64,000 bases of DNA from NCBI GenBank assembly GCA_026993525.1, contig JALWSS010000071.1, positions 1 to 64,000 on the forward strand. The letters are read 5' to 3'. Shown here in pieces: positions 1 through 64,000 of the stretch (position 1 is the stretch's first letter; each line of letters starts with the position of its first letter). The position numbers and the translations under genes were made by a program. The notes under the pieces are model-generated. The model had not been told where the DNA came from and searched no databases. It worked only from the letters and a program-made list of their open reading frames with translations. The DNA is from Saprospiraceae bacterium (GTDB lineage Bacteria > Bacteroidota > Bacteroidia > Chitinophagales > Saprospiraceae).

Positions 1-547
1 TGGTAGGCCAGCGGTAGGGGTGTTTTTTGTACGCCCGTTTGAGACATTCTTCCAGTACGGTGCCGTAGGGTTGGTTGTCCACGCGTTGTCTTCTTTCCTC
101 TTTCACCACCTGGCGCTGGGTCTCGATGCCCTTTTGTTCAACTTTGGCATGCAACATCCTTTCTGACTCCAGCCAAAGGCCGAGGGCTAGCTGGTTGGAA
201 GGCAGCACTTCGTAATAGAAAGTTCTGTCAAAGGAGGTATTGGCGTTGTTGTAGCCGCCGGCTTTCTGGATGTAATCGTCAAATTCGCCTCTGGCAACAT
301 TCTCCGAACCTTCAAACAACAGGTGCTCGAAAAAGTGGGCGAATCCGGTTCGGTCCGGCTGCTCGTTCTTTGAACCAACGTGGTACAGCACACTGATGGC
401 CACGATGGGCGTGGAATGATCTTCGTGCAGGATGACGTGAAGGCCGTTGGGCAGGTCATACTCCACGAATTCGATCTTGTTTTGTGCGGATGAAATACTT
501 GAAATGAGCAATAAACAGGCAAGGGTTAGAAGCTGAATGACTTTCAT
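1..547 (-). CDS. M16 family zinc peptidase, N-terminal part (cut by window edge)
   Basis: The reading frame begins at ATG 547 and runs leftward off the window, giving 182 residues. It opens with a Sec signal peptide (MKVIQLLTLACLLLISSISS, then AQ), so the product is exported to the periplasm or outer membrane. The inverted zinc motif HxxEH of the M16 (insulinase/pitrilysin/processing peptidase) family is present as HFFEH inside GFAHFFEHLLFEGSENV, around residues 71-75. It is followed by the conserved YNNANTSFDRTFYYEVLP stretch and an ESERM segment with the third zinc-ligand region. Family members usually have about 400-950 residues, so most of the protein lies outside the window. It is divergent from ribD. 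The family assignment is secure; the substrate is not known. Confidence 0.9.
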   Translation of the reverse strand, partial: MKVIQLLTLACLLLISSISSAQNKIEFVEYDLPNGLHVILHEDHSTPIVAISVLYHVGSKNEQPDRTGFAHFFEHLLFEGSENVARGEFDDYIQKAGGYNNANTSFDRTFYYEVLPSNQLALGLWLESERMLHAKVEQKGIETQRQVVKEERRQRVDNQPYGTVLEECLKRAYKKHPYRWPT

Positions 548-741
548 AGATGATTGGATTTTTTTTCTCACGGCTTCACTGACAAAGCCGGCTGCGAATT
601 TCAGGAAAACCCCTGAGAGGTATAATGTTGTTTATTGCTTTTTGCAAAGCCTTAGACGAATGTCAGCATTGTTTCCATCAATGGCAGCATGCAGCTTTTT
701 CTTTTCTCCTCGCTGCGCAACGGGGCAAACAGGAATGCCTT

Positions 742-749
742 TACATTTG
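742..749 (+). promoter_or_regulatory. TAnnTTTG -7 box upstream of ribD
   Basis: TACATTTG matches the Bacteroidota primary sigma factor -7 consensus. It lies only 4 bases before the chosen ribD start, so the leader would be extremely short, or translation may begin at the in-frame ATG at 769 or 775. Confidence 0.45.
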
Positions 750-753
750 CCCG

Positions 754-1842
754 ATGGATGCCAAAGAAATGTACATGCGAAGGTGCTTTGAACTGGCCAG
801 GCTGGGGGAGGGCTTCACGGCTCCCAATCCGATGGTTGGGGCTGTGCTGGTTCACAACGGAAGGATCATTGGAGAAGGGTACCACGCCAGCTACGGGCAG
901 GCCCATGCAGAAGTGAATGCCGTGGGCAGTGTACAACCCGATGACAAAAATCTGATACCCCAGTCAACCCTTTATGTATCCCTGGAGCCCTGTTGCATTC
1001 ACGGGCGTACACCGCCCTGTACCAGCCTGATCCTGCAGGAGAAAATACCGGAAGTGGTGGTGTCGGTTCTTGATTACACCGCAGAAGTCAGGGGAAAAGG
1101 CCTCGAGCTGTTGCGAAGCGAAGGAGTAAAAGTGACTGCCGGGGTTTTGGCTGAGGAAGGCGCGGAGTTGTCAATTGTCCGAAACACCTTTGTTGCGAAG
1201 CGAAGGCCGTTTATCGCCTTGAAATATGCCCGGAGCAAGGATGGTTTCATGGGAGTTCGGGGGCGGCAGGTTTGGATTTCGAACCGTTATTCCAGGCGGC
1301 TTTCCCACAAATTGCGCAACCGGTTTGATGCCATCCTCGTCGGAACCAACACGGCCCTCACCGATGACCCTTCACTGGACAACCGGCTGTGGTACGGAAC
1401 CTCTCCGGCAAAGGTCTTGCTGGACAGAAACCTTCGGGTGCCTCCAGAATCCAAACTGTTCCACACACCGGGCAAGACCCTCGTGGTTTGCGAAGCGATG
1501 CCGGACAGGCACAGCTATCCTGAACAGGTTGAATTCATCAGGTGCGCTTTTGATACCGAATTGCCGGGTTCACTGCTGCAAAATCTGGCCGGCAGAAACA
1601 TCAGCTCCCTGCTGGTTGAGGGCGGTGCTGTCACATTGAATCATTTCATTGACCAGGGCCTCTGGGATGAAGCCTGGATATTCACTTCGAACCACAGGCT
1701 GGGTGAGGGCATCCAGGCACCACCCCTGGCCGGTGTCGAAGTTTCCGGATTTCAACTGGGCAGTGACCGGATTACCGTCCTGCACGCCATTTCCCGAAGG
1801 AAATTTTCTGCCGAGATAGCCCGGCTTTCGGCTTGCAGTTAA
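754..1842 (+). CDS. ribD: Bifunctional riboflavin deaminase/reductase RibD
   Basis: This 362-residue enzyme deaminates and then reduces the pyrimidine intermediate in riboflavin synthesis in the cytoplasm. The N-terminal deaminase half carries the zinc/proton-shuttle motif HAE (51-53) and EPCCIHGRTPPC (78-89), giving ligands His51, Cys80 and Cys89, preceded by the conserved APNPMVGAVLV. The C-terminal half, from about residue 149 (RRPFIALKYARSKDG), is the RibD reductase domain with DAILVGTNTALTDDPSL. The open frame extends upstream to 625, but that extension does not resemble the family, and MDAKEMYMRRCFELA from 754 matches the usual RibD N-terminus. No other riboflavin gene is adjacent. Confidence 0.95.
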   Translation: MDAKEMYMRRCFELARLGEGFTAPNPMVGAVLVHNGRIIGEGYHASYGQAHAEVNAVGSVQPDDKNLIPQSTLYVSLEPCCIHGRTPPCTSLILQEKIPEVVVSVLDYTAEVRGKGLELLRSEGVKVTAGVLAEEGAELSIVRNTFVAKRRPFIALKYARSKDGFMGVRGRQVWISNRYSRRLSHKLRNRFDAILVGTNTALTDDPSLDNRLWYGTSPAKVLLDRNLRVPPESKLFHTPGKTLVVCEAMPDRHSYPEQVEFIRCAFDTELPGSLLQNLAGRNISSLLVEGGAVTLNHFIDQGLWDEAWIFTSNHRLGEGIQAPPLAGVEVSGFQLGSDRITVLHAISRRKFSAEIARLSACS

Positions 1843-1903
1843 ACTTTGTTTAAAGTAAGGGGCGTGGGTAAAACCTGCTGAGGGTGGTTTGTTTTTGATG
1901 TGC

Positions 1904-1911
1904 TATTTTTG
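1904..1911 (+). promoter_or_regulatory. TAnnTTTG -7 box upstream of the thioredoxin-fold gene
   Basis: TATTTTTG lies 28 bases before the ATG at 1939, the expected distance for a Bacteroidota promoter with a short leader. Confidence 0.6.
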
Positions 1912-1938
1912 CAACCTTCCTTCCAAAAAGTTCAGACA

Positions 1939-2493
1939 ATGAAATTAGTGGCTGCCTTCCTGTTGGGAATCCTATCCATCGTTGCGCTTTCGTTTACCGG
2001 GCGAACAGCGTCTGTCAAAGCTGACGAGGCAGCCGGCATTCACTGGTACACCTGGGAACAAGCCATCGAAATGTCGAAGGTGCGCAAGCGCAAGATCATG
2101 GTGGATGTTTACACCCAGTGGTGTGGCTGGTGCAAGCGAATGGATAAAACCACCTTTGCCAACAAGGCAGTGGTTTCCTACCTGAACAGTCATTATTACC
2201 CCATCAAGTTTGATGCGGAGACCAAAGCAGACATTGAATTCAAGGGCAAGACCTACCGTTTCGTGAAAAACGGCATGCGCGGCTACCACGAGCTCGCCGC
2301 TGAGATCACCAGAGGCCGTTTGAGTTATCCCACCATTGTTTTCCTCGATGAAAATTTTGAAGTCATTCAATCCATCCCGGGCTACCGGGAGCCGCTTGAA
2401 TTTGAGCAGATCATTACCTATTTCGGAACCAACTCCCACAAAAAACTGCCCTGGGAAAAGTACCGAAGGGAATACAAGCCCATTTCCAACTGA
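1939..2493 (+). CDS. Exported thioredoxin-fold protein with CGWC motif
   Basis: The 184-residue protein starts with a hydrophobic signal peptide (MKLVAAFLLGILSIVALSF), so it is secreted to the periplasm or anchored in the membrane. A thioredoxin-like domain follows, with VDVYTQWCGWCKRMD. The redox pair is Cys62-Cys65, in the CxWC context common to the thioredoxin_7/SoxW-like group of Bacteroidota. The cis-proline region is GRLSYPTIVFLDEN. The start at 1939 was chosen over the upstream in-frame 1900 codon because it begins the signal peptide and follows a good -7 box. The role is probably periplasmic disulfide or cysteine reduction; the partner is unknown. Confidence 0.85.
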   Translation: MKLVAAFLLGILSIVALSFTGRTASVKADEAAGIHWYTWEQAIEMSKVRKRKIMVDVYTQWCGWCKRMDKTTFANKAVVSYLNSHYYPIKFDAETKADIEFKGKTYRFVKNGMRGYHELAAEITRGRLSYPTIVFLDENFEVIQSIPGYREPLEFEQIITYFGTNSHKKLPWEKYRREYKPISN

Positions 2494-2512
2494 CCTTTCT
2501 ACCGCTGATGAC

Positions 2513-2520
2513 TACATTTG
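2513..2520 (+). promoter_or_regulatory. TAnnTTTG -7 box for xseA-xseB
   Basis: TACATTTG lies 19 bases upstream of the xseA ATG at 2539. It favours that start over the upstream in-frame TTG, which overlaps the box itself. Confidence 0.65.
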
Positions 2521-2538
2521 CCGACAATATCCAACGGC

Positions 2539-3780
2539 ATGAGTCAAGCTCCCGGCAAATCCAACTGCTACTCCCTTTTCGACCTGAACGAGTACATCCG
2601 GCAGGTACTGGCCCTCAATTTTGCTGCGCCGGTTTGGGTGCAGGCTGAGGTGATGCAGGCCAAATTCTCCAGAGGGCATTGTTACCTCGACCTGATCCAG
2701 AAGGGTGAGAATGAGGGCGATGTACTGGCTCAGGCTCAGGGGGTGATCTGGGCCCGGCAGTTTTTTTCTCTCCAGTCGAAATTGGGTCCTTCGCTGGAAT
2801 CCCTGTTGCAGCCAGGTACTGAAGTCCAGCTACTGGTGGAGGTTTCTTTTCATGAGCGCTATGGCCTGAAACTGAATGTGCTGGACATGGATGAATCTTA
2901 CACATTGGGACGACTGGAGTTGCAACGCAGAAAAACCATCGAAAAGCTGCACAAGGCCGGTTTGCTGGAACGCAATAAAATGCTGCCTGTGCCGCCGGTA
3001 ATTCAGCGAATAGCCGTCATTTCTTCGGCTGAGGCAGCCGGGTACAAGGATTTCATCAACCAACTGGTGCACAACGCCTATGGCTATTCGTTTGAAACAG
3101 TCTTGTTTCCTTCGGCAATGCAGGGGGCGAAAGTGGTTGGGGAACTCACCAGACAACTTGAAAAAATCAAACCCGGGAAGTTCGACGTGGTGGTGGTCAT
3201 TCGCGGTGGAGGTGCGAAGCTTGATTTGTCTGCATTTGACGTTTATGAACTCTGTGAAACAGTTGCAAATTTTCATCTTCCGGTGCTGACCGGCATTGGC
3301 CACGAAGTGGACGAAACCGTGCTCGATATGGTGGCGGCCAGATCCTTGAAAACACCCACCGCCGTGGCCGAATACCTCATTCTTCACAATGCCCGCTTCG
3401 AGGCTGAATTGCTGGAAGCAGGCCGCAACATCCATCTACTGGCTACGGAGCTGATACATGGCAATCAAAAGCGAGTGGAGAATACCGGCCAATTGCTCCA
3501 TGCCGAGTACCGGCGGGCAGTTCAGAACCAGGAGCTGATGCTGCAATTCATTGAAAAAGAGTTGCCTGTGGCAGTAAAGAACCTGTTCAATTCTTCTCAC
3601 CAGAAGATGGATGCCCTGGAGGCCCGGCTTACCCTGCTCGATCCGGTTTCGGTGCTGAAACGGGGTTTCGCCATGGTTCAGAAAAACGGGAAACTGGTGA
3701 GCAGTGCCGTCCAGTTGAAAACAGGCGACGAAATGGAAACCGTTTTTGCCGACGGAAAAGTCAAAAGCACCGTTAACTGA
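2539..3780 (+). CDS. xseA: Exodeoxyribonuclease VII large subunit
   Basis: This 413-residue protein is the catalytic subunit of ExoVII, which degrades single-stranded DNA to oligonucleotides in both directions. An N-terminal OB-fold (YSLFDLNEYIRQVL through roughly residue 110) binds DNA. The central nuclease domain has the family signatures VIRGGGAKLDLSAFD and GIGHEVDETVLDMVA. The C-terminal third is predicted to be helical, and then LLDPVSVLKRGFAMVQKNG, typical of XseA, closes the protein. The small subunit follows after 5 bases, forming a two-gene operon. Confidence 0.96.
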   Translation: MSQAPGKSNCYSLFDLNEYIRQVLALNFAAPVWVQAEVMQAKFSRGHCYLDLIQKGENEGDVLAQAQGVIWARQFFSLQSKLGPSLESLLQPGTEVQLLVEVSFHERYGLKLNVLDMDESYTLGRLELQRRKTIEKLHKAGLLERNKMLPVPPVIQRIAVISSAEAAGYKDFINQLVHNAYGYSFETVLFPSAMQGAKVVGELTRQLEKIKPGKFDVVVVIRGGGAKLDLSAFDVYELCETVANFHLPVLTGIGHEVDETVLDMVAARSLKTPTAVAEYLILHNARFEAELLEAGRNIHLLATELIHGNQKRVENTGQLLHAEYRRAVQNQELMLQFIEKELPVAVKNLFNSSHQKMDALEARLTLLDPVSVLKRGFAMVQKNGKLVSSAVQLKTGDEMETVFADGKVKSTVN

Positions 3781-3785
3781 AACAA

Positions 3786-3977
3786 ATGAGCAAGAAAAAA
3801 CCTGCGTACGAGTCAGCATTGAAGGAACTCCAGGAAATTCTGGCCCAGCTACAGGATCAGCAAGTCAGCGTGGATGAGCTGTCCGCCAAAGTGAAACGGG
3901 CAGCCGAATTGATCAAATTTTGCCGTGAAAAGCTCCGGGAAGTGAAAGATGAAACGGATAAACTTTTTGAGGAATAA
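3786..3977 (+). CDS. xseB: Exodeoxyribonuclease VII small subunit
   Basis: The 63-residue protein has the XseB pattern: YESALKELQEILAQLQ, then a helical segment with VSVDELSAKVKRAAELIKFC and a KLREVKDET tail. It lies 5 bases after xseA, and the two are surely co-expressed. Several XseB chains wrap the helical tail of XseA in the holoenzyme. Length and order are ordinary for the family. Confidence 0.93.
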   Translation: MSKKKPAYESALKELQEILAQLQDQQVSVDELSAKVKRAAELIKFCREKLREVKDETDKLFEE

Positions 3978-3979
3978 GA

Positions 3980-4014
3980 AAGCGGCTGGAGTCGGTATTC
4001 AACCCCAGCCGCTT
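3980..4014. terminator. Hairpin between convergent xseB and the M43 peptidase gene
   Basis: AAGCGGCTGG (3980-3989) pairs with CCAGCCGCTT (4005-4014), followed by a short T-rich run on the plus strand. It could end transcription from both sides. Confidence 0.7.
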
Positions 4015-4036
4015 CTTTGACTTTGTGGTTTGCTGA

Positions 4037-5542
4037 TTATTCAACCACTACCAAACGCTTAGTATCCACGGCGTCTTCTGCCCGGATGCTGACCAGGTAC
4101 ATGCCGGCGGGAAGCTTACCCGGCGACAACTCCACGTCGGTTTGTCCGGGGGCAACTTTGACGCCCGTTTTGCTGTACACCGCTTGTCCGGTCAATGTTC
4201 TGACAATGACATCCATCTCCACCGGTTTGGTGGTCTTTGTACTTACGAAGAAACGCTGTGTACCGCTGACCGGATTGGGGAAAACGCTCCAGCTTTCCAA
4301 TCCCAGTTCTTCTACCGTTGCACTGAAAATCTCATCACCCGTTTTGAAAATTTTCTGGGTGGAGTAGTTGGCGCAGGTGTAGTATTCGTTGAAGGCCATC
4401 ACCTTCCAGATGTAGCCTTTGTTGGGCTCGAGGTCTGTCAACAACAGGCTGTTGTCCTCAACGATGTAGGTCCGGGTGCCAAAGGAGGCATTGGAGATTT
4501 CCAGGAGGTAATAATCGGCTCCCGGCACTTCGCTCCACTCCAGTTCAACGTGGTTGTAGGTTGGAATTTCTTCATTTTGCGAAGGTGAGATTACAGAGGG
4601 TGACTGGTTGATCTCTGTGAGGTTTGGGGTGTAATTGGGCCGCACATAGTTGCGGTTGGAGCTGAACAGGCTGTTTTGAATTTCCTGTTTCTGATCGTCG
4701 GAAAAATGGTAGGAACTGCACCCGAAGTGGTAGTTCATGATGTTTTCCTTGTCGGGGTCCAGCAACTGGCCATTCGGGTCTTTGGCGTTCAGGTTGTATG
4801 TGCAATTTCCCGAAGGGAACATATAATCAGCAGGCGTATCGCAGATGCCGTCGCCGGCGATTTCACAGTTGCTGCCGTTCACCAGTTCGTTCAGGGTCTG
4901 GCCATCCGGGGCCATGGTGCCCACCGGATTTCCGTGAATGTTGGGATCCCAGCCTCCGCTTGACTCCCAGCCGTGAAAAGGGTGGGGCAGGCTAAAAAAG
5001 TGACCGACCTCGTGGGCCAATACCCGGACGTCAGAAACATAGGCACTGGTTGCTACGATCCAGTCGTTGCCGCCGGGCCCTGCCGGAGGTTGGTAATAGG
5101 CGGCAGCATCATCGGCTTCGTTGGTGACGAAAACGTTGATGGCATTGTACTGCATCAGGTTCTTAATGGCCGTTGAGCCGCCAAAGCCGGTGGGGTTGGT
5201 GTAAACCGTGGTGGAGTTGTAGTAATAGAATTCCGACAGGTAAAACTGGATGTCCTGGTCGGCGTATTGCTCGTTGAGGTTGCACAGGGCCTGCAGGGCC
5301 AGCCTTTCGTTTGGGCGGCCACTGCCATCGCTTTTTGCAACGAGGATGAATCGAACGGGAACGTAAGTGACCGCATTCCTGGGAAAGACGAAATCCCGCA
5401 TTTCCAGGCGGTTTTGGAGCATTTGCTGTTTGACCGCCTCAACATCCCTTGTTCCACATAAATGGATGGGTTGTTGTGCCTGAAGCGCGGCCGTGAGCAA
5501 TATCCCGAGAGATAACGTGAGCGTGATGAACCTTTTGATCAT
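4037..5542 (-). CDS. Secreted M43-type metallopeptidase with T9SS C-terminal domain
   Basis: The protein has 501 residues from the chosen ATG at 5542, which begins a clean signal peptide (MIKRFITLTLSLGILLTAAL, then QAQ). The catalytic zinc motif is HEVGHFFSLPH (177-187), with a Met-turn region ENIMNYH downstream, as in M43 pappalysin/cytophagalysin peptidases. Cysteines typical of the family flank it (GDGICDTPADY). A fibronectin-III-like segment (YNHVELEWSEVPGADYYLLEI) precedes a C-terminal sorting domain with VFPNPV and LPAGMYLVSI, so the enzyme is probably carried across the outer membrane by the type IX system. The zinc motif has Ser where many M43 members have Gly. The substrate is unknown. 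Confidence 0.9.
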   Translation of the reverse strand: MIKRFITLTLSLGILLTAALQAQQPIHLCGTRDVEAVKQQMLQNRLEMRDFVFPRNAVTYVPVRFILVAKSDGSGRPNERLALQALCNLNEQYADQDIQFYLSEFYYYNSTTVYTNPTGFGGSTAIKNLMQYNAINVFVTNEADDAAAYYQPPAGPGGNDWIVATSAYVSDVRVLAHEVGHFFSLPHPFHGWESSGGWDPNIHGNPVGTMAPDGQTLNELVNGSNCEIAGDGICDTPADYMFPSGNCTYNLNAKDPNGQLLDPDKENIMNYHFGCSSYHFSDDQKQEIQNSLFSSNRNYVRPNYTPNLTEINQSPSVISPSQNEEIPTYNHVELEWSEVPGADYYLLEISNASFGTRTYIVEDNSLLLTDLEPNKGYIWKVMAFNEYYTCANYSTQKIFKTGDEIFSATVEELGLESWSVFPNPVSGTQRFFVSTKTTKPVEMDVIVRTLTGQAVYSKTGVKVAPGQTDVELSPGKLPAGMYLVSIRAEDAVDTKRLVVVE

Positions 5543-5598
5543 TGGAGAAAAAAATTGGTAAAGATAAATCTGTAACAATCGGTGAGCCTTGAGGTTTG

Positions 5599-5606
5599 CA
5601 AAGGTA
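5599..5606 (-). promoter_or_regulatory. TAnnTTTG -7 box for the M43 peptidase gene
   Basis: On the minus strand the sequence reads TACCTTTG, about 57 bases before the ATG at 5542. Confidence 0.6.
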
Positions 5607-5762
5607 ATCCAAAATCTTTGGCAGCTGTGTCTTTAGGCTGTCAATTGTAATGCCAGCAACAATCTTCGAAAAGAAATGTAGTGCTGAGAACAATTGGCAA
5701 TTCGTTGACCAAGATCAATGATTGCCATTGCGAAGAGAAAGCTTTGTTGATCGCGAAATCTC

Positions 5763-5770
5763 TACATTTG
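5763..5770 (+). promoter_or_regulatory. TAnnTTTG -7 box for mdh
   Basis: TACATTTG lies 62 bases before the mdh ATG. It is divergent from the peptidase promoter. Confidence 0.6.
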
Positions 5771-5832
5771 CGCCGCAAAACCGGCCCTGCGCCGGATAGC
5801 TCTGAAACCTTCACCAAATCCAAATAAAAATC

Positions 5833-6765
5833 ATGAATAAAGTAACTGTGATTGGCGCCGGAAACGTAGGTGCAACCTGTGCCAATGTGCTGGCGCACAA
5901 AGATATTGTCAAAGAGGTTGTGTTGCTCGATATCGTTGGTAACCTCGCCAAAGGCAAAGCCCTCGATTCCTGGCAGCAGGCCCCGATAGACCACTACAGC
6001 ACCCACCTGACGGGTACCGATGACTATGCGGCTACTGCTGACAGTGACATCGTGGTGATCACTGCCGGGGTGCCCCGCAAACCCGGCATGAGCCGCGACG
6101 ACCTCATCTCCACCAATGCCAAAATCGTTAACTCAGTTACGGAGAGTATCATGAAATACTCTTCCAACCCCATCATCATCGTGGTTTCAAATCCACTGGA
6201 CGTGATGACCTACGCCAGTTGGAAAAGCTCCGGTCTTGACAGCAGCCGGGTGATGGGTATGGCCGGAATCCTCGATACCGCCCGCTACCGTGCATTCTTG
6301 GCCGAGGCACTCAACGTTTCACCGAAGGACATCCAGGCCGTGCTGATGGGGGGCCACGGAGATACCATGGTGCCGCTGCCGCGTTACACAACCGTGTCCG
6401 GTATTCCCCTGACCGAATTGCTCGATGCGGAAACCATCGAAAAGATCGTCAACAGAACCCGTGTGGGGGGCGGCGAACTGGTTCAACTGATGGGCACCTC
6501 AGCATGGTACGCTCCGGGTGCCGCAGCCGCCCAAATGGTGGAAACCATCGTCAAAGACGAACACCGGATATTCCCCTGCTGCATCCGCCTGAACGGTGAA
6601 TACGGCCTGGAAAACATTTTCCTCGGCGTTCCGGTAAAACTCGGAAAGAACGGCATCGAGCAAATTATCGAGCTGGATCTGAATGAGGAAGAAATGCACT
6701 TGCTGAAAGCTTCCGCCGGCCACGTTGCAGCAGTGCGCGATGTTTTTGACAACATGAAACTCTGA
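5833..6765 (+). CDS. mdh: Malate dehydrogenase
   Basis: This 310-residue LDH-like malate dehydrogenase interconverts malate and oxaloacetate with NAD in the TCA cycle. The NAD-binding glycines are GAGNVGAT (residues 8-15), with the acidic D at the end of the second strand (VVLLDIV). The substrate loop RKPGMSRDDL supplies arginines, the second conserved region is VVSNPLDVMTY, and the catalytic histidine lies in MGGHGDTMVP. The length is standard. The gene stands alone with its own promoter and a 3' hairpin. Confidence 0.96.
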   Translation: MNKVTVIGAGNVGATCANVLAHKDIVKEVVLLDIVGNLAKGKALDSWQQAPIDHYSTHLTGTDDYAATADSDIVVITAGVPRKPGMSRDDLISTNAKIVNSVTESIMKYSSNPIIIVVSNPLDVMTYASWKSSGLDSSRVMGMAGILDTARYRAFLAEALNVSPKDIQAVLMGGHGDTMVPLPRYTTVSGIPLTELLDAETIEKIVNRTRVGGGELVQLMGTSAWYAPGAAAAQMVETIVKDEHRIFPCCIRLNGEYGLENIFLGVPVKLGKNGIEQIIELDLNEEEMHLLKASAGHVAAVRDVFDNMKL

Positions 6766-6790
6766 AATGAGGGCACTCCGTGCCCTCATT
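6766..6790 (+). terminator. Hairpin after mdh
   Basis: AATGAGGGCA (6766-6775) and TGCCCTCATT (6781-6790) form a perfect stem with a CTCCG loop, beginning right after the mdh stop. A closely similar hairpin follows typA at the far side of the second MITE-like copy. Confidence 0.7.
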
Positions 6791-6892
6791 GGTTTATTGA
6801 AGTTTATGAGAGTTTAGAGGGGTTGATCCCGATCCCGAATCAAGTTCGGGATCGGGAGGTTTATCCCGTCATTCGCCGGGAGGTTTAGAGGG

Positions 6893-7359
6893 CTATCGAT
6901 TACCCACAAATCCGTCATTCCGGTTCTGAGAGCTCTGACTCATGAAGTAACCGGGGCTTGAAAAAGCATTCCTTACCGCATCAAACATCTTGAAACCCCT
7001 TGTTTCCTGTCCGGCGGCCAGACGGGTAACGAGGGGTTAGCGGATTAACCTCCAATCACATCAAACATCTTTACAGAGCATCAGCATCAATGTCAAACCA
7101 CATCCCGGATTTGGTGCTAAGGCTATTCCTGATGTGATGTTTTGAATAGAAGTTAGATGTGTGTAGGGGTACTGGCAAGATTCCCGCCGTTACCTGCCTT
7201 GTCGGCAGACAGGAAACAGCGGGTTACAAGATGGCTGATGTCGCCACGGCTTTTTGCCACAGATTAGGCAACAGGGTATAAAATGTTTCTTTCACGATCA
7301 ATGAAGTCGGGTTGTAGAGGCATTTTCCGATGGGGTTGGGATTTGTGGGTAATCGATAG
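6893..7359. mobile_element. MITE-like element, copy 1 (21-bp terminal inverted repeats)
   Basis: The 467-bp element is bounded by a perfect 21-bp inverted repeat: 6893-6913 begins CTATCGATTACCCAC, and 7339-7359 is its exact reverse complement. No protein-coding frame is supported inside. The interior contains partly self-complementary segments (CATCAAACATCTT and related GATGTGATGTTTTG; TGTTTCCTGTCC and GACAGGAAACA), so it could fold strongly. An 11-bp direct repeat GGTTTAGAGGG abuts both ends (6882-6892 and 7360-7370), which could be a target duplication or part of the surrounding word repeats. A second copy in the same orientation is at 10587-11054. The rest of 6791-7459 holds palindromic intergenic words only. 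Confidence 0.75.
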
Positions 7360-7459
7360 GGTTTAGAGGGGTTTAGGATGGGGGGCAACCAACGGAACGG
7401 GCAGGCAAATCATCCAGGGGGGAGTAGCTGTTTGCAGGAGCCCCACCAACTAATATGCG

Positions 7460-7493
7460 AAAAGCCGGGCAAGGTCAATCTGTCCGGCTTTCT
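7460..7493 (-). terminator. Hairpin overlapping the stop of the GCS2-CBS gene
   Basis: AAAAGCCGGG (7460-7469) pairs with CCGGCTTTCT (7484-7493), and the stop codon lies in the loop. On the minus strand the stem ends in a short T run. Confidence 0.5.
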
Positions 7494-9427
7494 TGTTGTA
7501 TGGGTTTTTCGTTGGAGTTGCATTCCGGTTGCCGAAGCAATTCAGCAGCTATGTTGACAAAATCTCGCTCGGTAACAATTCCCACCAGTTTGTCTTTGAA
7601 AACGACAGGCAGGCAACCGATTTCGTGTTGCCGAAGCAGGCAGATAGCATCGGCGGTCTTTGTCTGGGGAGTTACGGTCACCAGATTTGTTTCCATGATG
7701 TCTTTGACGGCAATGTTCTTACGGTTCCTGTCAGGATAGGAATGGTAAAATTTTACAAGTGACCGGGCCGAAATTATCCCGAGCAAGGTGCCGTCTCTTT
7801 TTTCTACCGGCACATGGCGTATATTGTTGTGGTACATCATTCTGACCACCAATTCTACCGGATCTTCCGGCGAGGCGGTGTACAAACTGGTTTTCATGAA
7901 TTGTTCCACCGTAAAAAAGCGCTTTTCCCAATCCCCGGCTTCAGAGATTTCAGGAAGGTCCCATTGGTGTACGGGTTGCCCCTCCTGCTGGCGTTTCGAG
8001 ATGGCGGCGGTCAGTGCCGTCAGTGCTTCTTCACGTGTGCCTTGTTTTTGGAGTTTTTCAAAGGCATCCACCATCCATTGGGCGCCTGTACGTCCGGATT
8101 GGACGCGCTGTTGAATGACGGACAGGAGCCGCTCGATATCAGATTGATCGATGCCGGCTTTTTCAAGGCCTTTTTTTGAAATGGGGAGCAACTCTTCGAG
8201 AATAATTTTTTGTGCGGGTACTTTTCTGTTCAGCCCGGGCCAGTACAAATGGGTGGTCAGGCCATCGTTTGCAGCGTGGAAGAAATTCCGGCGGGCCAGC
8301 TTGAATTCAAGTTTGTCGTACAACTGTTTGTACCTGTCAGGCATTCCGTGCATCATTCCCAACCAGAAAGCGGCATTGGCCACTTCGTCAACGACAGTGG
8401 GGCCGGCGGGCATGTTTCTGTTCTCAATTCGCAGGTGTGGCTTTCCTTCGGTAATGCCGTAACAAGGCCGGTTCCAACGGTAGATCGTTCCGTTGTGGGT
8501 TGTCAGCGCCCTCAGTTTCGGGATGCCTCCCTTTTTGAGGGTTTCCAGTGCATCTTCCTCTTCGTTGGGAGCCAGTAAAATGCTGTGATGGAAGGCATTG
8601 TTGCGAAACAGGTCCATCACTGAATGCCTTATCCAGTTTCTTCCAAATGTGACCCTTGGCTCTTTCTCGCGATAGGCCAATTCCGGGTTGCGCAAGTCGG
8701 TGGATTGCTCAAAGAGCGCGATGCGGGTTTCCCGCCACAGGCGTTTGCCCATCAGCAAAGGAGAATTGCAGGTGGCAGCCATCAGGGGTGCAATGATCAG
8801 TTGTGCCCAATTGTATTTATCCACGAACGCTTTCGGCGATACCTGATAATGGACCTGGAAACTGGTATTGCAGCTTTCTATAAAGGAATGTTCCATCCGG
8901 TGAATCCACTGGTCAACACCCTCGATTCGAAATTCAAAGTCTCCACCCCGTTCTTTGCGAAGCGCTTCCAAAAGGAATTCATAGCGCTTTAGCGGGGTCA
9001 TGTATTCCAGGCTGAGGTGGGGGTGAGAGAGCGTGGGCAGAATGCCGGTCAAAAGCAAATGTGCTTTGAGTTTGTTGGCCGCATTTTCTCCTTTGGTCAG
9101 CTCCCGCCAAAGTTGCCGCTCCAGTTTTGTAAAGGCATCACCAGCAAAAGGCAGGGGATCGAGGTTGATTTCCAGGTTGAAACATGCAAACTCCGTTGTA
9201 AAGCGCGGGTCCCTGATCTTGTCCAGCAGCTGGATTGAAATTGGCGCTGGTTCCCAGTTTTCTTTCACCAGGGAAAGCTCCTGTTCTGCCCCAATTCTGG
9301 CGGGCCCTTCGTCAAACATTCCAGCTTCAAGCATGCGCTCCATTGCCCGCATGTCATTGAGCAAAAGGTTCATTGCTTTCTGGTGGTCAGATTCCGTTTG
9401 TATCAATCGAACTTTTTCACTTCCCAT
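7475..9427 (-). CDS. Glutamate-cysteine ligase-like (GCS2) domain fused to two CBS domains
   Basis: The 650-residue protein begins at ATG 9427 (MGSEKVRLIQ). The frame is open further up to 9559, but the -7 box at 9471-9478 lies inside that extension. The first ~470 residues resemble the carboxylate-amine ligase/GCS2 fold: RIGAEQELSLV, FNLEINLDPLPF, a histidine-rich HRMEHSFIESCNTSFQVHYQV stretch and LRIENRNMPAGPTVVDE. The C-terminal part (about 520-635) holds two CBS repeats (FMKTSLYTASPEDPVELVVRMM; DIMETNLVTVTPQTKTADAICLLRQ), which usually bind adenine nucleotides. A nucleotide-controlled amide-forming enzyme is a fair inference; the real substrates are not established. Confidence 0.8.
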   Translation of the reverse strand: MGSEKVRLIQTESDHQKAMNLLLNDMRAMERMLEAGMFDEGPARIGAEQELSLVKENWEPAPISIQLLDKIRDPRFTTEFACFNLEINLDPLPFAGDAFTKLERQLWRELTKGENAANKLKAHLLLTGILPTLSHPHLSLEYMTPLKRYEFLLEALRKERGGDFEFRIEGVDQWIHRMEHSFIESCNTSFQVHYQVSPKAFVDKYNWAQLIIAPLMAATCNSPLLMGKRLWRETRIALFEQSTDLRNPELAYREKEPRVTFGRNWIRHSVMDLFRNNAFHHSILLAPNEEEDALETLKKGGIPKLRALTTHNGTIYRWNRPCYGITEGKPHLRIENRNMPAGPTVVDEVANAAFWLGMMHGMPDRYKQLYDKLEFKLARRNFFHAANDGLTTHLYWPGLNRKVPAQKIILEELLPISKKGLEKAGIDQSDIERLLSVIQQRVQSGRTGAQWMVDAFEKLQKQGTREEALTALTAAISKRQQEGQPVHQWDLPEISEAGDWEKRFFTVEQFMKTSLYTASPEDPVELVVRMMYHNNIRHVPVEKRDGTLLGIISARSLVKFYHSYPDRNRKNIAVKDIMETNLVTVTPQTKTADAICLLRQHEIGCLPVVFKDKLVGIVTERDFVNIAAELLRQPECNSNEKPIQQESRTD

Positions 9428-10030
9428 GGTTACGGTTTGGCAGGTTCGGCAATGAGAGAAATGCGATGCCCAAACATATTTATCGGATTCAACTTGGGGG
9501 GTGAGGCTGATTTGGGGTAAACGATGATAAATATCACTGCACGGTGTGTTGCTACTCACAGAGTTATACTTGAAATTACCGGTGAAAGTCAGGGTAGAGG
9601 CTCCGGGAAGGTTGTTTCCAACTCATTGTGATTTTGCTCACCGATAACTTACCAAATGTGCCACAACTTTGCAACGTCTTGTTCAACCGGTGACAATTTC
9701 AGTGGTTTCTGATAGTGTGATGCCTTTCACCGCGAGACTGAGTTCTGTAAAAGCTATGGATTAGCTTCCCGGCTCAACCCACTGCAAAGTGGTTTCGCAA
9801 AGCGCAGCGTTCCAAAAAAGTAAGTCTTCGCTTGCCGGCCGCTCTCAAGGGGTTTGAGTGCCTGGAGGAGAATATCATATTTCGGGTGATTTTTGAGTAG
9901 CAGGGCATCCGTTCGGGTGCTCTGTCTTTTTAACCACCCATGATTGAAAATCGAATCGTTTAATCCGGAGTTTACCGGGAATCCCGCTAATACTCCAATT
10001 GCGGCGAAAGCCGCTACAACCTGAAATATT
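9428..10030. other. Divergent intergenic region without a recognisable gene
   Basis: These 603 bases lie between the GCS2-CBS start and trxA. Apart from the -7 box at 9471-9478 and a small GCGGCGAAAGCCGC hairpin at about 10001-10015, just before trxA, nothing coding or repetitive was recognised. Antisense frames across the end are not protein-like. Confidence 0.5.
9471..9478 (-). promoter_or_regulatory. TAnnTTTG -7 box for the GCS2-CBS gene
   Basis: Read on the minus strand it is TATGTTTG, 44 bases before the ATG at 9427. It decides that start over the longer open frame. Confidence 0.55.
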
Positions 10031-10345
10031 ATGAAAAAGACATTCAAAGAGTTGATCAGCAGCGAAAAGCCGGTACTGGTAGATTTTACCGCCGCCTGGT
10101 GCGGCCCCTGCAAAATGATGGCTCCTGTACTGGAGGACGTCAAGCGCCAGATTGGCGACGACGCTTCTATCGTCAAAATTGACATTGATGTGAACAGGCA
10201 GGCCGCTACGGCCATGGGAATTACCGGTGTTCCGACCTTTGTCATGTTCCAGAATGGCAAAGAAGTGTGGCGCCACGTCGGAATGATCTCCGGCCACCAG
10301 TTGCTGAGCGAACTGAAACGCTTTGCGGAAAAGTCTGCCGCATAA
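10031..10345 (+). CDS. trxA: Thioredoxin
   Basis: The 104-residue cytoplasmic thioredoxin has [14 protein letters not shown] with the redox pair Cys24-Cys27 and the cis-proline [11 protein letters not shown]. There is no signal peptide. It serves as a general dithiol reductant. It is monocistronic, with a strong terminator right behind it. WCGPC is the classic thioredoxin motif, in contrast to the exported CGWC protein at 1.9 kb. Confidence 0.95.
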
Positions 10346-10375
10346 GTCTGAAATCTAACCATAGCCTGAAATGGC

Positions 10376-10416
10376 AAGGCGCCGGGAGAGCATTGCTCCG
10401 CCCGGCGCCTTTTTTA
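10376..10416 (+). terminator. Intrinsic terminator of trxA
   Basis: AAGGCGCCGGG pairs with CCCGGCGCCTT and is followed directly by a T tract. This is the clearest rho-independent terminator in the window. Confidence 0.9.
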
Positions 10417-10586
10417 TTGATGAAGTGTGCAGAATTGAGCCCCCTGAAAAAAAATCCATTTTTCTCTCAAGCTCCTGAGCTTGTCCCGGTATCAAGCCCG
10501 GGAGATGATGAATTCAGGCCGCAACCGAAAGTTGCAACCTGATTCGGAACCTCCCGGGCTTGACTCGGGATCAACCCGTCTAAACC

Positions 10587-11054
10587 CTATCCATTACCCA
10601 CAAATCCATCATTCCGGTTCTGAGAGCTCTGATTCATGAAGTAACCGAGGCTTGAAAAAGCATCCTTTACCCCATCAAACATCTTGAAACCCCTTGTTTC
10701 CTGTCCGGCGGCCAGACGGGCAACGAGGGGTTAGCGGATAACCCCTAATCACATCAAACATCTTTACAAAGCATCAGCATCAACTTCAATTCACATCCCG
10801 AATTTTGTGCTAAAGCTATTCCTGATGTGATGTTTTGAATAGAAGTTGGATGTGTCTAGGGGTACTGGCAAGATTCCCGCCGTTGCCTGTCTGCCGACAA
10901 GGCAGGAAACAGCGGGTTACAAGATGGCTGATGTCGCCACGACTTTTTAGCACAGCCAGGGCACCAGGGTATAAGAAGGAGTTTTTTGACATTTAATGAA
11001 GTTGGGTCGCAAAGGCACTTCCCGATGTGATGGGGATTTGTGGGTAATCGGTAG
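10587..11054. mobile_element. MITE-like element, copy 2
   Basis: The 468-bp element shares nearly all of its sequence with copy 1 at 6893-7359, in the same orientation. Terminal inverted repeats are 10587-10607 and 11034-11054, differing at two positions (CTATCCATTACC against CTACCGATTACC in the complement). It carries the same internal blocks but small indels and substitutions, and no gene. The remainder of the trxA-typA gap (10417-11085) is palindromic intergenic words such as CTAAACC and CCTCTCAACC. Confidence 0.75.
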
Positions 11055-11085
11055 CCCTCTCAACCCCTCTAATCCCCTCTCAACC

Positions 11086-11113
11086 AATGAGGGCGCTTCC
11101 ATAGTGCCCTCAT
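11086..11113 (-). terminator. Hairpin after typA
   Basis: ATGAGGGC (11087-11094) and GCCCTCAT (11106-11113) form a stem just beyond the typA stop. The stem matches the one after mdh, although the two genes are unrelated. Confidence 0.55.
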
Positions 11114-11114
11114 A

Positions 11115-12929
11115 CTATTCCACCACTTCGGCGGCTTTTTTCGAAGCCCGTTTCCGGTCGTGTTCTTTCAGGTGAGTTTTGCGCAAGCGAATGGAAGCAG
11201 GAGTCACTTCCACGTACTCATCTTCCATGATGTATTCCAGGGCTTCCTCCAGGCTGAACCTGACCGGAGGCGTCAGCTTGATTTTGTCGTCAGAACCGGC
11301 GGCACGCACGTTGGTCAGTTTTTTCGTTTTGGTGAGGTTCACGGTCAGGTCACCGGGTTTTGAGTTCTCACCAACGATCTGGCCTTCGTAAATGTCCTGG
11401 TTCGGTTCAATAAAAAAGCGGCCGCGTTCCTGCAGGTTGAAAATGGAGTAGGGGATGGCCTTCCCGGTTTCCATGGCGATCATGCTGCCGTTCTGGCGGC
11501 GCGGCATTTCCCCCTTGTACGGTTGAAATTCAATGAAGCGGTGCGTTACGATGGCTTCGCCGCCGGTGGTTGTGAGCAGGTTGCTGCGCAGCCCGATGAT
11601 GCCCCTGGACGGGATCTCGAATTTGAGCAGGACCCGTTCACCTTTGGGTTCCATGCTTTTCAGCAGGCCTTTCCTTCGGGTAACGAGGTCTATGGCGGTT
11701 CCTGAAAATGGTTCGGGAACATCAATGTTCATTTCCTCCACCGGTTCGTGCAGCCGGCCATCGATGCGCTTGAGGATGACCTGGGGTTGTCCGATTTGCA
11801 GCTCGTAACCTTCGCGGCGCATGGTTTCGATCAGGATAGAGAGGTGCAGCACACCGCGGCCATACACCCGCCAGGAGTCTGTCGCATCTGTTTCTTCCAC
11901 CCGGAGGGCCAGGTTTTTCTCCAGCTCTTTTTCCAGGCGCTCTTTGATGTGCCGTGAGGTAACGAACTTGCCTTCCTGCCCGAAAAACGGTGAATCGTTG
12001 ATGGTGAAGAGCATGCTCATGGTGGGCTCATCAATGGAAATGGAAGGCAGCGCCTCCGGGCTCTCAGCGTCGGCAAGGGTGTCGCCGATCTCAAAGTTTT
12101 CGATGCCCTGAATGGCGCAGATATCACCGGCATGCACTTCTTCTGCCTTTACTTTGCTGAGGCCTTCAAAAAGGTAAAGCCCTCGGATGCTTTGTTTTAT
12201 TACGGTTCCGTCCTTTTTTACCAGGGCAACCGGCTGCCCCACTTTCAAAGCGCCCCGGTGAACCCGGCCAATGGCGATGCGGCCGATGTAGTTGCTGTAG
12301 TCGAGGGAGGTAATCAGCATTTGGGTACTGCCCGTCTCCACCCTGGGTTCGGGGATGTACTCGAGGATGGCATCCAGCAGGGGGGTAATGTTTTCGGTCG
12401 GCTTGCGCCAATCTTTGCCCATCCAGCCCTGTTTGGCAGAGCCGAAAAGGGTGGGAAAATCGAGCTGGTCTTCGGTGGCACCCAGACTGAACATCAGGTC
12501 GAATACGGCATCCTGCACCTCGTCCGGCGTGCAGTTTTCCTTGTCAACCTTGTTGATGACCACAATGGGTTTCAGTCCCAGTTCGATGGCTTTTTGCAAC
12601 ACGAATCGGGTTTGCGGCATGGGGCCTTCGAAGGCGTCCACCAGCAGCAGCACACCGTCTGCCATGTTGAGCACGCGCTCCACTTCGCCACCAAAGTCGG
12701 CGTGGCCGGGGGTGTCTATCACGTTGATCCTGGTGCCTTTGTACCAGAAGGCAGCGTTTTTGGCAAGGATGGTGATGCCGCGCTCACGCTCCAGGTCGTT
12801 GCTGTCCATGATGAGTTCGCCGGGTGTCTCATGTTCACCGAACAACTGACCGGCAACCAGCATCTTGTCAACCAATGTGGTTTTTCCGTGGTCAACGTGG
12901 GCAATGATGGCAATATTCCTAAGATTCAT
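11115..12929 (-). CDS. typA: Ribosome-associated GTPase TypA/BipA
   Basis: This 604-residue translational GTPase binds the ribosome and helps large-subunit assembly, especially under cold or stress. The G motifs are clear: AHVDHGKTTL (10-19), switch region ERERGITI, DTPGHADFGGEVER and NKVD. An EF-Tu-like domain 2, an EF-G-type domain III/V (LRSNLLTTTGGEAI) and the BipA-specific C-terminal domain with NVRAAGSDDKIKLTPP follow. Length is standard. It has its own promoter. Confidence 0.96.
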   Translation of the reverse strand: MNLRNIAIIAHVDHGKTTLVDKMLVAGQLFGEHETPGELIMDSNDLERERGITILAKNAAFWYKGTRINVIDTPGHADFGGEVERVLNMADGVLLLVDAFEGPMPQTRFVLQKAIELGLKPIVVINKVDKENCTPDEVQDAVFDLMFSLGATEDQLDFPTLFGSAKQGWMGKDWRKPTENITPLLDAILEYIPEPRVETGSTQMLITSLDYSNYIGRIAIGRVHRGALKVGQPVALVKKDGTVIKQSIRGLYLFEGLSKVKAEEVHAGDICAIQGIENFEIGDTLADAESPEALPSISIDEPTMSMLFTINDSPFFGQEGKFVTSRHIKERLEKELEKNLALRVEETDATDSWRVYGRGVLHLSILIETMRREGYELQIGQPQVILKRIDGRLHEPVEEMNIDVPEPFSGTAIDLVTRRKGLLKSMEPKGERVLLKFEIPSRGIIGLRSNLLTTTGGEAIVTHRFIEFQPYKGEMPRRQNGSMIAMETGKAIPYSIFNLQERGRFFIEPNQDIYEGQIVGENSKPGDLTVNLTKTKKLTNVRAAGSDDKIKLTPPVRFSLEEALEYIMEDEYVEVTPASIRLRKTHLKEHDRKRASKKAAEVVE

Positions 12930-12997
12930 AAATGGTATTTAGCCGTTCAAAATGAGGATTCTTCATCCCCATATCTCCCGGTTGAAAAAAATGGCCG

Positions 12998-13005
12998 CAA
13001 AGGTA
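12998..13005 (-). promoter_or_regulatory. TAnnTTTG -7 box for typA
   Basis: The minus-strand sequence is TACCTTTG, about 69 bases upstream of the typA ATG. Confidence 0.6.
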
Positions 13006-13065
13006 CTCATTAGTTTCTCCCTGAAGCAGATGCCCGGTTTAAATTTTTCTAAACACCCGTGTTTG

Positions 13066-13192
13066 GGAGTAGGGAGTAGGGAGTAGGGAGTAGCCTGTCC
13101 GGCCCGTCTGGCCGCCGGACAGGCTGGCGCCCTGTCTAGCCGACAGGCAGGCAGGCCAGACGGGGGTGTAGGGTGTAGGGTGTAGGGTTTGG
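13066..13192. repeat. Short word arrays and a GC-rich palindrome
   Basis: GGGAGTA is repeated four times (13067-13092). A long GC-rich palindromic tract built from CCGTCTGGCCGCCGGACAGG-type halves follows (13097-13160), then GTGTAGG three times (13164-13186). No gene is present. Confidence 0.75.
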
Positions 13193-13283
13193 ATGTGCTA
13201 GCCCCCTCAATTCCCCGTCTGACCGCCGGGCAGGCTCGATTCCTCATTCCTCATCCCTCCCCCGATGGCTATCGGGGCATCCC

Positions 13284-13415
13284 TCATAAACCCCGTCGTT
13301 GCAAGTGTTGAGTGAAGTGGCACTTGCAACCTGTCCCCTTTGACGGCAAGTGACGTCTCGCCATGCTCAACTTAACACTTGCCGGAACGGAGGTGCTAGC
13401 CCCCTCATTCCTCAA
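13284..13415. repeat. ~130-bp tandem repeat, copy 1
   Basis: The unit begins CATAAACCCCGTCGTTGCAA and ends near GTGCTAGCCCCCTCATT. It contains an internal inverted pair (CAAGTGTTGAG against CTCAACTTAACACTTG) and a repeated CACTTGCAACCTGTCCCC block. Two more copies follow at periods of about 187 and 162 bp. Confidence 0.85.
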
Positions 13416-13470
13416 TCCCCCGTCTGACCGCCGGGCAGGCTCGATTCCTCATCCCTCATTCCTCATCCCT

Positions 13471-13598
13471 CATAAACCCCGTCGTTGCAAGTGTTGAGCG
13501 AAGTGGCACTTGCAACCTGTCCCCTTTGACGGCAAGTGACGTCTCGCCATGCTCAACTTAACACTTGCCGGAACGGAAGTGCTAGCCCCCTCATTCCT
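13471..13598. repeat. ~130-bp tandem repeat, copy 2
   Basis: It is nearly identical to copy 1 (GAGTGAAG changes to GAGCGAAG). The spacer between copies is made of TCCTCATCCCTCATT words and the GTCTGACCGCCGGGCAGG palindrome. Confidence 0.85.
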
Positions 13599-13632
13599 CA
13601 ATTCCTCCCCCGATGGCTATCGGGGCATCCCT

Positions 13633-13760
13633 CATAAACCCCGTCGTTGCAAGTGTTGAGCGAAGCGGCACTTGCAACCTGTCCCCTTTGACGGCAAGTG
13701 ACGTCTCGCCATGCTCAACTTAACACTTGCCGGAACGGATGTGCTAGCCCCCTCATTCCT
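13633..13760. repeat. ~130-bp tandem repeat, copy 3
   Basis: This is the third near-identical copy. It is followed by an array of CATAAACCCT/CATAATCCCT words to 13826 that runs up to the promoter of the pullulanase gene. Confidence 0.85.
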
Positions 13761-13838
13761 CATCCCTCATAAACCCTCATAAACCCTCATAATCCCTCAT
13801 AATCCCTCATAAACCTCCACAATCCTCCCACAGCTTTC

Positions 13839-13846
13839 TATTTTTG
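13839..13846 (+). promoter_or_regulatory. TAnnTTTG -7 box for the pullulanase gene
   Basis: TATTTTTG lies 19 bases before the ATG and immediately after the word array. Confidence 0.65.
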
Positions 13847-13865
13847 CGCCCTTCCAAAACAATCC

Positions 13866-16019
13866 ATGCCTGCAATGAATCCGAAACCTGTTTGTTCCCT
13901 GTTCGTTTTTTTATTTTTCTTCTTCGCAAACCTTACAACCGCCCAGGTCAAGATGGCCATCAACGATCAACCCTACCGTGACGATGTTTTCGATGCCTAT
14001 CCCGTTTACAAGGGGGATGATCTGGGATTGACCTGGTCGCAGAAAAAGTCGGTCTTTAAAATCTGGTCGCCTCCGGCAATGGCGGCCCGTCTCCTCATTT
14101 ACGAAGAAGGTGTTGGTGGTGAGCCGGTTCTTGTAAAAGACATGAAGCGAAAAAAAGGGGGCACCTGGGTGGCCAAAATCAAGGGCAATCTGGAAGGAAA
14201 GTTTTACACCTTCCAGGTGAAGGTGGACTCCATCGTCAGGGAGAAAAAGAAAATGCTTCCTGCTGAAATGGCAACCGATGGGGAGCAAGAGCCAGGCAAG
14301 CCGGAAAAGGAGGCTGTTTTCCCACCGCCGGTAAAGCGGGATACTTTCTGGAATGCCGAAACCCCGGACCCCTACGCCAAAGCCGTGGGCGTCAACGGCC
14401 TGAGGGCCATGGTGGTTGATTTGGCGAAGACCAATCCGGACGGCTGGGAAAATGACCGCCGCCCACCGCTGAAGGGTTACGAAGACATTGTACTTTACGA
14501 ACTGCACCTGCGGGATTTCAGCATACACCCTTCGTCGGGCATCAGGCACAAGGGAAAATACCTGTCGCTGACTGAAACTGGCACCAGAAACCCGGGCGGA
14601 CAAAGCACCGGCCTCGATCACCTGAAAGAACTTGGTGTGACCCACGTGCACCTGCTGCCGGTGTTTGATTTTAAAAGCATTGACGAATCCATTCCAAACA
14701 ATGACGACTACAACTGGGGCTATGACCCACAGAACTACAACGTTCCCGAAGGCAGCTATTCAACCGACCCTTTTGACGGGCGTGTGCGCATCAGGGAGTT
14801 CAAAGAAATGGTCAAAGCCCTGCATGAAAGTGGCATCAGGGTGATCATGGACGTGGTGTACAACCATACCTACTCGGGTAAGAACTCAGTTTTCAACCTG
14901 CTGGTTCCTTACTACTACTATCGGCTCACAGATGACGGCTACTTCTCCAATGCCTCCGGCTGCGGCAATGAGACGGCCTCAGAGCGACCCATGATGCGCA
15001 AGTTCATGCTCGAATCCATGAAATACTGGGTGGAGGAATACCACATAGATGGCTTCCGGGTGGACCTCATGGGCGTTCACGACATTGAGACGATGAACCT
15101 GATTTCACGCGAGCTTCGGAAAATTGATCCCGGCATTTTCATCTACGGTGAAGGCTGGACGGCCGGCACCAGCACTTACGACGAGCAGCAGCGGGCGGTA
15201 AAAACCAACGCCTGGAAACTGGACCACATCGCCGTTTTCTGCGATGAATTCCGCGACGGGGTAAAAGGCCATGTTTTCAAGCCAAAGGCAAAGGGCTTTG
15301 CCAGCGGCGAAGACGGCCTGGTCGAGAGCGTGAAGTTTGGCATCGTCGGTGGCATCGAGCACCCGCAAGTGGACAACAAACAGGTTAACTACAGCAAATA
15401 CCCCTGGGCAAAATCGCCGCTTCAGTGCATCAACTATGTCTCCTGCCACGACAACCACACCCTCTATGACAGGCTGGTCAATTCCTGCCCGGGCGAACCG
15501 GAAGAGGAATTGCTGAAGATCATCAAACTGGCACAAACGCTGGTTTTTACCTCGCAGGGCGTTCCGTTCATGCAGGCGGGCGAAGAATTTGTGCGAAGCA
15601 AAAAAGGCGTTGAAAACTCTTTCGATTCTCCCGATCACATCAACCAGATCATCTGGAACAACAAACAGCGCTATGAGGAGCTGTACGATTACCACCGCAA
15701 ACTGATCGCCCTGAGAAAGGCGCATCCGGCATTCAAAATGGGAGATGCCGAACTGGTGCGCCGCCACCTCGGGTTCCTCGACTTGCCGATGGAGAACGTA
15801 ATTGGCTATGTCCTGAAAGACCACGCCAACGGCGATTCCTGGAAAAACATCCTGGTGCTGTTCAACGGCAATAAAACCGGCAAGCGGGTGCAAATTCCGG
15901 ATGGCAACTGGAAGTACATCGTTTACAAAGGCAACATCAACCCGGACGGGATGGGAGCCGTAGGTGGGAATGCCGTAAACCTCGACGGCCGCTCGGCTGT
16001 TATCCTCGCCGAAGAATAA
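13866..16019 (+). CDS. Exported pullulanase-type glycoside hydrolase (GH13)
   Basis: The 717-residue enzyme begins with a signal peptide (SLFVFLFFFFANLTTAQ) and so probably acts in the periplasm or outside on alpha-1,6 branches of glucans. An N-terminal CBM48-like beta domain (about 40-130) is followed by the pullulanase signature YNWGYDP (282-288). The GH13 regions are DVVYNH (329-334), GFRVD with nucleophile Asp400, YGEGW with acid/base Glu429, and SCHDNH with Asp529. The family size is usually 600-900 residues, so this is complete. There is no lipobox cysteine after the signal peptide. bshB1 follows after 31 bases and may be co-transcribed, although the two functions are unrelated. Confidence 0.93.
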   Translation: MPAMNPKPVCSLFVFLFFFFANLTTAQVKMAINDQPYRDDVFDAYPVYKGDDLGLTWSQKKSVFKIWSPPAMAARLLIYEEGVGGEPVLVKDMKRKKGGTWVAKIKGNLEGKFYTFQVKVDSIVREKKKMLPAEMATDGEQEPGKPEKEAVFPPPVKRDTFWNAETPDPYAKAVGVNGLRAMVVDLAKTNPDGWENDRRPPLKGYEDIVLYELHLRDFSIHPSSGIRHKGKYLSLTETGTRNPGGQSTGLDHLKELGVTHVHLLPVFDFKSIDESIPNNDDYNWGYDPQNYNVPEGSYSTDPFDGRVRIREFKEMVKALHESGIRVIMDVVYNHTYSGKNSVFNLLVPYYYYRLTDDGYFSNASGCGNETASERPMMRKFMLESMKYWVEEYHIDGFRVDLMGVHDIETMNLISRELRKIDPGIFIYGEGWTAGTSTYDEQQRAVKTNAWKLDHIAVFCDEFRDGVKGHVFKPKAKGFASGEDGLVESVKFGIVGGIEHPQVDNKQVNYSKYPWAKSPLQCINYVSCHDNHTLYDRLVNSCPGEPEEELLKIIKLAQTLVFTSQGVPFMQAGEEFVRSKKGVENSFDSPDHINQIIWNNKQRYEELYDYHRKLIALRKAHPAFKMGDAELVRRHLGFLDLPMENVIGYVLKDHANGDSWKNILVLFNGNKTGKRVQIPDGNWKYIVYKGNINPDGMGAVGGNAVNLDGRSAVILAEE

Positions 16020-16050
16020 ACCCGCACCCTGAAACCCTCAAACTGCGAAG

Positions 16051-16782
16051 ATGAAAGTTGATATCCTGGCCATTGGCGTACACCCCGATGATGTAGAACT
16101 CGGCTGCAGCGGAACCCTGCTCAAACACCTGTCCCTGGGCAAAACCGTGGGCCTGCTCGACCTGACCCGCGGAGAATTGGGCTCTCGCGGCAATGCCGAA
16201 ATACGGGAACAGGAAGCGAACCGGGCCGCTGAAATGATGGGTGCTGCTTTCCGCCTCAACCTCGGCATGCCCGATTGCTTTGCCTCCTGGTCAGAAGAAA
16301 ACCTTCGGAAAATTATCCGGGTGGTACGTTGGTGCCGGCCGGAGATCGTGCTGGCCAACTCCCTCGATGACCGCCACCCCGACCATGGCCGGGCCGCCAA
16401 ACTCAGCGCCGACGCCTGCTTCTATTCCGGACTTGTGAAAATTGTAACCACCTGGGAGGATGGCGAACCCCAACAGGCGTGGCGCCCCAAAGCGATGTAC
16501 CACTACATTCAGGACAAAAACCTGCCACCGGACTTTGCCGTGGATATCAGCCAATACATGGACCGGAAAATTGAACTGGTGCTGGCCTTCAGATCGCAAT
16601 TTCACCTGCCTTCGGAAAAACGATACAACGACGAACCCGACACCCCCATCAGCGGACAAGACTTTCTGCATTTTCTCCGGGCAAAAGCCCGGGCCTATGC
16701 CCGCCCCCTGGGAGTGGACTACGCCGAAGGCTTCAACGTTGCCCGCACCATCGGCGTCAACAACCTCTTCGATCTAAGCTGA
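16051..16782 (+). CDS. bshB1: Bacillithiol biosynthesis deacetylase BshB1
   Basis: This 243-residue PIG-L family zinc deacetylase removes the acetyl group from GlcNAc-malate in bacillithiol synthesis. The motif GVHPDDVELGC (9-19) and DDRHPDHGRAA (with His112) supply the metal ligands, and LTRGELGSRGN is the typical BshB1 loop. The C-terminus (ARAYARPLGVDYAEGFNVAR) also matches BshB1 closely. Its presence implies that the organism makes bacillithiol; bshA and bshC are not in this window. Confidence 0.92.
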   Translation: MKVDILAIGVHPDDVELGCSGTLLKHLSLGKTVGLLDLTRGELGSRGNAEIREQEANRAAEMMGAAFRLNLGMPDCFASWSEENLRKIIRVVRWCRPEIVLANSLDDRHPDHGRAAKLSADACFYSGLVKIVTTWEDGEPQQAWRPKAMYHYIQDKNLPPDFAVDISQYMDRKIELVLAFRSQFHLPSEKRYNDEPDTPISGQDFLHFLRAKARAYARPLGVDYAEGFNVARTIGVNNLFDLS

Positions 16783-16784
16783 GA

Positions 16785-18506
16785 TCAGTGGACTTTTACC
16801 AGTTTTAGCGTCTGAAACCCGTGCCCGTCATTTACCCGAAGGAGAAAAATGCCGGCAGGCCATAAGGCACTGTCAATGCCGGTGTTACCCTTCAGCTTGC
16901 CCTTCCAATAGACTTTGCCGTTCAGGTCGCTTACCGTTCCCTGAAGTATTGAAAGCTTGTCTGTCACTTCAATGTTGATCACATCCCTGAAAGGGTTCGG
17001 CCTGGCGGCCAACAGCAAGCCGGGTGTGGTTTCGTTCGTGCCGGTTGCCATCGGCAGGATGAAATCGGCTATGACGGGATTGTGGTCGGAGGCATTTTCC
17101 GAATCGGTGGCCAGGATGCCGTAGTTGTTCAGGGTTTCGGGTGGCATTTCGTCGGTTCTGATCACAAAGCCTTTGGCCAGCTCCATCACACTGTTTGCGA
17201 AGATGATATAGTCAATCCTGGAAGGCGGATAACTGCTGAATTCCGACTGCCAGGTGAAGGCTTCCGGCCGGTGCGTGTGCAGTGGAAGGGCATCTGCCAG
17301 GCTGCTGCCGTCCCAGTCGGGCGGCCCTCCGGCACCGTACACATTGGTGTTCACCACATCGCCGCTCAGCAGGGTTTCCAGTTGTTGGCGCCAGCCGACG
17401 AGGTTCATGTCCCCGCTCAATACGATGGGTGTTCCTTCGGGCAGGTCAATCATTCCGCCGGGGCTTTTTGCGTCGTTGACAAAGGCCGCAAAGGCATCGG
17501 CCTCGAGCTGGCGCGTGCCGTCGGCGTTGCAGCAGCGCAGGTGCCCGTTGACGACGAGGATGTCTTTGGCATAATTGGCCGGAAGGTCTATCAGCGAAGC
17601 GGTCAGTCGGGAGCCCGGGCGAACTTCCCAGTTTTCCAGAATGGGATAGCGGGACACGGTGATGTTGCCCTGGTCGAGTTTGACGGCATTCCAGCTGTTG
17701 CTGCCGCCCAGCGGCACGGCATCGTTCATGAAGCTGGCCACCATGGGGGCGGTGAGGTCCCAGCACTCATTGAAAGTTACAATATCGGGTTGCACGGCGT
17801 TGAGCACCCGCTTGAAGCTGCCTTTGCGGCTGAAATCATCGAGGCCGTTTTGCAGGGTGTTCCAGGTCATCATGCGCAGGTGGTCATCGGATTCACGGGT
17901 GATGGTGATGGACTCGTAATCCGGCAATGGCGATTCATCAAAGGTGTACGCGATGCTGTTGCCGGCGTCGGGCAGGTGATCGCCATTGGTGCCTTCCACC
18001 CACAGTGCCAGGGCAATGCTGGGGCCTGGCAGGAGCTCCACGGTGCCATTGGGCTTGGCGTTGCGTTGCAGGGATATTTCAAAACGCTCACCACTCACCG
18101 TGGGCAGGTGCCGCCAGCCGGCTTCGTACAAGCTGGGATAAGAGGGAAAACTGCTGCCATAGAAAATCACATCCCGTTCGCCGGGATAGAGGTACAACTC
18201 CACACCCAGGCCATTCTCCTGAACGCCGGTGAGCGGGTTGTTGTCCGTATCAATGGCGATGACCAGCTTGCTGCCATCTGTCAGTTCAAATTCTTGCGCA
18301 GCGAGGATCTTCAGAAAGAGGTGGTCCTGGTCGTTGGCGATTTGAAGCTCCAGCAGGTCCAGCCCGGGGGCATCGCCGGGGGCATCAGGAATTACCGTGG
18401 CGCCTTGCCAATCGGAAAAATTGCCGTCCATCACCAAACCGATGGCCTGTGAGAACAACTCCGTTGACAACAGGAGCAGGGAAAGTAGTGTTATGAGTCG
18501 CATCAT
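16785..18506 (-). CDS. Secreted endonuclease/exonuclease/phosphatase-fold protein with T9SS domain
   Basis: The 573-residue protein starts at ATG 18506 with a signal peptide (MMRLITLLSLLLLSTELFSQ). Residues about 25-200 form a CBM9/DOMON-like beta domain (VMDGNFSDWQGA; LVIAIDTDNN). The central part is an EEP-family domain: MMTWNTLQNG, DIVTFNECWD, VVNGHLRCC, IVLSGDMNLVGW and the closing DHNPVIADF, giving the catalytic Asn, Glu, His and Asp set. The C-terminus (RPNPFRDVINIEV, then PAGIFLLRV) is a type IX sorting domain. It could be an extracellular nuclease or phosphodiesterase; the substrate is not evident. It is divergent from the transporter gene. Confidence 0.87.
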   Translation of the reverse strand: MMRLITLLSLLLLSTELFSQAIGLVMDGNFSDWQGATVIPDAPGDAPGLDLLELQIANDQDHLFLKILAAQEFELTDGSKLVIAIDTDNNPLTGVQENGLGVELYLYPGERDVIFYGSSFPSYPSLYEAGWRHLPTVSGERFEISLQRNAKPNGTVELLPGPSIALALWVEGTNGDHLPDAGNSIAYTFDESPLPDYESITITRESDDHLRMMTWNTLQNGLDDFSRKGSFKRVLNAVQPDIVTFNECWDLTAPMVASFMNDAVPLGGSNSWNAVKLDQGNITVSRYPILENWEVRPGSRLTASLIDLPANYAKDILVVNGHLRCCNADGTRQLEADAFAAFVNDAKSPGGMIDLPEGTPIVLSGDMNLVGWRQQLETLLSGDVVNTNVYGAGGPPDWDGSSLADALPLHTHRPEAFTWQSEFSSYPPSRIDYIIFANSVMELAKGFVIRTDEMPPETLNNYGILATDSENASDHNPVIADFILPMATGTNETTPGLLLAARPNPFRDVINIEVTDKLSILQGTVSDLNGKVYWKGKLKGNTGIDSALWPAGIFLLRVNDGHGFQTLKLVKVH

Positions 18507-18575
18507 TGAGTTGTTGCTGGTTTTCTGGCGGCTGCAATGATAAGTCACCCGGGCTTTTATCTTTACGCTTTTTCG

Positions 18576-19394
18576 ATGCAAACCTCTGCAATGAAGAACA
18601 TTTTGCACAACAGGTCGGTACAGCTATTCGTGGTTTTGTCGGGTTTTTTCGTCACCAATGCGTTGGTGGCAGAATTCATAGGCGTCAAGATCTTCGCCCT
18701 GGAACCGACGCTCGGCTTTCCTCCGCTGGAGTGGAACCTCTTCGGTCAATCGGGTTCTTTGATGCTCACCGCCGGGGTGTTGTTGTGGCCGGTGGTCTTC
18801 GTCATGACCGACCTCATCAACGAGTACTACGGCAAGCGGGCCGTCCGCATTCTTTCCTGGATGACGGCAGGCCTCATCCTTTATGCTTTTGCGATGGTCT
18901 TCAGCGCCATCCGGCTGGTTCCGGCTGATTTCTGGGTCACCACTTTTGCCAACAAAGGCGTACCGGACATGCAGGCTGCTTTCTCACAAATTTTCGGCCA
19001 GGGTATGTGGATCATTGCCGGGTCGCTGGTGGCCTTCTTGTTGGGCCAGTTGATAGATGCCCTGACCTTTCACAGGTTGCGGCTGTTCACGGGCGAGAAG
19101 CACCTCTGGCTGCGGGCCACCGGTTCCACGCTGGTGTCTCAGTTCATTGACAGTTTCGTGGTGTTGTACATCGCTTTTGTGCTGGGGCCCCAGCATTGGA
19201 GCCTGTCGCTGTTTCTGGCAGTGGGCTGTGTGAATTACGCTTACAAATTTGTGGTGGCGGTGGTACTGACCCCGGTCATCTACGCCGCTCATTGGCTGAT
19301 AGACCTGTATCTCGGAAAGGAACGCTCGGAAGAATTGCGCCGCCAGGCGCGAGGCGAGGATGAACCTGCCGTTGAAAGTCAGGCGTTTTTCTGA
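18576..19394 (+). CDS. Queuosine precursor transporter (YhhQ/VUT family)
   Basis: This integral membrane protein (272 residues from 18576) has about six hydrophobic segments and the family signatures [27 protein letters not shown] and [19 protein letters not shown]. The family imports queuine or preQ0/preQ1 for tRNA queuosine. Two starts are possible, 18576 (MQTSAMKN) and 18591 (MKNILHN). A degenerate -7 box (TATCTTTA, 18558-18565) lies just upstream, so the later one may be real. Its stop overlaps the convergent purC stop by 16 bases. Confidence 0.88.
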
Positions 19395-20338
19395 AGATAT
19401 TCCAGGATGTTGTGTTCAATTCGCTCCGGCAAATTGGAAGTATCCACCCGCTCAAACTGCTCGCCGGTGATGGTTTCGTACAATTCGATGTAGCGCTCGG
19501 TGATCTGATCCACGAAAACATCGGGCATGTGCGGCATCAACTGGTCTTCCAGTCCCTGAAAGCCGTGCGCCATCAGCCATTCCCGGACGAACTCCTTTGA
19601 GAGCTGTTTTTGCGGCTCGCCTTTTTGCTGCCTTTCTTCGTAGCCTTCCATGTAAAAGTACCGGGAACTGTCGGGGGTGTGAATTTCGTCAATGAGGGTG
19701 ATCTCACCCTTGTAAGTTCCGAACTCATATTTGGTGTCCACCAGGATGAGGCCCTGTTCCCTGGCCATTTCTGTGCCCCTTGCAAACAATTCAAGTGCAT
19801 ACCGTTCCAGGGTGTTCCACTGCTCTTCGGCAACGATGCCCCTGTTCAGGATTTCCGTTTTGGAGATGTCCTCGTCGTGTCCGCTTTCGGCTTTGGTGGC
19901 CGGGGTGATGATGGGGTGGGGCAGCCGGTCGTGTTCCCGTAGCCCTTCGGGCAATGGCACCCCGCAGATTTCCCGCTTGCCGCTTTTGTAAACCCGCCAG
20001 GCATGGCCGGTCAGGTAGGCCCGCACCACCATTTCGATGGGTATCGCTTCGCAACGCTTGCCAGCGGACACCACCGGGTCAGGGGTGGCCTCGAGCCAGT
20101 TGGGGCAAATGTCTTTGGTGGCGTTCAGGAAGCGGGCAGCAATTTGGTTGAGCACTTGCCCCTTGTAGGGTATTGCCTTCGGTAAAATGTGGTCAAAGGC
20201 CGAGATGCGGTCGCTGGCAACGATCACCAGTTTGTCGCCCAGGGTGTAAACATCGCGCACCTTGCCGCGGTAGAATTTCGTTTGCCCCGGCAGCTTGAAG
20301 TTGGTTTCGGTGAGGGCCTGTGGCCTGGCATTGCTCAT
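19379..20338 (-). CDS. purC: Phosphoribosylaminoimidazole-succinocarboxamide synthase
   Basis: The 319-residue ligase joins aspartate to CAIR in purine synthesis, using ATP. Signatures are [47 protein letters not shown] and [13 protein letters not shown]. It is the longer (~300-residue) bacterial/yeast-like form. The ATG at 20338 follows a well-placed -7 box; the open frame continues to 20431 without family similarity. Confidence 0.95.
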
Positions 20339-20354
20339 GTTTTCAAATTTTGCG

Positions 20355-20362
20355 CAAATGTA
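20355..20362 (-). promoter_or_regulatory. TAnnTTTG -7 box for purC
   Basis: The minus-strand TACATTTG lies 17 bases before the purC ATG and supports that start. Confidence 0.65.
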
Positions 20363-20386
20363 CGCGATGGCTGGTTCTGAAACAGA

Positions 20387-20422
20387 AAAGCTCCAATGCA
20401 AAGTAGCAGCATTGGAGCCTTT
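20387..20422 (-). terminator. Hairpin after the Nudix-like gene
   Basis: On the minus strand GGCTCCAATGC pairs with GCATTGGAGC and is followed by TTTT. It separates the gene ending at 20442 from purC. Confidence 0.8.
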
Positions 20423-20441
20423 GGTCCGCATTGCGGAGCGG

Positions 20442-20879
20442 TCACATATTCTTCACTGAATTGCGGTCCGTCAGAATGTCCTTCAATTCTTTCAGGATTT
20501 CGTATTGGTGGGGCATCACCCTTTTCACCGCTTCTTTCAAGGCCACAAAAGTGCCTTTTTCCATGGCCTCGGGAATGAATTGCCTGATCTGGCCGTGCAT
20601 GTATTTCACATCGCTCATGAGGAGGGATTTCAACGAGGGAATGTCGTGCCAGTCGCCTTCCATGGCGAAGGCCTGCTCCTCAGCACCTTCCTCGGTCTTC
20701 ACCGGTTCCAGCTCAATCAGGTCTTCATCAACGACGAGGGGGAGTGCTTTTGCTTCGGCAACGGGGCTTTGAGGCAGCTCCCATTTTTTGCCGTCCTTAT
20801 CCTTGTTGAGCATGAATACTTCGAGTCCCTTCTCACGGATTCGGTAGATGATAAAACTCGCTGTTTTGTTGATTGACAT
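20442..20879 (-). CDS. Small protein with Nudix-like N-terminus, Nudix box missing
   Basis: The 145-residue protein begins [19 protein letters not shown] and continues [18 protein letters not shown]. This resembles the first two strands of a Nudix hydrolase up to the point where the catalytic box should start. No GX5EX7REUXEEXGU box can be found. Instead a proline/acid-rich stretch ([17 protein letters not shown]) and a helical C-terminus ([20 protein letters not shown]) follow. It may be a catalytically dead Nudix relative that binds nucleotides, or an unrelated small protein. Its terminator and start context look like those of a live gene. Confidence 0.65.
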
Positions 20880-21091
20880 GACGCAAATTTTGCCCTTAAA
20901 CAGTATTTCAGCTATTTGGTTCTGGCGAGGCAAAGAAATACAGAATTGCCAAAGAAGCCAAGATTTCAGACCTGATTGTATGGCAGAGTTCCCTTTGAGT
21001 GCAATTTTCCAGGATGTTCCTCTAAACCTCCCGACGAAAGTCGGGATCAACTTCTCTCAACCTCCCGATACCGGCACCGGTATCGGGACAA

Positions 21092-22330
21092 TCACAGCTT
21101 TAAAAAATGTGCCGAAAGCACTTTGCGGTCCTGTCGGAGTTGCAGCGTGTAATGCCCTGCCGGCAATTGCCCGACCGGAATTGCCACTACGTTTTCTGGC
21201 AGCAATCCCGACAGCACCTGCCTGCCGAGCAGGTCATTGATGACGAAAGTTCTGCTGCCTGCGAGATGGCCGCCCGGCTGTACAAACAACTGCCCGGACG
21301 CGGGATTGGGGTAGAGTTTGAGTTGCATTTCGTCGGTTTGTTCGCCGGTTGCGGTGGTACAGGCGCCGCTGCTGAGCAATCCCGGCCTGAGCAGGTTCAG
21401 CGCTGCCAGCATGCGGGCCTTTTGGCCCAGGGTGAACATGCCCATGCAGGCGTCGTCGGTGTAAAACATGTAATCCATGAAAATATCCGGCTCATCACAC
21501 GACACCACCGGGTGAACGGGGCACAGGCCGAGGTATGTTTCGCAGGCTTCGGGGGTGTCTGCCACAAAATCATCTTCGCAACAGTCGGACACGTTGGGGC
21601 CCCAGGGGTGTTCCAGGTTGAAATAATGCCCGACTTCGTGGGTGAGGGTTCTGCCCAGGTTGTAGGGCGGCTCAGCGGCCAGGGTTCCGAAAAAGCGGTA
21701 GTTGATCTCCACACCGTCCTCTTCGGGTGGGCCCTGCCCGGGGAAGCTTCCCGTTCCGGAAACCCCGCCGGCGAATTTGGCCACCCAGATATTGAGGTAT
21801 TTCTCCGGGTCCCAGGCATCTTTCCCGCCCAATGCCGAATAATGAATGGCCGAGGTGCCGCCAATCCCAACGTCGTTGATGGTGAATGTCCGGGTGATGC
21901 CGTTGGTGGCTTGCCCGTCGGGGTCAACGCTCGCCAGGCAAAATTCCATTTCCACATCGGCGATCAGCGGTTGGAAAGAGGCAGGAATGTCGGGTATCTC
22001 CTCGTTGAGGGCGCGGAAGTCGCGGTTCAGTGCTTCTATCTGAGAGATGATCTCTGCATCTGACAGGTTCTCCTCCGGCGAATTCCAGACGATGTGCACC
22101 ACCACCGGAATGGTAACCAGTTGCCGTTGCTCCAAAACTCCGGGATTGTCTTTCAGCCATGTCTCGATGAGCTGGTTTTGCTGCAACCACTTCGCATGAT
22201 GCGCAGCGTTTTGCGCCCACCACACCTGTCGCTGTTGCGAAGCGAGGCAAGACCCGAGGGACTGGGCTGACAGCTTCGGTGAAGAGCTGAATACCAGGAT
22301 AATCAAAAGGATTACAGACGGAGCTTTCAT
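21092..22330 (-). CDS. Secreted M43-type metallopeptidase with T9SS domain (second)
   Basis: The 412-residue protein (from ATG 22330; 22342 is also possible) has a signal peptide (MKAPSVILLIILVFSS). The prodomain-like start is followed by IPVVVHIVWNSPEENLSDAEI, typical of M43B cytophagalysin-like peptidases. The zinc motif is HEVGHYFNLEH inside GRTLTHEVGHYFNLEHPWG, with the Met-turn region FMDYMFYTDDACMGMFT. The C-terminus (LKLYPNPASGQLFV to LPAGHYTLQLRQDRKVL) is a type IX sorting signal. It is a different subtype from the peptidase at 4-5.5 kb, with low similarity outside the motif. The gap from 20880 to 21091 contains palindromic words CTCCCGACGAAAGTCGGGA and CCGATACCGGCACCGGTATCGG. Confidence 0.9.
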   Translation of the reverse strand: MKAPSVILLIILVFSSSPKLSAQSLGSCLASQQRQVWWAQNAAHHAKWLQQNQLIETWLKDNPGVLEQRQLVTIPVVVHIVWNSPEENLSDAEIISQIEALNRDFRALNEEIPDIPASFQPLIADVEMEFCLASVDPDGQATNGITRTFTINDVGIGGTSAIHYSALGGKDAWDPEKYLNIWVAKFAGGVSGTGSFPGQGPPEEDGVEINYRFFGTLAAEPPYNLGRTLTHEVGHYFNLEHPWGPNVSDCCEDDFVADTPEACETYLGLCPVHPVVSCDEPDIFMDYMFYTDDACMGMFTLGQKARMLAALNLLRPGLLSSGACTTATGEQTDEMQLKLYPNPASGQLFVQPGGHLAGSRTFVINDLLGRQVLSGLLPENVVAIPVGQLPAGHYTLQLRQDRKVLSAHFLKL

Positions 22331-22357
22331 GCCAGGGGTCATTTTTACGAAGACAGT

Positions 22358-22365
22358 CAAAAGTA
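22358..22365 (-). promoter_or_regulatory. TAnnTTTG -7 box for the second M43 gene
   Basis: The minus-strand TACTTTTG lies 27 bases from the ATG at 22330. Confidence 0.55.
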
Positions 22366-22379
22366 AGGCTGGGAGCCTG

Positions 22380-22436
22380 AATACACTCAAAACGAAGTGG
22401 TTTGGGCGGGGATCCCGGTCCCGTCCCGAAGTTCAA
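22380..22436. repeat. ACTCAAAACGAAGTGGTTTGGG repeat with GC palindrome (plus orientation)
   Basis: The segment ACTCAAAACGAAGTGG, TTTGGGCGG and a GGGATCCCGG-type palindrome recur in inverse orientation at about 26812-26858. The copy here lies between the divergent signals of the second M43 gene and the end of the NYN gene. Confidence 0.75.
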
Positions 22437-22514
22437 AGCTAATATCTTCCCAAATTGCTTTGGCCTGGGTATAGTAAAATGAGATTAAATTTAGTCGGCT
22501 GCGATCACAAAGCA

Positions 22515-22545
22515 AAGGCCGGGCAGAGATGCTCCACCCGGCCTT
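22515..22545 (-). terminator. Hairpin after the NYN-domain gene
   Basis: AAGGCCGGG (22515-22523) and CCCGGCCTT (22537-22545) form the stem. It lies 22 bases beyond the minus-strand stop. Confidence 0.7.
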
Positions 22546-22566
22546 CATCGTCAGCATCTTCCTTGT

Positions 22567-23637
22567 TTATTCTTCGGAATAATCGTCGCCATCGTCGGTG
22601 ACGAATGAAACTTCCTCGGCTTTGCCATTTCCGCGGCTGCCCCGCAAACGCTTGTTGGGCATGTTCACCACAATGAACTCAACGGGGGTGCCTTCCCTCA
22701 TGGAATAGAAATCGGTGCCGTGGGCACAATCATCCATTCCGAAGTAAAAGTCTCCTTCCGGGGTTTCGATGAAACCGAAGAAATCCATCAGGCGCTTGAT
22801 CCGGCCTCTGTAAACATCACCGGAGTTGATGATCCGGTTGCCGAATGATTCGTCGTCGAAATCGCTTTCAATGTCAAACTCATCGTCGTTGTACGAGTAG
22901 CGCTGGGCACGCATCTTTTCACGGCATTCCTTGCAGAAGAAGGGCCGGTTCTTCCTGACGAATTCGTCGGTCAGGATCGGATTGGGGCCTTCGTGCATCG
23001 GTGAGCGGCATTCCACGTAGCGCTCCTCGTTCACGGCTTTGATATCCTCTGTGAGGTCATCCAGCCAGATCACGTCGAAATCCCTGACGTGTTTGGAGTC
23101 TTTGTTGTCGAGCAATTCAAAGGCGCAGGAGCCTTTGATGCTGGCCACGGCTACCCGCTTGCCGAGCAAGCGCACTTTCTGCAACAACGGGACATAATCC
23201 CGGCTGCCGCCGAGGAACAGCGCTATGTCGTAGCTGTCAAGGGCGGCGTAATACAGCATGTTGGCCGTCAGGGCCACATCTACCGATTTCTCCTCCGGGG
23301 AGAAATCGTCATCGGGGTGACGGTCCTTTTTCCGCAATCTCCTTCCGCGGTAGTCAACGGGAAAAACCTCTACCTGGTAGCCGTATTCTTCCCGAAGAAT
23401 GTCGTAAAAGACCTTGCGCCTCTTGACCATTTCTTCATCGGCATTCTGGTAGTTGATGGCATTGGACCCAAACATATAGGTGCGAACGATGTCAACGGGA
23501 ATTCCCCCCATCTTCCGCCCCAACAGTTTGGCCATCACCACGGGTAATTTCCCATAGTCAATCTGGAAATCATCACCGAGAAAACGCACGGTTGAATACA
23601 ACCATGACCCATCCATAAAAATCATCACTTTAGCCAT
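22567..23637 (-). CDS. NYN (PIN-fold) domain, zinc site and cold-shock-like domain fusion
   Basis: The 356-residue cytoplasmic protein has three parts. Residues 1-195 form a NYN/LabA-like PIN-fold domain with acidic candidates Asp9 (IFMDGSWLY), Asp120 (EKSVDVALTANML) and Asp147 (LGGSRDYVPLL), the usual metal cluster of this RNase family. Residues about 207-240 carry a likely zinc site: Cys210, His215, Cys235 and Cys238 (FFCKECREKM). After an acidic linker (NDDEFDIESDFDDE), residues 275-333 (YRGRIKRLMDFFGFI; DFYFG; GTPVEFIVV) look like a cold-shock/OB RNA-binding domain. The order suggests a targeted RNase. The gene is monocistronic with a terminator. Confidence 0.85.
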   Translation of the reverse strand: MAKVMIFMDGSWLYSTVRFLGDDFQIDYGKLPVVMAKLLGRKMGGIPVDIVRTYMFGSNAINYQNADEEMVKRRKVFYDILREEYGYQVEVFPVDYRGRRLRKKDRHPDDDFSPEEKSVDVALTANMLYYAALDSYDIALFLGGSRDYVPLLQKVRLLGKRVAVASIKGSCAFELLDNKDSKHVRDFDVIWLDDLTEDIKAVNEERYVECRSPMHEGPNPILTDEFVRKNRPFFCKECREKMRAQRYSYNDDEFDIESDFDDESFGNRIINSGDVYRGRIKRLMDFFGFIETPEGDFYFGMDDCAHGTDFYSMREGTPVEFIVVNMPNKRLRGSRGNGKAEEVSFVTDDGDDYSEE

Positions 23638-23707
23638 ACTTTACATTTTTAATAAAACAATTGCATCCTCACTCAAATGCCAGCTCCTCATTTTGGATGG
23701 AGAAAGA

Positions 23708-26605
23708 CTATTCGATGGTGAGTTTTTTTTCAACCATTGTCCTCTCTTTTTCAAAGACCAGGGTGTAGGTGCCTTTTTCAAGGTAAAACTTGCCGCTGTC
23801 AGCCTTTTCAAGTTTGATTTCCTTTCCTTTTTCTTTCTTCCCGTTGAGCTGTTTCTGATAATCCTTCACGACTTTTTCGTCAACAAAGCCATTGTATGTC
23901 AGGTAGTTAAATCCTTTTTGCAGATCCTCCGTCCAGGAGGCCAGGGTCAGCTCGTCCATTTTGACGCTTATTCTGACTTTGCCTGGCTCATTGGTAAAAA
24001 CCGGCAAACTGATCTCAGGTTCTGAGTACTCACCGGTATAAGCTCTTCTCTCCCGTCCCCATTGCCCGAACTTACGGACTTTGCCGGGGTCGAACACATA
24101 CAAGCCGGAGTTGACGATGGAGTCGTTTATCATCTCCAGATGCTCCACATTTCCGACGTAAAGAGACCGTCCGTGTGTTCCCAGGATCAGGTCCTTTGCC
24201 TTCGGGTGAATGAGCAGGTCGTGCACGGCCACTGCCGGCACATCGTCGCCAAGGGCCATCCAGGTGGCACCTCTGTCAATGGAAACGTAAGCACCGTGGT
24301 CGGTTCCGGCATACAGGAGGTTTTCGTTGTGAGGGTCTTCCCGGATCACATTGACGGGCTCCATCGGCAGTTCATTGCCAATAGAAGTCCAGTTTTCTCC
24401 ATAATCGTCAGAAACAAAGACCATCGGGTCAAAGACATCGTTGCGGTAGCCATTCATGGAAACGTACACCCGTCCCAATTCATGGGCAGAGGCCTGGACC
24501 CGGCTTACATAGTAGCCCTGTGGCAGCCCCCGGCTGATGTTTTGCCAGGAGTGGCCGCCGTCTTTGCTCACATGCACCAGTCCATCGTCAGAACCGGTGT
24601 ACAGGAGCCCGAACGCCAGGGGAGATTCGTGGATGGTGGTCAGTGTACCAAAGGGCACATCCCCTTCCCGGCCGCCTTGTGTCAGGTCGCCGGAAATGGC
24701 CTTCCAGTCGTCGCCCCGGTTCATGGAGCGATACAGTTTGTTGGCACCGATATACAGGATGTCCTGGTTGTGGACGGACAGGTGGATGGGCGTTTGCCAG
24801 TTCCAGCGCAGGGGCCGTTCGCCCAGTTCGTGCTGTGGGGTAATGCGTTTGCGCTTTCCTGATTTCTTGTTGATTCTGAAATAGTTGCCAAACTGAAATC
24901 CGGTGTAAACCGTGTTGTTGTCGCGGGTGTCCACCTGCACCTGCATGCCGTCGCCACCCATAATGGCATCAAAAGGGTAGTTGCCACTGCTGTGCCAACT
25001 CAGATTGGGCTTGTTGTTGTGGGGTCCATACCAGACGCCATTGTCCTGGCAACCGCCGTAAACGTTGTAATTCCGCTCGTGGTCAACAGCGATGGCATAA
25101 AATTGCCCGACGGAGGGCGAGTTGCATTTCACCCAGGTCTCGCCGTTGTCGTAAGAGATGTTGACACCACCGTCGTTGCCGAGGATGAGGTGTCCGTTCC
25201 GGGTTGGATCAATCCAGAGTGCGTGGTGGTCCACATGCACGTTCTCCCGGTTGATGTTGTTCCAGGTTTTTCCGCCATCGTCGGAATGCAGGACGGGTAC
25301 CCCGTAAATGTAAAGCTCTTCGGCATTGGCGGGATTTACATGCACTTTTCCGAAGTAATAACCGTAGGTGTAATACACATTGTCAAGGTAATCCTCGTGG
25401 GTGCGCTGCCAGCTGGCTCCGCCGTCTTTGGAAAGGTAAACCTCGGCTCCGGTTACTTCGGTGTCAAAAAGGTCTTCATTGGCATTGTACAGGTAATCGT
25501 ACAGCGCTACCGGTTTGAGCTTGCCGGCTTTGACCATGCGCTTCAGCTTTTTGGCGGTGTATTTCTTCGGAAAACGGTTTTCTTCGAGAAAGGCGTCAAG
25601 CTTCTTGTCGTCGAGCGCCAGAAAGGATTTGACCTCCATGTTTTTGAAGTCGTGCTTCGTCAGCGCATCCGTTTCTTCTTCCTTTTTCTCTTTCGGTCTG
25701 GGGGTCTGGTTGTCCACCACGGCATAAACCCAGGTTTCTCCGTTGTGAACGGCGGCATCCAGGCCAACCCGGCCCACACCGTCGCCGGTAGGGAAACCGG
25801 AGCCTTCAATATTCACGCGGGTCCAGGTTCTGCCCCCATCTTCGCTTTTGAAGATGCCGGAACCTTCTCCGGACTCTACAAAATTCCAGGCTCTGCGTTC
25901 CCGGTGCCAGGTGGCTGCATAGATGATGTCGGGGTTGGCCGGGTCCCTCACCATGTCAACGGCGCCGGTATTTTCATTGACGAAGAGTACCTGCTGCCAG
26001 GTCTTGCCACCGTCGTCCGTTCTGTACACGCCCCTTTCCCGGTTGGGCGTGTACAGGTGCCCCAGGGCAGCAACCAGTACCACATCGGGGTTGTCGGGGT
26101 GGAGCAGCACTTTGCCGATGTGGTGGCTTTCGCCCAATCCCTTGTATTCCCAGTTGGCACCCCCGTCTTTTGACACGAACATGCCTGTGCCGGCATAGGA
26201 TGAGCGGCTGGAGTTGACCTCCCCGCTACCCACCCAGATGGTGTTGTTTTTCCAGTCCACAGCAATATCTCCAATGGTCATCACCACCTCGTGGTCAAAT
26301 ATGGGGCTGAATGACTGGCCGTTGTTTTCGGTTTTCCAGAGCCCCCCGGAAGCATAGGCCACATAAAAGCGGGTGGGGTCATCAGGTGAAACGTCCAGGT
26401 CGGCAACACGGCCTGAAAATACGGTTGGACCGATGGATTTGAAGGGAATGCCCGCCACCAGTGAATTGGCCCTGAGTTGCTTGCGCTTCTCAAATGAGGA
26501 AACTCTTTCCTGAGAAGGGGTAGGGGTGTGCTCAGCCGGTTGCGCAGCGAGGATATTTAAAACAAAGACAACCAGAACCGAACTGATCCAGGATTTGCTG
26601 GTCAT
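23708..26605 (-). CDS. Exported beta-propeller protein with nine Asp-box (BNR/sortilin-like) repeats
   Basis: The 965-residue protein has a signal peptide (SWISSVLVVFVLNILAAQ). Nine Asp-box motifs S/T-x-D-x-G-x-x-W are visible: SKDGGANW, TDDGGKTW, SEDGGRTW, SKDGGASW, SDDGGKTW, SYDNGETW, SKDGGHSW, SDDYGENW and SIDRGATW. These mark blades of one or two beta-propellers of the VPS10/sortilin or exo-glycosidase type. A lysine-rich insertion (KKEEETDALTKHDF to MVKAGKLKPVALYDY) splits the propeller, and the C-terminus has a short beta domain. No type IX sorting motif is seen. Members of this family are common in Bacteroidota, with unknown substrates. Confidence 0.85.
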   Translation of the reverse strand: MTSKSWISSVLVVFVLNILAAQPAEHTPTPSQERVSSFEKRKQLRANSLVAGIPFKSIGPTVFSGRVADLDVSPDDPTRFYVAYASGGLWKTENNGQSFSPIFDHEVVMTIGDIAVDWKNNTIWVGSGEVNSSRSSYAGTGMFVSKDGGANWEYKGLGESHHIGKVLLHPDNPDVVLVAALGHLYTPNRERGVYRTDDGGKTWQQVLFVNENTGAVDMVRDPANPDIIYAATWHRERRAWNFVESGEGSGIFKSEDGGRTWTRVNIEGSGFPTGDGVGRVGLDAAVHNGETWVYAVVDNQTPRPKEKKEEETDALTKHDFKNMEVKSFLALDDKKLDAFLEENRFPKKYTAKKLKRMVKAGKLKPVALYDYLYNANEDLFDTEVTGAEVYLSKDGGASWQRTHEDYLDNVYYTYGYYFGKVHVNPANAEELYIYGVPVLHSDDGGKTWNNINRENVHVDHHALWIDPTRNGHLILGNDGGVNISYDNGETWVKCNSPSVGQFYAIAVDHERNYNVYGGCQDNGVWYGPHNNKPNLSWHSSGNYPFDAIMGGDGMQVQVDTRDNNTVYTGFQFGNYFRINKKSGKRKRITPQHELGERPLRWNWQTPIHLSVHNQDILYIGANKLYRSMNRGDDWKAISGDLTQGGREGDVPFGTLTTIHESPLAFGLLYTGSDDGLVHVSKDGGHSWQNISRGLPQGYYVSRVQASAHELGRVYVSMNGYRNDVFDPMVFVSDDYGENWTSIGNELPMEPVNVIREDPHNENLLYAGTDHGAYVSIDRGATWMALGDDVPAVAVHDLLIHPKAKDLILGTHGRSLYVGNVEHLEMINDSIVNSGLYVFDPGKVRKFGQWGRERRAYTGEYSEPEISLPVFTNEPGKVRISVKMDELTLASWTEDLQKGFNYLTYNGFVDEKVVKDYQKQLNGKKEKGKEIKLEKADSGKFYLEKGTYTLVFEKERTMVEKKLTIE

Positions 26606-26725
26606 AACGATTGAGAAGATTGAATGAAGACTTGTTTTCGAGTGCTCCCTAACGGGCTACTATTGATCTCCGCTTTGATGCATGGAAGTTATCTATGGTA
26701 TCTTTTCTTTTCCTTTATACCCGAT

Positions 26726-26858
26726 TCGAAGTGGTTTGGGAATTATTCATCACTCCCGTCCAGTGTGGATGGTGAGTTTGGGTCCCGAATCCCGAATCCC
26801 GAAAGCTTTCGGGATCGGGACGGGATCGCCGCCCAAACCACTTCGTTTTGAGTATATC
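26726..26858. repeat. Inverted-repeat unit with AAGCTTT palindrome
   Basis: Arms GAAGTGGTTTGGG and CCCAAACCACTTC lie ~93 bp apart around CGAATCCCGAAAGCTTTCGG. The outer right side ends CGTTTTGAGTAT, which is shared with 22380. Confidence 0.75.
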
Positions 26859-26916
26859 AATTGCGGATGGGGTGTTTTCTACTTTGTTATCTGAGGTTTA
26901 TGAGGGTTTTCTGCGG

Positions 26917-26924
26917 CAAATATA
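26917..26924 (-). promoter_or_regulatory. TAnnTTTG -7 box, probably for the Asp-box propeller gene
   Basis: The minus-strand TATATTTG lies about 310 bases from the ATG at 26605, with the inverted-repeat unit in between. The leader is unusually long for this genome. Confidence 0.45.
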
Positions 26925-26999
26925 ACAATCGGACTAAACTGAGAAAGGAAATACTGAAATCCTTATCAAGTTGTGACAAAAGCCGGGCCTGGAGCCTGT

Positions 27000-28277
27000 C
27001 TATACGGGCAAATCGTATTCTTTGATCTTCCGGTAAAGCGTCCGTTCTGAGATGCCAAGTTCCTGCGCTGCATCGCGGCGTTTGCCGTTGTGCTTTTTCA
27101 ATGCCTTCATTATCAGCTCTTTTTCCATCTCCACCAGGCTGAGATTTTCCTCCACCACTTCAGCTTTGTGGTAAGTATCATCCTCCTCTCTCAGAATGAT
27201 CGGCTGGTTGCCGGGTTGCTCCGGGTATTGTGGCAAGCTGTTCTCAGGAGGGGCAGCGTTGCGTGTAGCAGTATCCTTCATGTCGCCAAGAAAAGCAGGG
27301 GTGTACATGGGCTTCAACCCGGCCCCGGTGGGCATTTCGAGGTTGTTTTGACGAACCAGCTCAAAGATCAGTGTTTTGAGGTGGTTCAGGTCGTTTTTCA
27401 TGTCGAACAGGAACTTGTACAGAATCTCCCGCTCGTGAAAAGTCTGGGATATTTCTTCGTCTCTTCCCGGAATCATCGGCAATTGCCGCTTGTTCATTTC
27501 CGGGATGAGGCTCAACAGGTCTTCCGGCCCGATCAACCTCCGCTCAGCGAGTATGGTCAGTTGCTCCGCAACATTTTTCAGTTCCCTTACATTGCCCGGC
27601 CAACTGTAGGATTCCATCATCTTGCGGGCTTCCTGGTCCAGTTGGACGGGGTCTATCTTGTACTGCTCCGCAAGGTCGTTGGAGAATTTCCGGAACAAAA
27701 GGAAGATGTCTTCGGGTCGCTCACGCAATGCAGGCACCCGGATGGGAACGGTATTGAGACGGTAATACAGGTCTTCCCGGAATTTGCCTTTGCGAACCCG
27801 CTCCAGCAAGTCCACATTGGTGGCTGCAATGACCCGCACGTCGGTTTTTCTGACGACGGAAGAACCTACCCTGATAAACTCTCCTGATTCCAATACCCGC
27901 AGCAGGAAGGCCTGGGTGTCCAGGGGCATTTCACCCACCTCGTCGAGGAAAATCGTTCCGCCGTCAGCGGTTTCGAAATACCCCTTTCTCTCACCGGTTG
28001 CACCGGTAAAGGAGCCTTTCTCATGACCGAATAGCTCGGAATTGATGGTGCCCGACGGGATGGCCCCGCAGTTGATGGCGATAAACTGGTTGTGCTTGCG
28101 GGGGCTCAGCGCATGTATGATCTTGGAAAAAACTTCCTTGCCAACCCCACTTTCGCCATGTATCAGCACCGTCAGGTCTGTGGCGGCCACACGAACGGCG
28201 GTGTCCAGGGCCCGGTCAAGTTTCGGGGAAATGGATATGATCCCAAATCGCTGTTTGATGGCTTGCAGTGAGTGCAT
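27000..28277 (-). CDS. Sigma-54-dependent transcription activator without receiver domain
   Basis: The 425-residue protein starts almost directly with the AAA+ domain: Walker A GESGVGKE (41-48), the sigma-54 contact loop GSFTGA (88-93), Walker B GGTIFLDE (106-113), arginine-finger region LRERPEDI and WPGNVREL. A long linker (about 265-375) leads to a Fis-type helix-turn-helix at the end (KRRDAAQELGISERTLYRKIKEY). With no phosphoreceiver or GAF domain, activity must be set by expression, partner proteins or the linker. It lies 9 bases behind miaB, so the two are co-transcribed; this miaB-activator pair is familiar in Bacteroidota. Confidence 0.9.
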   Translation of the reverse strand: MHSLQAIKQRFGIISISPKLDRALDTAVRVAATDLTVLIHGESGVGKEVFSKIIHALSPRKHNQFIAINCGAIPSGTINSELFGHEKGSFTGATGERKGYFETADGGTIFLDEVGEMPLDTQAFLLRVLESGEFIRVGSSVVRKTDVRVIAATNVDLLERVRKGKFREDLYYRLNTVPIRVPALRERPEDIFLLFRKFSNDLAEQYKIDPVQLDQEARKMMESYSWPGNVRELKNVAEQLTILAERRLIGPEDLLSLIPEMNKRQLPMIPGRDEEISQTFHEREILYKFLFDMKNDLNHLKTLIFELVRQNNLEMPTGAGLKPMYTPAFLGDMKDTATRNAAPPENSLPQYPEQPGNQPIILREEDDTYHKAEVVEENLSLVEMEKELIMKALKKHNGKRRDAAQELGISERTLYRKIKEYDLPV

Positions 28278-28286
28278 GTTTGATCT

Positions 28287-29717
28287 TTAGTTTTCTACAA
28301 TATGTCCTCTCAAAGTGGCGGAAGTGGCGCTTTCAACTTTTACCAACACATAGTCGCCGGGCTTTAAGCCATGTTTTTTCGGGAACACAATCATTTTGTT
28401 CTGGCTGTTTCGCCCTTTGAAATCCTGATCCGAGCGTTTGGAATTGCCTTCGATCAACACCTTGAATGTCTTGCCAATGTCCGCCTGGTTGTGTTTGAAG
28501 GAAACCTGGTTTTGCAGTCTGACTATTTCCTGCAAGCGGCGTTTTTTGACCTCTTCCGGAACGTCATCCTTCAGCTTGCGGGCGGCCAGCGTACCCGGCC
28601 TTTCGGAATAGAAAAACATGTAAGACATGCTATAGTTGGCCCATTCGATCATGCTCAGGGTATCCCGGTGCTCCTCCTCTGTTTCCGTGCAAAACCCTGC
28701 AATGATGTCCGAGCTGATGGCACAATCGGGCAGGATGCGGTAAATGGCCTTGACGCGGTCCATGTACCATTCCCGGTCGTAGGTGCGGTTCATCAATTTC
28801 AAAACCCGGCTGTTGCCACTTTGCACCGGCAGGTGGATGTAATTGCAGATGTTGTCGTACCTGGCCATGGTGTAGAGCACTTCGTCGGTAATGTCTTTGG
28901 GGTGGGAGGTGGAAAACCTGACCCTGAGATCGGGATGGACGTGGGCAACCATTTCGAGCAACTGTGCAAAAGTGACGACCTGGCCGGTCTCAGGATTCTC
29001 CCATTTGTAACTGTCCACGTTTTGGCCCAAAAGGGTCACTTCCCGGTATCCTCTTTCAAACAGTTCGGTCGCTTCCGCAACGATGCTGAAACAATCCCGG
29101 CTGCGCTCTCTTCCGCGCGTAAACGGCACCACACAGAAGCTGCACATGTTGTCGCAACCCCGCATAATTGAGATAAAAGCCGTAACGCCGTTGGAGTCCA
29201 GCCTCAGTGGACTGATATCGGCATAGGTTTCTTCTTTTGACAAAAAGACATTGACGCCTTTTTCGCCTTCACCAACCACCTCCAGCAATTTCGGCAGGTC
29301 GCGGTAGGCATCCGGGCCCACCACCATGTCCACCAGTTTTTCTTCTTCCAAAAACCTGGTTTTCAGGCGCTCAGCCATGCAACCCAGCACCCCCACCATG
29401 GTTTCCGGTTTCTGTTGCTTCACCTTGTCGAACTCCCTGAGGCGCTTGCGAACCGTTTCCTCTGCCTTCTCCCGAATGGAGCAGGTATTGATCAGGATGA
29501 GGTCTGCCGCCTCAACATTTCGCGTAGGAGCAAAGCCGGAATCCGACAGGATGCTGGCCACGATCTCACTGTCGCTGAAGTTCATCTGGCAGCCATAGCT
29601 CTCGATGTAAAAGCGTTTCTTGCCGTCAGCAAGGGCCTCGTCGTAAAAAACTTCGCCCTGGCGGGACTCATCCACGGTTTTGTTCTTACCGGTCAGTGTC
29701 GGGTTGTTGTCGTACAT
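28287..29717 (-). CDS. miaB: tRNA-2-methylthio-N6-dimethylallyladenosine synthase MiaB
   Basis: This 476-residue radical-SAM methylthiotransferase modifies A37 of tRNAs that read UNN codons. The N-terminal UPF0004 domain has [15 protein letters not shown] (Cys43), [10 protein letters not shown] and LGCMAERL for one Fe-S cluster. The radical-SAM motif is GCDNMCSFC within [24 protein letters not shown] domain ([20 protein letters not shown] through [13 protein letters not shown]) binds tRNA. It is the first gene of an operon with the sigma-54 activator. Confidence 0.96.
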
Positions 29718-29776
29718 GAAAATCTGATTGTTTGCCTTTCAAATCAGCCCGGAGGCTCCCTTTTTACAAGGGGTTG

Positions 29777-29784
29777 CAAAGATA
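29777..29784 (-). promoter_or_regulatory. TAnnTTTG -7 box for miaB
   Basis: The minus-strand TATCTTTG lies 60 bases before the miaB ATG. Confidence 0.6.
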
Positions 29785-29882
29785 CCCTAAATCTGAACTT
29801 GAATGACAAAATGGCAGGAAACTTAAATCAACAAACACAGCAGAATGTCAAACAAAAGATTAACGGAATTCTGATGTTGCAC

Positions 29883-29890
29883 TATTTTTG
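29883..29890 (+). promoter_or_regulatory. TAnnTTTG -7 box for the C25-family giant gene
   Basis: TATTTTTG lies 17 bases before the ATG at 29907 and is divergent from the miaB promoter. Confidence 0.6.
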
Positions 29891-29906
29891 AACCTGTGCC
29901 GGTGAA

Positions 29907-32900
29907 ATGAACAGGACAAATTCACAATCCCTTGGGTTCATGCGATACCTGATTGCCTTCTTCCTCTCGGTTTTTTACCTTTCTTTTTCCTTCGGTCAAA
30001 TCATCGTAGGCACCGATACCCTCTACGGCAACGAGTGGATCAACTACGACCAGCCATACTTCAAAATGCTGGTAGCCGAAGACGGCATGTACAAAGTCAC
30101 CGGCCAGGAACTTCAGGACGCCGGCGTGCCCATCACCACCATCAACGGCAATGCTTACCAGCTTTTCCACAACGGCAAAGAAATCCCCATCTACACCTCC
30201 ACCGATCAACCCTTCCAACCCACCGACTTCCTCCTGTTCTACGGCGAAATGAACCGCGCTGAACTGGACCGCTACCTGTTTCAAAACCCGGAAGAGGAAA
30301 TGATGAACCCGAGGTATAGCCTGATTACGGATAGCAGTGCTTATTTTTTGACGTGGGGGGGAGGGGGAATCGGTAAACGATATATGGAAGAAATCAATGA
30401 TCTGGCAAATTTACCCCCCAAAACAGAATGGTGTTGGTATAGCCAGGAACTGGTGTTTGATGACCGTCTTAAGAAAGAAGCCAACGCCCATGGTATCAGC
30501 AAATCCAACTACACAAGGGCTGAAGGCTATGCTACCAATTGGGCTAATGCCCAGAGTCACGCAATGAGCCTGCCTTTCCCTTTTATTGGGAATGTCAATC
30601 CGCTTATAAAGTTGCGGTATTCCGGAAACCTGGGTAGTCATCAATTGGAGATCAAGCTAAATGAAGAAATCGTTCTTGTTGATGAATTTTATGATTATGA
30701 GGTTCGAGAACCTCAAATAGAGTTTTCCAGTCAATTATTGAATGCGCCGCTGACAATCGAATTGAGAGGCCTGACATCCAACAATGATCGACATCGCCTG
30801 GCTTTCATCTATTTCGAATATCCCCATTTATTTGAATTTGAAAACAGCAGCTACACTTCGTTTGCATTGGATGCATCTTCCGAGGGTCATTACCTTGAAA
30901 TCAACAACTTCGACGATGACGATGATGTCCTCTTGTTTAATTTGTCAGACGGATACTTTATCACTGCCGTTTCGGATGCGGGAATATTGAAATTTAAATT
31001 ACCAGCAAATGATGAGTTGGAGGATTTTGTTTTAGTTAATACCGAAACAGGAGCTTTACCGGCGCCTTATTTATCCCCAACTAATTTTACCGATTACACC
31101 CAAACAAATGCTGAATTTATCATTATTTCCAGCGAAAAATTGTTTGATGACGGCAATGGAGTCAATTGGATAGAAGAGTATGCTAATTATCGATCATCCA
31201 ATCAGGGTGGTGGCTATAACACGTTGGTTGTTAAAGTACAGGATTTATACGATCAGTTTGCCTGGGGGCTGAACCGACACCCGTTGAGCATCCGGAATTT
31301 TGCCTGGTGGGTCAAAAAAAACTGGAGTACTCCCAAGTACATCCTATTGATCGGAAAGGGTTTGGAATATTATCGGGTCCGTACAGCAAGTGCATTGGCA
31401 AGCAATACCCAGTATTATTTGCCCACATGGGGAGTTCCGGGGTCTGATAACTTACTGGTGGCAGGAAACAACGGATATACCCCGATAATTCCCATAGGAC
31501 GAGTCGCCTGCTGGAATACGGATGATTTGAGAATTTACTTTGAAAAAGTAAAACAGTTTGAAGCTGCAAGGAATAAACCTCAGACCATTGACAACCGCTT
31601 GTGGATGAAAAATTTGTTGCACCTGGGTGGTGGCAACGCTGCCAATCCTGGCGAACAACAACTTATCAGAAATTACCTGAAAAATTTTGAAGATATACTT
31701 GCAACAAGCAGGTTTGGATCGCACACGATGTCCTATTACAAAACCAGCTCCGATCCAATTCAACAACCGCAAACAGATCTAATATTCGATTATATCAACA
31801 ACGGGGTTTCTCTTGTGACATTTTTCGGACATTCCGGCCTTGGGGTATTTGATTTGACCATAGATTTCCCTGAAAACTATCACAATCAGGGGAAGTACTA
31901 CTGGATGCTGTCACTGGGCTGTTATGCAGGAAACATTCATACTACAACCAGGGGAATTGGTGAGCGATTTGTATTCATGGAGGAAGCCGGGCCTATAGCG
32001 TTTACAGCCACCGCAGGGCAAGGCTTTATCTCTGCACTGGGGACTTATGTTTCCAAATTGTACGATCTTCTAGGCAACAGCATGTATGGCCAGGGTCTTG
32101 GGAATATCCTCCAGGCCACCAATGGCAATTTTTCTGAAGGAAATTTTGGAATTGATCTAATCCGGCAACAGTTCAATTTGTTGGGGGACCCTTCACTTAG
32201 CCTGAACCCTGCACCAGGCCCTGATTATGTTATAGACCCGGCGTCAGTTCAGATTTCACCTGAGCGGATCGTAGCCAACCAGGGAGAGGGGGAATTCAAA
32301 GTAGCAGTGGCAAATCTTGGCCAGAATCTGCCAGATTCGATCATTCTTTCAGGTTTTCAACAATTGCCCGATGGTTCGCAGGAACAAATTCTTGACACCT
32401 TGTTGCGCGCTCCTTCTTACAAAGACGAATACGTGTTCAAATTGCCCAGCCAAAGAAAGGAAACAATTGGCTTGAACCGTCTTCACCTTACCATTGATGC
32501 AGATGACCGGGTAGAGGAATTGCCTCAGCCAACAGGGGAGTTGAACAACAAACTGGTGATGTCCGATGGACAAACAGGCTTTCCTTTTCTGGTCCGTGAT
32601 AACAGTGCAGTTCCAGTGTACCCCCCGGAATTTGCCATCGTTGACAATACCAATCTTACCCTCAAGGCATATACCACTGATCCTCTGGCACCTGAGCGAA
32701 AATATATTTTTGAACTGGATACGACAGATACTTTTGACGATCCTATAATTTCAAGAAAAGAAATAGTTCAACAAGGCGGAGTCCTGAAATGGACCCCAGA
32801 TGTGACACTGGATACCAGCAAGGTATATTTTTGGAGGGTAAGCCCTGACAGTTTATCTCCAGAAAATAGTTATTTATGGTCTTATTCTTCCTTTATTGTG

Positions 32901-34919
32901 GAGCCGGGGAACAAGGGCTGGAATCAATCGGCAAGTGCTCAGTTCAGTAAAAATCAAATGGTAAACCTACAAGTCGACCAGCAGGGTAAATGGGCCTTTC
33001 CGGAATCTCTTAAGGAGTACATTTTAACCAATGCTGCCCGAACGATTAAAAGACCTGGGCTACTGTTAAATAATTACACTAGTTGGTGGTATTACTATAC
33101 ACCGGCCGCTGGTTACTACATTACCTGGATTGATTCGGTTTACCTTGAACCCATGTGGAATTACTATCCTGGGGAATACGGCCTATTGCACCCATGGGGC
33201 AATGATGCCACGGTATTTATGTTTAATTCTGATGCAAATGGCCGGAAACAGGCCATGGATTTCTTGACAAATGTCATTCCTGAAGGAGATTATGTTTTGT
33301 TCACGACTATGCAAACAACACCGACTGCCAATTACCAACCCCATGAGTGGGTGAATGACAGCTTGCAATATGGCTACAGCTTGCTTAACATTTTAGAAGA
33401 AAATGGTGCTCAGTTGGTCAGACAGCTACCAATTATCGGTTCGGTTCCTTACGCTGTAGTTTACAGGAAAGGGCATGGATTGATTGCAGAAAAAATGGCC
33501 GGTTCTGCAGAAGAAATAATGGAGTTGAAATTTGTATTGGAGGGGAATTGGGACAGGGGTTATCTCACTTCACAGGAAATCGGCCCAGCAAAAGAATGGC
33601 ACAACATGGTAGTCAGATGGGAAGATACTAATTCCTTTCCCACAGATTCTGTCCGCTTGAATCTGGTTGGCCTCCAGCCAAATGGTAACCGGGTAGCCCT
33701 ATTGGATAGTCGATTGGCTTATGAAGAGGAAATTGACCTTTCATTCATAGATCCAACTCTTTATCCTCGGCTTTCTTTTCAATTATTTTTTAAAGATTCT
33801 TTGATTCGATCTGCTCCTCAGTTGAAATACATCAAGATATATTTTACAGGGGTTCCGGAATATACATACAACCTTTCAGAACATTTTAATCTAAAAAGCG
33901 ACAGCTTGCAGCAAGGTGCCCCTTTGGTCATTGAATACGATATTGAAAACCTAACTTCCGAATTGAGTGAAGATTCTTTGGCAATTGAATATTCCTTTAG
34001 AGACGAATCAAACAATGAGTTAAAAATACTCCAAACAATACCCCCATTGGGCCAGGACGAATCTAAAACAATATCCCTTGAAATGGAAACCCGTTCGCAA
34101 ATTGGTAACCAATTGGTCAGTGTTGAATTGAATCCGGACTTCAAGCCTGAACAGCTCCATACCAACAACTACCTGGATCTTACCTACCATATTTATGGTG
34201 ACAAGCTTAACCCAGTGGTAGAGGTAACTTTTGATGGCAGACGGATATTGGATGGAGAAATTGTATCCTCAAGACCGGTCATCCAGGTGAGGCTCAAAGA
34301 TGAAAACCAGTATTTGTTGCTGACTGATACTTCTGCCATAAAACTTGCAATTCTCCGTCCTGACAGTGCTAATTTTCTCCCTGTTTACCTGAATTCTCCA
34401 GAGTTGGATGTGCAATTTGCAAACGAAGCCCAGGACAACCAAATCTTGCTCACTTACCGACCGGAACTGCTCCAAGATGGGGAATATACCTTGCTGATTC
34501 AGGCCAAGGACATGAGCGGGAATGCATCAGGGAGTTATGATTTCAAGCAAAGATTCAGGGTGACCAATCAAAAGGCGATTTCGAATTTCGTAAATTATCC
34601 GAATCCTTTCAGCACTTCAACCCGCTTTGTCTATACATTGACCGGAGACCGTCCACCGGAAGATTATCGCCTTCAAATCTTGAGTGTTTCAGGGCGCATT
34701 GTAAGGGAAGTATCCAAGGAAGAACTAGGCCCCCTTCGGATTGGAACCAATATGACAGTCTTCGCCTGGGATGGAAGGGACCAATTTGGTGATCAAGTGG
34801 CAACTGGTGTATATTTGTACCGTTTTCTTATCAAAGATGAAGCGTCCTTTGATTCACTTGAAACCAGTGCCGATCAATACACCGTAGGTGGAGTGGGGAA
34901 GATGGTGTTGATCCGGTGA
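29907..34919 (+). CDS. Giant C25-family (gingipain/PorU-like) cysteine peptidase homologue with C-terminal FlgD-like domain
   Basis: The 1670-residue exported protein has a signal peptide MRYLIAFFLSVFYLSFSFGQ beginning at residue 12; ATG 29940 is an alternative start. An N-terminal beta region precedes the C25 caspase-like domain (about 400-780). The His motif is TFFGHSGLGVFD (His642) and the Cys motif is MLSLGCYAGN (Cys672). Several CARDB/Ig-like segments follow, then the end NYPNPFSTSTRFVYTL with a FlgD-type IRTNMTVFAWDGRDQFGDQVATGVY-like repeat (here IGTNMTVFAWDGRD). PorU is the sortase that cleaves type IX signals and attaches cargo to the outer membrane; long PorU-related forms exist in Bacteroidota. 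Whether this is the sortase or a secreted peptidase cannot be told from sequence. From about 30.3 kb the gene is AT-richer than its start. Confidence 0.82.
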   Translation: MNRTNSQSLGFMRYLIAFFLSVFYLSFSFGQIIVGTDTLYGNEWINYDQPYFKMLVAEDGMYKVTGQELQDAGVPITTINGNAYQLFHNGKEIPIYTSTDQPFQPTDFLLFYGEMNRAELDRYLFQNPEEEMMNPRYSLITDSSAYFLTWGGGGIGKRYMEEINDLANLPPKTEWCWYSQELVFDDRLKKEANAHGISKSNYTRAEGYATNWANAQSHAMSLPFPFIGNVNPLIKLRYSGNLGSHQLEIKLNEEIVLVDEFYDYEVREPQIEFSSQLLNAPLTIELRGLTSNNDRHRLAFIYFEYPHLFEFENSSYTSFALDASSEGHYLEINNFDDDDDVLLFNLSDGYFITAVSDAGILKFKLPANDELEDFVLVNTETGALPAPYLSPTNFTDYTQTNAEFIIISSEKLFDDGNGVNWIEEYANYRSSNQGGGYNTLVVKVQDLYDQFAWGLNRHPLSIRNFAWWVKKNWSTPKYILLIGKGLEYYRVRTASALASNTQYYLPTWGVPGSDNLLVAGNNGYTPIIPIGRVACWNTDDLRIYFEKVKQFEAARNKPQTIDNRLWMKNLLHLGGGNAANPGEQQLIRNYLKNFEDILATSRFGSHTMSYYKTSSDPIQQPQTDLIFDYINNGVSLVTFFGHSGLGVFDLTIDFPENYHNQGKYYWMLSLGCYAGNIHTTTRGIGERFVFMEEAGPIAFTATAGQGFISALGTYVSKLYDLLGNSMYGQGLGNILQATNGNFSEGNFGIDLIRQQFNLLGDPSLSLNPAPGPDYVIDPASVQISPERIVANQGEGEFKVAVANLGQNLPDSIILSGFQQLPDGSQEQILDTLLRAPSYKDEYVFKLPSQRKETIGLNRLHLTIDADDRVEELPQPTGELNNKLVMSDGQTGFPFLVRDNSAVPVYPPEFAIVDNTNLTLKAYTTDPLAPERKYIFELDTTDTFDDPIISRKEIVQQGGVLKWTPDVTLDTSKVYFWRVSPDSLSPENSYLWSYSSFIVEPGNKGWNQSASAQFSKNQMVNLQVDQQGKWAFPESLKEYILTNAARTIKRPGLLLNNYTSWWYYYTPAAGYYITWIDSVYLEPMWNYYPGEYGLLHPWGNDATVFMFNSDANGRKQAMDFLTNVIPEGDYVLFTTMQTTPTANYQPHEWVNDSLQYGYSLLNILEENGAQLVRQLPIIGSVPYAVVYRKGHGLIAEKMAGSAEEIMELKFVLEGNWDRGYLTSQEIGPAKEWHNMVVRWEDTNSFPTDSVRLNLVGLQPNGNRVALLDSRLAYEEEIDLSFIDPTLYPRLSFQLFFKDSLIRSAPQLKYIKIYFTGVPEYTYNLSEHFNLKSDSLQQGAPLVIEYDIENLTSELSEDSLAIEYSFRDESNNELKILQTIPPLGQDESKTISLEMETRSQIGNQLVSVELNPDFKPEQLHTNNYLDLTYHIYGDKLNPVVEVTFDGRRILDGEIVSSRPVIQVRLKDENQYLLLTDTSAIKLAILRPDSANFLPVYLNSPELDVQFANEAQDNQILLTYRPELLQDGEYTLLIQAKDMSGNASGSYDFKQRFRVTNQKAISNFVNYPNPFSTSTRFVYTLTGDRPPEDYRLQILSVSGRIVREVSKEELGPLRIGTNMTVFAWDGRDQFGDQVATGVYLYRFLIKDEASFDSLETSADQYTVGGVGKMVLIR

Positions 34920-34933
34920 TAAAATAAATAATC

Positions 34934-36049
34934 TTGACTGCACTCTGGGTCTGCTCATGGTATCCTCATAGAGATTTACCTCAGGAAGGTGATTTTATTG
35001 AGCGAATGGCTCTTGCTGCCAACCAACATTGCCAAATCACTGTATTGACTTTTCACGAGCATCGTAGAATATATTGGAAAAAGATAAATATTGTAAATCA
35101 GATTGAAGAATGGCATTTCTACTACCCGAATCTTCATTTCATGCCCTTTCGCTTATTCGCCCTTTTGATTTCTGCGTGTTGGAGTTTCCTTGTGTTTAGG
35201 AATAGAAAATTTGACGTTGTACATGGACAGGTATTGCATCCATGTGGCTTTATTGCTGTTCTATTTTCCAAATTTAAAAGAAAACCCTTGATTTTATCAG
35301 AGCATTGGTCTGGCTATTACAATGTTGTGAAAGAAAAATGTTGGCTCAGGTTTTTAATACGGTGGGTCATGCGTTCAAGCGAATGTGTGATGCCTGTTTC
35401 CGAATCACTTAAGAAGCAAATGCATGATATCGAACCAAGTGCTAATTATCTGATAGTGCCAAATATTGTTGATTTAAATAAATTTTATCCTGCTTGTAAG
35501 CAACCCGACTTAGAAAAACTATTTAAATTTTTATATATAGGTCAGCTCGATGTTGCAAATAAGCAAGTTGATAAAATTATCAAATGTTTTGCGGGAATAG
35601 TGAATGACTTTCAGCATGTGAGTCTTACGATCATTGGAGATGGGGAGGATCGGAACCTTCTCAAAGAGTTAGCTGAACAGTACGGGCTCAGCAGGAATTG
35701 CAAGTTCTTAGGATCGCAACTTCACTCCATTATTGCCCAGACTATGCGCGAGCACCACTGCCTGATACTTTTCAGTGTGGTGGAAACCTTTTCTTGCGTG
35801 CTGGCAGAAGCCATGGCGTCTGGCATACCTGTGATAAGTTCAAGGTGTGGTGGAATATCAGAAGAACTATTATCGGAAGAGGGGATTGTCGTTGATTCAG
35901 CTAGTCAAGGCCAATTGAAGGAAGCAATGAAAAAAATGATAGCTGAATACCACACCTTTAAACCTGGAAAGGTAAGGGATTCTGTAAACAAGTATTCCCC
36001 GAAGGCAGTTTCCCGGGCAGTTATTCAGGAATATGAGAAATGTATTTAA
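34934..36049 (+). CDS. Glycosyltransferase family 4 protein (TTG start)
   Basis: The 371-residue enzyme has a GT-B fold. The N-terminal strand ALWVCSWYPHRDLPQEGDFIERM is typical of GT4 and must be included. The only usable start is TTG at 34934, because an in-frame stop lies at 34925. The C-terminal nucleotide-sugar half has FLYIGQLDVANKQVDKIIK, LTIIGDGEDRNLLKELA, and the EX7E-type SVVETFSCVLAEAMASGIPVISS. It is the first gene of a plus-strand trio at the left edge of the polysaccharide locus. Donor and acceptor are unknown. Confidence 0.88.
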   Translation: MTALWVCSWYPHRDLPQEGDFIERMALAANQHCQITVLTFHEHRRIYWKKINIVNQIEEWHFYYPNLHFMPFRLFALLISACWSFLVFRNRKFDVVHGQVLHPCGFIAVLFSKFKRKPLILSEHWSGYYNVVKEKCWLRFLIRWVMRSSECVMPVSESLKKQMHDIEPSANYLIVPNIVDLNKFYPACKQPDLEKLFKFLYIGQLDVANKQVDKIIKCFAGIVNDFQHVSLTIIGDGEDRNLLKELAEQYGLSRNCKFLGSQLHSIIAQTMREHHCLILFSVVETFSCVLAEAMASGIPVISSRCGGISEELLSEEGIVVDSASQGQLKEAMKKMIAEYHTFKPGKVRDSVNKYSPKAVSRAVIQEYEKCI

Positions 36050-36075
36050 CACAATAACTAATATCACGGAATATA

Positions 36076-37008
36076 TTGAGCATCCTAAGTCATACATGTC
36101 AACTTCCCCTCTTCAGTCAACCCTGGTGGTTAGATGCTGTTTGTGGCAAAGGGAAATGGGGAATGGCTGAAGTGCGCCGGGGTGACGGTGAAATCCTGGG
36201 AATTTGCCCCTATTACCTGAATTCCTTTTTAGGGATAAAAACGATTCGCATGCCACCTTACACTCCTTATCAGGGGATTTGGTTGAACGAGGCATTGTTG
36301 CCTGAAAAGCTCGTTTCCAGATACAATGCTGAAATGCGTATCATCCGGCAGCTTGTTGCACAGTTACCTCCTGTGGCCTGGTTTTCACAGGTGCAAGAGC
36401 CTGGCTTTGAAAACTGGCTGCCGTTTTATTGGACTAAATATCGAATGAAGGCAAGGTACTCATACTTGTTGCCACCAGTTAGTAAAAAGGAGACGAGGGC
36501 CCAAATGACCACATATTGTAGAAACAGGCTTCGCAATGCCAGAGAAAAATTTGTAATTAACCGGGTGGACTCAATAAAAAAGTTTATACAGTTTTACAAC
36601 AGATGCATGAAACGACAAGGGCTGCAAATAAAAGGAAAACACCTCCATATTATGAATAAATTACACAGGGAAATATCTAATCATAAGGGGGGTGAAATAT
36701 TTTCCTTAATAGATAATGAAGGCTCACCTGTGGCTATGGTGTATCAGATTTGGGATGATCGTTATTCTTATTATTGGATGCCAGCACTTGACAAGCGACT
36801 TGGATCGGGCGGTGCTGCTCAACTATTGATCTATCTTTTGATTGAAAAAAGCCATGCAGCAGGGCGAATTTTCAACTTTGAAGGCTCCATGCTTCCTCAC
36901 ATCGAACCGGTATTCAGAGCATTTGGGGCAAAGCGGGTGCCGGTGTATCAAATATACAAGGCTTCCAACAGGATACTTTACGCAGCTAAAGAACTACTTG
37001 GCAAATGA
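36076..37008 (+). CDS. FemAB/GNAT-like acyltransferase (TTG start)
   Basis: The 310-residue protein resembles GNAT-fold peptidoglycan-bridge or FemAB-like aminoacyl/acyl transferases: LPLFSQPWWLDAV at the start, KTIRMPPYTPYQGIW, YRNRLRNAREKF-like helices (YCRNRLRNAREKF) and the final SGGAAQLLIYLLIEKSHAAGRIFNFEGSM. The start is TTG at 36076; the upstream frame is closed by TAA at 36055 with no ATG or GTG between. It overlaps the next gene by 4 bases (ATGA). In a polysaccharide locus it could transfer an acyl or amino-acid group to a sugar. Confidence 0.78.
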   Translation: MSILSHTCQLPLFSQPWWLDAVCGKGKWGMAEVRRGDGEILGICPYYLNSFLGIKTIRMPPYTPYQGIWLNEALLPEKLVSRYNAEMRIIRQLVAQLPPVAWFSQVQEPGFENWLPFYWTKYRMKARYSYLLPPVSKKETRAQMTTYCRNRLRNAREKFVINRVDSIKKFIQFYNRCMKRQGLQIKGKHLHIMNKLHREISNHKGGEIFSLIDNEGSPVAMVYQIWDDRYSYYWMPALDKRLGSGGAAQLLIYLLIEKSHAAGRIFNFEGSMLPHIEPVFRAFGAKRVPVYQIYKASNRILYAAKELLGK

Positions 37009-38213
37009 AAAAAAGGGCATTGTATTACTGTCGCGTCAACCGGGACGATCCGGCCGGAATCGGATTGGTGCGAAAATGCCTGGGGCAGGTGGAGGGCCTG
37101 CGGTCTGTGGGTTTCACTGTAGACATGCTCTGGCTTTGTGACGATGGAGTATTGTTCAATGAGCGTCTGTTGATTCACACACCATTTAAAATACGCTCCA
37201 ACACATGCTGGACTTACTTGTTCCTTTATTGCCTGATGCATTGGTTAATCCCAATGAAGCTGAGCCTTTCTGGATATGAACTTTTTTTTGCCAGATATGA
37301 GTTGGCACATCCGTTTTTGTTGCGGTTTCTTAAGAAATTTCGGAGGTCTAATCCTGGAGCCAGGATGGTTGTGGAAATTCCTTCCTATCCTTATGAAAAT
37401 GAAATGAAGGGCTTTCTTCGCAGCATTCAATATCAGCTTGATCGGGTGTGGAGGAGGGGAATGCGGCACATCCTCGATTTTCTGGTGACACCGGGATATT
37501 ATCAGGAGCTTTTTGGTTTGCCTGTCATTACCATGCCCAACGGCATTGAAGCAGAAAGAATTGCTCCGTCAAATTGGAAGTATCAGAGAGGAGTCCTTCG
37601 ACTTGTAGGCACTGGCAACTGGCGTATGTGGCATGGTTTGGACAGGATTTTAAATGGTTTGGAATTTTACAATAACAAAACGAACAGGACCACAGACATC
37701 ATTGTAAAATTAGTTGGGCCTACAAATTACTTGCCAGAAATCCATAAAGCAATAAAAAGTAAGGGTCTCCAGAATTATGTGAAATTGATACCCGTAAAAT
37801 ACGGTGGTGCTTTGAATGAGATTTTCGATGAGGCTGACTTGGGTATTGGGAATCTTGGTGGGTTCCGAACTGGTTTGCCCCTCGGTTTTCCCTTGAAACA
37901 CCGGGAATATGCCATACGTGGAGTGCCATTCATCTACAGCATGCCCGATCCCGGATTTCAGGGAGTTGAGGATTGCCTCATTGTCTTACCAAATGACGAT
38001 TCACCAATCGATTTCGAAGAGGTTCTAAAAAAATGGAATAGGTTTGGGAAAGGCTGCCGGGAAAAGTTGCGAGCCCATGCACTGGAGCATTTTTCCTGGA
38101 AAACGATCATGGCTCGCATGGTGGCAGAGATAATGAAGGAGAGAAATGAATCGAAGGGAAAGGAACCGCCTCAGGATTCACTTTCGGCAACGAAGGAGAG
38201 TATGCGCTCATAG
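37005..38213 (+). CDS. Glycosyltransferase (GT4-like)
   Basis: The 402-residue protein is translationally coupled to the FemAB-like gene. An N-terminal Rossmann strand (MKKRALYYCRVNRDDPAGIGLVRKC) and NGIEAERIAPSNW, LRLVGTGNWRMWHGLDRIL, VKLVGPTNYLPEI and GFPLKHREYAIRGVPFIYSMP follow the GT-B pattern. The C-terminal EX7E region is weak, so the assignment is to the fold rather than a precise family. Its 3' end overlaps the convergent deacetylase gene by 43 bases. Confidence 0.78.
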   Translation: MKKRALYYCRVNRDDPAGIGLVRKCLGQVEGLRSVGFTVDMLWLCDDGVLFNERLLIHTPFKIRSNTCWTYLFLYCLMHWLIPMKLSLSGYELFFARYELAHPFLLRFLKKFRRSNPGARMVVEIPSYPYENEMKGFLRSIQYQLDRVWRRGMRHILDFLVTPGYYQELFGLPVITMPNGIEAERIAPSNWKYQRGVLRLVGTGNWRMWHGLDRILNGLEFYNNKTNRTTDIIVKLVGPTNYLPEIHKAIKSKGLQNYVKLIPVKYGGALNEIFDEADLGIGNLGGFRTGLPLGFPLKHREYAIRGVPFIYSMPDPGFQGVEDCLIVLPNDDSPIDFEEVLKKWNRFGKGCREKLRAHALEHFSWKTIMARMVAEIMKERNESKGKEPPQDSLSATKESMRS

Positions 38214-39529
38214 AGCTTCCTGTTTTCACTTTCGAAATGGAAGCCGAGCGTCGAATTATGCCACAGCAACACAAATGTGCCCTTGTACCTTTTGACCACC
38301 TCCATGAGATTTTTGGCATCTTCAAGAAAGCGGTCAGGAGACTTTGGATTATAGCGCATCCAGGATCCCTCCATAAGGATCAAGGGACGTTCGAACAAGG
38401 GTAGCATTTTGCGTTGGTGTATGTCGAAAACAGGGAATTCCCTGCAGATGCCACATCGAAAGCCGGCTTCTTCCGGGTACACCATGCTACTTTCCCATTC
38501 GAGGCCTTCCTTTGCCCATAGTTGCCACGTCGTTGGTACCTCGAAGCGTAGGTAATGCTGCCGGCCACACTTGATTTCTTGCGGGGCATGCTTTTGTAGC
38601 AATTCCAGTTCTGTTTTGAAAAGCTGTTCATCTGTGTAAGCATCATAACTCGAGTGGAGACCAATCACGTGCCCTCTCCGGTTAATTTTTTCAAATATGC
38701 GTTGAACGATGGGGTGGGAGGGGGGCAAGGCCTCTTTGTCGAAAGGTGTTTTGCCACCGCACAAGAAAAAAAAGTGGGATTGCAAGCCATACCGCTCGCT
38801 GCAGTCCATCAGAAAATCGAAGGTATCAAATGGGTCTTTTTCTGTTCCCTGCCGGGTTTTCCAGAAGCTGCGCCACGAATTACGGGCCATAGAAGGACTT
38901 TTTCGTTTGAGCAGATCGCCACCCAGGGTTCGAAACAATGTGTGCAGCCCTCTCCATTTTCTCGGATTGTCAATATCGTGAGTGGGAAACAGTTTGAATT
39001 CCCATTTTTTTCGCTCCTGTTGGATGCCCAAATATTGCAGCATGTTCCACAGCATTTCAGCATATTCGTCAACGATGGGCCGTTGGTAAAACCCTGATTT
39101 TACGGAAAGTGCTGCATTTGCCGGGAAGCGCCCATATTGGTCACGTTCTTTCACCACGTGTTCTTCCCATCGACTGAGCATAAAAAATGTAGTACTCAGC
39201 AAATCGGCATTCAAGTCAATCCTGTCTGGGCTTACAGCCAAATTGGCCTCACCGTACAATATGGGCAGGTCTTGCTCAGGAATGAAGGCGTTGTTGTTTT
39301 TTTTGAACCATTTTACACTAGCTGGAATCTGGCTTTTATCATATTTGGGGTTGGCGAGCCAGGGATCAACCGCAATGCTGAGTCGTTTCCCGCCTAAGAG
39401 TGTTATTTCGACTGACCGTTGCTCTTCAGGAGCTATTTCGAGCTCGTAATCAAGCCCCAGCAAATACCTGAGCAGCAGATGCAGTGTGTACTTTAATTCC
39501 AGTGAATCGAATGGGAGGAGGACGGTCAT
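38171..39529 (-). CDS. Polysaccharide deacetylase-like (NodB-fold) protein
   Basis: The 452-residue protein (ATG 39529) has an N-terminal domain of the DUF7033 type (MTVLLPFDSLELKYTLHLLLRYLLG; VDPWLANPKYD). A NodB-like domain follows: FPTHDIDNPRKW (metal-binding Asp/His), HFFFLCGGKTPFD, HVIGLHSSYDAY, LRFEVPTTWQLWAKEGLEWESSM, and the final TFVLLWHNSTLGFHFE. These proteins deacetylate N-acetyl sugars in exopolysaccharides or cell wall. No signal peptide is seen, so action is presumably on intracellular lipid-linked intermediates or it exports otherwise. A hairpin just upstream rules out the longer open frame to 39562. Confidence 0.82.
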   Translation of the reverse strand: MTVLLPFDSLELKYTLHLLLRYLLGLDYELEIAPEEQRSVEITLLGGKRLSIAVDPWLANPKYDKSQIPASVKWFKKNNNAFIPEQDLPILYGEANLAVSPDRIDLNADLLSTTFFMLSRWEEHVVKERDQYGRFPANAALSVKSGFYQRPIVDEYAEMLWNMLQYLGIQQERKKWEFKLFPTHDIDNPRKWRGLHTLFRTLGGDLLKRKSPSMARNSWRSFWKTRQGTEKDPFDTFDFLMDCSERYGLQSHFFFLCGGKTPFDKEALPPSHPIVQRIFEKINRRGHVIGLHSSYDAYTDEQLFKTELELLQKHAPQEIKCGRQHYLRFEVPTTWQLWAKEGLEWESSMVYPEEAGFRCGICREFPVFDIHQRKMLPLFERPLILMEGSWMRYNPKSPDRFLEDAKNLMEVVKRYKGTFVLLWHNSTLGFHFESENRKLYERILSFVAESES

Positions 39530-39539
39530 ATAACAACAA

Positions 39540-39556
39540 AAGGCCACAGCGGCCTT
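39540..39556 (-). terminator. Hairpin after the glycosyltransferase ending at 39608
   Basis: AAGGCC (39540-39545) and GGCCTT (39551-39556) form a short stem. The minus strand then reads TTTTGTTG, giving a weak intrinsic terminator between the two minus-strand genes. Confidence 0.55.
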
Positions 39557-39607
39557 CCTCAAATTCAGTGAATATAAAGGGTTAATCGAAGAATATAAAA
39601 CTGGCTC

Positions 39608-40774
39608 CTAATAAACAAGTACTTTTTGCCGTCCAGTCAGTTGCGCCATGAATGGAATAGATTCATTTAACAACTTAGCGAAATGCCTTTTAGTAACTTC
39701 AGTCGCATATCGCTCCAACACTATTTGTTGCCCTTTGCATCCCATTGCTTCCAATTTGGCGCCAGGCAGCTCCACCATATACCTCATTGCCTCGGTTAAT
39801 GCATACGGTTTGCAGGGTGGAACGAGCAGGCCGCTTTCATGGTGATTCACTAACTCCCGACACCCTGAGGTGGAGGTTGTAATCACTGGCTTTGCCATGG
39901 CCATGGCTTCCTGCAACACTCTGGGTTTTCCTTCACCATGTGATGGCAACACGACCACATCAGCGTTTCTAATGTATTGGCGTACATCGTCTGTGGCACC
40001 GAAATAGCGGACGTATTGTTTGGTCACCCAGCTGTGCACTTCCCGGCGGGATATTACCGAGGGATTGGAAAAAGACTGGTCTCCTACGATCCAGCATTCA
40101 AAATCATCCCGTTCCGTTTTCAATATTTTTACAGCTTCAACAAGCTCCCGGAGGCCTTTGGTGGCTATGAGTCGTCCAATGAAAAGAAAAATGAATTTTC
40201 CATTGTGAATGGTTTTGGGAAGTGGGGAAAAATGGTCCACGTCAACACCTTCAGCAGGCTGAATAAATATTTTTTCGGGTTTTACAATTTTCAATTCTGT
40301 CAATCTTGCTTTATCGTCCTCGTTGAGTACCACCAGCTTTTCGATTCTCCGGTAGGCCAGCTTACTCAAGGTGGTCACGATGCGTCGCAGAATTGTTCCA
40401 TTGTAAAAGGTGTAGCCCAGGCCGGTGAGGAAAACCATCGCAGGTGTTCTGGTCCATTGCGAAGCGATGCCCCCGTAGATGCCGGGCTTGATGGTAAAAA
40501 ACAGGGTCAGGTCAGGTGATACACGCTGGAGGAGTTTTTTGAGCTCGAGCAGGTAGCGCAAATCCCTTAACGGAGCGATAGACTGGGCCTTCAGGTTCCT
40601 TATTTCTACGAATTCGTCGTAAAGTTTTTCATCAATCCTTCCAAAATATTCGTCCAGGGGTGCAGCCAGGATCACTTCCATCCCCATCTCTTTCATGGCC
40701 TCTAAAAAGGGCGTGCGGAATTTGTAAATATCCCAGCAAGAATTTTCAACGTGCAGGATTTTCGCTTTCTTCAT
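39608..40774 (-). CDS. Glycosyltransferase family 4 (PglA-like)
   Basis: The 388-residue enzyme starts at ATG 40774 (MKKAKILHVENSCWDIYKFR); the longer frame overlaps manC without similarity. The N-terminal half has FTIKPGIYGGIASQW and LTGLGYTFYNG. The C-terminal half has FLFIGRLIATKGLRELVEA, WIVGDQS, and VVLPSHGEGKPRVLQEAMAMAKPVITT, with the EX7E arrangement around GEGKPRVLQE. It resembles the N,N'-diacetylbacillosamine-lipid GalNAc transferase group, so it may add the second sugar of the repeat unit. It lies 28 bases behind manC. Confidence 0.88.
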   Translation of the reverse strand: MKKAKILHVENSCWDIYKFRTPFLEAMKEMGMEVILAAPLDEYFGRIDEKLYDEFVEIRNLKAQSIAPLRDLRYLLELKKLLQRVSPDLTLFFTIKPGIYGGIASQWTRTPAMVFLTGLGYTFYNGTILRRIVTTLSKLAYRRIEKLVVLNEDDKARLTELKIVKPEKIFIQPAEGVDVDHFSPLPKTIHNGKFIFLFIGRLIATKGLRELVEAVKILKTERDDFECWIVGDQSFSNPSVISRREVHSWVTKQYVRYFGATDDVRQYIRNADVVVLPSHGEGKPRVLQEAMAMAKPVITTSTSGCRELVNHHESGLLVPPCKPYALTEAMRYMVELPGAKLEAMGCKGQQIVLERYATEVTKRHFAKLLNESIPFMAQLTGRQKVLVY

Positions 40775-40802
40775 AAGGGCAGATGTTGCAGCGGAGGGAG
40801 CC

Positions 40803-41879
40803 TCAAAAGAAATCCTTGCCCAAACGGGCTTCCAATTCCTCGCGGATTTCTTTGATACGCTGCTCTTCATTTTTGGGCCAGATAAGCAATACATCACCTT
40901 CGTCAACAACGATGTAATCTTCGAGCCCTTTTACGACGAGCAGCTTGTTCACTCCACCTCGTATCAATGAGTTTTTTACATCAATGGCGACTACCTCGCC
41001 GCCTTGCAGCACGTTTCCCTCATTGGTCCGGGGCAGTTCCTGTTGGAGCGAAGCCCAGGTACCCAGATCGCTCCATCCTATGTCTGAAGGAATGGTGTAC
41101 ACATTGTCAGCTTTTTCAAGAATGGCGAAATCTACAGAGATATTTTCGGTTTTGGGGTAATTCACGGAAATGAATTGTTTTTCAGCCGCTGTGCCGTAAA
41201 GATCCTTGCCGCTGGCAAGCACCTGGTACACCCCGGGGGCGTATTCCCGGAAGGCTTTCAGAATGGTACTGGCTCGCCAGATGAAAATACCGGCATTCCA
41301 GAGGTAATTGCCGTTTTCGAGGTATTCCTGTGCTTTTTCCGGACCTGGCTTTTCTTTGAATTCGATAACCTTGTGTACACCCGCACCGGCCAACTCCCCC
41401 TTGTTGTAATGAATATATCCATAACCGGTATCAGGCCGGGTAGGCTGAATACCCAATGTGCAAATCGCATCATTGGCTTTTGTGAAAGCGAGCGCCTTCC
41501 TGATATTTTCCAGAAATTCTATTTCCTTCAGAATTACATGATCGCTGGGCGCAATGACGAAATTGGCTTCCGCATCTCTGGCATTCAGGCGGAAGGCCAT
41601 CCAGGCCACACTCGGGGCGGTGTTGTTCCGGCTGGGTTCTCCCAGGATTTGCTCATCGGAAAGTTCCGGTAGGTGCTCCTTTACCAGATCCCGGTATAAT
41701 TCATTGGTGATGACATATATTCTTTCCGGTGGCACTAGTTCCCTGAACCGCTCAAACGTCAGACGTAACAGCGATTTTCCTACTCCCAAAATATCGTGAA
41801 ATTGCTTTGGACTGGAAACCCGGCTGGCCGGCCAAAACCTGCTGCCTATGCCACCGGCCATTATTGCGACGTAGTTCAT
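40803..41879 (-). CDS. manC: Mannose-1-phosphate guanylyltransferase
   Basis: The 358-residue enzyme makes GDP-mannose from mannose-1-phosphate and GTP. Signatures: AIMAGGIGSRFWPASRVSSPKQF (the pyrophosphorylase loop), GEPSRNNTAPSVAWMAF, FVIAPSDHVI, LGIQPTRPDTGYGYIHY, EKPGPEKAQEYL, and SVDFAILEKADNVYTIPSDIGWSDLGTW. It is the short form lacking the mannose-6-phosphate isomerase domain. It feeds gmd and fcl in the same locus. Confidence 0.95.
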   Translation of the reverse strand: MNYVAIMAGGIGSRFWPASRVSSPKQFHDILGVGKSLLRLTFERFRELVPPERIYVITNELYRDLVKEHLPELSDEQILGEPSRNNTAPSVAWMAFRLNARDAEANFVIAPSDHVILKEIEFLENIRKALAFTKANDAICTLGIQPTRPDTGYGYIHYNKGELAGAGVHKVIEFKEKPGPEKAQEYLENGNYLWNAGIFIWRASTILKAFREYAPGVYQVLASGKDLYGTAAEKQFISVNYPKTENISVDFAILEKADNVYTIPSDIGWSDLGTWASLQQELPRTNEGNVLQGGEVVAIDVKNSLIRGGVNKLLVVKGLEDYIVVDEGDVLLIWPKNEEQRIKEIREELEARLGKDFF

Positions 41880-41883
41880 GTTG

Positions 41884-42173
41884 AGGATTATAGTGGGTTA
41901 TGAAGGGTTATGAAGGGTTGTGAAAGGTTATGAAGGTTGTTGGCGGTTAGCAGTTGTCGGTTGACTGTTATCGGTTATCGGTTGTCGGGAATACTCTGTT
42001 GAACTCTGTTTTTAACTCCTTTTACTCTGTGGTTTATTCAAGGATTATGAAGGATTATGACTCCGATATTTACCGAAGAGCAGAATCAGCTACCAGCTAC
42101 CAGCCACAGCCTGCCCCGTGCCGATGCCGAAGGCTTTCGGCATCGGCATCGGGGAGCTACCAGCTACCTTTCT
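41884..42173. repeat. Composite word-repeat, copy 1 (inverted orientation)
   Basis: Read left to right there are GGTTATGAAGG words, CGGTTATCGGTTGTCGG words, an inverted AACCACAGAG unit (ACTCTGTT...CTCTGTGGTT, about 42003-42035), AAGGATTATGAAGG, then ACTCCGATATTTACCGAAGA, GCTACCAGCTACC words, and a GCCGAAGGCTTTCGGC palindrome. The stretch 42020-42120 is nearly the exact reverse complement of 47250-47335. No gene is present. Confidence 0.85.
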
Positions 42174-43958
42174 CTAAAAGTCAAACCGTTGTACAGCGAT
42201 GTTCCAGCGGATACCGACAGCGATAAATGACTGTGTATTGGTGTCATTATCACCTTGAATGTTTTGATTGCGACTAAAATATTGCAATTCTGCGTACAAG
42301 TTGTGGTACAATTTCCAGGAAATATCCACTCCGACGAGCAGGCCTTTAACCTGGATGGGACCACCTATTTCGTTACCGTAGTCCTGGGTCCTTGTCGTGT
42401 TCGGCTTGAGAATGTCTTCGCCCCAGTTTTCACCCTCCGGTGAGCGGCCCTGTACATAATGGATCATGCGCCCTTGAAGCTGCAACTTTTCCAAGGGTTG
42501 GTAATGGACATTCAGCAGCCATTCCCGGAAATTTGCCCCCAGCGGATGGGCCAGGGCCTGGTTGTAATGTGAGTAGCTTGCTCCGTACAGGTCGTCGTGG
42601 CTGTAGGTGAATGGCCGGGCCTTGTTGGTTTCGAGTTGTATATCCAGGTGATCTACCCCAAATGCATCCACATATTTGGCGCCCAGCTGCCAGGCCCATT
42701 TGTTGGCCCACCAGCCATTTCCGGAAAATATCTCTGTGGATTTGAACTCGTCAAGTAAATACTGACCGTAAAAGCGAACCCGGTTTCCAAAATCGTATTT
42801 GAAATCAAGGCCTATCAGAATGTTGTCTTTAGAATCCAGCAAGTGTTCAACGGTTCTGTACAGGATGACCGGGTTCAGGTAGCCCAACTCAAATTGTCCC
42901 TCCCTGTTGAAAACTACCGCCTCGTAAAAGCCAATGCTGAATTTTGGATTAAAACGATAAGACAGGTAATGTGCAGACAGGTATTTTTTCGGAATGACTA
43001 TAGAACCGGGATTGGCCTGAGCAGAAATAGCCTCTAGCTCCGTGTACAGGTTTTGGTAATGAAGTTTTCCAAACTCCCAGTTGACTTTCAGAAACAGGTA
43101 GTTGTGCGAAAAATCGGATAAAAACATGGACCTGTAACCGTAGCCGATAAAATTCCGGCCATGGCCAAACTGCAAACTAACATGACGAGTGATATTCATG
43201 CCGATAAATGCCTGTCCGTTTAGAATGTCAAAGGCCTTGTCGGAATTGAAAATGCCGCTTTTATATTTTTTATAAAATCCATTTCCAGGAACGGCTTTGT
43301 TTCGATCTACATAATCGTTCAGATACGGTAGCCAACGCAACTGGGTGTCGGTTATTTCTGAATAAATAAATATGCGGTTGTCAAAACCCGCCCGCAACGA
43401 CACACCGCGGCGGTTGAGGAACACCTTATCCGAACCCACTTTGAAGTCTATCATCGGGTTCAGGCGCAGGTACCAGTGCGGCTCGTTGAATTCCACCCAG
43501 TTGGTAGGTGTGGGGTAGAAGAAATTCCAGATGGGCCGTTCGTTCCGGAAATAATATGGGTGTTTCGTGCACTCAATTGCCTGATTGTAAGGGATAAAGC
43601 GATACAGCGTATCGCCTTTCACTTTTTCAAACCTGCCTGCATGCTGTCCAGCCACCGTTTGCGGGTATTCCCGTTGCCCCAGCCATTCGTTGTTGTTCAG
43701 AAATATCTGACGAAGGTCTCTTTTGTCCGAAGGAGAAACAACAGCAAGTGAATCCACGCCCAGTGCATATCGCACCAGACTCCCCCGGTTCCATATTTTC
43801 AGGGCGGAATGATAGCCCGGCATCTGCCCGTATTTTATTTCCACTCGCTCCGCAATGCGATAGCCTTCACTCCCAAGGGGAAGCCCAACACCTTGCCCCT
43901 GGACAGTGCCCAATGCGATCAAGAAAATGGCAACAAGAAAAGATTTTTTAAAGCTCAC
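42174..43958 (-). CDS. Wzi/RemB-like outer-membrane beta-barrel protein (GTG start)
   Basis: The 594-residue protein begins with GTG at 43958 (MSFKKSFLVAIFLIALGTVQGQ, a signal peptide) and ends in an aromatic residue (RWNIAVQRFDF), as outer-membrane barrels do. The middle has LQFGHGRNFIGYGYRSMFLSDFSHNYLFLKVNWEFGK-like sequence (FGHGRNFIGYGYRSMFLSD), the signature of capsule-assembly Wzi-family and gliding-associated RemB proteins. Alternating hydrophobic strands run throughout. In this locus it probably anchors or organises the polysaccharide at the cell surface. Composite repeats in opposite orientations lie on both sides of the gene. Confidence 0.83.
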   Translation of the reverse strand: MSFKKSFLVAIFLIALGTVQGQGVGLPLGSEGYRIAERVEIKYGQMPGYHSALKIWNRGSLVRYALGVDSLAVVSPSDKRDLRQIFLNNNEWLGQREYPQTVAGQHAGRFEKVKGDTLYRFIPYNQAIECTKHPYYFRNERPIWNFFYPTPTNWVEFNEPHWYLRLNPMIDFKVGSDKVFLNRRGVSLRAGFDNRIFIYSEITDTQLRWLPYLNDYVDRNKAVPGNGFYKKYKSGIFNSDKAFDILNGQAFIGMNITRHVSLQFGHGRNFIGYGYRSMFLSDFSHNYLFLKVNWEFGKLHYQNLYTELEAISAQANPGSIVIPKKYLSAHYLSYRFNPKFSIGFYEAVVFNREGQFELGYLNPVILYRTVEHLLDSKDNILIGLDFKYDFGNRVRFYGQYLLDEFKSTEIFSGNGWWANKWAWQLGAKYVDAFGVDHLDIQLETNKARPFTYSHDDLYGASYSHYNQALAHPLGANFREWLLNVHYQPLEKLQLQGRMIHYVQGRSPEGENWGEDILKPNTTRTQDYGNEIGGPIQVKGLLVGVDISWKLYHNLYAELQYFSRNQNIQGDNDTNTQSFIAVGIRWNIAVQRFDF

Positions 43959-43965
43959 TGTGCAA

Positions 43966-44180
43966 AGCTCTTAGCTCGTAGCTCCCCGAGTACTCGGGGC
44001 AGGCTGTAGCTCGTGGCTCGTAGTAGGTGCTAGTATAATCCTTTATAATCCCCGTAAAACCAAATAAACCACAGAGTTATAGGAGTTGAAAAACAGAGTT
44101 GAGCAGAGTACGCCTGCTAAACCCCATAATCCCCGTCTGACCGCCGGGCAGGCTTCATAATCCTTCATAATCCTTCATAA
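43966..44180. repeat. Composite word-repeat, copy 2
   Basis: TTAGCTCGTAGCTCC, the palindrome CCCCGAGTACTCGGGG, CAGGCTGTAGCTCGTGGCTC, CATAATCC-type words, an AACCACAGAG unit, then CCCCATAATCCCCGTCTGAC and the GCCGGGCAGGC palindrome. It begins within 10 bases of the wzi-like start codon and is the mirror image of copy 1 on the other side of that gene. Confidence 0.85.
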
Positions 44181-44847
44181 TCCCTGTCTGCCGCCAGCCC
44201 GTCTGGCCGCCGGACAGGGCAGGCTTCATAATCCTTGAAAAAACCACAGAGTTAAAGGAGTTTAAAACAGCTTTGAGCAGCGTATTCCTACCAACCGATA
44301 ACAGTCAACCGGCCCCGATGGTTATCGGAGACAACCGATAACAGTCAACCGACAACAGTCAACCGACAACTGCTAACCGCCAACAACCTTCATAACCCCT
44401 GTCTGCCGCCAGCCCGTCTGGCCGCCGGGCAGGGCAGGCTTCATAATCCTTGAAAAAACCACAGAGTTAAGGGAGTTAAAAACAGAGTTGAGCAGAGTAC
44501 GCCTGGTAAACCCCATAATCCCCGTCTGACCGCCGGGCAGGCTTCATAATCTTCATAATCCTCATAATCCCTGTCTGCCGCCAGCCCGTCTGGCCGCCGG
44601 ACAGGGCAGGCTTCATAATCCTTGAAAAAACCACAGAGTTAAGGGAGTTAAAAACAGAGTTGAGCAGCGTACGCCTGCTAAACCCCATAATCCCCGTCTG
44701 ACCGCCGGGCAGGCTTCATAATCCTTCATAATCCTTCATAATCCTTGAAAAAACCATAGAGTTAAGGGAGTAAAAAACAGAGTTGACCAGAGTACGCCTG
44801 CTAAACCCCATAATCCCCGTCTGACCGCCGGGCAGGCTCCATAATCC
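44066..44847. repeat. Array of five AACCACAGAG units with interleaved palindromes
   Basis: Units of roughly 100-190 bp start near 44068, 44237, 44455, 44629 and 44750. Each runs AACCACAGAGTTAAGGGAG, an AAAACAGAGTTGAGCAG stretch, GTACGCCTG, CCCCATAATCCCCGTCTG, the CCGCCGGGCAGGC palindrome and CATAATCCTT words. Two units carry the larger CTGCCGCCAGCCCGTCTGGC palindrome and one carries CCGATAACAGTCAACC words. There is no open frame of substance. This fills the 889-bp gap between fcl and the wzi-like gene. Confidence 0.85.
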
Positions 44848-45771
44848 CTATAACCCTCCATAATCCTCATAAACCCCCCTCACCCCCTCTTCCAATCCAA
44901 TCTTTGCTTTCCAGCCCATTTTGTTCAGCCTGGAGACATCGAGCAATTTTCGGGGTGTGCCATCGGGTTTGCTCAGATCGTGCACGATTTCACCTTCGTA
45001 GCCGACAATATTTTTGATGAGCAATGCCAGGTCTTTGATAGAAATATCTTTCCCGGTGCCAATATTTACCAATCCAGGTTCGTCGTATTTTTCCATGAGG
45101 AAGAGGCAGGCATCGGCCAGGTCGTCCACGTGAAGGAACTCACGCAGTGGAGAGCCGGTGCCCCATATAACCACTTCTTTCTCTTCGTTGATTTTTGCTT
45201 CGTGAAATTTGCGAAGCAATGCAGGTAATACATGGGAATTCTGCAAGTCGTAGTTGTCATTCGGCCCGTACAGGTTGGTGGGCATGACGGAAATGAAATT
45301 GCACCCGTACTGGCTGCGGTAAGCATCGCACAGTTTGATGCCGGCAATTTTGGCAATGGCGTAGGGTTCGTTGGTGGGCTCCAGCGGACCCGTCAATAAA
45401 TATTCTTCTTTCAACGGTTGCGGAGCGAGCTTGGGATAAATACAGGAAGAGCCCATAAAAAGCAGCTTTCTTACGCCGTATTTCCGGGAAGCCTCGATCA
45501 CATTGGCCTCGATCATCAGGTTGTCGTAAAGAAACTCCCCCCGATAAGTATTATTGGCCAATATACCCCCCACCTTTGCGGCAGCGAGGAAAACATATTC
45601 CGGCTTCTCACGGTAAAAAAACTGCTCCACCTCATCCTGCCGGCGAAGGTCTAGCTCACGGGAAGTCCTGGTGACGATATTCTCAAAACCCTCCCTTTTC
45701 AATCGCCTCACTATGGCAGACCCCACCATCCCCCGGTGACCGGCAACGTATATTTTTGCAGATTTATTCAT
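44848..45771 (-). CDS. fcl: GDP-L-fucose synthase
   Basis: The 307-residue SDR-family enzyme epimerises and reduces GDP-4-keto-6-deoxymannose to GDP-L-fucose. Motifs: [14 protein letters not shown] (NADPH binding), [25 protein letters not shown] (catalytic Ser), the YAIAKIAG Tyr/Lys pair and [12 protein letters not shown]. The last residues VYEDYGGL and the TAG stop are encoded by a CATAATCC-type repeat word on the opposite strand (44848-44875), so the natural 3' end seems to have been replaced by repeat sequence. It acts directly after gmd, the next gene upstream. Confidence 0.94.
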
Positions 45772-45854
45772 TTATTCATGAGGAATTGAGTCCCGACATT
45801 CGTCGGGAGAGGAACTGAAGAATTGAGGAACTGAAGAATTGAACGAGCTAGCTC

Positions 45855-45891
45855 CCCAAACCCTACACCCTACACCCTACACCCTAAACCA
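45855..45891. repeat. CCTACAC telomere-like word array
   Basis: CCTACA repeats three times as CCCTACACCCTACACCC, followed by CTAAACC, between fcl and gmd. The reverse complement (GTGTAGGG) also occurs at 13164-13186. Confidence 0.75.
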
Positions 45892-45894
45892 GCA

Positions 45895-47043
45895 TCACTG
45901 CCTCGATTTGTCCTGGTCCTTTTCCCGTTCTTCCTCCATTTCCGACTGGACTTCCAATTCGGTGAGGGTCAGGATTTGTTCCCTTTTGGTCTGGATCATA
46001 TCGCCTGCTACCATTTCGGCAACCAACTGGCGGATGTTGTATTTGGGTTCCCAGCCGAGTTTGCGGCGGGCTTTGGCAGGATTGCCAATGAGCATGTCCA
46101 CTTCGGTGGGGCGGTAGTAGCGGGGGTCCACCTCCACCACGATGCGGCCCCGTTCGAGGGGGAAATCCGGGTGACGGGCGTCCACCACGATGCCCACTTC
46201 CTCTTTGCCTTCACCCATGAATTCCAGTTCCACACCGATCTCTTCAAAGGCCATGCGGGCAAAATCCCGCACCGTGGTCGTCTTGCCGGTGGCGATGACA
46301 AAATCCTCGGGTTTGTCTTGTTGGAGCATCAGCCACATGACTTCCACATAGTCGCGGGCATGGCCCCAATCGCGCTGGGCATCCAGGTTGCCGAGGTAAA
46401 GTTTGCGTTGCATGCCGTGGGCGATCCTGGCCACCGCACGGGTGATCTTCCGGGTCACGAAAGTCTCACCGCGTATGGGGCTCTCGTGGTTGAAGAGGAT
46501 GCCGTTGCAGGCGTACATATTGTAAGCCTCTCGGTAGTTCACCGTGATCCAGTAAGCGTACATCTTTGCAACGCCATAAGGGGAGCGGGGATAAAAGGGG
46601 GTGGTCTCGCATTGCGGAACCTCCTGCACCAGACCAAACAATTCCGATGTGGAAGCCTGGTATATTCTCGTTTTTTCCGTCAGTCCGAGCAGGCGCACGG
46701 CTTCCAGTATCCGCAACGTGCCCAGGGCATCCACGTTGGCGGTGTATTCCGGTGTCTCGAAGCTCACCTGTACGTGCGACTGCGCCCCCAGGTTGTATAT
46801 CTCATCGGGCTGCACTTCCTGAATGATCCGGATGATGTTGGTGGAGTCGGTCAGGTCGCCGTAGTGAAGGATGAAGTTCCGGTGATCCACATGCGGGTCC
46901 TGGTAGATGTGGTCAATGCGCTGCGTGTTAAAGAGAGAGGCCCGGCGCTTGATACCGTGAACGATGTACCCTTTGCTCAACAAATATTCTGACAAGTAGG
47001 CGCCGTCCTGCCCGGTAACACCTGTTATCAATGCGGTTTTCAT
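45895..47043 (-). CDS. gmd: GDP-mannose 4,6-dehydratase
   Basis: The 382-residue SDR enzyme converts GDP-mannose to GDP-4-keto-6-deoxymannose. Motifs: [21 protein letters not shown]-like N-terminus ([10 protein letters not shown]), [43 protein letters not shown], the [15 protein letters not shown] Tyr/Lys pair, and [18 protein letters not shown] charged C-terminal tail ([13 protein letters not shown]) is slightly longer than usual. It has its own -7 box. Confidence 0.95.
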
Positions 47044-47132
47044 GAAAGGTCTATTGTTTATGTGGTTGAGAGGGGTTTAGAGAAGTTTAGAGGGGTTGAT
47101 TCTCCTCAGGTCTTTCTGAAACTTTTCCGGCG

Positions 47133-47140
47133 CAAATGTA
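47133..47140 (-). promoter_or_regulatory. TAnnTTTG -7 box for gmd
   Basis: The minus-strand TACATTTG lies 90 bases from the gmd ATG, next to GTTTAGAGGGG word repeats. Confidence 0.6.
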
Positions 47141-47154
47141 AGGCTTTCGTTTAA

Positions 47155-47232
47155 TCGTGACTCGTGACTCGTGACGGGTGACACGTGACACGTAACTCGT
47201 GACTCGTAACACGTGACACGTGGACAGGTAGC
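47155..47232. repeat. CGTGAC / ACACGTGACACG word array
   Basis: About ten units of CGTGACT or CGTGACA with internal palindromes CACGTG. They merge on the right into the GTAGCTCGTAGC part of composite copy 3. Confidence 0.8.
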
Positions 47233-47450
47233 TCGTAGCTCCCGGAGGCCTCTGGGCAGGCTGTAGCTCGTAGCTGATTCTGCTCTTCGGTAAATATCGG
47301 GGTCATAATCCTTGAATAAACCACAGAGTTATAGGAGTTAACCACAGAGATAAACAGAGTACCCATGCTAAACCCCATAATCCTCTATAAACCACAGAGT
47401 GATCAGAGTGAAAAACAGAGTTCAACAGAGTTTTCCTGCCAACCGCCAAC
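47228..47450. repeat. Composite word-repeat, copy 3
   Basis: GTAGCTCGTAGCTCC, the CCCGGAGGCCTCTGGG palindrome, CAGGCTGTAGCTCGTAGC, then TGATTCTGCTCTTCGG, TAAATATCGGGGTC, CATAATCCTTG and two successive AACCACAGAG units. The middle is the reverse complement of 42020-42120. Confidence 0.85.
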
Positions 47451-47530
47451 TGAGTACTGAGTACTGAATACTGAGTACTGAATACTGAATACTGAATACT
47501 GAGTACTGAATACTGAATACTGAATACTGC
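47451..47530. repeat. ACTGAGT / ACTGAATA word array
   Basis: About eleven 7-base units ACTGAGT or ACTGAAT run to within a few bases of the stop codon of the sugar transferase gene. Confidence 0.85.
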
Positions 47531-47534
47531 CAAC

Positions 47535-48242
47535 CTACACCCCTTCATATTCCAGTTTCACGGCTCCTTCCGGGGTCAGCGATTGGGGTCGTTCCGGCAG
47601 ATCTTTGAAAACCGAGAACACGAGGTTGCTGTGCGGGGCCATGATTTGCCAGGCAGTGCAGAGCATGATGAGCAGGTCGGTTTTTACCGAAGCGTTTTTT
47701 TGGTACCAGAGTTCCAGTGTTCCTTTGTAGGGAGCGATGTAGGATTTGTAATAATGGTGCGGGTCCAGGTTGGTGGAAGAGATCAGCGCTTCTTCGTCCC
47801 TGAACACCAGGCTGCCAATGCCGGTGATGCCGGGTTTTACGTCGTATATCTGTTGCCGGATAGCAGTCGGGTAGGCCATGAAATCCCGCTCCACCTGGGG
47901 CCTTGGCCCCACGATGCTCATGTCGCCGAGGAGGACATTGACCAGTTGCGGCAGTTCGTTGATCTTGGTGATGCGAAGGTAACGGCCAACGGGTGTCACC
48001 CGCCAGTCGTTGCGCAGGGTCAGGCTACCGGTACCCATGTTGGGACTGTCTTTGAGCATGGTGGCAAACTTCCAGATCATAAAATCCCGGCATTTGTAGC
48101 CCTTGCGCTTCTGCAAATAAAACACCTCCCCTTCGGCCGTAAGCCGCAACAGCAACATAATAGGCAACATGACGGGAAGGAGAAATACTATTGCAAGAAA
48201 TGAAAGCGTGATGTCTGCGATTCTCTTGAGAATGGGGTACAT
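47535..48242 (-). CDS. Initiating undecaprenyl-phosphate sugar-1-phosphate transferase
   Basis: The 235-residue enzyme belongs to the bacterial sugar transferase (WcaJ/PglC-like) family, which starts repeat-unit synthesis by moving a sugar-1-phosphate to the lipid carrier. An N-terminal membrane helix (LSFLAIVFLLPVMLPIMLLL) is followed by the catalytic core: FYLQKRKGYKCRDFMIWKF, RVTPVGRYLRITKINELPQLVNVLLGDMSIVGPRPQ and the PGITGIGSLVFRDEE segment. It lacks the N-terminal five-helix part of longer WbaP-type enzymes. The C-terminus (WQIMAPHSNLVFSVFKDLPER) is a variable tail. Confidence 0.92.
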   Translation of the reverse strand: MYPILKRIADITLSFLAIVFLLPVMLPIMLLLRLTAEGEVFYLQKRKGYKCRDFMIWKFATMLKDSPNMGTGSLTLRNDWRVTPVGRYLRITKINELPQLVNVLLGDMSIVGPRPQVERDFMAYPTAIRQQIYDVKPGITGIGSLVFRDEEALISSTNLDPHHYYKSYIAPYKGTLELWYQKNASVKTDLLIMLCTAWQIMAPHSNLVFSVFKDLPERPQSLTPEGAVKLEYEGV

Positions 48243-48337
48243 GCTATTTGCTTTTTTGGAACTTGGTACGCAAGGTAAGTAGTTCAGGTTGCAATGCCCT
48301 CACTTGTTAAAAATTCTGCGGGTTTGGTTTTATATCG

Positions 48338-48814
48338 TGGGTCGTAGCTGGTAGCTCGTAGCTGGTAGCTCGTAGCTCCCCGAGTACTCGGGGCAGGCTG
48401 TGGCTCGTAGTAGGACCTGCTAAACCCCATAATCCCAAATTAACCACAGAGTGATCGGAGAGAAAAACAGAGTTAAACAGAGTACCCCTGTCAAACCCCA
48501 TAATCCCCGTCTGACCGCCGGGCAGGCTTCATAATCCGTATAATCCTTTTAAACCACAGAGTTATCGGGGTGAAAAACAGAGTACCCCTGCCAAACCCCA
48601 TAATCCCCGTCTGACCGCCGGGCAGGCTTCATAATCCGTATAATCCTTTTAAACCACAGAGTTATCGGAGTGAAAAACAGAGTTAAATCCCGAGACAAGC
48701 TCGGGACCAACCGACAACCGACAACCGACAACCGACAACCAACATAACCCTTCATAATCCCCATAATCCTCATAACCCTTCATAATCCTCATAACCCTTC
48801 ATAATCCTCCAAAA
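48338..48814. repeat. Composite word-repeat, copy 4, and AACCACAGAG units
   Basis: GTAGCTGGTAGCTCGTAGC words, the CCCCGAGTACTCGGGG palindrome, CAGGCTGTGGCTCGTAG, then three AACCACAGAG units (near 48436, 48553, 48653), each with CCCCATAATCCCCGTCTG and CCGCCGGGCAGGC. CCGACAA words (48711-48740) and CATAACCCTT words follow, up to the stop of the next gene at 48815. No gene lies in 48243-48814. Confidence 0.85.
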
Positions 48815-50023
48815 TCACATCCTCCCATCCAGCCCCGCTCCTGTAAGTACGGGTTGATAGCCTGGCACCACCTCTTGCAGCAGGGAGACGATTTCCGATT
48901 TTTCAGGAATATTGCCTTCGGAAAACAAGGCGGCCAGCCGGTTCAGTTTTGCTTCGATTGGCGGCCGGTCGGGAAGGGTAGTGGGTTCAATGACGCCAAT
49001 GGCTTGAAATCGCTCATGGTTTACTTTCTCTCCTTCGGTAAAAAATTCCTCGTAGGGTTTTTCCCCGTCGGTGGAGGAGGAAAAGAAAAAAACCGGGTAC
49101 TGTTTGTCACTGGGTTTTCTTTCGGCGGCCATTTTTCTGGCTTCTTCTTCGCTGGCGCAATGGTGGGGTTCATAGCCCAGTGTGCGGAGCAGGTCTTCGG
49201 CGATATCGCTGAATCGCTTCATTTGGGATTGCTCCAATTTTGGAAAGAATATTTCACCGGCCCGGCCCAGCACGCAGGCCAGCAGGCAGAGTTGCCCGGA
49301 TTCTTCCGGCGACACGAAGTAGCGCTGCACGTCCAGGGGGGCTGAGAGGGGCTGGCCCCTGGCAATGCGCTCGAGGAAGCCCGCCGGCAGGCTGCCGTTG
49401 CTGAAAGCCACGTTGGCAAAGCGGGCCGTGGTGCAGGGCAGCCCGGCCGACCAGGCCAGCAGCAGCTCTTCCATCAGCTTTTTGGTAGCGCCCATCACGT
49501 TGGCGGGATTGGCAGCCTTGTCGGTGCTGACACAGAAAAAATGCCGGGGGGGGTACTCCGCAAGCAGTTGCAAAAGCTGCCGGTTGCTGAAGACGTTGTT
49601 GCGGATCATGCCCTCGATGGCGTAGGGGTCCTTCTCACTGCGCACGTGCTTATGTGCGGCAAAATTGGCCACGATGTCAAAAGGCCCCTCTCTCCGGAAC
49701 ATTTTGGCGAAGACCTCCCCGCCAAAGTCCAGCGGCCAGGTGATGTATTTTTCGGGGATATAGAGCCCATGCGTGCTGCGCAGGTCCCGGGTCAGCTCGG
49801 TAAGGCCGTTCTCAGAATGATCGACGACGTACAGCGCCCCGGGGCGGTAAGGCAGCAGCGCCTTGATGAATGAACTGCCGATGGTGCCGGCTCCACCTAT
49901 TACGAGTGCTTTGGCACCGCTGATCGTAACACGGATTTGCTCGGAATATGTGGCTAAATCACTGGCGAAGAGGGAGTGACTTCGATTGGTGACGTAATTA
50001 TTGATAAATTCCCGGATATCCAT
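48815..50023 (-). CDS. CapD/FlaA1-like nucleotide-sugar 4,6-dehydratase or epimerase
   Basis: The 402-residue protein is an extended SDR enzyme. The NAD site is ALVIGGAGTIGSSFI, the DIVANFAAHKHVRSEKDP stretch is typical of the Polysacc_synt_2 group, and the active-site segment STDKAANPANVMGATKK has Met in place of the usual Tyr of YxxxK, as in FlaA1-type dehydratases. It would act on a UDP-HexNAc to give a 4-keto-6-deoxy sugar, which suits the DegT-type aminotransferase located upstream. The C-terminal ~100 residues (EKPYEEFFTEGEKV) are typical. It has no membrane part, unlike long CapD proteins. Confidence 0.88.
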   Translation of the reverse strand: MDIREFINNYVTNRSHSLFASDLATYSEQIRVTISGAKALVIGGAGTIGSSFIKALLPYRPGALYVVDHSENGLTELTRDLRSTHGLYIPEKYITWPLDFGGEVFAKMFRREGPFDIVANFAAHKHVRSEKDPYAIEGMIRNNVFSNRQLLQLLAEYPPRHFFCVSTDKAANPANVMGATKKLMEELLLAWSAGLPCTTARFANVAFSNGSLPAGFLERIARGQPLSAPLDVQRYFVSPEESGQLCLLACVLGRAGEIFFPKLEQSQMKRFSDIAEDLLRTLGYEPHHCASEEEARKMAAERKPSDKQYPVFFFSSSTDGEKPYEEFFTEGEKVNHERFQAIGVIEPTTLPDRPPIEAKLNRLAALFSEGNIPEKSEIVSLLQEVVPGYQPVLTGAGLDGRM

Positions 50024-50030
50024 TTAATTT

Positions 50031-50129
50031 AGGTGTTGGCTCGTGGCTCGTAGCTCGTAGTAGGTTGGGGTAAATTTGCAAACAAATGTAGGTGTTGGCT
50101 CGTGGCTCGTAGCTCGTAGTAGGTTGGGG
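50031..50129. repeat. Two direct 40-bp copies of GGCTCGTGGCTCGTAG words around a promoter
   Basis: AGGTGTTGGCTCGTGGC plus TCGTAGCTCGTAGTAGG plus TTGGGG occurs at about 50031-50070 and again at 50090-50128, with the TACATTTG promoter between. The words are in the opposite orientation to those at 50551-50616. Confidence 0.85.
50083..50090 (-). promoter_or_regulatory. TAnnTTTG -7 box for the CapD-like gene
   Basis: The minus-strand TACATTTG lies 60 bases from the start codon, so the leader is composed of a repeat copy. Confidence 0.6.
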
Positions 50130-50139
50130 GGATTATGTA

Positions 50140-50508
50140 TCATTTTTTCTTTATAGCACGGATCAGGGAGTTGATCATTTTTGACAGAACCATTGCTTCA
50201 CTCCTAACCGAATTGAATTCCTCCTTAGAGACCCATGATTTGCGATAAAATATTGTCAGTAGCGTAATTGTCTCGAACAGGGATCCCCGAGCATAAAACA
50301 AGAATTGAACATATTCCTTCTTAGAAAATCTGCCTTTTCCCTCTGCAATATTCATGGCGACAGAGGTAGACGCTGCCTCCACTTGTTCTACGAGCCTGTA
50401 ATGCTTTCTTTCCGTTTCTAATTTCTCAGAAATGCCAATTACTTTTTCCGCAAAATCAATTGCCCGTTGCCAAACCTGAAGCCGCTCATAGTCAAATAAC
50501 TCTTCCAT
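50140..50508 (-). CDS. Four-helix-bundle protein (S23/IVP family), first copy
   Basis: The 122-residue protein (ATG 50508; an upstream in-frame TTG is less likely) matches the four-helix-bundle family found in 23S rRNA intervening sequences and related to the Avd accessory protein of diversity-generating retroelements. Signatures: DYERLQVWQRAIDFAEKVI, a helix ending in LVEQVEAASTSVAMNIAEGKGRFSKKEYVQFLFYARGS-type sequence (NIAEGKGR), LFETITLLTIF and a basic tail AIKKK. It contains no enzyme motif. It is flanked by inverted arrays of the GTAGCTCGTAGC word. The function of orphan copies is unknown. Confidence 0.88.
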   Translation of the reverse strand: MEELFDYERLQVWQRAIDFAEKVIGISEKLETERKHYRLVEQVEAASTSVAMNIAEGKGRFSKKEYVQFLFYARGSLFETITLLTIFYRKSWVSKEEFNSVRSEAMVLSKMINSLIRAIKKK

Positions 50509-50550
50509 TTTCAATGAATGGACCTAATTTTACTATTTAATTAATCGTTG

Positions 50551-50616
50551 CCCCGAGCCCCGAGCCCCGAGCTACCAGCTACGAGCTACCAGCTACCAGC
50601 TACGAGCCACGAGCTC
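50551..50616. repeat. CCCCGAG / AGCTACCAGCTACGAGC word array
   Basis: CCCCGAG occurs three times, then five AGCTACC or AGCTACG units. It is the inverse of the word at 50031-50129 across the four-helix gene. The left-hand gene end at 50593 lies inside the array. Confidence 0.85.
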
Positions 50617-51795
50617 TTCAGCAACGCGTCGCACCTCTTCCTCGCTCAACCCATTGTACACCGGCAATGATATTTCGTTTTCATACAGGCGGTAGGTGTT
50701 CGGATAATCCTCCATTTTATATCCCATATTTTTAAAAAGCGTCAGCATGGGCATGGGGATGTAGTGCACATTGGTGCCGATGCCCGCCTCCGCCATTTTC
50801 TGGATGAGTGCATCCCGCTGCTTTTCAGTGTAGCCACTGATGCGCAGCAGGTAGAGGTGGTACGACGATTCACGTTCGGGGTCTTTGACCGGAGGGAGTA
50901 GCGCCCAGCCATGTTTCGAGAGGGCTTCGTTGTACTGGTCCACGATGCGGCGGCGTTCCGGCAGCAGTTCCGATTCGTATTTGCGGAGTTGTGCCAGCCC
51001 GATGGCCGCACAGACGTCCGGCATGTTGACCTTGAGGCCCTGGGCGATGATGTCGTAGCGCCAGCCTCCGGCCTGGTTTTTTTCAAAGGCGCTCTTTGTC
51101 TGGCCGTTGAGGGAGAAGACCTTCAGGAAGCGGTATTCCGCCTCGTTGTCGAAGGGGTGGGGGAGGTTGAGCAGCACGGCACCGCCTTCACCGGTGGTCA
51201 CGTTCTTGACGGAGTGAAAGCTGAACACCGACACGTCGGGCCAGTCCACGGCGAAGCCGCCCCGGTACCGGGCGCCGATGCTGTGGGCCGCATCTGCCAG
51301 CACCAGCGGACGCCCCAGGGCCTCCTGCCGCTCATTGGCCGGTGTGAACTGCTGCCGCACCTCCGCACTGTTCACCACCTCCATGATGCCGGCATAGTCG
51401 CAGGGCCAGCCACCCAGGTCCACCGGGATGATGGCCCTGGTGCGGGGACTGATGGCCTGGGCCAACTGCTCCGGATCCATGCTAAAGTCGTCCTTCACAT
51501 CCACCATCACCACCCGTGCACCGATGTTCAGGGCACAGAGCGCCGTGGCACTGTAAGTATATGCCGGCACGATGACCTCATCTCCCGGCCCCACCCCGAA
51601 CCACCGCAACACCAGCATGGCCCCGGAAGTCCAGGAGTTGACGCAGAGGGCAGGCTTGTTGTACAAGCGCCTGAGTTCGGCTTCGAGAGCGGCTACTTTG
51701 GGACCGCTGGTTAGCCAACCTGTGTTGTGCAGGGTGTCGAGCATTTCGGCCTCGACATCGGCGTCGATGAGGGGGAGGGAGAAGGGGGTTTTCAT
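50593..51795 (-). CDS. DegT/DnrJ/EryC1-type nucleotide-sugar aminotransferase
   Basis: The 400-residue PLP enzyme would aminate a keto-sugar, plausibly the product of the CapD-like enzyme. Markers: PLIDADVEAEMLDTLHNTGWLTSGPKV-type N-terminus, VIVPAYTYSATALCAL, LADAAHSIGARYRG, and the PLP lysine in FSFHSVKNVTTGEGGAVL. GLKVNMPDVCAAIGLAQL and the SYHLYLLRI loop complete the family pattern. The last residues ELVARSW and the TAG stop are read from the GTAGCTCGTAGC repeat word. Upstream, the ATG directly abuts an ACTGAATACTGA array. Confidence 0.92.
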   Translation of the reverse strand: MKTPFSLPLIDADVEAEMLDTLHNTGWLTSGPKVAALEAELRRLYNKPALCVNSWTSGAMLVLRWFGVGPGDEVIVPAYTYSATALCALNIGARVVMVDVKDDFSMDPEQLAQAISPRTRAIIPVDLGGWPCDYAGIMEVVNSAEVRQQFTPANERQEALGRPLVLADAAHSIGARYRGGFAVDWPDVSVFSFHSVKNVTTGEGGAVLLNLPHPFDNEAEYRFLKVFSLNGQTKSAFEKNQAGGWRYDIIAQGLKVNMPDVCAAIGLAQLRKYESELLPERRRIVDQYNEALSKHGWALLPPVKDPERESSYHLYLLRISGYTEKQRDALIQKMAEAGIGTNVHYIPMPMLTLFKNMGYKMEDYPNTYRLYENEISLPVYNGLSEEEVRRVAEELVARSW

Positions 51796-51878
51796 TCAGT
51801 ATTCAGTGTTCAGTATTCAGTGTTCAGTAATCAGTAATCAGTGGTCAGTGGTCAGTGGTCAGTGGTCAGTGGTCAGTT
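51796..51878. repeat. TTCAGTATTCAGTG / GTCAGTG word array
   Basis: About eleven 7-base units change gradually from TTCAGTA and TTCAGTG to GTCAGTG. The array touches the start codon of the aminotransferase on the left and nearly the stop of the second four-helix gene on the right. Confidence 0.88.
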
Positions 51879-51880
51879 GG

Positions 51881-52258
51881 CTATTTGTTGCGTTTGATGA
51901 CGCCGAATTTTTGGGGGTTGCGTATCATGAATCCTAATAGTTTTCCAATTTCCTTGCTTTTCCGGTGCAAAATATGGTAGGCCGATTCCTCCAAATACCC
52001 GCATTTCAACGAAAACTGCAACCAGACCTGGGTCTCTGAATTCTCTGCATCTGCCGTGGCCAATTTACTTTCAAAATGCGCAGGATATTGTCGAACCCGA
52101 TAAGCTTCGGCTATCTGGGCACAGACTGACCTCGAACTTCTTCGAATCTGATCAATAAGGGAATATGTCTCAACTTTTGGGAAATTTTTACTGATCTCAA
52201 ATATTTCCATTGCCAACTCAAAACCCAATTGATAAGCCTTTAACTCCGTAAAATTCAT
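51881..52258 (-). CDS. Four-helix-bundle protein (S23/IVP family), second copy
   Basis: The 125-residue protein has the same family pattern as the one at 50140: FTELKAYQLGFELAMEIFEISKNFP, YSLIDQIRRSSRSVCAQIAEAYRVRQY, a DAENSETQVWLQFSLKCGYL helix pair, and a basic tail (FGVIKRNK). Sequence identity with the first copy is low, so this is not a recent duplication. Inverted arrays of the CAGTAATCAGT word lie on both sides. Function unknown; RNA binding is an inference from the family's link with rRNA intervening sequences. Confidence 0.88.
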   Translation of the reverse strand: MNFTELKAYQLGFELAMEIFEISKNFPKVETYSLIDQIRRSSRSVCAQIAEAYRVRQYPAHFESKLATADAENSETQVWLQFSLKCGYLEESAYHILHRKSKEIGKLLGFMIRNPQKFGVIKRNK

Positions 52259-52275
52259 TTCTCATAAATATGTTT

Positions 52276-52481
52276 AACTACTGATTACTCCCTACTGAAC
52301 ACTGCCTACTGAACACTCCCTACTGAACACTGCCTACTGATTACTGCCTACTGATTACTGCCTACTGTGTACTGCCTACTGATTACTGCCTACTGTGTAC
52401 TGCCTACTGATTACTGCCTACTGTGTACTGCCTACTGATTACTGCCTACTGTGTACTGCCTACTGATTACTGCCTACTGTC
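52276..52481. repeat. Higher-order array of 14-bp ACTG words
   Basis: From 52335 two 14-bp monomers alternate, A = TACTGATTACTGCC and B = TACTGTGTACTGCC, in the order A A B A B A B A B A, giving a 28-bp higher-order period. To the left (52278-52334) are related TACTGAACACTGCC units. The array is the inverse of that at 51796-51878. Confidence 0.92.
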
Positions 52482-53140
52482 TTCCACATCCCCAAAGACT
52501 TCCCCCTTACTTCTCCTCTTATCCAACCATTGCGTTCATAGGCCCGGATGGCCTGGTGGTTGGCGGCAAGCACGCTGAGGTGGAGTTTGCGAATACCATA
52601 CACTTCGACTGCCCTGCGTTCAAATTCTTTCAATAGCATAGATCCATAGCCTTTGCCTTGATACGCCGGATCCACGCCTATCACTACAAGGCCGACAGAC
52701 GGTTCCTTAGACATTTTGGCTTTTTGCTCGGGTGTGAAATGGGTTCTTTTGGCAAGACCAAGTTTCATCTTGATATTTTTCCAGAGTAACGGCCACTTCT
52801 CCCTAACTTCCGGATGAAACAATACCCACGGATGTGTCAGAAAGGCCCAGATGGCAGCCCGGAAAGTGTACTGGGCCATGCCACTTGCCGAGCCGGTGCC
52901 AAGAGTCCCGTCACTGACCATGCCCCCGCAATACCCCACGCATTTACCCGATTCGTCCTCAACATGAAACAGGAATGTTTTATCCGTTGAAAGATACCAC
53001 GAAAGCATGTGGGCGACGTAGCGTTTTCCGAGGGCAGTGGAGAGTGCCCTGGGGAATGCTGCCGCATGACAACGGGCAAGGGAAGGGAGGTTGATGTCTG
53101 AGGTTGAAACCAATATGACATCCTTTCTATCTGATTCCAT
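52460..53140 (-). CDS. GNAT-family N-acetyltransferase
   Basis: The 226-residue protein has a GNAT core with GLVVIGVDPAYQGKGYGSMLLKEFERRA, where the Q/RxxGxG/A acetyl-CoA loop is QGKGYG, and LHLSVLAANHQAIRAYERNGWI. The N-terminal half has ARCHAAAFPRALSTALGKRY. In this locus it probably acetylates an amino sugar made by the DegT-type enzyme. Its final residues TVGSNQ and the TAG stop are encoded by monomers of the 14-bp ACTG array, which suggests that the original C-terminus was replaced. The start overlaps the end of the next gene by 14 bases. Confidence 0.88.
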   Translation of the reverse strand: MESDRKDVILVSTSDINLPSLARCHAAAFPRALSTALGKRYVAHMLSWYLSTDKTFLFHVEDESGKCVGYCGGMVSDGTLGTGSASGMAQYTFRAAIWAFLTHPWVLFHPEVREKWPLLWKNIKMKLGLAKRTHFTPEQKAKMSKEPSVGLVVIGVDPAYQGKGYGSMLLKEFERRAVEVYGIRKLHLSVLAANHQAIRAYERNGWIRGEVRGKSLGMWKTVGSNQ

Positions 53141-54320
53141 TTATCAAATTTTTATCTAACAATTCGACCTGAATATCTCTGTCAAATATGTCATTGGCTA
53201 CTCTAATACAATTCTCTTTTTTCTTTACAAGATCTTGATTTGGAAGTTTGGTTAAGTAACTAATAATTGACTGAATACTGCAATAATCTGAGGGCTGACA
53301 CACCCACCCCAAATCGTATTTTTTTATTATTTCGGCTCCTTCTCCGCCACCACAGAAAATGATGGGTAGCCCAGCTGCCATGGCCTCATAAATTTTGGAT
53401 GGGACGGCCCCGTAAATAGACTTGACCAGAGGGATGAGCGTCAAATCGTATTGCTGAAGAATAGCAGGTATCTTATCTCTTGGAACACTTTCGTGTAACA
53501 CGACTCCTGAATGAGGATGTGACAACAACCATTTCTCAATATCACCACGTTCCGCACCATTTCCATAAATATGGAGCTCGATTATGCCTTGTTGGAATTG
53601 AAGCTTTTTGCATAGCTCCAGTATCCCCTGGGCAACACCCAATAATCCTGCATAGACTATTTTTAACGGTTTTTCAAACTGATTGTCGGTTGGCGGGATG
53701 AAGCGGTCCGGATCAACTCCGTTTCTGTACAACCAGGCTCGTTTTGTACCAAAAGCTTTCAGGTGTTGAATAATTTCGTGGCTCTGCCCGGTACATGCAT
53801 AAGCCTTTTTGTAGAGAAATTTTTCAAGACCTTCCAAGATTTTATAGCTATAGCTGTTCTTTTTTAGTGCACCGAGCTCTGCCGCTGACAGCGGCCACAA
53901 ATCGGAAATATTTAAGATTAACCTGGATCCACTTGTTTTCGAGAGTAACCATCCGCTCAACCCAAGAACAAGTGGAGGAGATTCGACAAATATATAATCG
54001 GGACGTAACTTTCTCAGATAAAAAGCAGCGCTCAAAACCATCAGGCTGAAGCTGACCATGCTGATGATGCGCGGCAATGGACGCGCACTGTTTGAAGGAT
54101 AGAGCCAATACCTCCTGACCTCGATTCCGTTTATATTTTCCCTGACATGGGACTTTCTACGGTATTCCGGGAAAATTTTACCAGTAGGATAGTTGGGCAG
54201 GGCAGTAATGACTTTCACCTCCCAACCTCTGTTTTGCAGGCCTTTCGCCGTCTCAAAAAGCCTGGACTGGGGGGCCCCCATTTCCGGGGGGAAATATTGA
54301 GTAACAATTGCTATGCGCAA
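53127..54320 (-). CDS. Glycosyltransferase family 4 (WbuB-like, TTG start)
   Basis: The 397-residue GT-B enzyme begins MRIAIVTQYFPPEMGAPQSRL, the classic N-terminus of WbuB-type amino-sugar transferases. The codon is TTG at 54320, inside the end of wecB. Further marks are SDLWPLSAAELGAL, YRNGVDPDRFIPP, LKIVYAGLLGVAQGI, ELHIYGNGAERGDIE and the EX7E part PSKIYEAMAAGLPIIFCGGGE. In WbuB-like systems it adds FucNAc or a similar sugar as an early step. It overlaps wecB by 10 bases and the GNAT gene by 14. Confidence 0.9.
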   Translation of the reverse strand: MRIAIVTQYFPPEMGAPQSRLFETAKGLQNRGWEVKVITALPNYPTGKIFPEYRRKSHVRENINGIEVRRYWLYPSNSARPLPRIISMVSFSLMVLSAAFYLRKLRPDYIFVESPPLVLGLSGWLLSKTSGSRLILNISDLWPLSAAELGALKKNSYSYKILEGLEKFLYKKAYACTGQSHEIIQHLKAFGTKRAWLYRNGVDPDRFIPPTDNQFEKPLKIVYAGLLGVAQGILELCKKLQFQQGIIELHIYGNGAERGDIEKWLLSHPHSGVVLHESVPRDKIPAILQQYDLTLIPLVKSIYGAVPSKIYEAMAAGLPIIFCGGGEGAEIIKKYDLGWVCQPSDYCSIQSIISYLTKLPNQDLVKKKENCIRVANDIFDRDIQVELLDKNLINGIR

Positions 54321-55414
54321 ATCTGCAGGAGGTGTATCAAGTGGTCAACGATTCGTTCAGCCGACCTTCCATCCCAAAATGGTAATTCACCTCCTTGTTT
54401 CCATATTCCCGCGAACAGTTTCTCCAGGGCAGGTGGAATGTAGGAAGGTTCTGTTCCAAGCAACTCATTGGTTCCCAATTCTATGGTTTCGGGTCGTTCC
54501 GTGCTGTCCCGTAAGGTCATGCAGGGCACCTCCAGTACGGATGCCTCCTCTGTGACACCACCAGAATCCGTAATGACAGCTTTTGCATGCTTCAACAGAT
54601 AAATGAATTCCAGATAACCCAGCGGTTCTGTAATGAACAGGTTGGGTGATTCGATGGACACGCTTTGCAGCCTTTCTCTTGTCCTTGGATGAACAGGAAA
54701 AACGATGGGCATTCCCCTGCTATGGGCCAGAATTTTCCGAAGGTAGGATTCCAATTTTTGAATTTGGTCCACATTGGCAGGACGGTGCATAGTGAGTAGA
54801 AGGAATTCTTTTTCCGAAAGACCTGCAGTATCCCATATCAGCGGTTTTCTAAGTCGGGAGAGGTTGGAGAGCAATGTATCGATCATGGTGTTGCCAACGA
54901 GAAAGATATGATCGGGATCTGCACCTTCTTGCAGCAGATTTTCATTGGCTTTTTTGGAGGTAGTGAAAAAGTAATCCGTTATACTGTCCGTGACAATCCG
55001 GTTAATTTCTTCTGGCATTGTCCTGTCGCCAGAACGAAGCCCCCCTTCCACATGAGCCACTGGCAGGTTCATTTTTTTCGCCACGATGGCACAGGCCATC
55101 GTGGAATTTACATCTCCCACCACCAGAACCAAATCCGTCAGGTGGGTCTGCAAGTACTTTTCAAAGCCTACCATAATGGCAGCAGTTTGCATTGCATGGC
55201 TGCCCCCTCCGGCGCCGAGGTTTACATCTGGAGCAGGTATGTTCAGCTCCTCGAAAAATCGACCACTCATGTTCCGGTCGAAGTGCTGCCCGGTGTGAAC
55301 AAGGCTATAATTTATATTCTGACCTTGCCCCTTTGCCTGTTTAACGGCCCTTATAATTGGAGCAATTTTCATGAAGTTGGGGCGGGCACCTGCCACAAGG
55401 GTAATATGCGTCAT
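54311..55414 (-). CDS. wecB: UDP-N-acetylglucosamine 2-epimerase (non-hydrolysing)
   Basis: The 367-residue enzyme interconverts UDP-GlcNAc and UDP-ManNAc. Markers: LVAGARPNFMKIAPI, VHTGQHFDRNMSGRFFEEL, VVGDVNSTMACAI, AHVEGGLRSGDRTMPEEINR, HRPANVDQI, DSGGVTEEASVLEVPCMTLRDSTERPET-type sequence (SGGVTEEAS; RDSTERPE). The length is usual. The 4-base overlap with the CapK-like gene and the 10-base overlap with the next glycosyltransferase show tight operon packing. Confidence 0.95.
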   Translation of the reverse strand: MTHITLVAGARPNFMKIAPIIRAVKQAKGQGQNINYSLVHTGQHFDRNMSGRFFEELNIPAPDVNLGAGGGSHAMQTAAIMVGFEKYLQTHLTDLVLVVGDVNSTMACAIVAKKMNLPVAHVEGGLRSGDRTMPEEINRIVTDSITDYFFTTSKKANENLLQEGADPDHIFLVGNTMIDTLLSNLSRLRKPLIWDTAGLSEKEFLLLTMHRPANVDQIQKLESYLRKILAHSRGMPIVFPVHPRTRERLQSVSIESPNLFITEPLGYLEFIYLLKHAKAVITDSGGVTEEASVLEVPCMTLRDSTERPETIELGTNELLGTEPSYIPPALEKLFAGIWKQGGELPFWDGRSAERIVDHLIHLLQICA

Positions 55415-56733
55415 GTCAATTCTGAATAAAAGTGCTTGATCTTTCCACTTCCAGGTCTTTCGATGTGATCCACTTCTTTGATCTCCAAATTGAGTCCAGG
55501 TTCGAGGTATTCGTGCAGTTTCTGGAGCAGGAGATTTTTTTCCACTTCACCCAGGGTGCGTTTGGCTGCTATCCGGAATTGAAAGGTATCGGGAGCCGTT
55601 TGAACGATGATGAATTCTTTGATGAAATCAGCGCCTTCGAGCAGGCTTCTCGCCACGTAATACATGGTCAGCCCCGGAGCGGTTTTTCCCGATGGCAGGC
55701 GTACAAAGTCGTTGGTTCTGCCCTGCAATGTTCGCAAGGCCCTTTTGCCGTCCGGTAACTCGTCCCAGGTGCCTATGTCCCCTATTTCATAGCGGATCAG
55801 CGGAAAAGCCCTGTTGAACAAGGCCGTGACCAGTATCCTGCCGGACTCACCTGGACAGACCGGGTTATTTTGTTCATCCACGAACTCGATGTACAAGAGC
55901 TCTTCGCACAGGCGCCATGAGCCATCAGGATGTTCAAAGGCTATCAGGCCCGCTTCAGAAGCCCCGTACTCGTTGACCACCGGAACGCCAAAGCCCTGCT
56001 GAAGTATCGCCCGATCCTGGGCTGTGCATACTTCGGATGTAGCCATGCATAGCTTCAGGGCTGGACACAGGGTTTTAATAATTACCTTTTTTTCAATGCA
56101 ATATCTGGCGAAATAGACCAGGGAGCTGGTATAGCCATACAGATAGTCGAACCTGGATTTTTGGAAAACATGAATCCACTCATCCAGCACTTCATCGCTG
56201 AGGTCGAATACCGGAAAGCGCCTGCGGTTCATGACCTGGTCTTTTGCAAGTTCCAACCAACGGCTTTTGCCAGAAAGCGGAATGCCGTAAAAGCGGGCTT
56301 GCCGGGAATTCAACCCGATGCCGTGCAAACTGTAAAGGTGCCCGATTTGTGCCCAGGTCAGCCCGTGGCATAGTTTATCTTTGGCATAATAAAACGGATG
56401 CCCGGAGGAGCCGGAGGTGTTCCCAACGTACACCTGGTGTTTTTTGAAAGGGTGGGTCAATATCTCCTGCATGGGCTGTTGCAGGTGCCTCTTTTGCACA
56501 ACGGGCAAGTCTTCCCAATTCTTTGGTATTTCTCCAATGAAGCCCTTGTACCAATCGTTGTGCTGGTAGTGATGTTTCAAAATGGCATTGCGCTGTTTGA
56601 GCTGCCAACCCCGGAATTGCTCTATTGGCATGTGTACGATCGAAGCGTACTCCTTCACCGCTTGCCTCAAAGGGATTCCCTGCAAAAGCATGCTCAATTC
56701 AAAAGGGGACATGAATAATGCTTGGCCATTCAT
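55411..56733 (-). CDS. CapK/PaaK-like adenylate-forming enzyme
   Basis: The 440-residue protein resembles phenylacetate-CoA ligase relatives that are frequent in capsule loci (CapK). The phosphate-binding motif is YVGNTSGSSGHPFYY, followed by FDYLYGYTSSLVYFARY, NEYGASEAGLIAFEHPDG and RYEIGDIGTWD, with RTNDFVRLPSGKTAPG in the C-terminal hinge. ANL enzymes activate a carboxylic acid with ATP; in such loci the acid may be joined to a sugar amine or lipid. The substrate is not known. Confidence 0.87.
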   Translation of the reverse strand: MNGQALFMSPFELSMLLQGIPLRQAVKEYASIVHMPIEQFRGWQLKQRNAILKHHYQHNDWYKGFIGEIPKNWEDLPVVQKRHLQQPMQEILTHPFKKHQVYVGNTSGSSGHPFYYAKDKLCHGLTWAQIGHLYSLHGIGLNSRQARFYGIPLSGKSRWLELAKDQVMNRRRFPVFDLSDEVLDEWIHVFQKSRFDYLYGYTSSLVYFARYCIEKKVIIKTLCPALKLCMATSEVCTAQDRAILQQGFGVPVVNEYGASEAGLIAFEHPDGSWRLCEELLYIEFVDEQNNPVCPGESGRILVTALFNRAFPLIRYEIGDIGTWDELPDGKRALRTLQGRTNDFVRLPSGKTAPGLTMYYVARSLLEGADFIKEFIIVQTAPDTFQFRIAAKRTLGEVEKNLLLQKLHEYLEPGLNLEIKEVDHIERPGSGKIKHFYSELT

Positions 56734-56742
56734 TCGAAGTTG

Positions 56743-57357
56743 TCATTTTTCTTCTTCGAGAGGCATTGCCTTTACACTGTGTTGCTTTGCGGGATAATTA
56801 TTGGCGATCAATTGCTTCCATTGCAAGCCCACCTTTACGATCTCACATGATTCTGCCTTTTTTCTGCCTGATCGGGAAAGTTGTGCGGCCAGTGCCCTTT
56901 GCCCAATGATTTCAATGAGTGCATTGCACATCCCATCTACATCCCCTCTCTCCACCAGCATCCCCTCCTTCCCGTCATTGATCAGGTAAGGAATTCCGCC
57001 CACATTGGTACTCACCACCGGCAGCCCCAGGGCCATGGCCTCGATGACGCTGACGGGCGTGTTGTCCACGGTGGTGGTGTTGAGAAAGATGTCGTATTCC
57101 GCACTCAATGCAATCCATTCGGCTTTGGGCAGCAGTCCTGTAAAGCGTACCCGTTCGGCAAGGTCCAGTTTGGTCGCCAGTTTTTTGCAGGCCTCCATGC
57201 TGCCGTCCTTGTCGGGGCCCACCATGCACAGCCTGGCATTGGGGTAATGGGATGTCAGGCGCTGCAGCACCCTGATGGCCATTTGGGGGTTGTAAATGGC
57301 GTCGAAGGCACGCACCCACAGTAGCCGGGGCCTGAGTAGCTCTCGCAAAGGGTGCAT
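56743..57357 (-). pseudogene. Glycosyltransferase family 4 remnant, C-terminal half only
   Basis: The 204-residue frame starts MHPLRELLRPRLLWVRAFDAIYNPQMA, which corresponds to about residue 185 of the complete glycosyltransferase at 57638. It holds only the nucleotide-sugar domain (LCMVGPDKDGSMEACKKLA; FLNTTTVDNTPVSVIEAMALGLPVVSTNVGG). The acceptor-binding half is missing and upstream sequence is closed by a TGA near 57411. GC content is like that of the left part of the locus, unlike the AT-rich gene next to it. It is most likely a deletion relic; an active half-protein is unlikely. Confidence 0.75.
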
Positions 57358-57428
57358 CCAACCGACGCAAATGCTGCCATCGCTGCCCGGCTTCTCGCAT
57401 GGGAAAACCCTTCAAGCGGAGTATCAAC

Positions 57429-57629
57429 TCAAGCATGAGCCAAGAGTTTTTTCCACTGATCAACAACCACCTTCACATCAAAGGCCTCCACTTTCTGTCT
57501 GGTACGTTTTGCCTGATGGACAGCCCTTTTATTGTCTTTAGTTAAGAAAATATCACTTGCAGCATGATACTGTTTTTTTACCTCTAACTCTGCACAAAAA
57601 GAATTCCCTTCATTTTCTAAAACAGCACT
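57429..57629 (-). pseudogene. Short C-terminal relic, probably of another glycosyltransferase
   Basis: The frame between a TAA at 57630 and a TGA at 57429 encodes 66 residues ending in RQKVEAFDVKVVVDQWKKLL. This parallels the end of intact neighbours (ARQKAEQYDWNCILPKWIELL). There is no start codon in good context, and the region is only the tail of a gene. It marks an old deletion or recombination junction. Confidence 0.55.
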
Positions 57630-57637
57630 TTACAACT

Positions 57638-58666
57638 TTAATCTGACAACAATTCAATCCATTTAGGCAAAATACAGTTCCAATCGTATTGTTCGGCCTT
57701 TTGCCTGGCATTTCGAGACAATTTTTCTACTAAGTTATCATCAGTCAGAATACGTATCACCTGTTCAGCAAATAGCATGGCGTCATGCTTTTCAACCATC
57801 AAGATTTCTTCTTCATCTTTCCAAAGAAAGGGAATTTCTCCAACGCAGGTTGATACGATGGGAATGCCACAGGCCGCTGCTTCCATCACAGCTACACCAA
57901 AGCTTTCATAAGATGTAGTGTTTAAAAAAACGGAGTGGCTGTGATAATACTTAGGCAACTCACTATTTGCAACCGGGCCAACAATGTCAATGTACTCTTT
58001 AAGAGAGAGACGATCAGCTAATATTTGGACATCTGTAAGCAGCCCCTTATCAGGCCCTACCATCGTTAAAGTTGCATCAGGAAATTTCTGACGAACATAG
58101 TGCAAAATTTTTACAGCCAAAGTTGGGTTGTAAATTGCAGAAAAAGCTCTAACCCATAATAAAGTATGCGTTTTAATATTAGCCCGTTCATAGGGGAAAT
58201 TATTAATACTAATAAAGTTCGGGAGGTACTTAACTTCATTGCAAAGCACTTTGCCATAAAAGGAAGCAATATAGGTAGAAGGACTCAACATCAAGTCTGC
58301 TCGATCCAACACATCACGAACTCTATCAGGTTTTTCGTTATAAAACTCCACTAACATTCCGCCATGTAATGTTATAAATATTTTTTTTTTCCGAAAGGAG
58401 GCTATTTTAGAGACAACATCAACAATAGTAAAGGACCTTCCACTAAATACGTCAATATGCACAATGTCATAATCAAAAAACATAGCTTTAAAAGCCATTT
58501 CAAATATTCTAAGAAAAGGGCTTTCATAGGAGGACGCTGCATCAACCCTATAACCACTTTGATAAAGGGATTTATACAAGTACTCTGAGGGGTTAATGGT
58601 TCCCCGTTGTTTTGAAAGAAAATTTCCAATAAATAATATGTGCTTTGTCAAAGACAATTTAGCCAA
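57638..58666 (-). CDS. Glycosyltransferase family 4 (TTG start)
   Basis: The 342-residue enzyme has a GT-B fold: HILFIGNFLSKQRGTINPSEYLYKSL, FDYDIVHIDVFSG, FITLHGGMLVEFYNE in the acceptor half; LLWVRAFSAIYNPTLAVKIL, LTMVGPDKGLLTDVQIL and TTSYESFGVAVMEAAACGIPIVST (EX7E) in the donor half. The first codon is TTG (58666), directly after the TAA of the carbamoyltransferase gene. It begins the AT-rich segment of the locus and is related to the truncated remnant downstream. Confidence 0.86.
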   Translation of the reverse strand: MAKLSLTKHILFIGNFLSKQRGTINPSEYLYKSLYQSGYRVDAASSYESPFLRIFEMAFKAMFFDYDIVHIDVFSGRSFTIVDVVSKIASFRKKKIFITLHGGMLVEFYNEKPDRVRDVLDRADLMLSPSTYIASFYGKVLCNEVKYLPNFISINNFPYERANIKTHTLLWVRAFSAIYNPTLAVKILHYVRQKFPDATLTMVGPDKGLLTDVQILADRLSLKEYIDIVGPVANSELPKYYHSHSVFLNTTSYESFGVAVMEAAACGIPIVSTCVGEIPFLWKDEEEILMVEKHDAMLFAEQVIRILTDDNLVEKLSRNARQKAEQYDWNCILPKWIELLSD

Positions 58667-60475
58667 TTACTGCTTCTTAGATATCAAAAGATTATCCATA
58701 ACCAAATAATCAATTCTCCCTGCCTGTAGGGCTGAAAGTGCAACTTGAGGAGTGCTGACAATTGGTTCTTCATGGGCATTGAAGCTGGTATTAACCAGTG
58801 CCCCACAACCAGTAATCTTGTAAAACTCATATAAAACATCGTAATACAGTGGGTTCTTTTCTCTCGTTATTACCTGGGGTCGTGCAGTCCCATCTACATG
58901 GACAACCGCTTGGAGTATATCCTTATACTTGGGATTTGTATCATAGGTGATTGTCATATAATCAGCCGCAGGTACTTTTCTATCATAGCAAGGGAAATAT
59001 TCTTTTGCCATAAAATCAAGCACTACTGGAGCAAATGGCATAAATTCCGTACGGTTCAAACGATCGTTCAATGTTTTATTAACAGACTTATCAAACGTAT
59101 TGAGCATTATAGAACGACTCCCCAAAGCCCGGGGTCCCCATTCCATAGGGCCATGCCAAAATCCGATAATTGCATTTTCTGCCAATTTTTCAGCCACTTG
59201 GCAAGCAGTATCTTGCATCCTTTCTATAAAGAACTCACAAGAAACATCTTGTAATGCTTCTTCGACTTTATCAGAATAGTCAATACCAAAATAGGTGTGC
59301 TCAAACTTATAAGGAGCATCATCAAATCTCTTGCCTTTTTCTGCTATATCACTAATTATTGCAGCACCAAGTGCTAAGCCGGAGTCACCCATGGCAGGTT
59401 GAATGAAAATATTCTCAACGAAGTCAAGCTCATAAATCTTTTGATTAATTCGTACATTAGCAAACACACCTCCGGCTAATCCAACTTTAATCTTCTTGTT
59501 TTCATAAAATTTTTTGCATACACGCTTTATTTCATTTAAAATCACCTTCTCTGCAACCACTTGACATGCATAAGCAACATCTTCCTTAGAGTATGATTCA
59601 CACACCTGCTCTAGATGATGCAACAAAATAAGTGAATTCATGCCATATTGTCTTCCAGTTGCAGACTCAGAGGATTTTAAATTAATTTTATCCTTTAATG
59701 AAAGTTTATGTGACATATCCCATTGTTCCCAATATTCTAAAGTCCTTTCGGCAGGAAACCGCCTAAGCTTATCATTTTGATAATAAAACAAATCATAAAA
59801 CTTTTCTACTAATTCAGTGGGTTTCCCATAAGCAGCTAGTCCGGTAATTTTACCCTCATGCCTATTAGGTCGAAAACCAAGAAGTTTCGTAACAGAGCTA
59901 TAGAACTGCCCTATAGAAGCTAAATGGTCATGTGCCACAATACATTCTAACCCAGTATCAGGACTATTTCTGTAAAAATTAAAGGAGCTTCCATTCCCAT
60001 GCCCATCGCAAGTAATCACCAAGTCAGGTAAAAAGGGAGCAGTATAATTAGCACTATAAGCATGGCATAGATGATGATCATAAAACTCAATTTTAGCATT
60101 TGTATATCCCATCTTCCTCAACATCTGGGGAAATAATATCTTATTATTAGATGATACCGTTGAAGGGGACAAGCCAAAATAATGCAATATTCTATCAATA
60201 ACTTCAAGCAACTTATAACTTTTTTTCCTTAGAAAACGGAACTTAATCTCATTTTTACCTATCTCCTTAAAATAATAGCTGCCAAAAGCAATTACATCAA
60301 TAGCATCAGGAGATATGCCTGTTGCACGGTGAACCTCGGAAACGGAATGTCTCGGCCAACCAAAATCTTGTTTGACTCGACTTATTTTCTCTTCTTCCAC
60401 TGCGTAAAGAAGTTTACCATCTGATATCAATACGACAGCAGCATCATGACTAAAGTTAATGCCCAAAATGTTCAT
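58667..60475 (-). CDS. NodU/CmcH-type carbamoyltransferase
   Basis: The 602-residue enzyme (ATG 60475, MNILGINFSHDAAVVLISDG) transfers a carbamoyl group from carbamoyl phosphate to a sugar hydroxyl via carbamoyl-AMP. The N-terminal Kae1-like domain has EFYDHHLCHAYSANYTAPF (metal-binding His pair), VITCDGHGNGSS, NRHEGKITGLAAYG, GLAGGVFANVRINQKI and GDSGLALGAA. The C-terminal NodU domain has GPMEWGPRALGSRSIML, EFMPFAPVVL and NTSFNAHEEPIV. The open frame upstream to 60499 is not needed. A weak TATATTGC box is about 30 bases upstream. The final polymer may be carbamoylated. Confidence 0.93.
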   Translation of the reverse strand: MNILGINFSHDAAVVLISDGKLLYAVEEEKISRVKQDFGWPRHSVSEVHRATGISPDAIDVIAFGSYYFKEIGKNEIKFRFLRKKSYKLLEVIDRILHYFGLSPSTVSSNNKILFPQMLRKMGYTNAKIEFYDHHLCHAYSANYTAPFLPDLVITCDGHGNGSSFNFYRNSPDTGLECIVAHDHLASIGQFYSSVTKLLGFRPNRHEGKITGLAAYGKPTELVEKFYDLFYYQNDKLRRFPAERTLEYWEQWDMSHKLSLKDKINLKSSESATGRQYGMNSLILLHHLEQVCESYSKEDVAYACQVVAEKVILNEIKRVCKKFYENKKIKVGLAGGVFANVRINQKIYELDFVENIFIQPAMGDSGLALGAAIISDIAEKGKRFDDAPYKFEHTYFGIDYSDKVEEALQDVSCEFFIERMQDTACQVAEKLAENAIIGFWHGPMEWGPRALGSRSIMLNTFDKSVNKTLNDRLNRTEFMPFAPVVLDFMAKEYFPCYDRKVPAADYMTITYDTNPKYKDILQAVVHVDGTARPQVITREKNPLYYDVLYEFYKITGCGALVNTSFNAHEEPIVSTPQVALSALQAGRIDYLVMDNLLISKKQ

Positions 60476-60708
60476 TTCCCAACGTTTTACAAGGTGCAAT
60501 ATAGGTAGTTTCAGCAGGAGAAAGTTTTTCAGGCAATACTCATACTAAAACAATCCTTTCATTTTAATTTCTTGGCAAGCTCACAACTGGTTTTATGCAA
60601 AGAGAGTCAGAAACCAATATCAACACAAAAACTAATTTGGAGCGCTTTGAATCAACTGTCTGTTACAAAAAATGCAAAGGCTGCTCAAAACACAACAAAC
60701 GATACCAT

Positions 60709-61881
60709 TTAGACATAACTCAACGTATTCAACACCTGCACCAAACTCGCAGTCTGAATTTCAATAGTATTGTTTTTAGTAAGCTCAAAAGCATTTTTGA
60801 TCAAACCTCTTCGAAGTTTCACATCTTCAATTAGGACTTGCACAGCATCAACAATAGCGCCTACATCTTTGGGGGGTATCAGAAGTGCATGTTTTTTATC
60901 CTCTATATAGTACGGGATAGAGCCTACAGCAGTCGCAATCACTGGCAGGCTGTTGGCCATAGCTTCCCAAATTGCTCGGGGAAAACCCTCGTGATATGAG
61001 GGAATAATGTAAATATCAGAAGTACGATATAGTGCATTTAATTCTGGCCCCACCTTCTTCTTGCCATGAAAAAACACACGATCTGATATTTGGAGCTCTT
61101 TGCTTTTCTCAATCAGTTGGTGCTCAATGGGTTTGGCGGGATTTTCTTCCCAGCCAACGATATGAATATCTATTTTTCGCCCACTTTGCAATAATGTATG
61201 GGTCGCGTTAAGAAGTTCAAAAAGGCCTTTTGCCGGATCAATCCTTCCAGTATAAAGTAAGCGGACAGGCTCTGCGATACAGGTATCCTCTCTTTCAAAA
61301 AAATCACTATTTCTAAGCGTTGTAGTCTTTATAAGAGAAACACTTTTTGCCTTCAGTTGGTACTTCTCTTTCAGTTGAAGAGAGTTCACAATGATATGAG
61401 ATTTCTTAATCTCAGATTGAAACAGAAAGTCATTTATACGCAGGTAATAGTAAATCAATCTGTTTCTTAAATTATTAGGCCTTTTTAAATACTCTGCCCC
61501 ACTCAGATAATCGCCCACAATCATAAACACTATCTTTCTTCTTTTGAGATAACAATGAAAGTGTGGCGCCAGCGGCGTTGGAGCTCTCACTAACAATTTG
61601 TCACATTGCTGCAACTGCTTTCTAACCTTTCCAAGTGTTTTAAAATGAAACAACTCCCGATGCCAGGCAGGAGTTTTTCCCCCAAGATTCATCCATCGTA
61701 TATTCGGTGAAAGCAGTAGGGTGTCAGCGTGATCATTTTTCGATAAATCTTCATGTAAAAACAGGAACAACACCTCAACCTCTGCGGCAAGTGCATCAAC
61801 AAACACAGCAAGGTAACCCGGAAGATATAAATCCCCTCCCTGCTGCTTAACAGGAATATGATAGTAAAAACCCAGCTTCAT
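60709..61881 (-). CDS. Glycosyltransferase family 4
   Basis: The 390-residue protein begins MKLGFYYHIPVKQQGGDLYLPGYL. The donor half has VRLLYTGRIDPAKGLFELLNA, IHIVGWEENPAKPIEHQL, VFFHGKKKVGPELNALY and IIPSYHEGFPRAIWEAMANSLPVIAT (EX7E). It overlaps the upstream membrane-protein gene by 4 bases (ATGA). The 233 bases to the carbamoyltransferase start (60476-60708) hold no supported gene. Confidence 0.88.
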   Translation of the reverse strand: MKLGFYYHIPVKQQGGDLYLPGYLAVFVDALAAEVEVLFLFLHEDLSKNDHADTLLLSPNIRWMNLGGKTPAWHRELFHFKTLGKVRKQLQQCDKLLVRAPTPLAPHFHCYLKRRKIVFMIVGDYLSGAEYLKRPNNLRNRLIYYYLRINDFLFQSEIKKSHIIVNSLQLKEKYQLKAKSVSLIKTTTLRNSDFFEREDTCIAEPVRLLYTGRIDPAKGLFELLNATHTLLQSGRKIDIHIVGWEENPAKPIEHQLIEKSKELQISDRVFFHGKKKVGPELNALYRTSDIYIIPSYHEGFPRAIWEAMANSLPVIATAVGSIPYYIEDKKHALLIPPKDVGAIVDAVQVLIEDVKLRRGLIKNAFELTKNNTIEIQTASLVQVLNTLSYV

Positions 61882-63119
61882 TTTCTATAAACCAAAGAAC
61901 AACAAAGCCCAATCAAAAACCAGGCAAACACATTTACAATAGCCGTGATAAAATATAAATGTACAGCCATGGCAGTCAAAGCGATAAAAGGAGGGCGATG
62001 AGCTTCCGGCATCGAAAAATAATTAAACCCAAAATATAACAGACACCACAAGAGAATCAAAACAAAAGGAATAAACAGCAATAAGCCTCCTTCTGCAAGT
62101 ACATTCACATAAGAGTTGTGTGCGCTTTTTCGCTGTATTCCCCGCTTAAAAACGACGAGCTCGGCGCCTGGAAATGCGCGATCAAAATTGGCGCTATATT
62201 TACTAAAATTATTTAGCCCTATACCAGTAACGGGGTGCTTCGCATAAATAGCCAAACCTTTTTTAACCATAGCAACCCTAATCAAATAGGAGGGGTCTGA
62301 ACTAAAAACTTCATCTGTTCTGTACATGAATGTATATATACGGTCACTCGAATCGTATATAAAGTTCTCGACAAGGGGAGAATGATAAAGTGCTAACAAA
62401 ATGGAAAAAGCAAGCCCTCCTGAAAAAACAAGCCGCCAAGACACTTTGCTCAAAAACAAAACAGCAAGTCCACCTGCCAAAACAAGTACAAAGCCGGAAC
62501 GGCGGCCATCCTGAAGAAGGACTAAAGACATTAACAACAAGTACAGCAGTGCCCAAACATTTCCTTTTCTGTTTTTAAGATAAAATACAGACAGAGGGGC
62601 ATAGCAGATCAAAACAAAAGAAAAATTGTTAGGCGTAAATTTTTTAAAGACAGATAAAAAACTCAGCGATGATTGCAGAATCAAATAATAAAAAACAGAA
62701 AAAGTAACTCCCCAGAAAATAGCAGAATAAATCACATTGAGATCGAGTAAATGCCTGTTCTGAATGAGAAAAATAATCAGAATTGACCAATACAGATAAT
62801 TAGGCAAAACTGAAAGCGCTCGCTGAAAAGCTAAATCACTTTGCTCTTCCGGCATAAAAAAGACCGATGCCAAAGCCCCAAAAGCAAAAAACAGGGCAAC
62901 CCATTGTAAAAATTTTGACAAGCCCAGAATAGAAACACGTGAATTTTTCCACAAGAATACAAGCATACCCCCAAAAATAAACAACGAGGCATTTAACCCA
63001 AAAAAGACAACGGCAGGAAATGCCATTAAGAAGCTGTAGAAAAAGAGTAACCTATTCCATTTTCTCCAAATCATGTTGCCGGAATAACACGTACCACTAT
63101 ATTTTTCAACCTTTGACAT
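61878..63119 (-). CDS. O-antigen polymerase/ligase-type membrane protein (Wzy-like)
   Basis: The 413-residue protein has about ten hydrophobic helices and a large loop before the end. The Wzy_C-type motif HPVTGIGLNNFSKYS and the AHNSYVNVLAEGGLLLFIPFVLIL region are typical of the WaaL/Wzy superfamily. It would polymerise repeat units or ligate the glycan in the periplasm. ATG 63119 overlaps the upstream gene by 14 bases; ATG 63074 (MIWRKWNRLLFFYS) is also possible. Confidence 0.88.
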   Translation of the reverse strand: MSKVEKYSGTCYSGNMIWRKWNRLLFFYSFLMAFPAVVFFGLNASLFIFGGMLVFLWKNSRVSILGLSKFLQWVALFFAFGALASVFFMPEEQSDLAFQRALSVLPNYLYWSILIIFLIQNRHLLDLNVIYSAIFWGVTFSVFYYLILQSSLSFLSVFKKFTPNNFSFVLICYAPLSVFYLKNRKGNVWALLYLLLMSLVLLQDGRRSGFVLVLAGGLAVLFLSKVSWRLVFSGGLAFSILLALYHSPLVENFIYDSSDRIYTFMYRTDEVFSSDPSYLIRVAMVKKGLAIYAKHPVTGIGLNNFSKYSANFDRAFPGAELVVFKRGIQRKSAHNSYVNVLAEGGLLLFIPFVLILLWCLLYFGFNYFSMPEAHRPPFIALTAMAVHLYFITAIVNVFAWFLIGLCCSLVYRK

Positions 63120-64000
63120 CAGCTTGTTCAATATCTTTAAGCAGTTCACTCTCCCAATCAATCCCGGGAGTTAATGACTCTGGCCTTTGCCGAAGAATTA
63201 CAGACAACCACCAGCCATACGTTATGCCGGCAAATTTTTGCCACTTAGGCCTTGAAGGATTAAGTAAACACTTAAAACCTGCAATCAACCAACGCCAGAG
63301 GGTATAGTAATGAAATAAGATCACCTCTACCCAAAACTTCTTAGAATAGCATTCTGCATATACTTTGCTGTGATACAGCCTTGAATAAGTAACCCGAACG
63401 TTAAATCCAAAATCTGTGTCAAGATAACTACTATCATTTTCCGGATGTAAAAGACAGACCTCCGGATTGAAAAATAATCGTCCGGATTTGCTGTTTATCA
63501 TGCTTATAATTTTATCTTCCCCCTTTCCTAATTTTACTTCATATAAAGCAAATAAGGAAATAGGGAGATTACTTAAAAACACTTCCTTCCTGAAGGCCAT
63601 TACAGCGCCATGAAAAGTCTGGACACAACCCGACTGCAAAGGTTTTAAACCGACTACGCCTAACCTTGAAACAGTCCCTTGGGAGGGGCTTGGAACTCCC
63701 GTTATCGATAAAATAAGTTTAATCATTAGACTATTTTGGTGATAGCTACTATTATAGTGACTACTCTGAATATATTGAAAAGCGACTGATGAACCAACGA
63801 TCTCTCTATCCTGTAAGGGAGCCATCAGTAACGTAAAAATATTGCTATTTGTAATCACTAAATCATCATCTAAAAAAACCACAACATCTGCTTTGGAGGC
63901 CATAGCACCAAGCAAGCGTTGATAAGGTTGGTTTTTATGAGATGAACGAATATAAAGGACAGAAGGATTGTTAGCAAGTTCTTCATTTTGTATGTCAGAA
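63106..64000 (-). CDS. Glycosyltransferase family 2 protein, 5' end outside the window
   Basis: The open frame continues to the right edge, giving about 297 residues. The GT-A core has LLGAMASKADVVVFLDDDLVITNSN, with the metal-binding DDD; upstream, VLYIRSSHKNQPYQ is the normal lead into it. A later GEDKIISMI part corresponds to the ED acceptor motif. A hydrophobic stretch VEVILFHYYTLWRWLIAGF near the end may touch the membrane. It is first in the visible part of a tightly packed operon with the Wzy-like gene and a glycosyltransferase. Confidence 0.88.
   Translation of the reverse strand, partial: SDIQNEELANNPSVLYIRSSHKNQPYQRLLGAMASKADVVVFLDDDLVITNSNIFTLLMAPLQDREIVGSSVAFQYIQSSHYNSSYHQNSLMIKLILSITGVPSPSQGTVSRLGVVGLKPLQSGCVQTFHGAVMAFRKEVFLSNLPISLFALYEVKLGKGEDKIISMINSKSGRLFFNPEVCLLHPENDSSYLDTDFGFNVRVTYSRLYHSKVYAECYSKKFWVEVILFHYYTLWRWLIAGFKCLLNPSRPKWQKFAGITYGWWLSVILRQRPESLTPGIDWESELLKDIEQADVKG

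Follow-up and report, generated by a model that had tools for sequence, protein, structure and literature searches.

A small S23-type gene between inverted heptad arrays in a Saprospiraceae bacterium: a probable mobile element of the intervening-sequence kind

Why should a short S23-type gene lie between protein genes, closely bracketed by two long arrays of a seven-base word that are inverted relative to each other? The question is raised by a locus in a 64,000-nt stretch of DNA from a Saprospiraceae bacterium, the whole of which is called here the window. The preliminary description had placed an S23-type gene between inverted arrays of a repeated word, and both the gene and the arrays proved real in the profile searches, the TRF analysis and the phased core counts. 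The gene was delimited by its ORF, the PF05635 and TIGR02436 profiles and phmmer, the arrays by TRF and core counts:

51794..52479, no strand: proposed whole element of 686 bp comprising the gene and both arrays, its outer limits taken from the arrays
51794..51877, no strand: left inverted array, on the 3' side of the S23 gene, made of 12 CAGT heptads
51881..52258, minus strand: S23/bIVP four-helix-bundle gene, 125 aa
52278..52479, no strand: right inverted array, on the 5' side of the S23 gene, with 27 ACTG cores that share a 7-bp phase

The 125-aa product matched PF05635 (7.4e-29, 100.5 bits versus a cut-off of 33.8) and TIGR02436 (2.2e-25, 89 bits versus a cut-off of 24) over nearly the full length, and with both curated cut-offs exceeded it belongs to the S23/bIVP family. 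Its phmmer relatives were 2rld and 2gsc, the latter from Xanthomonas, with five chains each. The related Avd family of the diversity-generating retroelements was reached with 38.9 bits for PF22296, just under the cut-off of 40, but the score of 35 against the NF033474 cut-off of 80 sets the protein apart from Avd proper. No transposase was recognised in the S23 proteins of the window by profile searches, Pfam returning only PF05635 and a weak bAvd match.

The 12 CAGT cores of the left array were always spaced by 7 bp, and the 27 ACTG cores of the right array kept a single phase with two positions skipped, versus a longest phased run of 3 in 50 mononucleotide shuffles of the window. In one pairing the arms matched as inverted repeats over 84 nt at 76%. 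The constant part of the heptad at this locus is CAGT/ACTG and the remaining three letters vary; the exact 11-mers named in the preliminary description were present, CAGTAATCAGT twice (at 51825 and 51832, in the left array) and ACTGATTACTG six times, but they covered only part of the arrays. A conserved core per heptad, clear at this locus, was rejected as a general property, since only 4 of 99 arms had at least four invariant neighbouring phases with 2.0 expected. The left array adjoins the ORF at 50593-51795 on the side of its start codon, and the final 20 bp of the right array are shared with the end of the adjoining ORF at 52460-53140.

To score a locus, its left flank was compared with the reverse complement of its right flank, and cuts of at least 17 and, more loosely, at least 15 were applied. 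Another S23 gene and a solo array were found in the same window, the gene from its ORF call and the PF05635/TIGR02436 profiles, its left array by repeat search and TRF, its right array by TRF and flank scoring, and the solo array by TRF and scoring:

50140..50514, minus strand: first S23 gene of the window
50026..50129, no strand: left array belonging to the first S23 gene, in which a 45-nt stretch with GCTCGTA-type heptads is present twice
50550..50615, no strand: right array belonging to the first S23 gene, of the AGCTACC/CGAGC type
47449..47529, no strand: solo array with the word ACTGAAT, as at the 51881-52258 locus, and no adjoining S23 gene

The flank score of 19.5 and the repeats at the first gene agree with the earlier view that the two S23 genes share one architecture while differing in the word. 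The solo array scored 43.5 against the arms of the 51881-52258 element. By eye, a 594-aa ORF (window 41895-44385) is enclosed by two nested sets of inverted arrays, with the words GGTTATGAA/TTCATAATC and GTCGGTT/AACCGAC, so array brackets may hold larger genes as well. Tandem duplications of 162, 172 and 100 bp, consisting partly of repeat words, occur at 13464-13762, 44387-44744 and 48475-48683.

The bracketing of S23 genes by matching inverted arrays turned out to be a regular feature. Seven of the eight S23 genes of the same genome scored at least 17, and the eighth (L001) lies between arrays that pair poorly with each other. The same cut was reached by 37 of 45 tested loci in the genus (8 of 45 below it) and by 11 of 21 loci in other relatives (10 of 21 below it), so that a gene free of arrays, the state expected in relatives if the preliminary description were wrong, is not general among them. 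None of 30 ParE control loci scored as high, nor did more than 1.9% of 5402 combinations of flanks from different S23 loci; the four positives among 26 GIY-YIG control loci were by eye ordinary palindromic repeats and were not accepted as arrays. When a 380-bp pseudo-gene was slid along 345,859 bp of this genome and scored at 3195 positions, seven positions in four clusters reached at least 17. Three of the clusters were S23 genes, including the 51881-52258 locus; the fourth (L054, near 10800) had no S23 gene, and its reading as an array was dropped after inspection by eye. Among 302 S23 flanks, period 7 was found in 119, followed by period 8 (34) and period 9 (12), versus one shuffled flank with period 7 and three with any period. 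The genus counts set against ParE and the cross-locus pairs, like the runs of only 3 in the shuffled window, uphold the earlier claim that the architecture is not due to chance.

The layout extends to many phyla. In a multi-phylum set made of the best 80 of 583 S23 relatives, which is not a random sample, 76 loci had enough flank; 49 of the 76 scored at least 15 and 36 at least 17, the other 27 missing the looser cut. At the two cuts, the 5700 cross pairs gave 1.9% and 1.2%, and the 380 shuffles 0.5% and 0.3%. Among those of the best 80 of 583 that were classed as non-Bacteroidota, 21 of 26 scored at least 15 (cross pairs, 1.5% of 650), and these came from Clostridia, Geobacter, Thiobacillus, Acidobacteria, Akkermansia, Planctomycetota, a Roizmanbacterium and a Methanophagales archaeon, among others. 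The plasmid loci, mostly cyanobacterial, reached at least 15 in 9 of 16 cases (cross pairs, 7 of 240); the seven that missed it include four of the eight insert sites described below, where heptads were seen by eye only. At L079 (about 1160-1290 and 1680-1770) the S23 gene lies between two full array hairpins that are mutually inverted copies, loop included, and at L296 and L319 the S23 frame terminates within the right-hand array, which thus encodes the protein tail.

This anatomy recalls the intervening sequences (IVS) of 23S rRNA. The Coxiella IVS is described as 428 nt long, with a terminal stem of 28 bp and an S23 ORF that is preceded by tandem GACAGAT heptamers; its excision by RNase III is reported, an IVS with an S23 ORF is also known in Leptospira, and the Xanthomonas S23 protein is described as a homopentamer (PMC4990558). 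The S23 ORF at 51881-52258 likewise lies between inverted terminal repeats, and heptamers beside the ORF and the sense orientation are common to both. In contrast to the described IVS, with its 28-bp stem, the element at 51794-52479 has long arrays, lies between protein genes and is known here from its sequence. No Rfam family reached its gathering score in the window, and the flanks are protein ORFs. The locus is therefore of the IVS kind in its anatomy and is placed outside rRNA; by location it is not a 23S IVS. A link between the two situations was found in Azospirillum lipoferum, where a plasmid S23 gene (L305) interrupts a 23S rRNA gene (2108.7 bits for Rfam LSU) as part of an insert whose arms are inverted heptads with a score of 23.5. 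A second replicon of this strain has a matching 23S stretch without the insert, 99.7% identical over the aligned bases, with a simple hairpin tip about 19 nt long at the insert position. Instead of a duplication, about 19 nt of the hairpin tip were lost at the insert.

Does the unit move as a whole? At eight sites for which a related empty site was available, seven on cyanobacterial plasmids and one in the Azospirillum 23S rRNA gene, all outside this genus, the gene and its flanking arrays formed one insert of 415-516 bp; the arrays lay within the insert and were by eye absent from the empty allele. The comparison of L304 with L318 is left out of this set. On plasmid C of Trichormus variabilis the insert of 428 bp comprises left heptads, S23 and right heptads, its empty counterparts on Nostoc linckia and Tolypothrix plasmids having flanks 98.5-99% identical, and the L312 plasmid carries a reduced remnant of the insert at this site. 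The other seven sites are L319/L298, L302, L295, L299, L301, L306 and the 23S copy L305, with flank identities of 85-95% and, for L305, 99.7%. In a scripted check, the Trichormus site was the sole one of the eight with a 5-bp target duplication (GTAAT), L302 had a 3-bp duplication (ATG) against one comparator but not against another, and six of the eight sites had none; candidate duplications noticed by eye were TTCTA at L319 (flanks 91-92% identical) and TTAGT/TTAGC at L295 (85%). Some cyanobacterial plasmid S23 genes lie inside CRISPR-cas operons (L299, L303 and L304), two of the copies with cas6 and cas4 as their neighbours and one with cas10 and cmr3. The neighbour of the 51881-52258 locus, labelled GNAT-like from its sequence alone, had a full-length match only in its own genome among 14 of the genus, so that the other 13 genomes supplied no counterpart for an empty-site comparison at this locus.

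The word of the arrays agrees within a locus and usually differs between S23 loci, and among close relatives it follows the protein. When only pairs of S23 genes with no homology found between their flanking ORFs were considered, the word was common to 24 of 33 pairs at 65% protein identity or more, to 5 of 49 at 60-65% and to 108 of 5804 below 60%; at 60% or more it was common to 29 of 82 pairs, a proportion that none of 999 permutations attained. An overall correlation between protein and word was discarded, being weak by Pearson (0.14 for all pairs, none of 999 permutations as high; 0.10 for pairs without flank homology, 1 of 999 as high) and nil by rank (Spearman 0.01 for all pairs), and word sharing is therefore confined to close S23 relatives, with the signal above about 65% identity. 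At the prfC site, G000 and G004 have the S23 gene, 85% identical, and the word in common. Relatives without S23 at the same site (L194, L196, L199 and L201) show by eye inverted arrays of another word round a terminator-like hairpin after prfC. The link between word and protein among close relatives suggests that the S23 protein may be a reader of its own word.

Several other explanations of the gene-array layout have to be weighed. The contigs are draft and repeats are error-prone, so an assembly artefact or chance could be suspected; the recurrence of this anatomy in many phyla and in plasmid records labelled complete, together with the sliding scan, the ParE and cross-locus controls and the shuffles, contradicts this to the point that we practically dismiss it. 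A more serious rival regards S23 genes as guests that insert into, or survive in, the loops of ordinary intergenic heptamer hairpins made by slippage and template switching in array-rich genomes. Arrays are indeed frequent without S23: 74 solo arrays were counted in a 346-kb sample of the same genome, 49 of which matched genus S23 arms at 17 or more, a figure that the longer genus arms might inflate, versus 5 that matched arms from other genera and 14 that matched after permutation of the letters within the period, the latter being the fairer control. The gluconate-dehydrogenase site also speaks for guests. There S23 was by reading present in 3 of 14 genomes and absent in 11, seven of these 11 having an inverted repeat that beat all of 100 shuffles; only 12 of 110 between-genome arm pairs reached 12, so the words mostly differ there, and the three S23 genes appear not to be sisters in the tree. 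Since array hairpins without S23 occur at the same genus site, the arrival of S23 in existing arrays is possible there. As a general account, however, we hold the guest reading improbable, because the word goes with the protein to unrelated sites and because at the eight compared sites the empty allele is by eye free of arrays and the insert includes them beside the gene.

Two further readings are compatible with that of a mobile element and concern what the arrays do. The S23 gene had the same direction as its upstream neighbour in 50 cases versus 2 in the genus and relatives (20 unclear) and in 54 versus 5 in the named set (best 80 of 583; 13 unclear), compared with 25 versus 13 in the pooled ParE and GIY-YIG controls (Fisher 2.7e-4 against the genus and relatives). 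For the downstream neighbour the counts were 44 versus 15 in the genus and relatives, with no difference from controls (p 0.19), and 55 versus 5 in the named set (best 80 of 583). The upstream co-direction is consistent with read-through expression or with insertion through RNA. It would also suit an RNA device in which the arrays of a read-through transcript form a stem that RNase III cleaves, releasing the S23 message in the manner of 23S rRNA; the RNase III excision reported for the Coxiella IVS (PMC4990558) and the low folding energy favour it as well. The energy at the 51881-52258 locus was below that of shuffles on the gene strand (z -3.0, 1 of 20 as low) and on the other strand (z -4.1, 0 of 20), but any inverted repeat would give this. 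Among sense-strand arm mismatches at 110 loci there was no excess of G.U over A.C (116 versus 146). Selection for sense-strand RNA pairing was set aside for want of that signature, and the pairing of both arrays in one transcript, implied earlier, was left unsupported by the single test made. As the change of word between loci is not explained either, we think an RNA device rather unlikely, if far from negligible. Less likely still than guests are arrays acting as bidirectional Rho-type terminators, which on each strand would be rich in C and poor in G in the direction leading out of the loop. Rho prefers C-rich, G-poor sequence, and the 5' arms on the gene strand are C-poor (C 0.10, G 0.31; G exceeds C in 101 of 110 loci), as that reading predicts; a word shared by a protein lineage is nevertheless needless for a terminator.

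Among known repeat systems, RAYT/REPIN combines a gene flanked by inverted repeats with many gene-less copies of the repeats, the ends being short palindromes. The S23 element resembles it in having one gene with inverted repeats and many gene-less copies, and differs in that the 51881-52258 gene is without the HUH (Y1) transposase (PF05635 and weak bAvd being the only Pfam matches) and the ends are heptad arrays. Heptamer simple-sequence repeats, intergenic like the arrays at S23 loci, are described, in the passages available, for TAACTGA in Beggiatoaceae and Bacteroidetes (PMC4679880) and for GGGAATC in Xanthomonas, with related repeats in Nostoc and with 70 and 75 convergent array pairs in two Xanthomonas genomes (PMC4692102). 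Those passages differ from the present case in describing no S23 element, and the main texts of both papers mention neither S23 nor 'four helix'. Among the matches listed from the open-licence literature, no title or opening of an abstract tied S23 genes outside rRNA to repeat arrays.

Altogether, these results suggest, with a probability of about three in four, that 51794-52479 is one copy of a small S23 (bIVP) mobile element of the IVS kind with an inverted heptad array at each end, its putative limits being drawn from the arrays and from insert sites elsewhere. A mobile unit that has the arrays as its ends goes beyond what the preliminary description had proposed. In such an element transcripts that read through from the upstream gene would serve to express S23; the protein, presumably pentameric by homology, would recognise the word of its own arrays or the hairpin that they form; movement might depend on an enzyme supplied in trans; and arrays of the same words without S23 could be derivatives after gene loss.

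A bolder generalisation, to which we give slightly less than an even chance, is that S23 genes form pan-prokaryotic miniature coding mobile elements with inverted heptad-array ends and a word per lineage, the rRNA IVS being only those copies that landed in rRNA, and that gene-less derivatives make up much of the heptamer excess in bacterial genomes. On this bolder view, the sense-strand bias and the kinship with Avd would fit RNA-mediated movement with a reverse transcriptase provided in trans. The reading of S23 as a mobile element joins a common protein family of little-known function with the excess of seven-base repeats in bacterial genomes and suggests an origin for the ribosomal intervening sequences. 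It predicts a code from protein to word and draws attention to a mobile unit, roughly half a kilobase long, without a recognised transposase.
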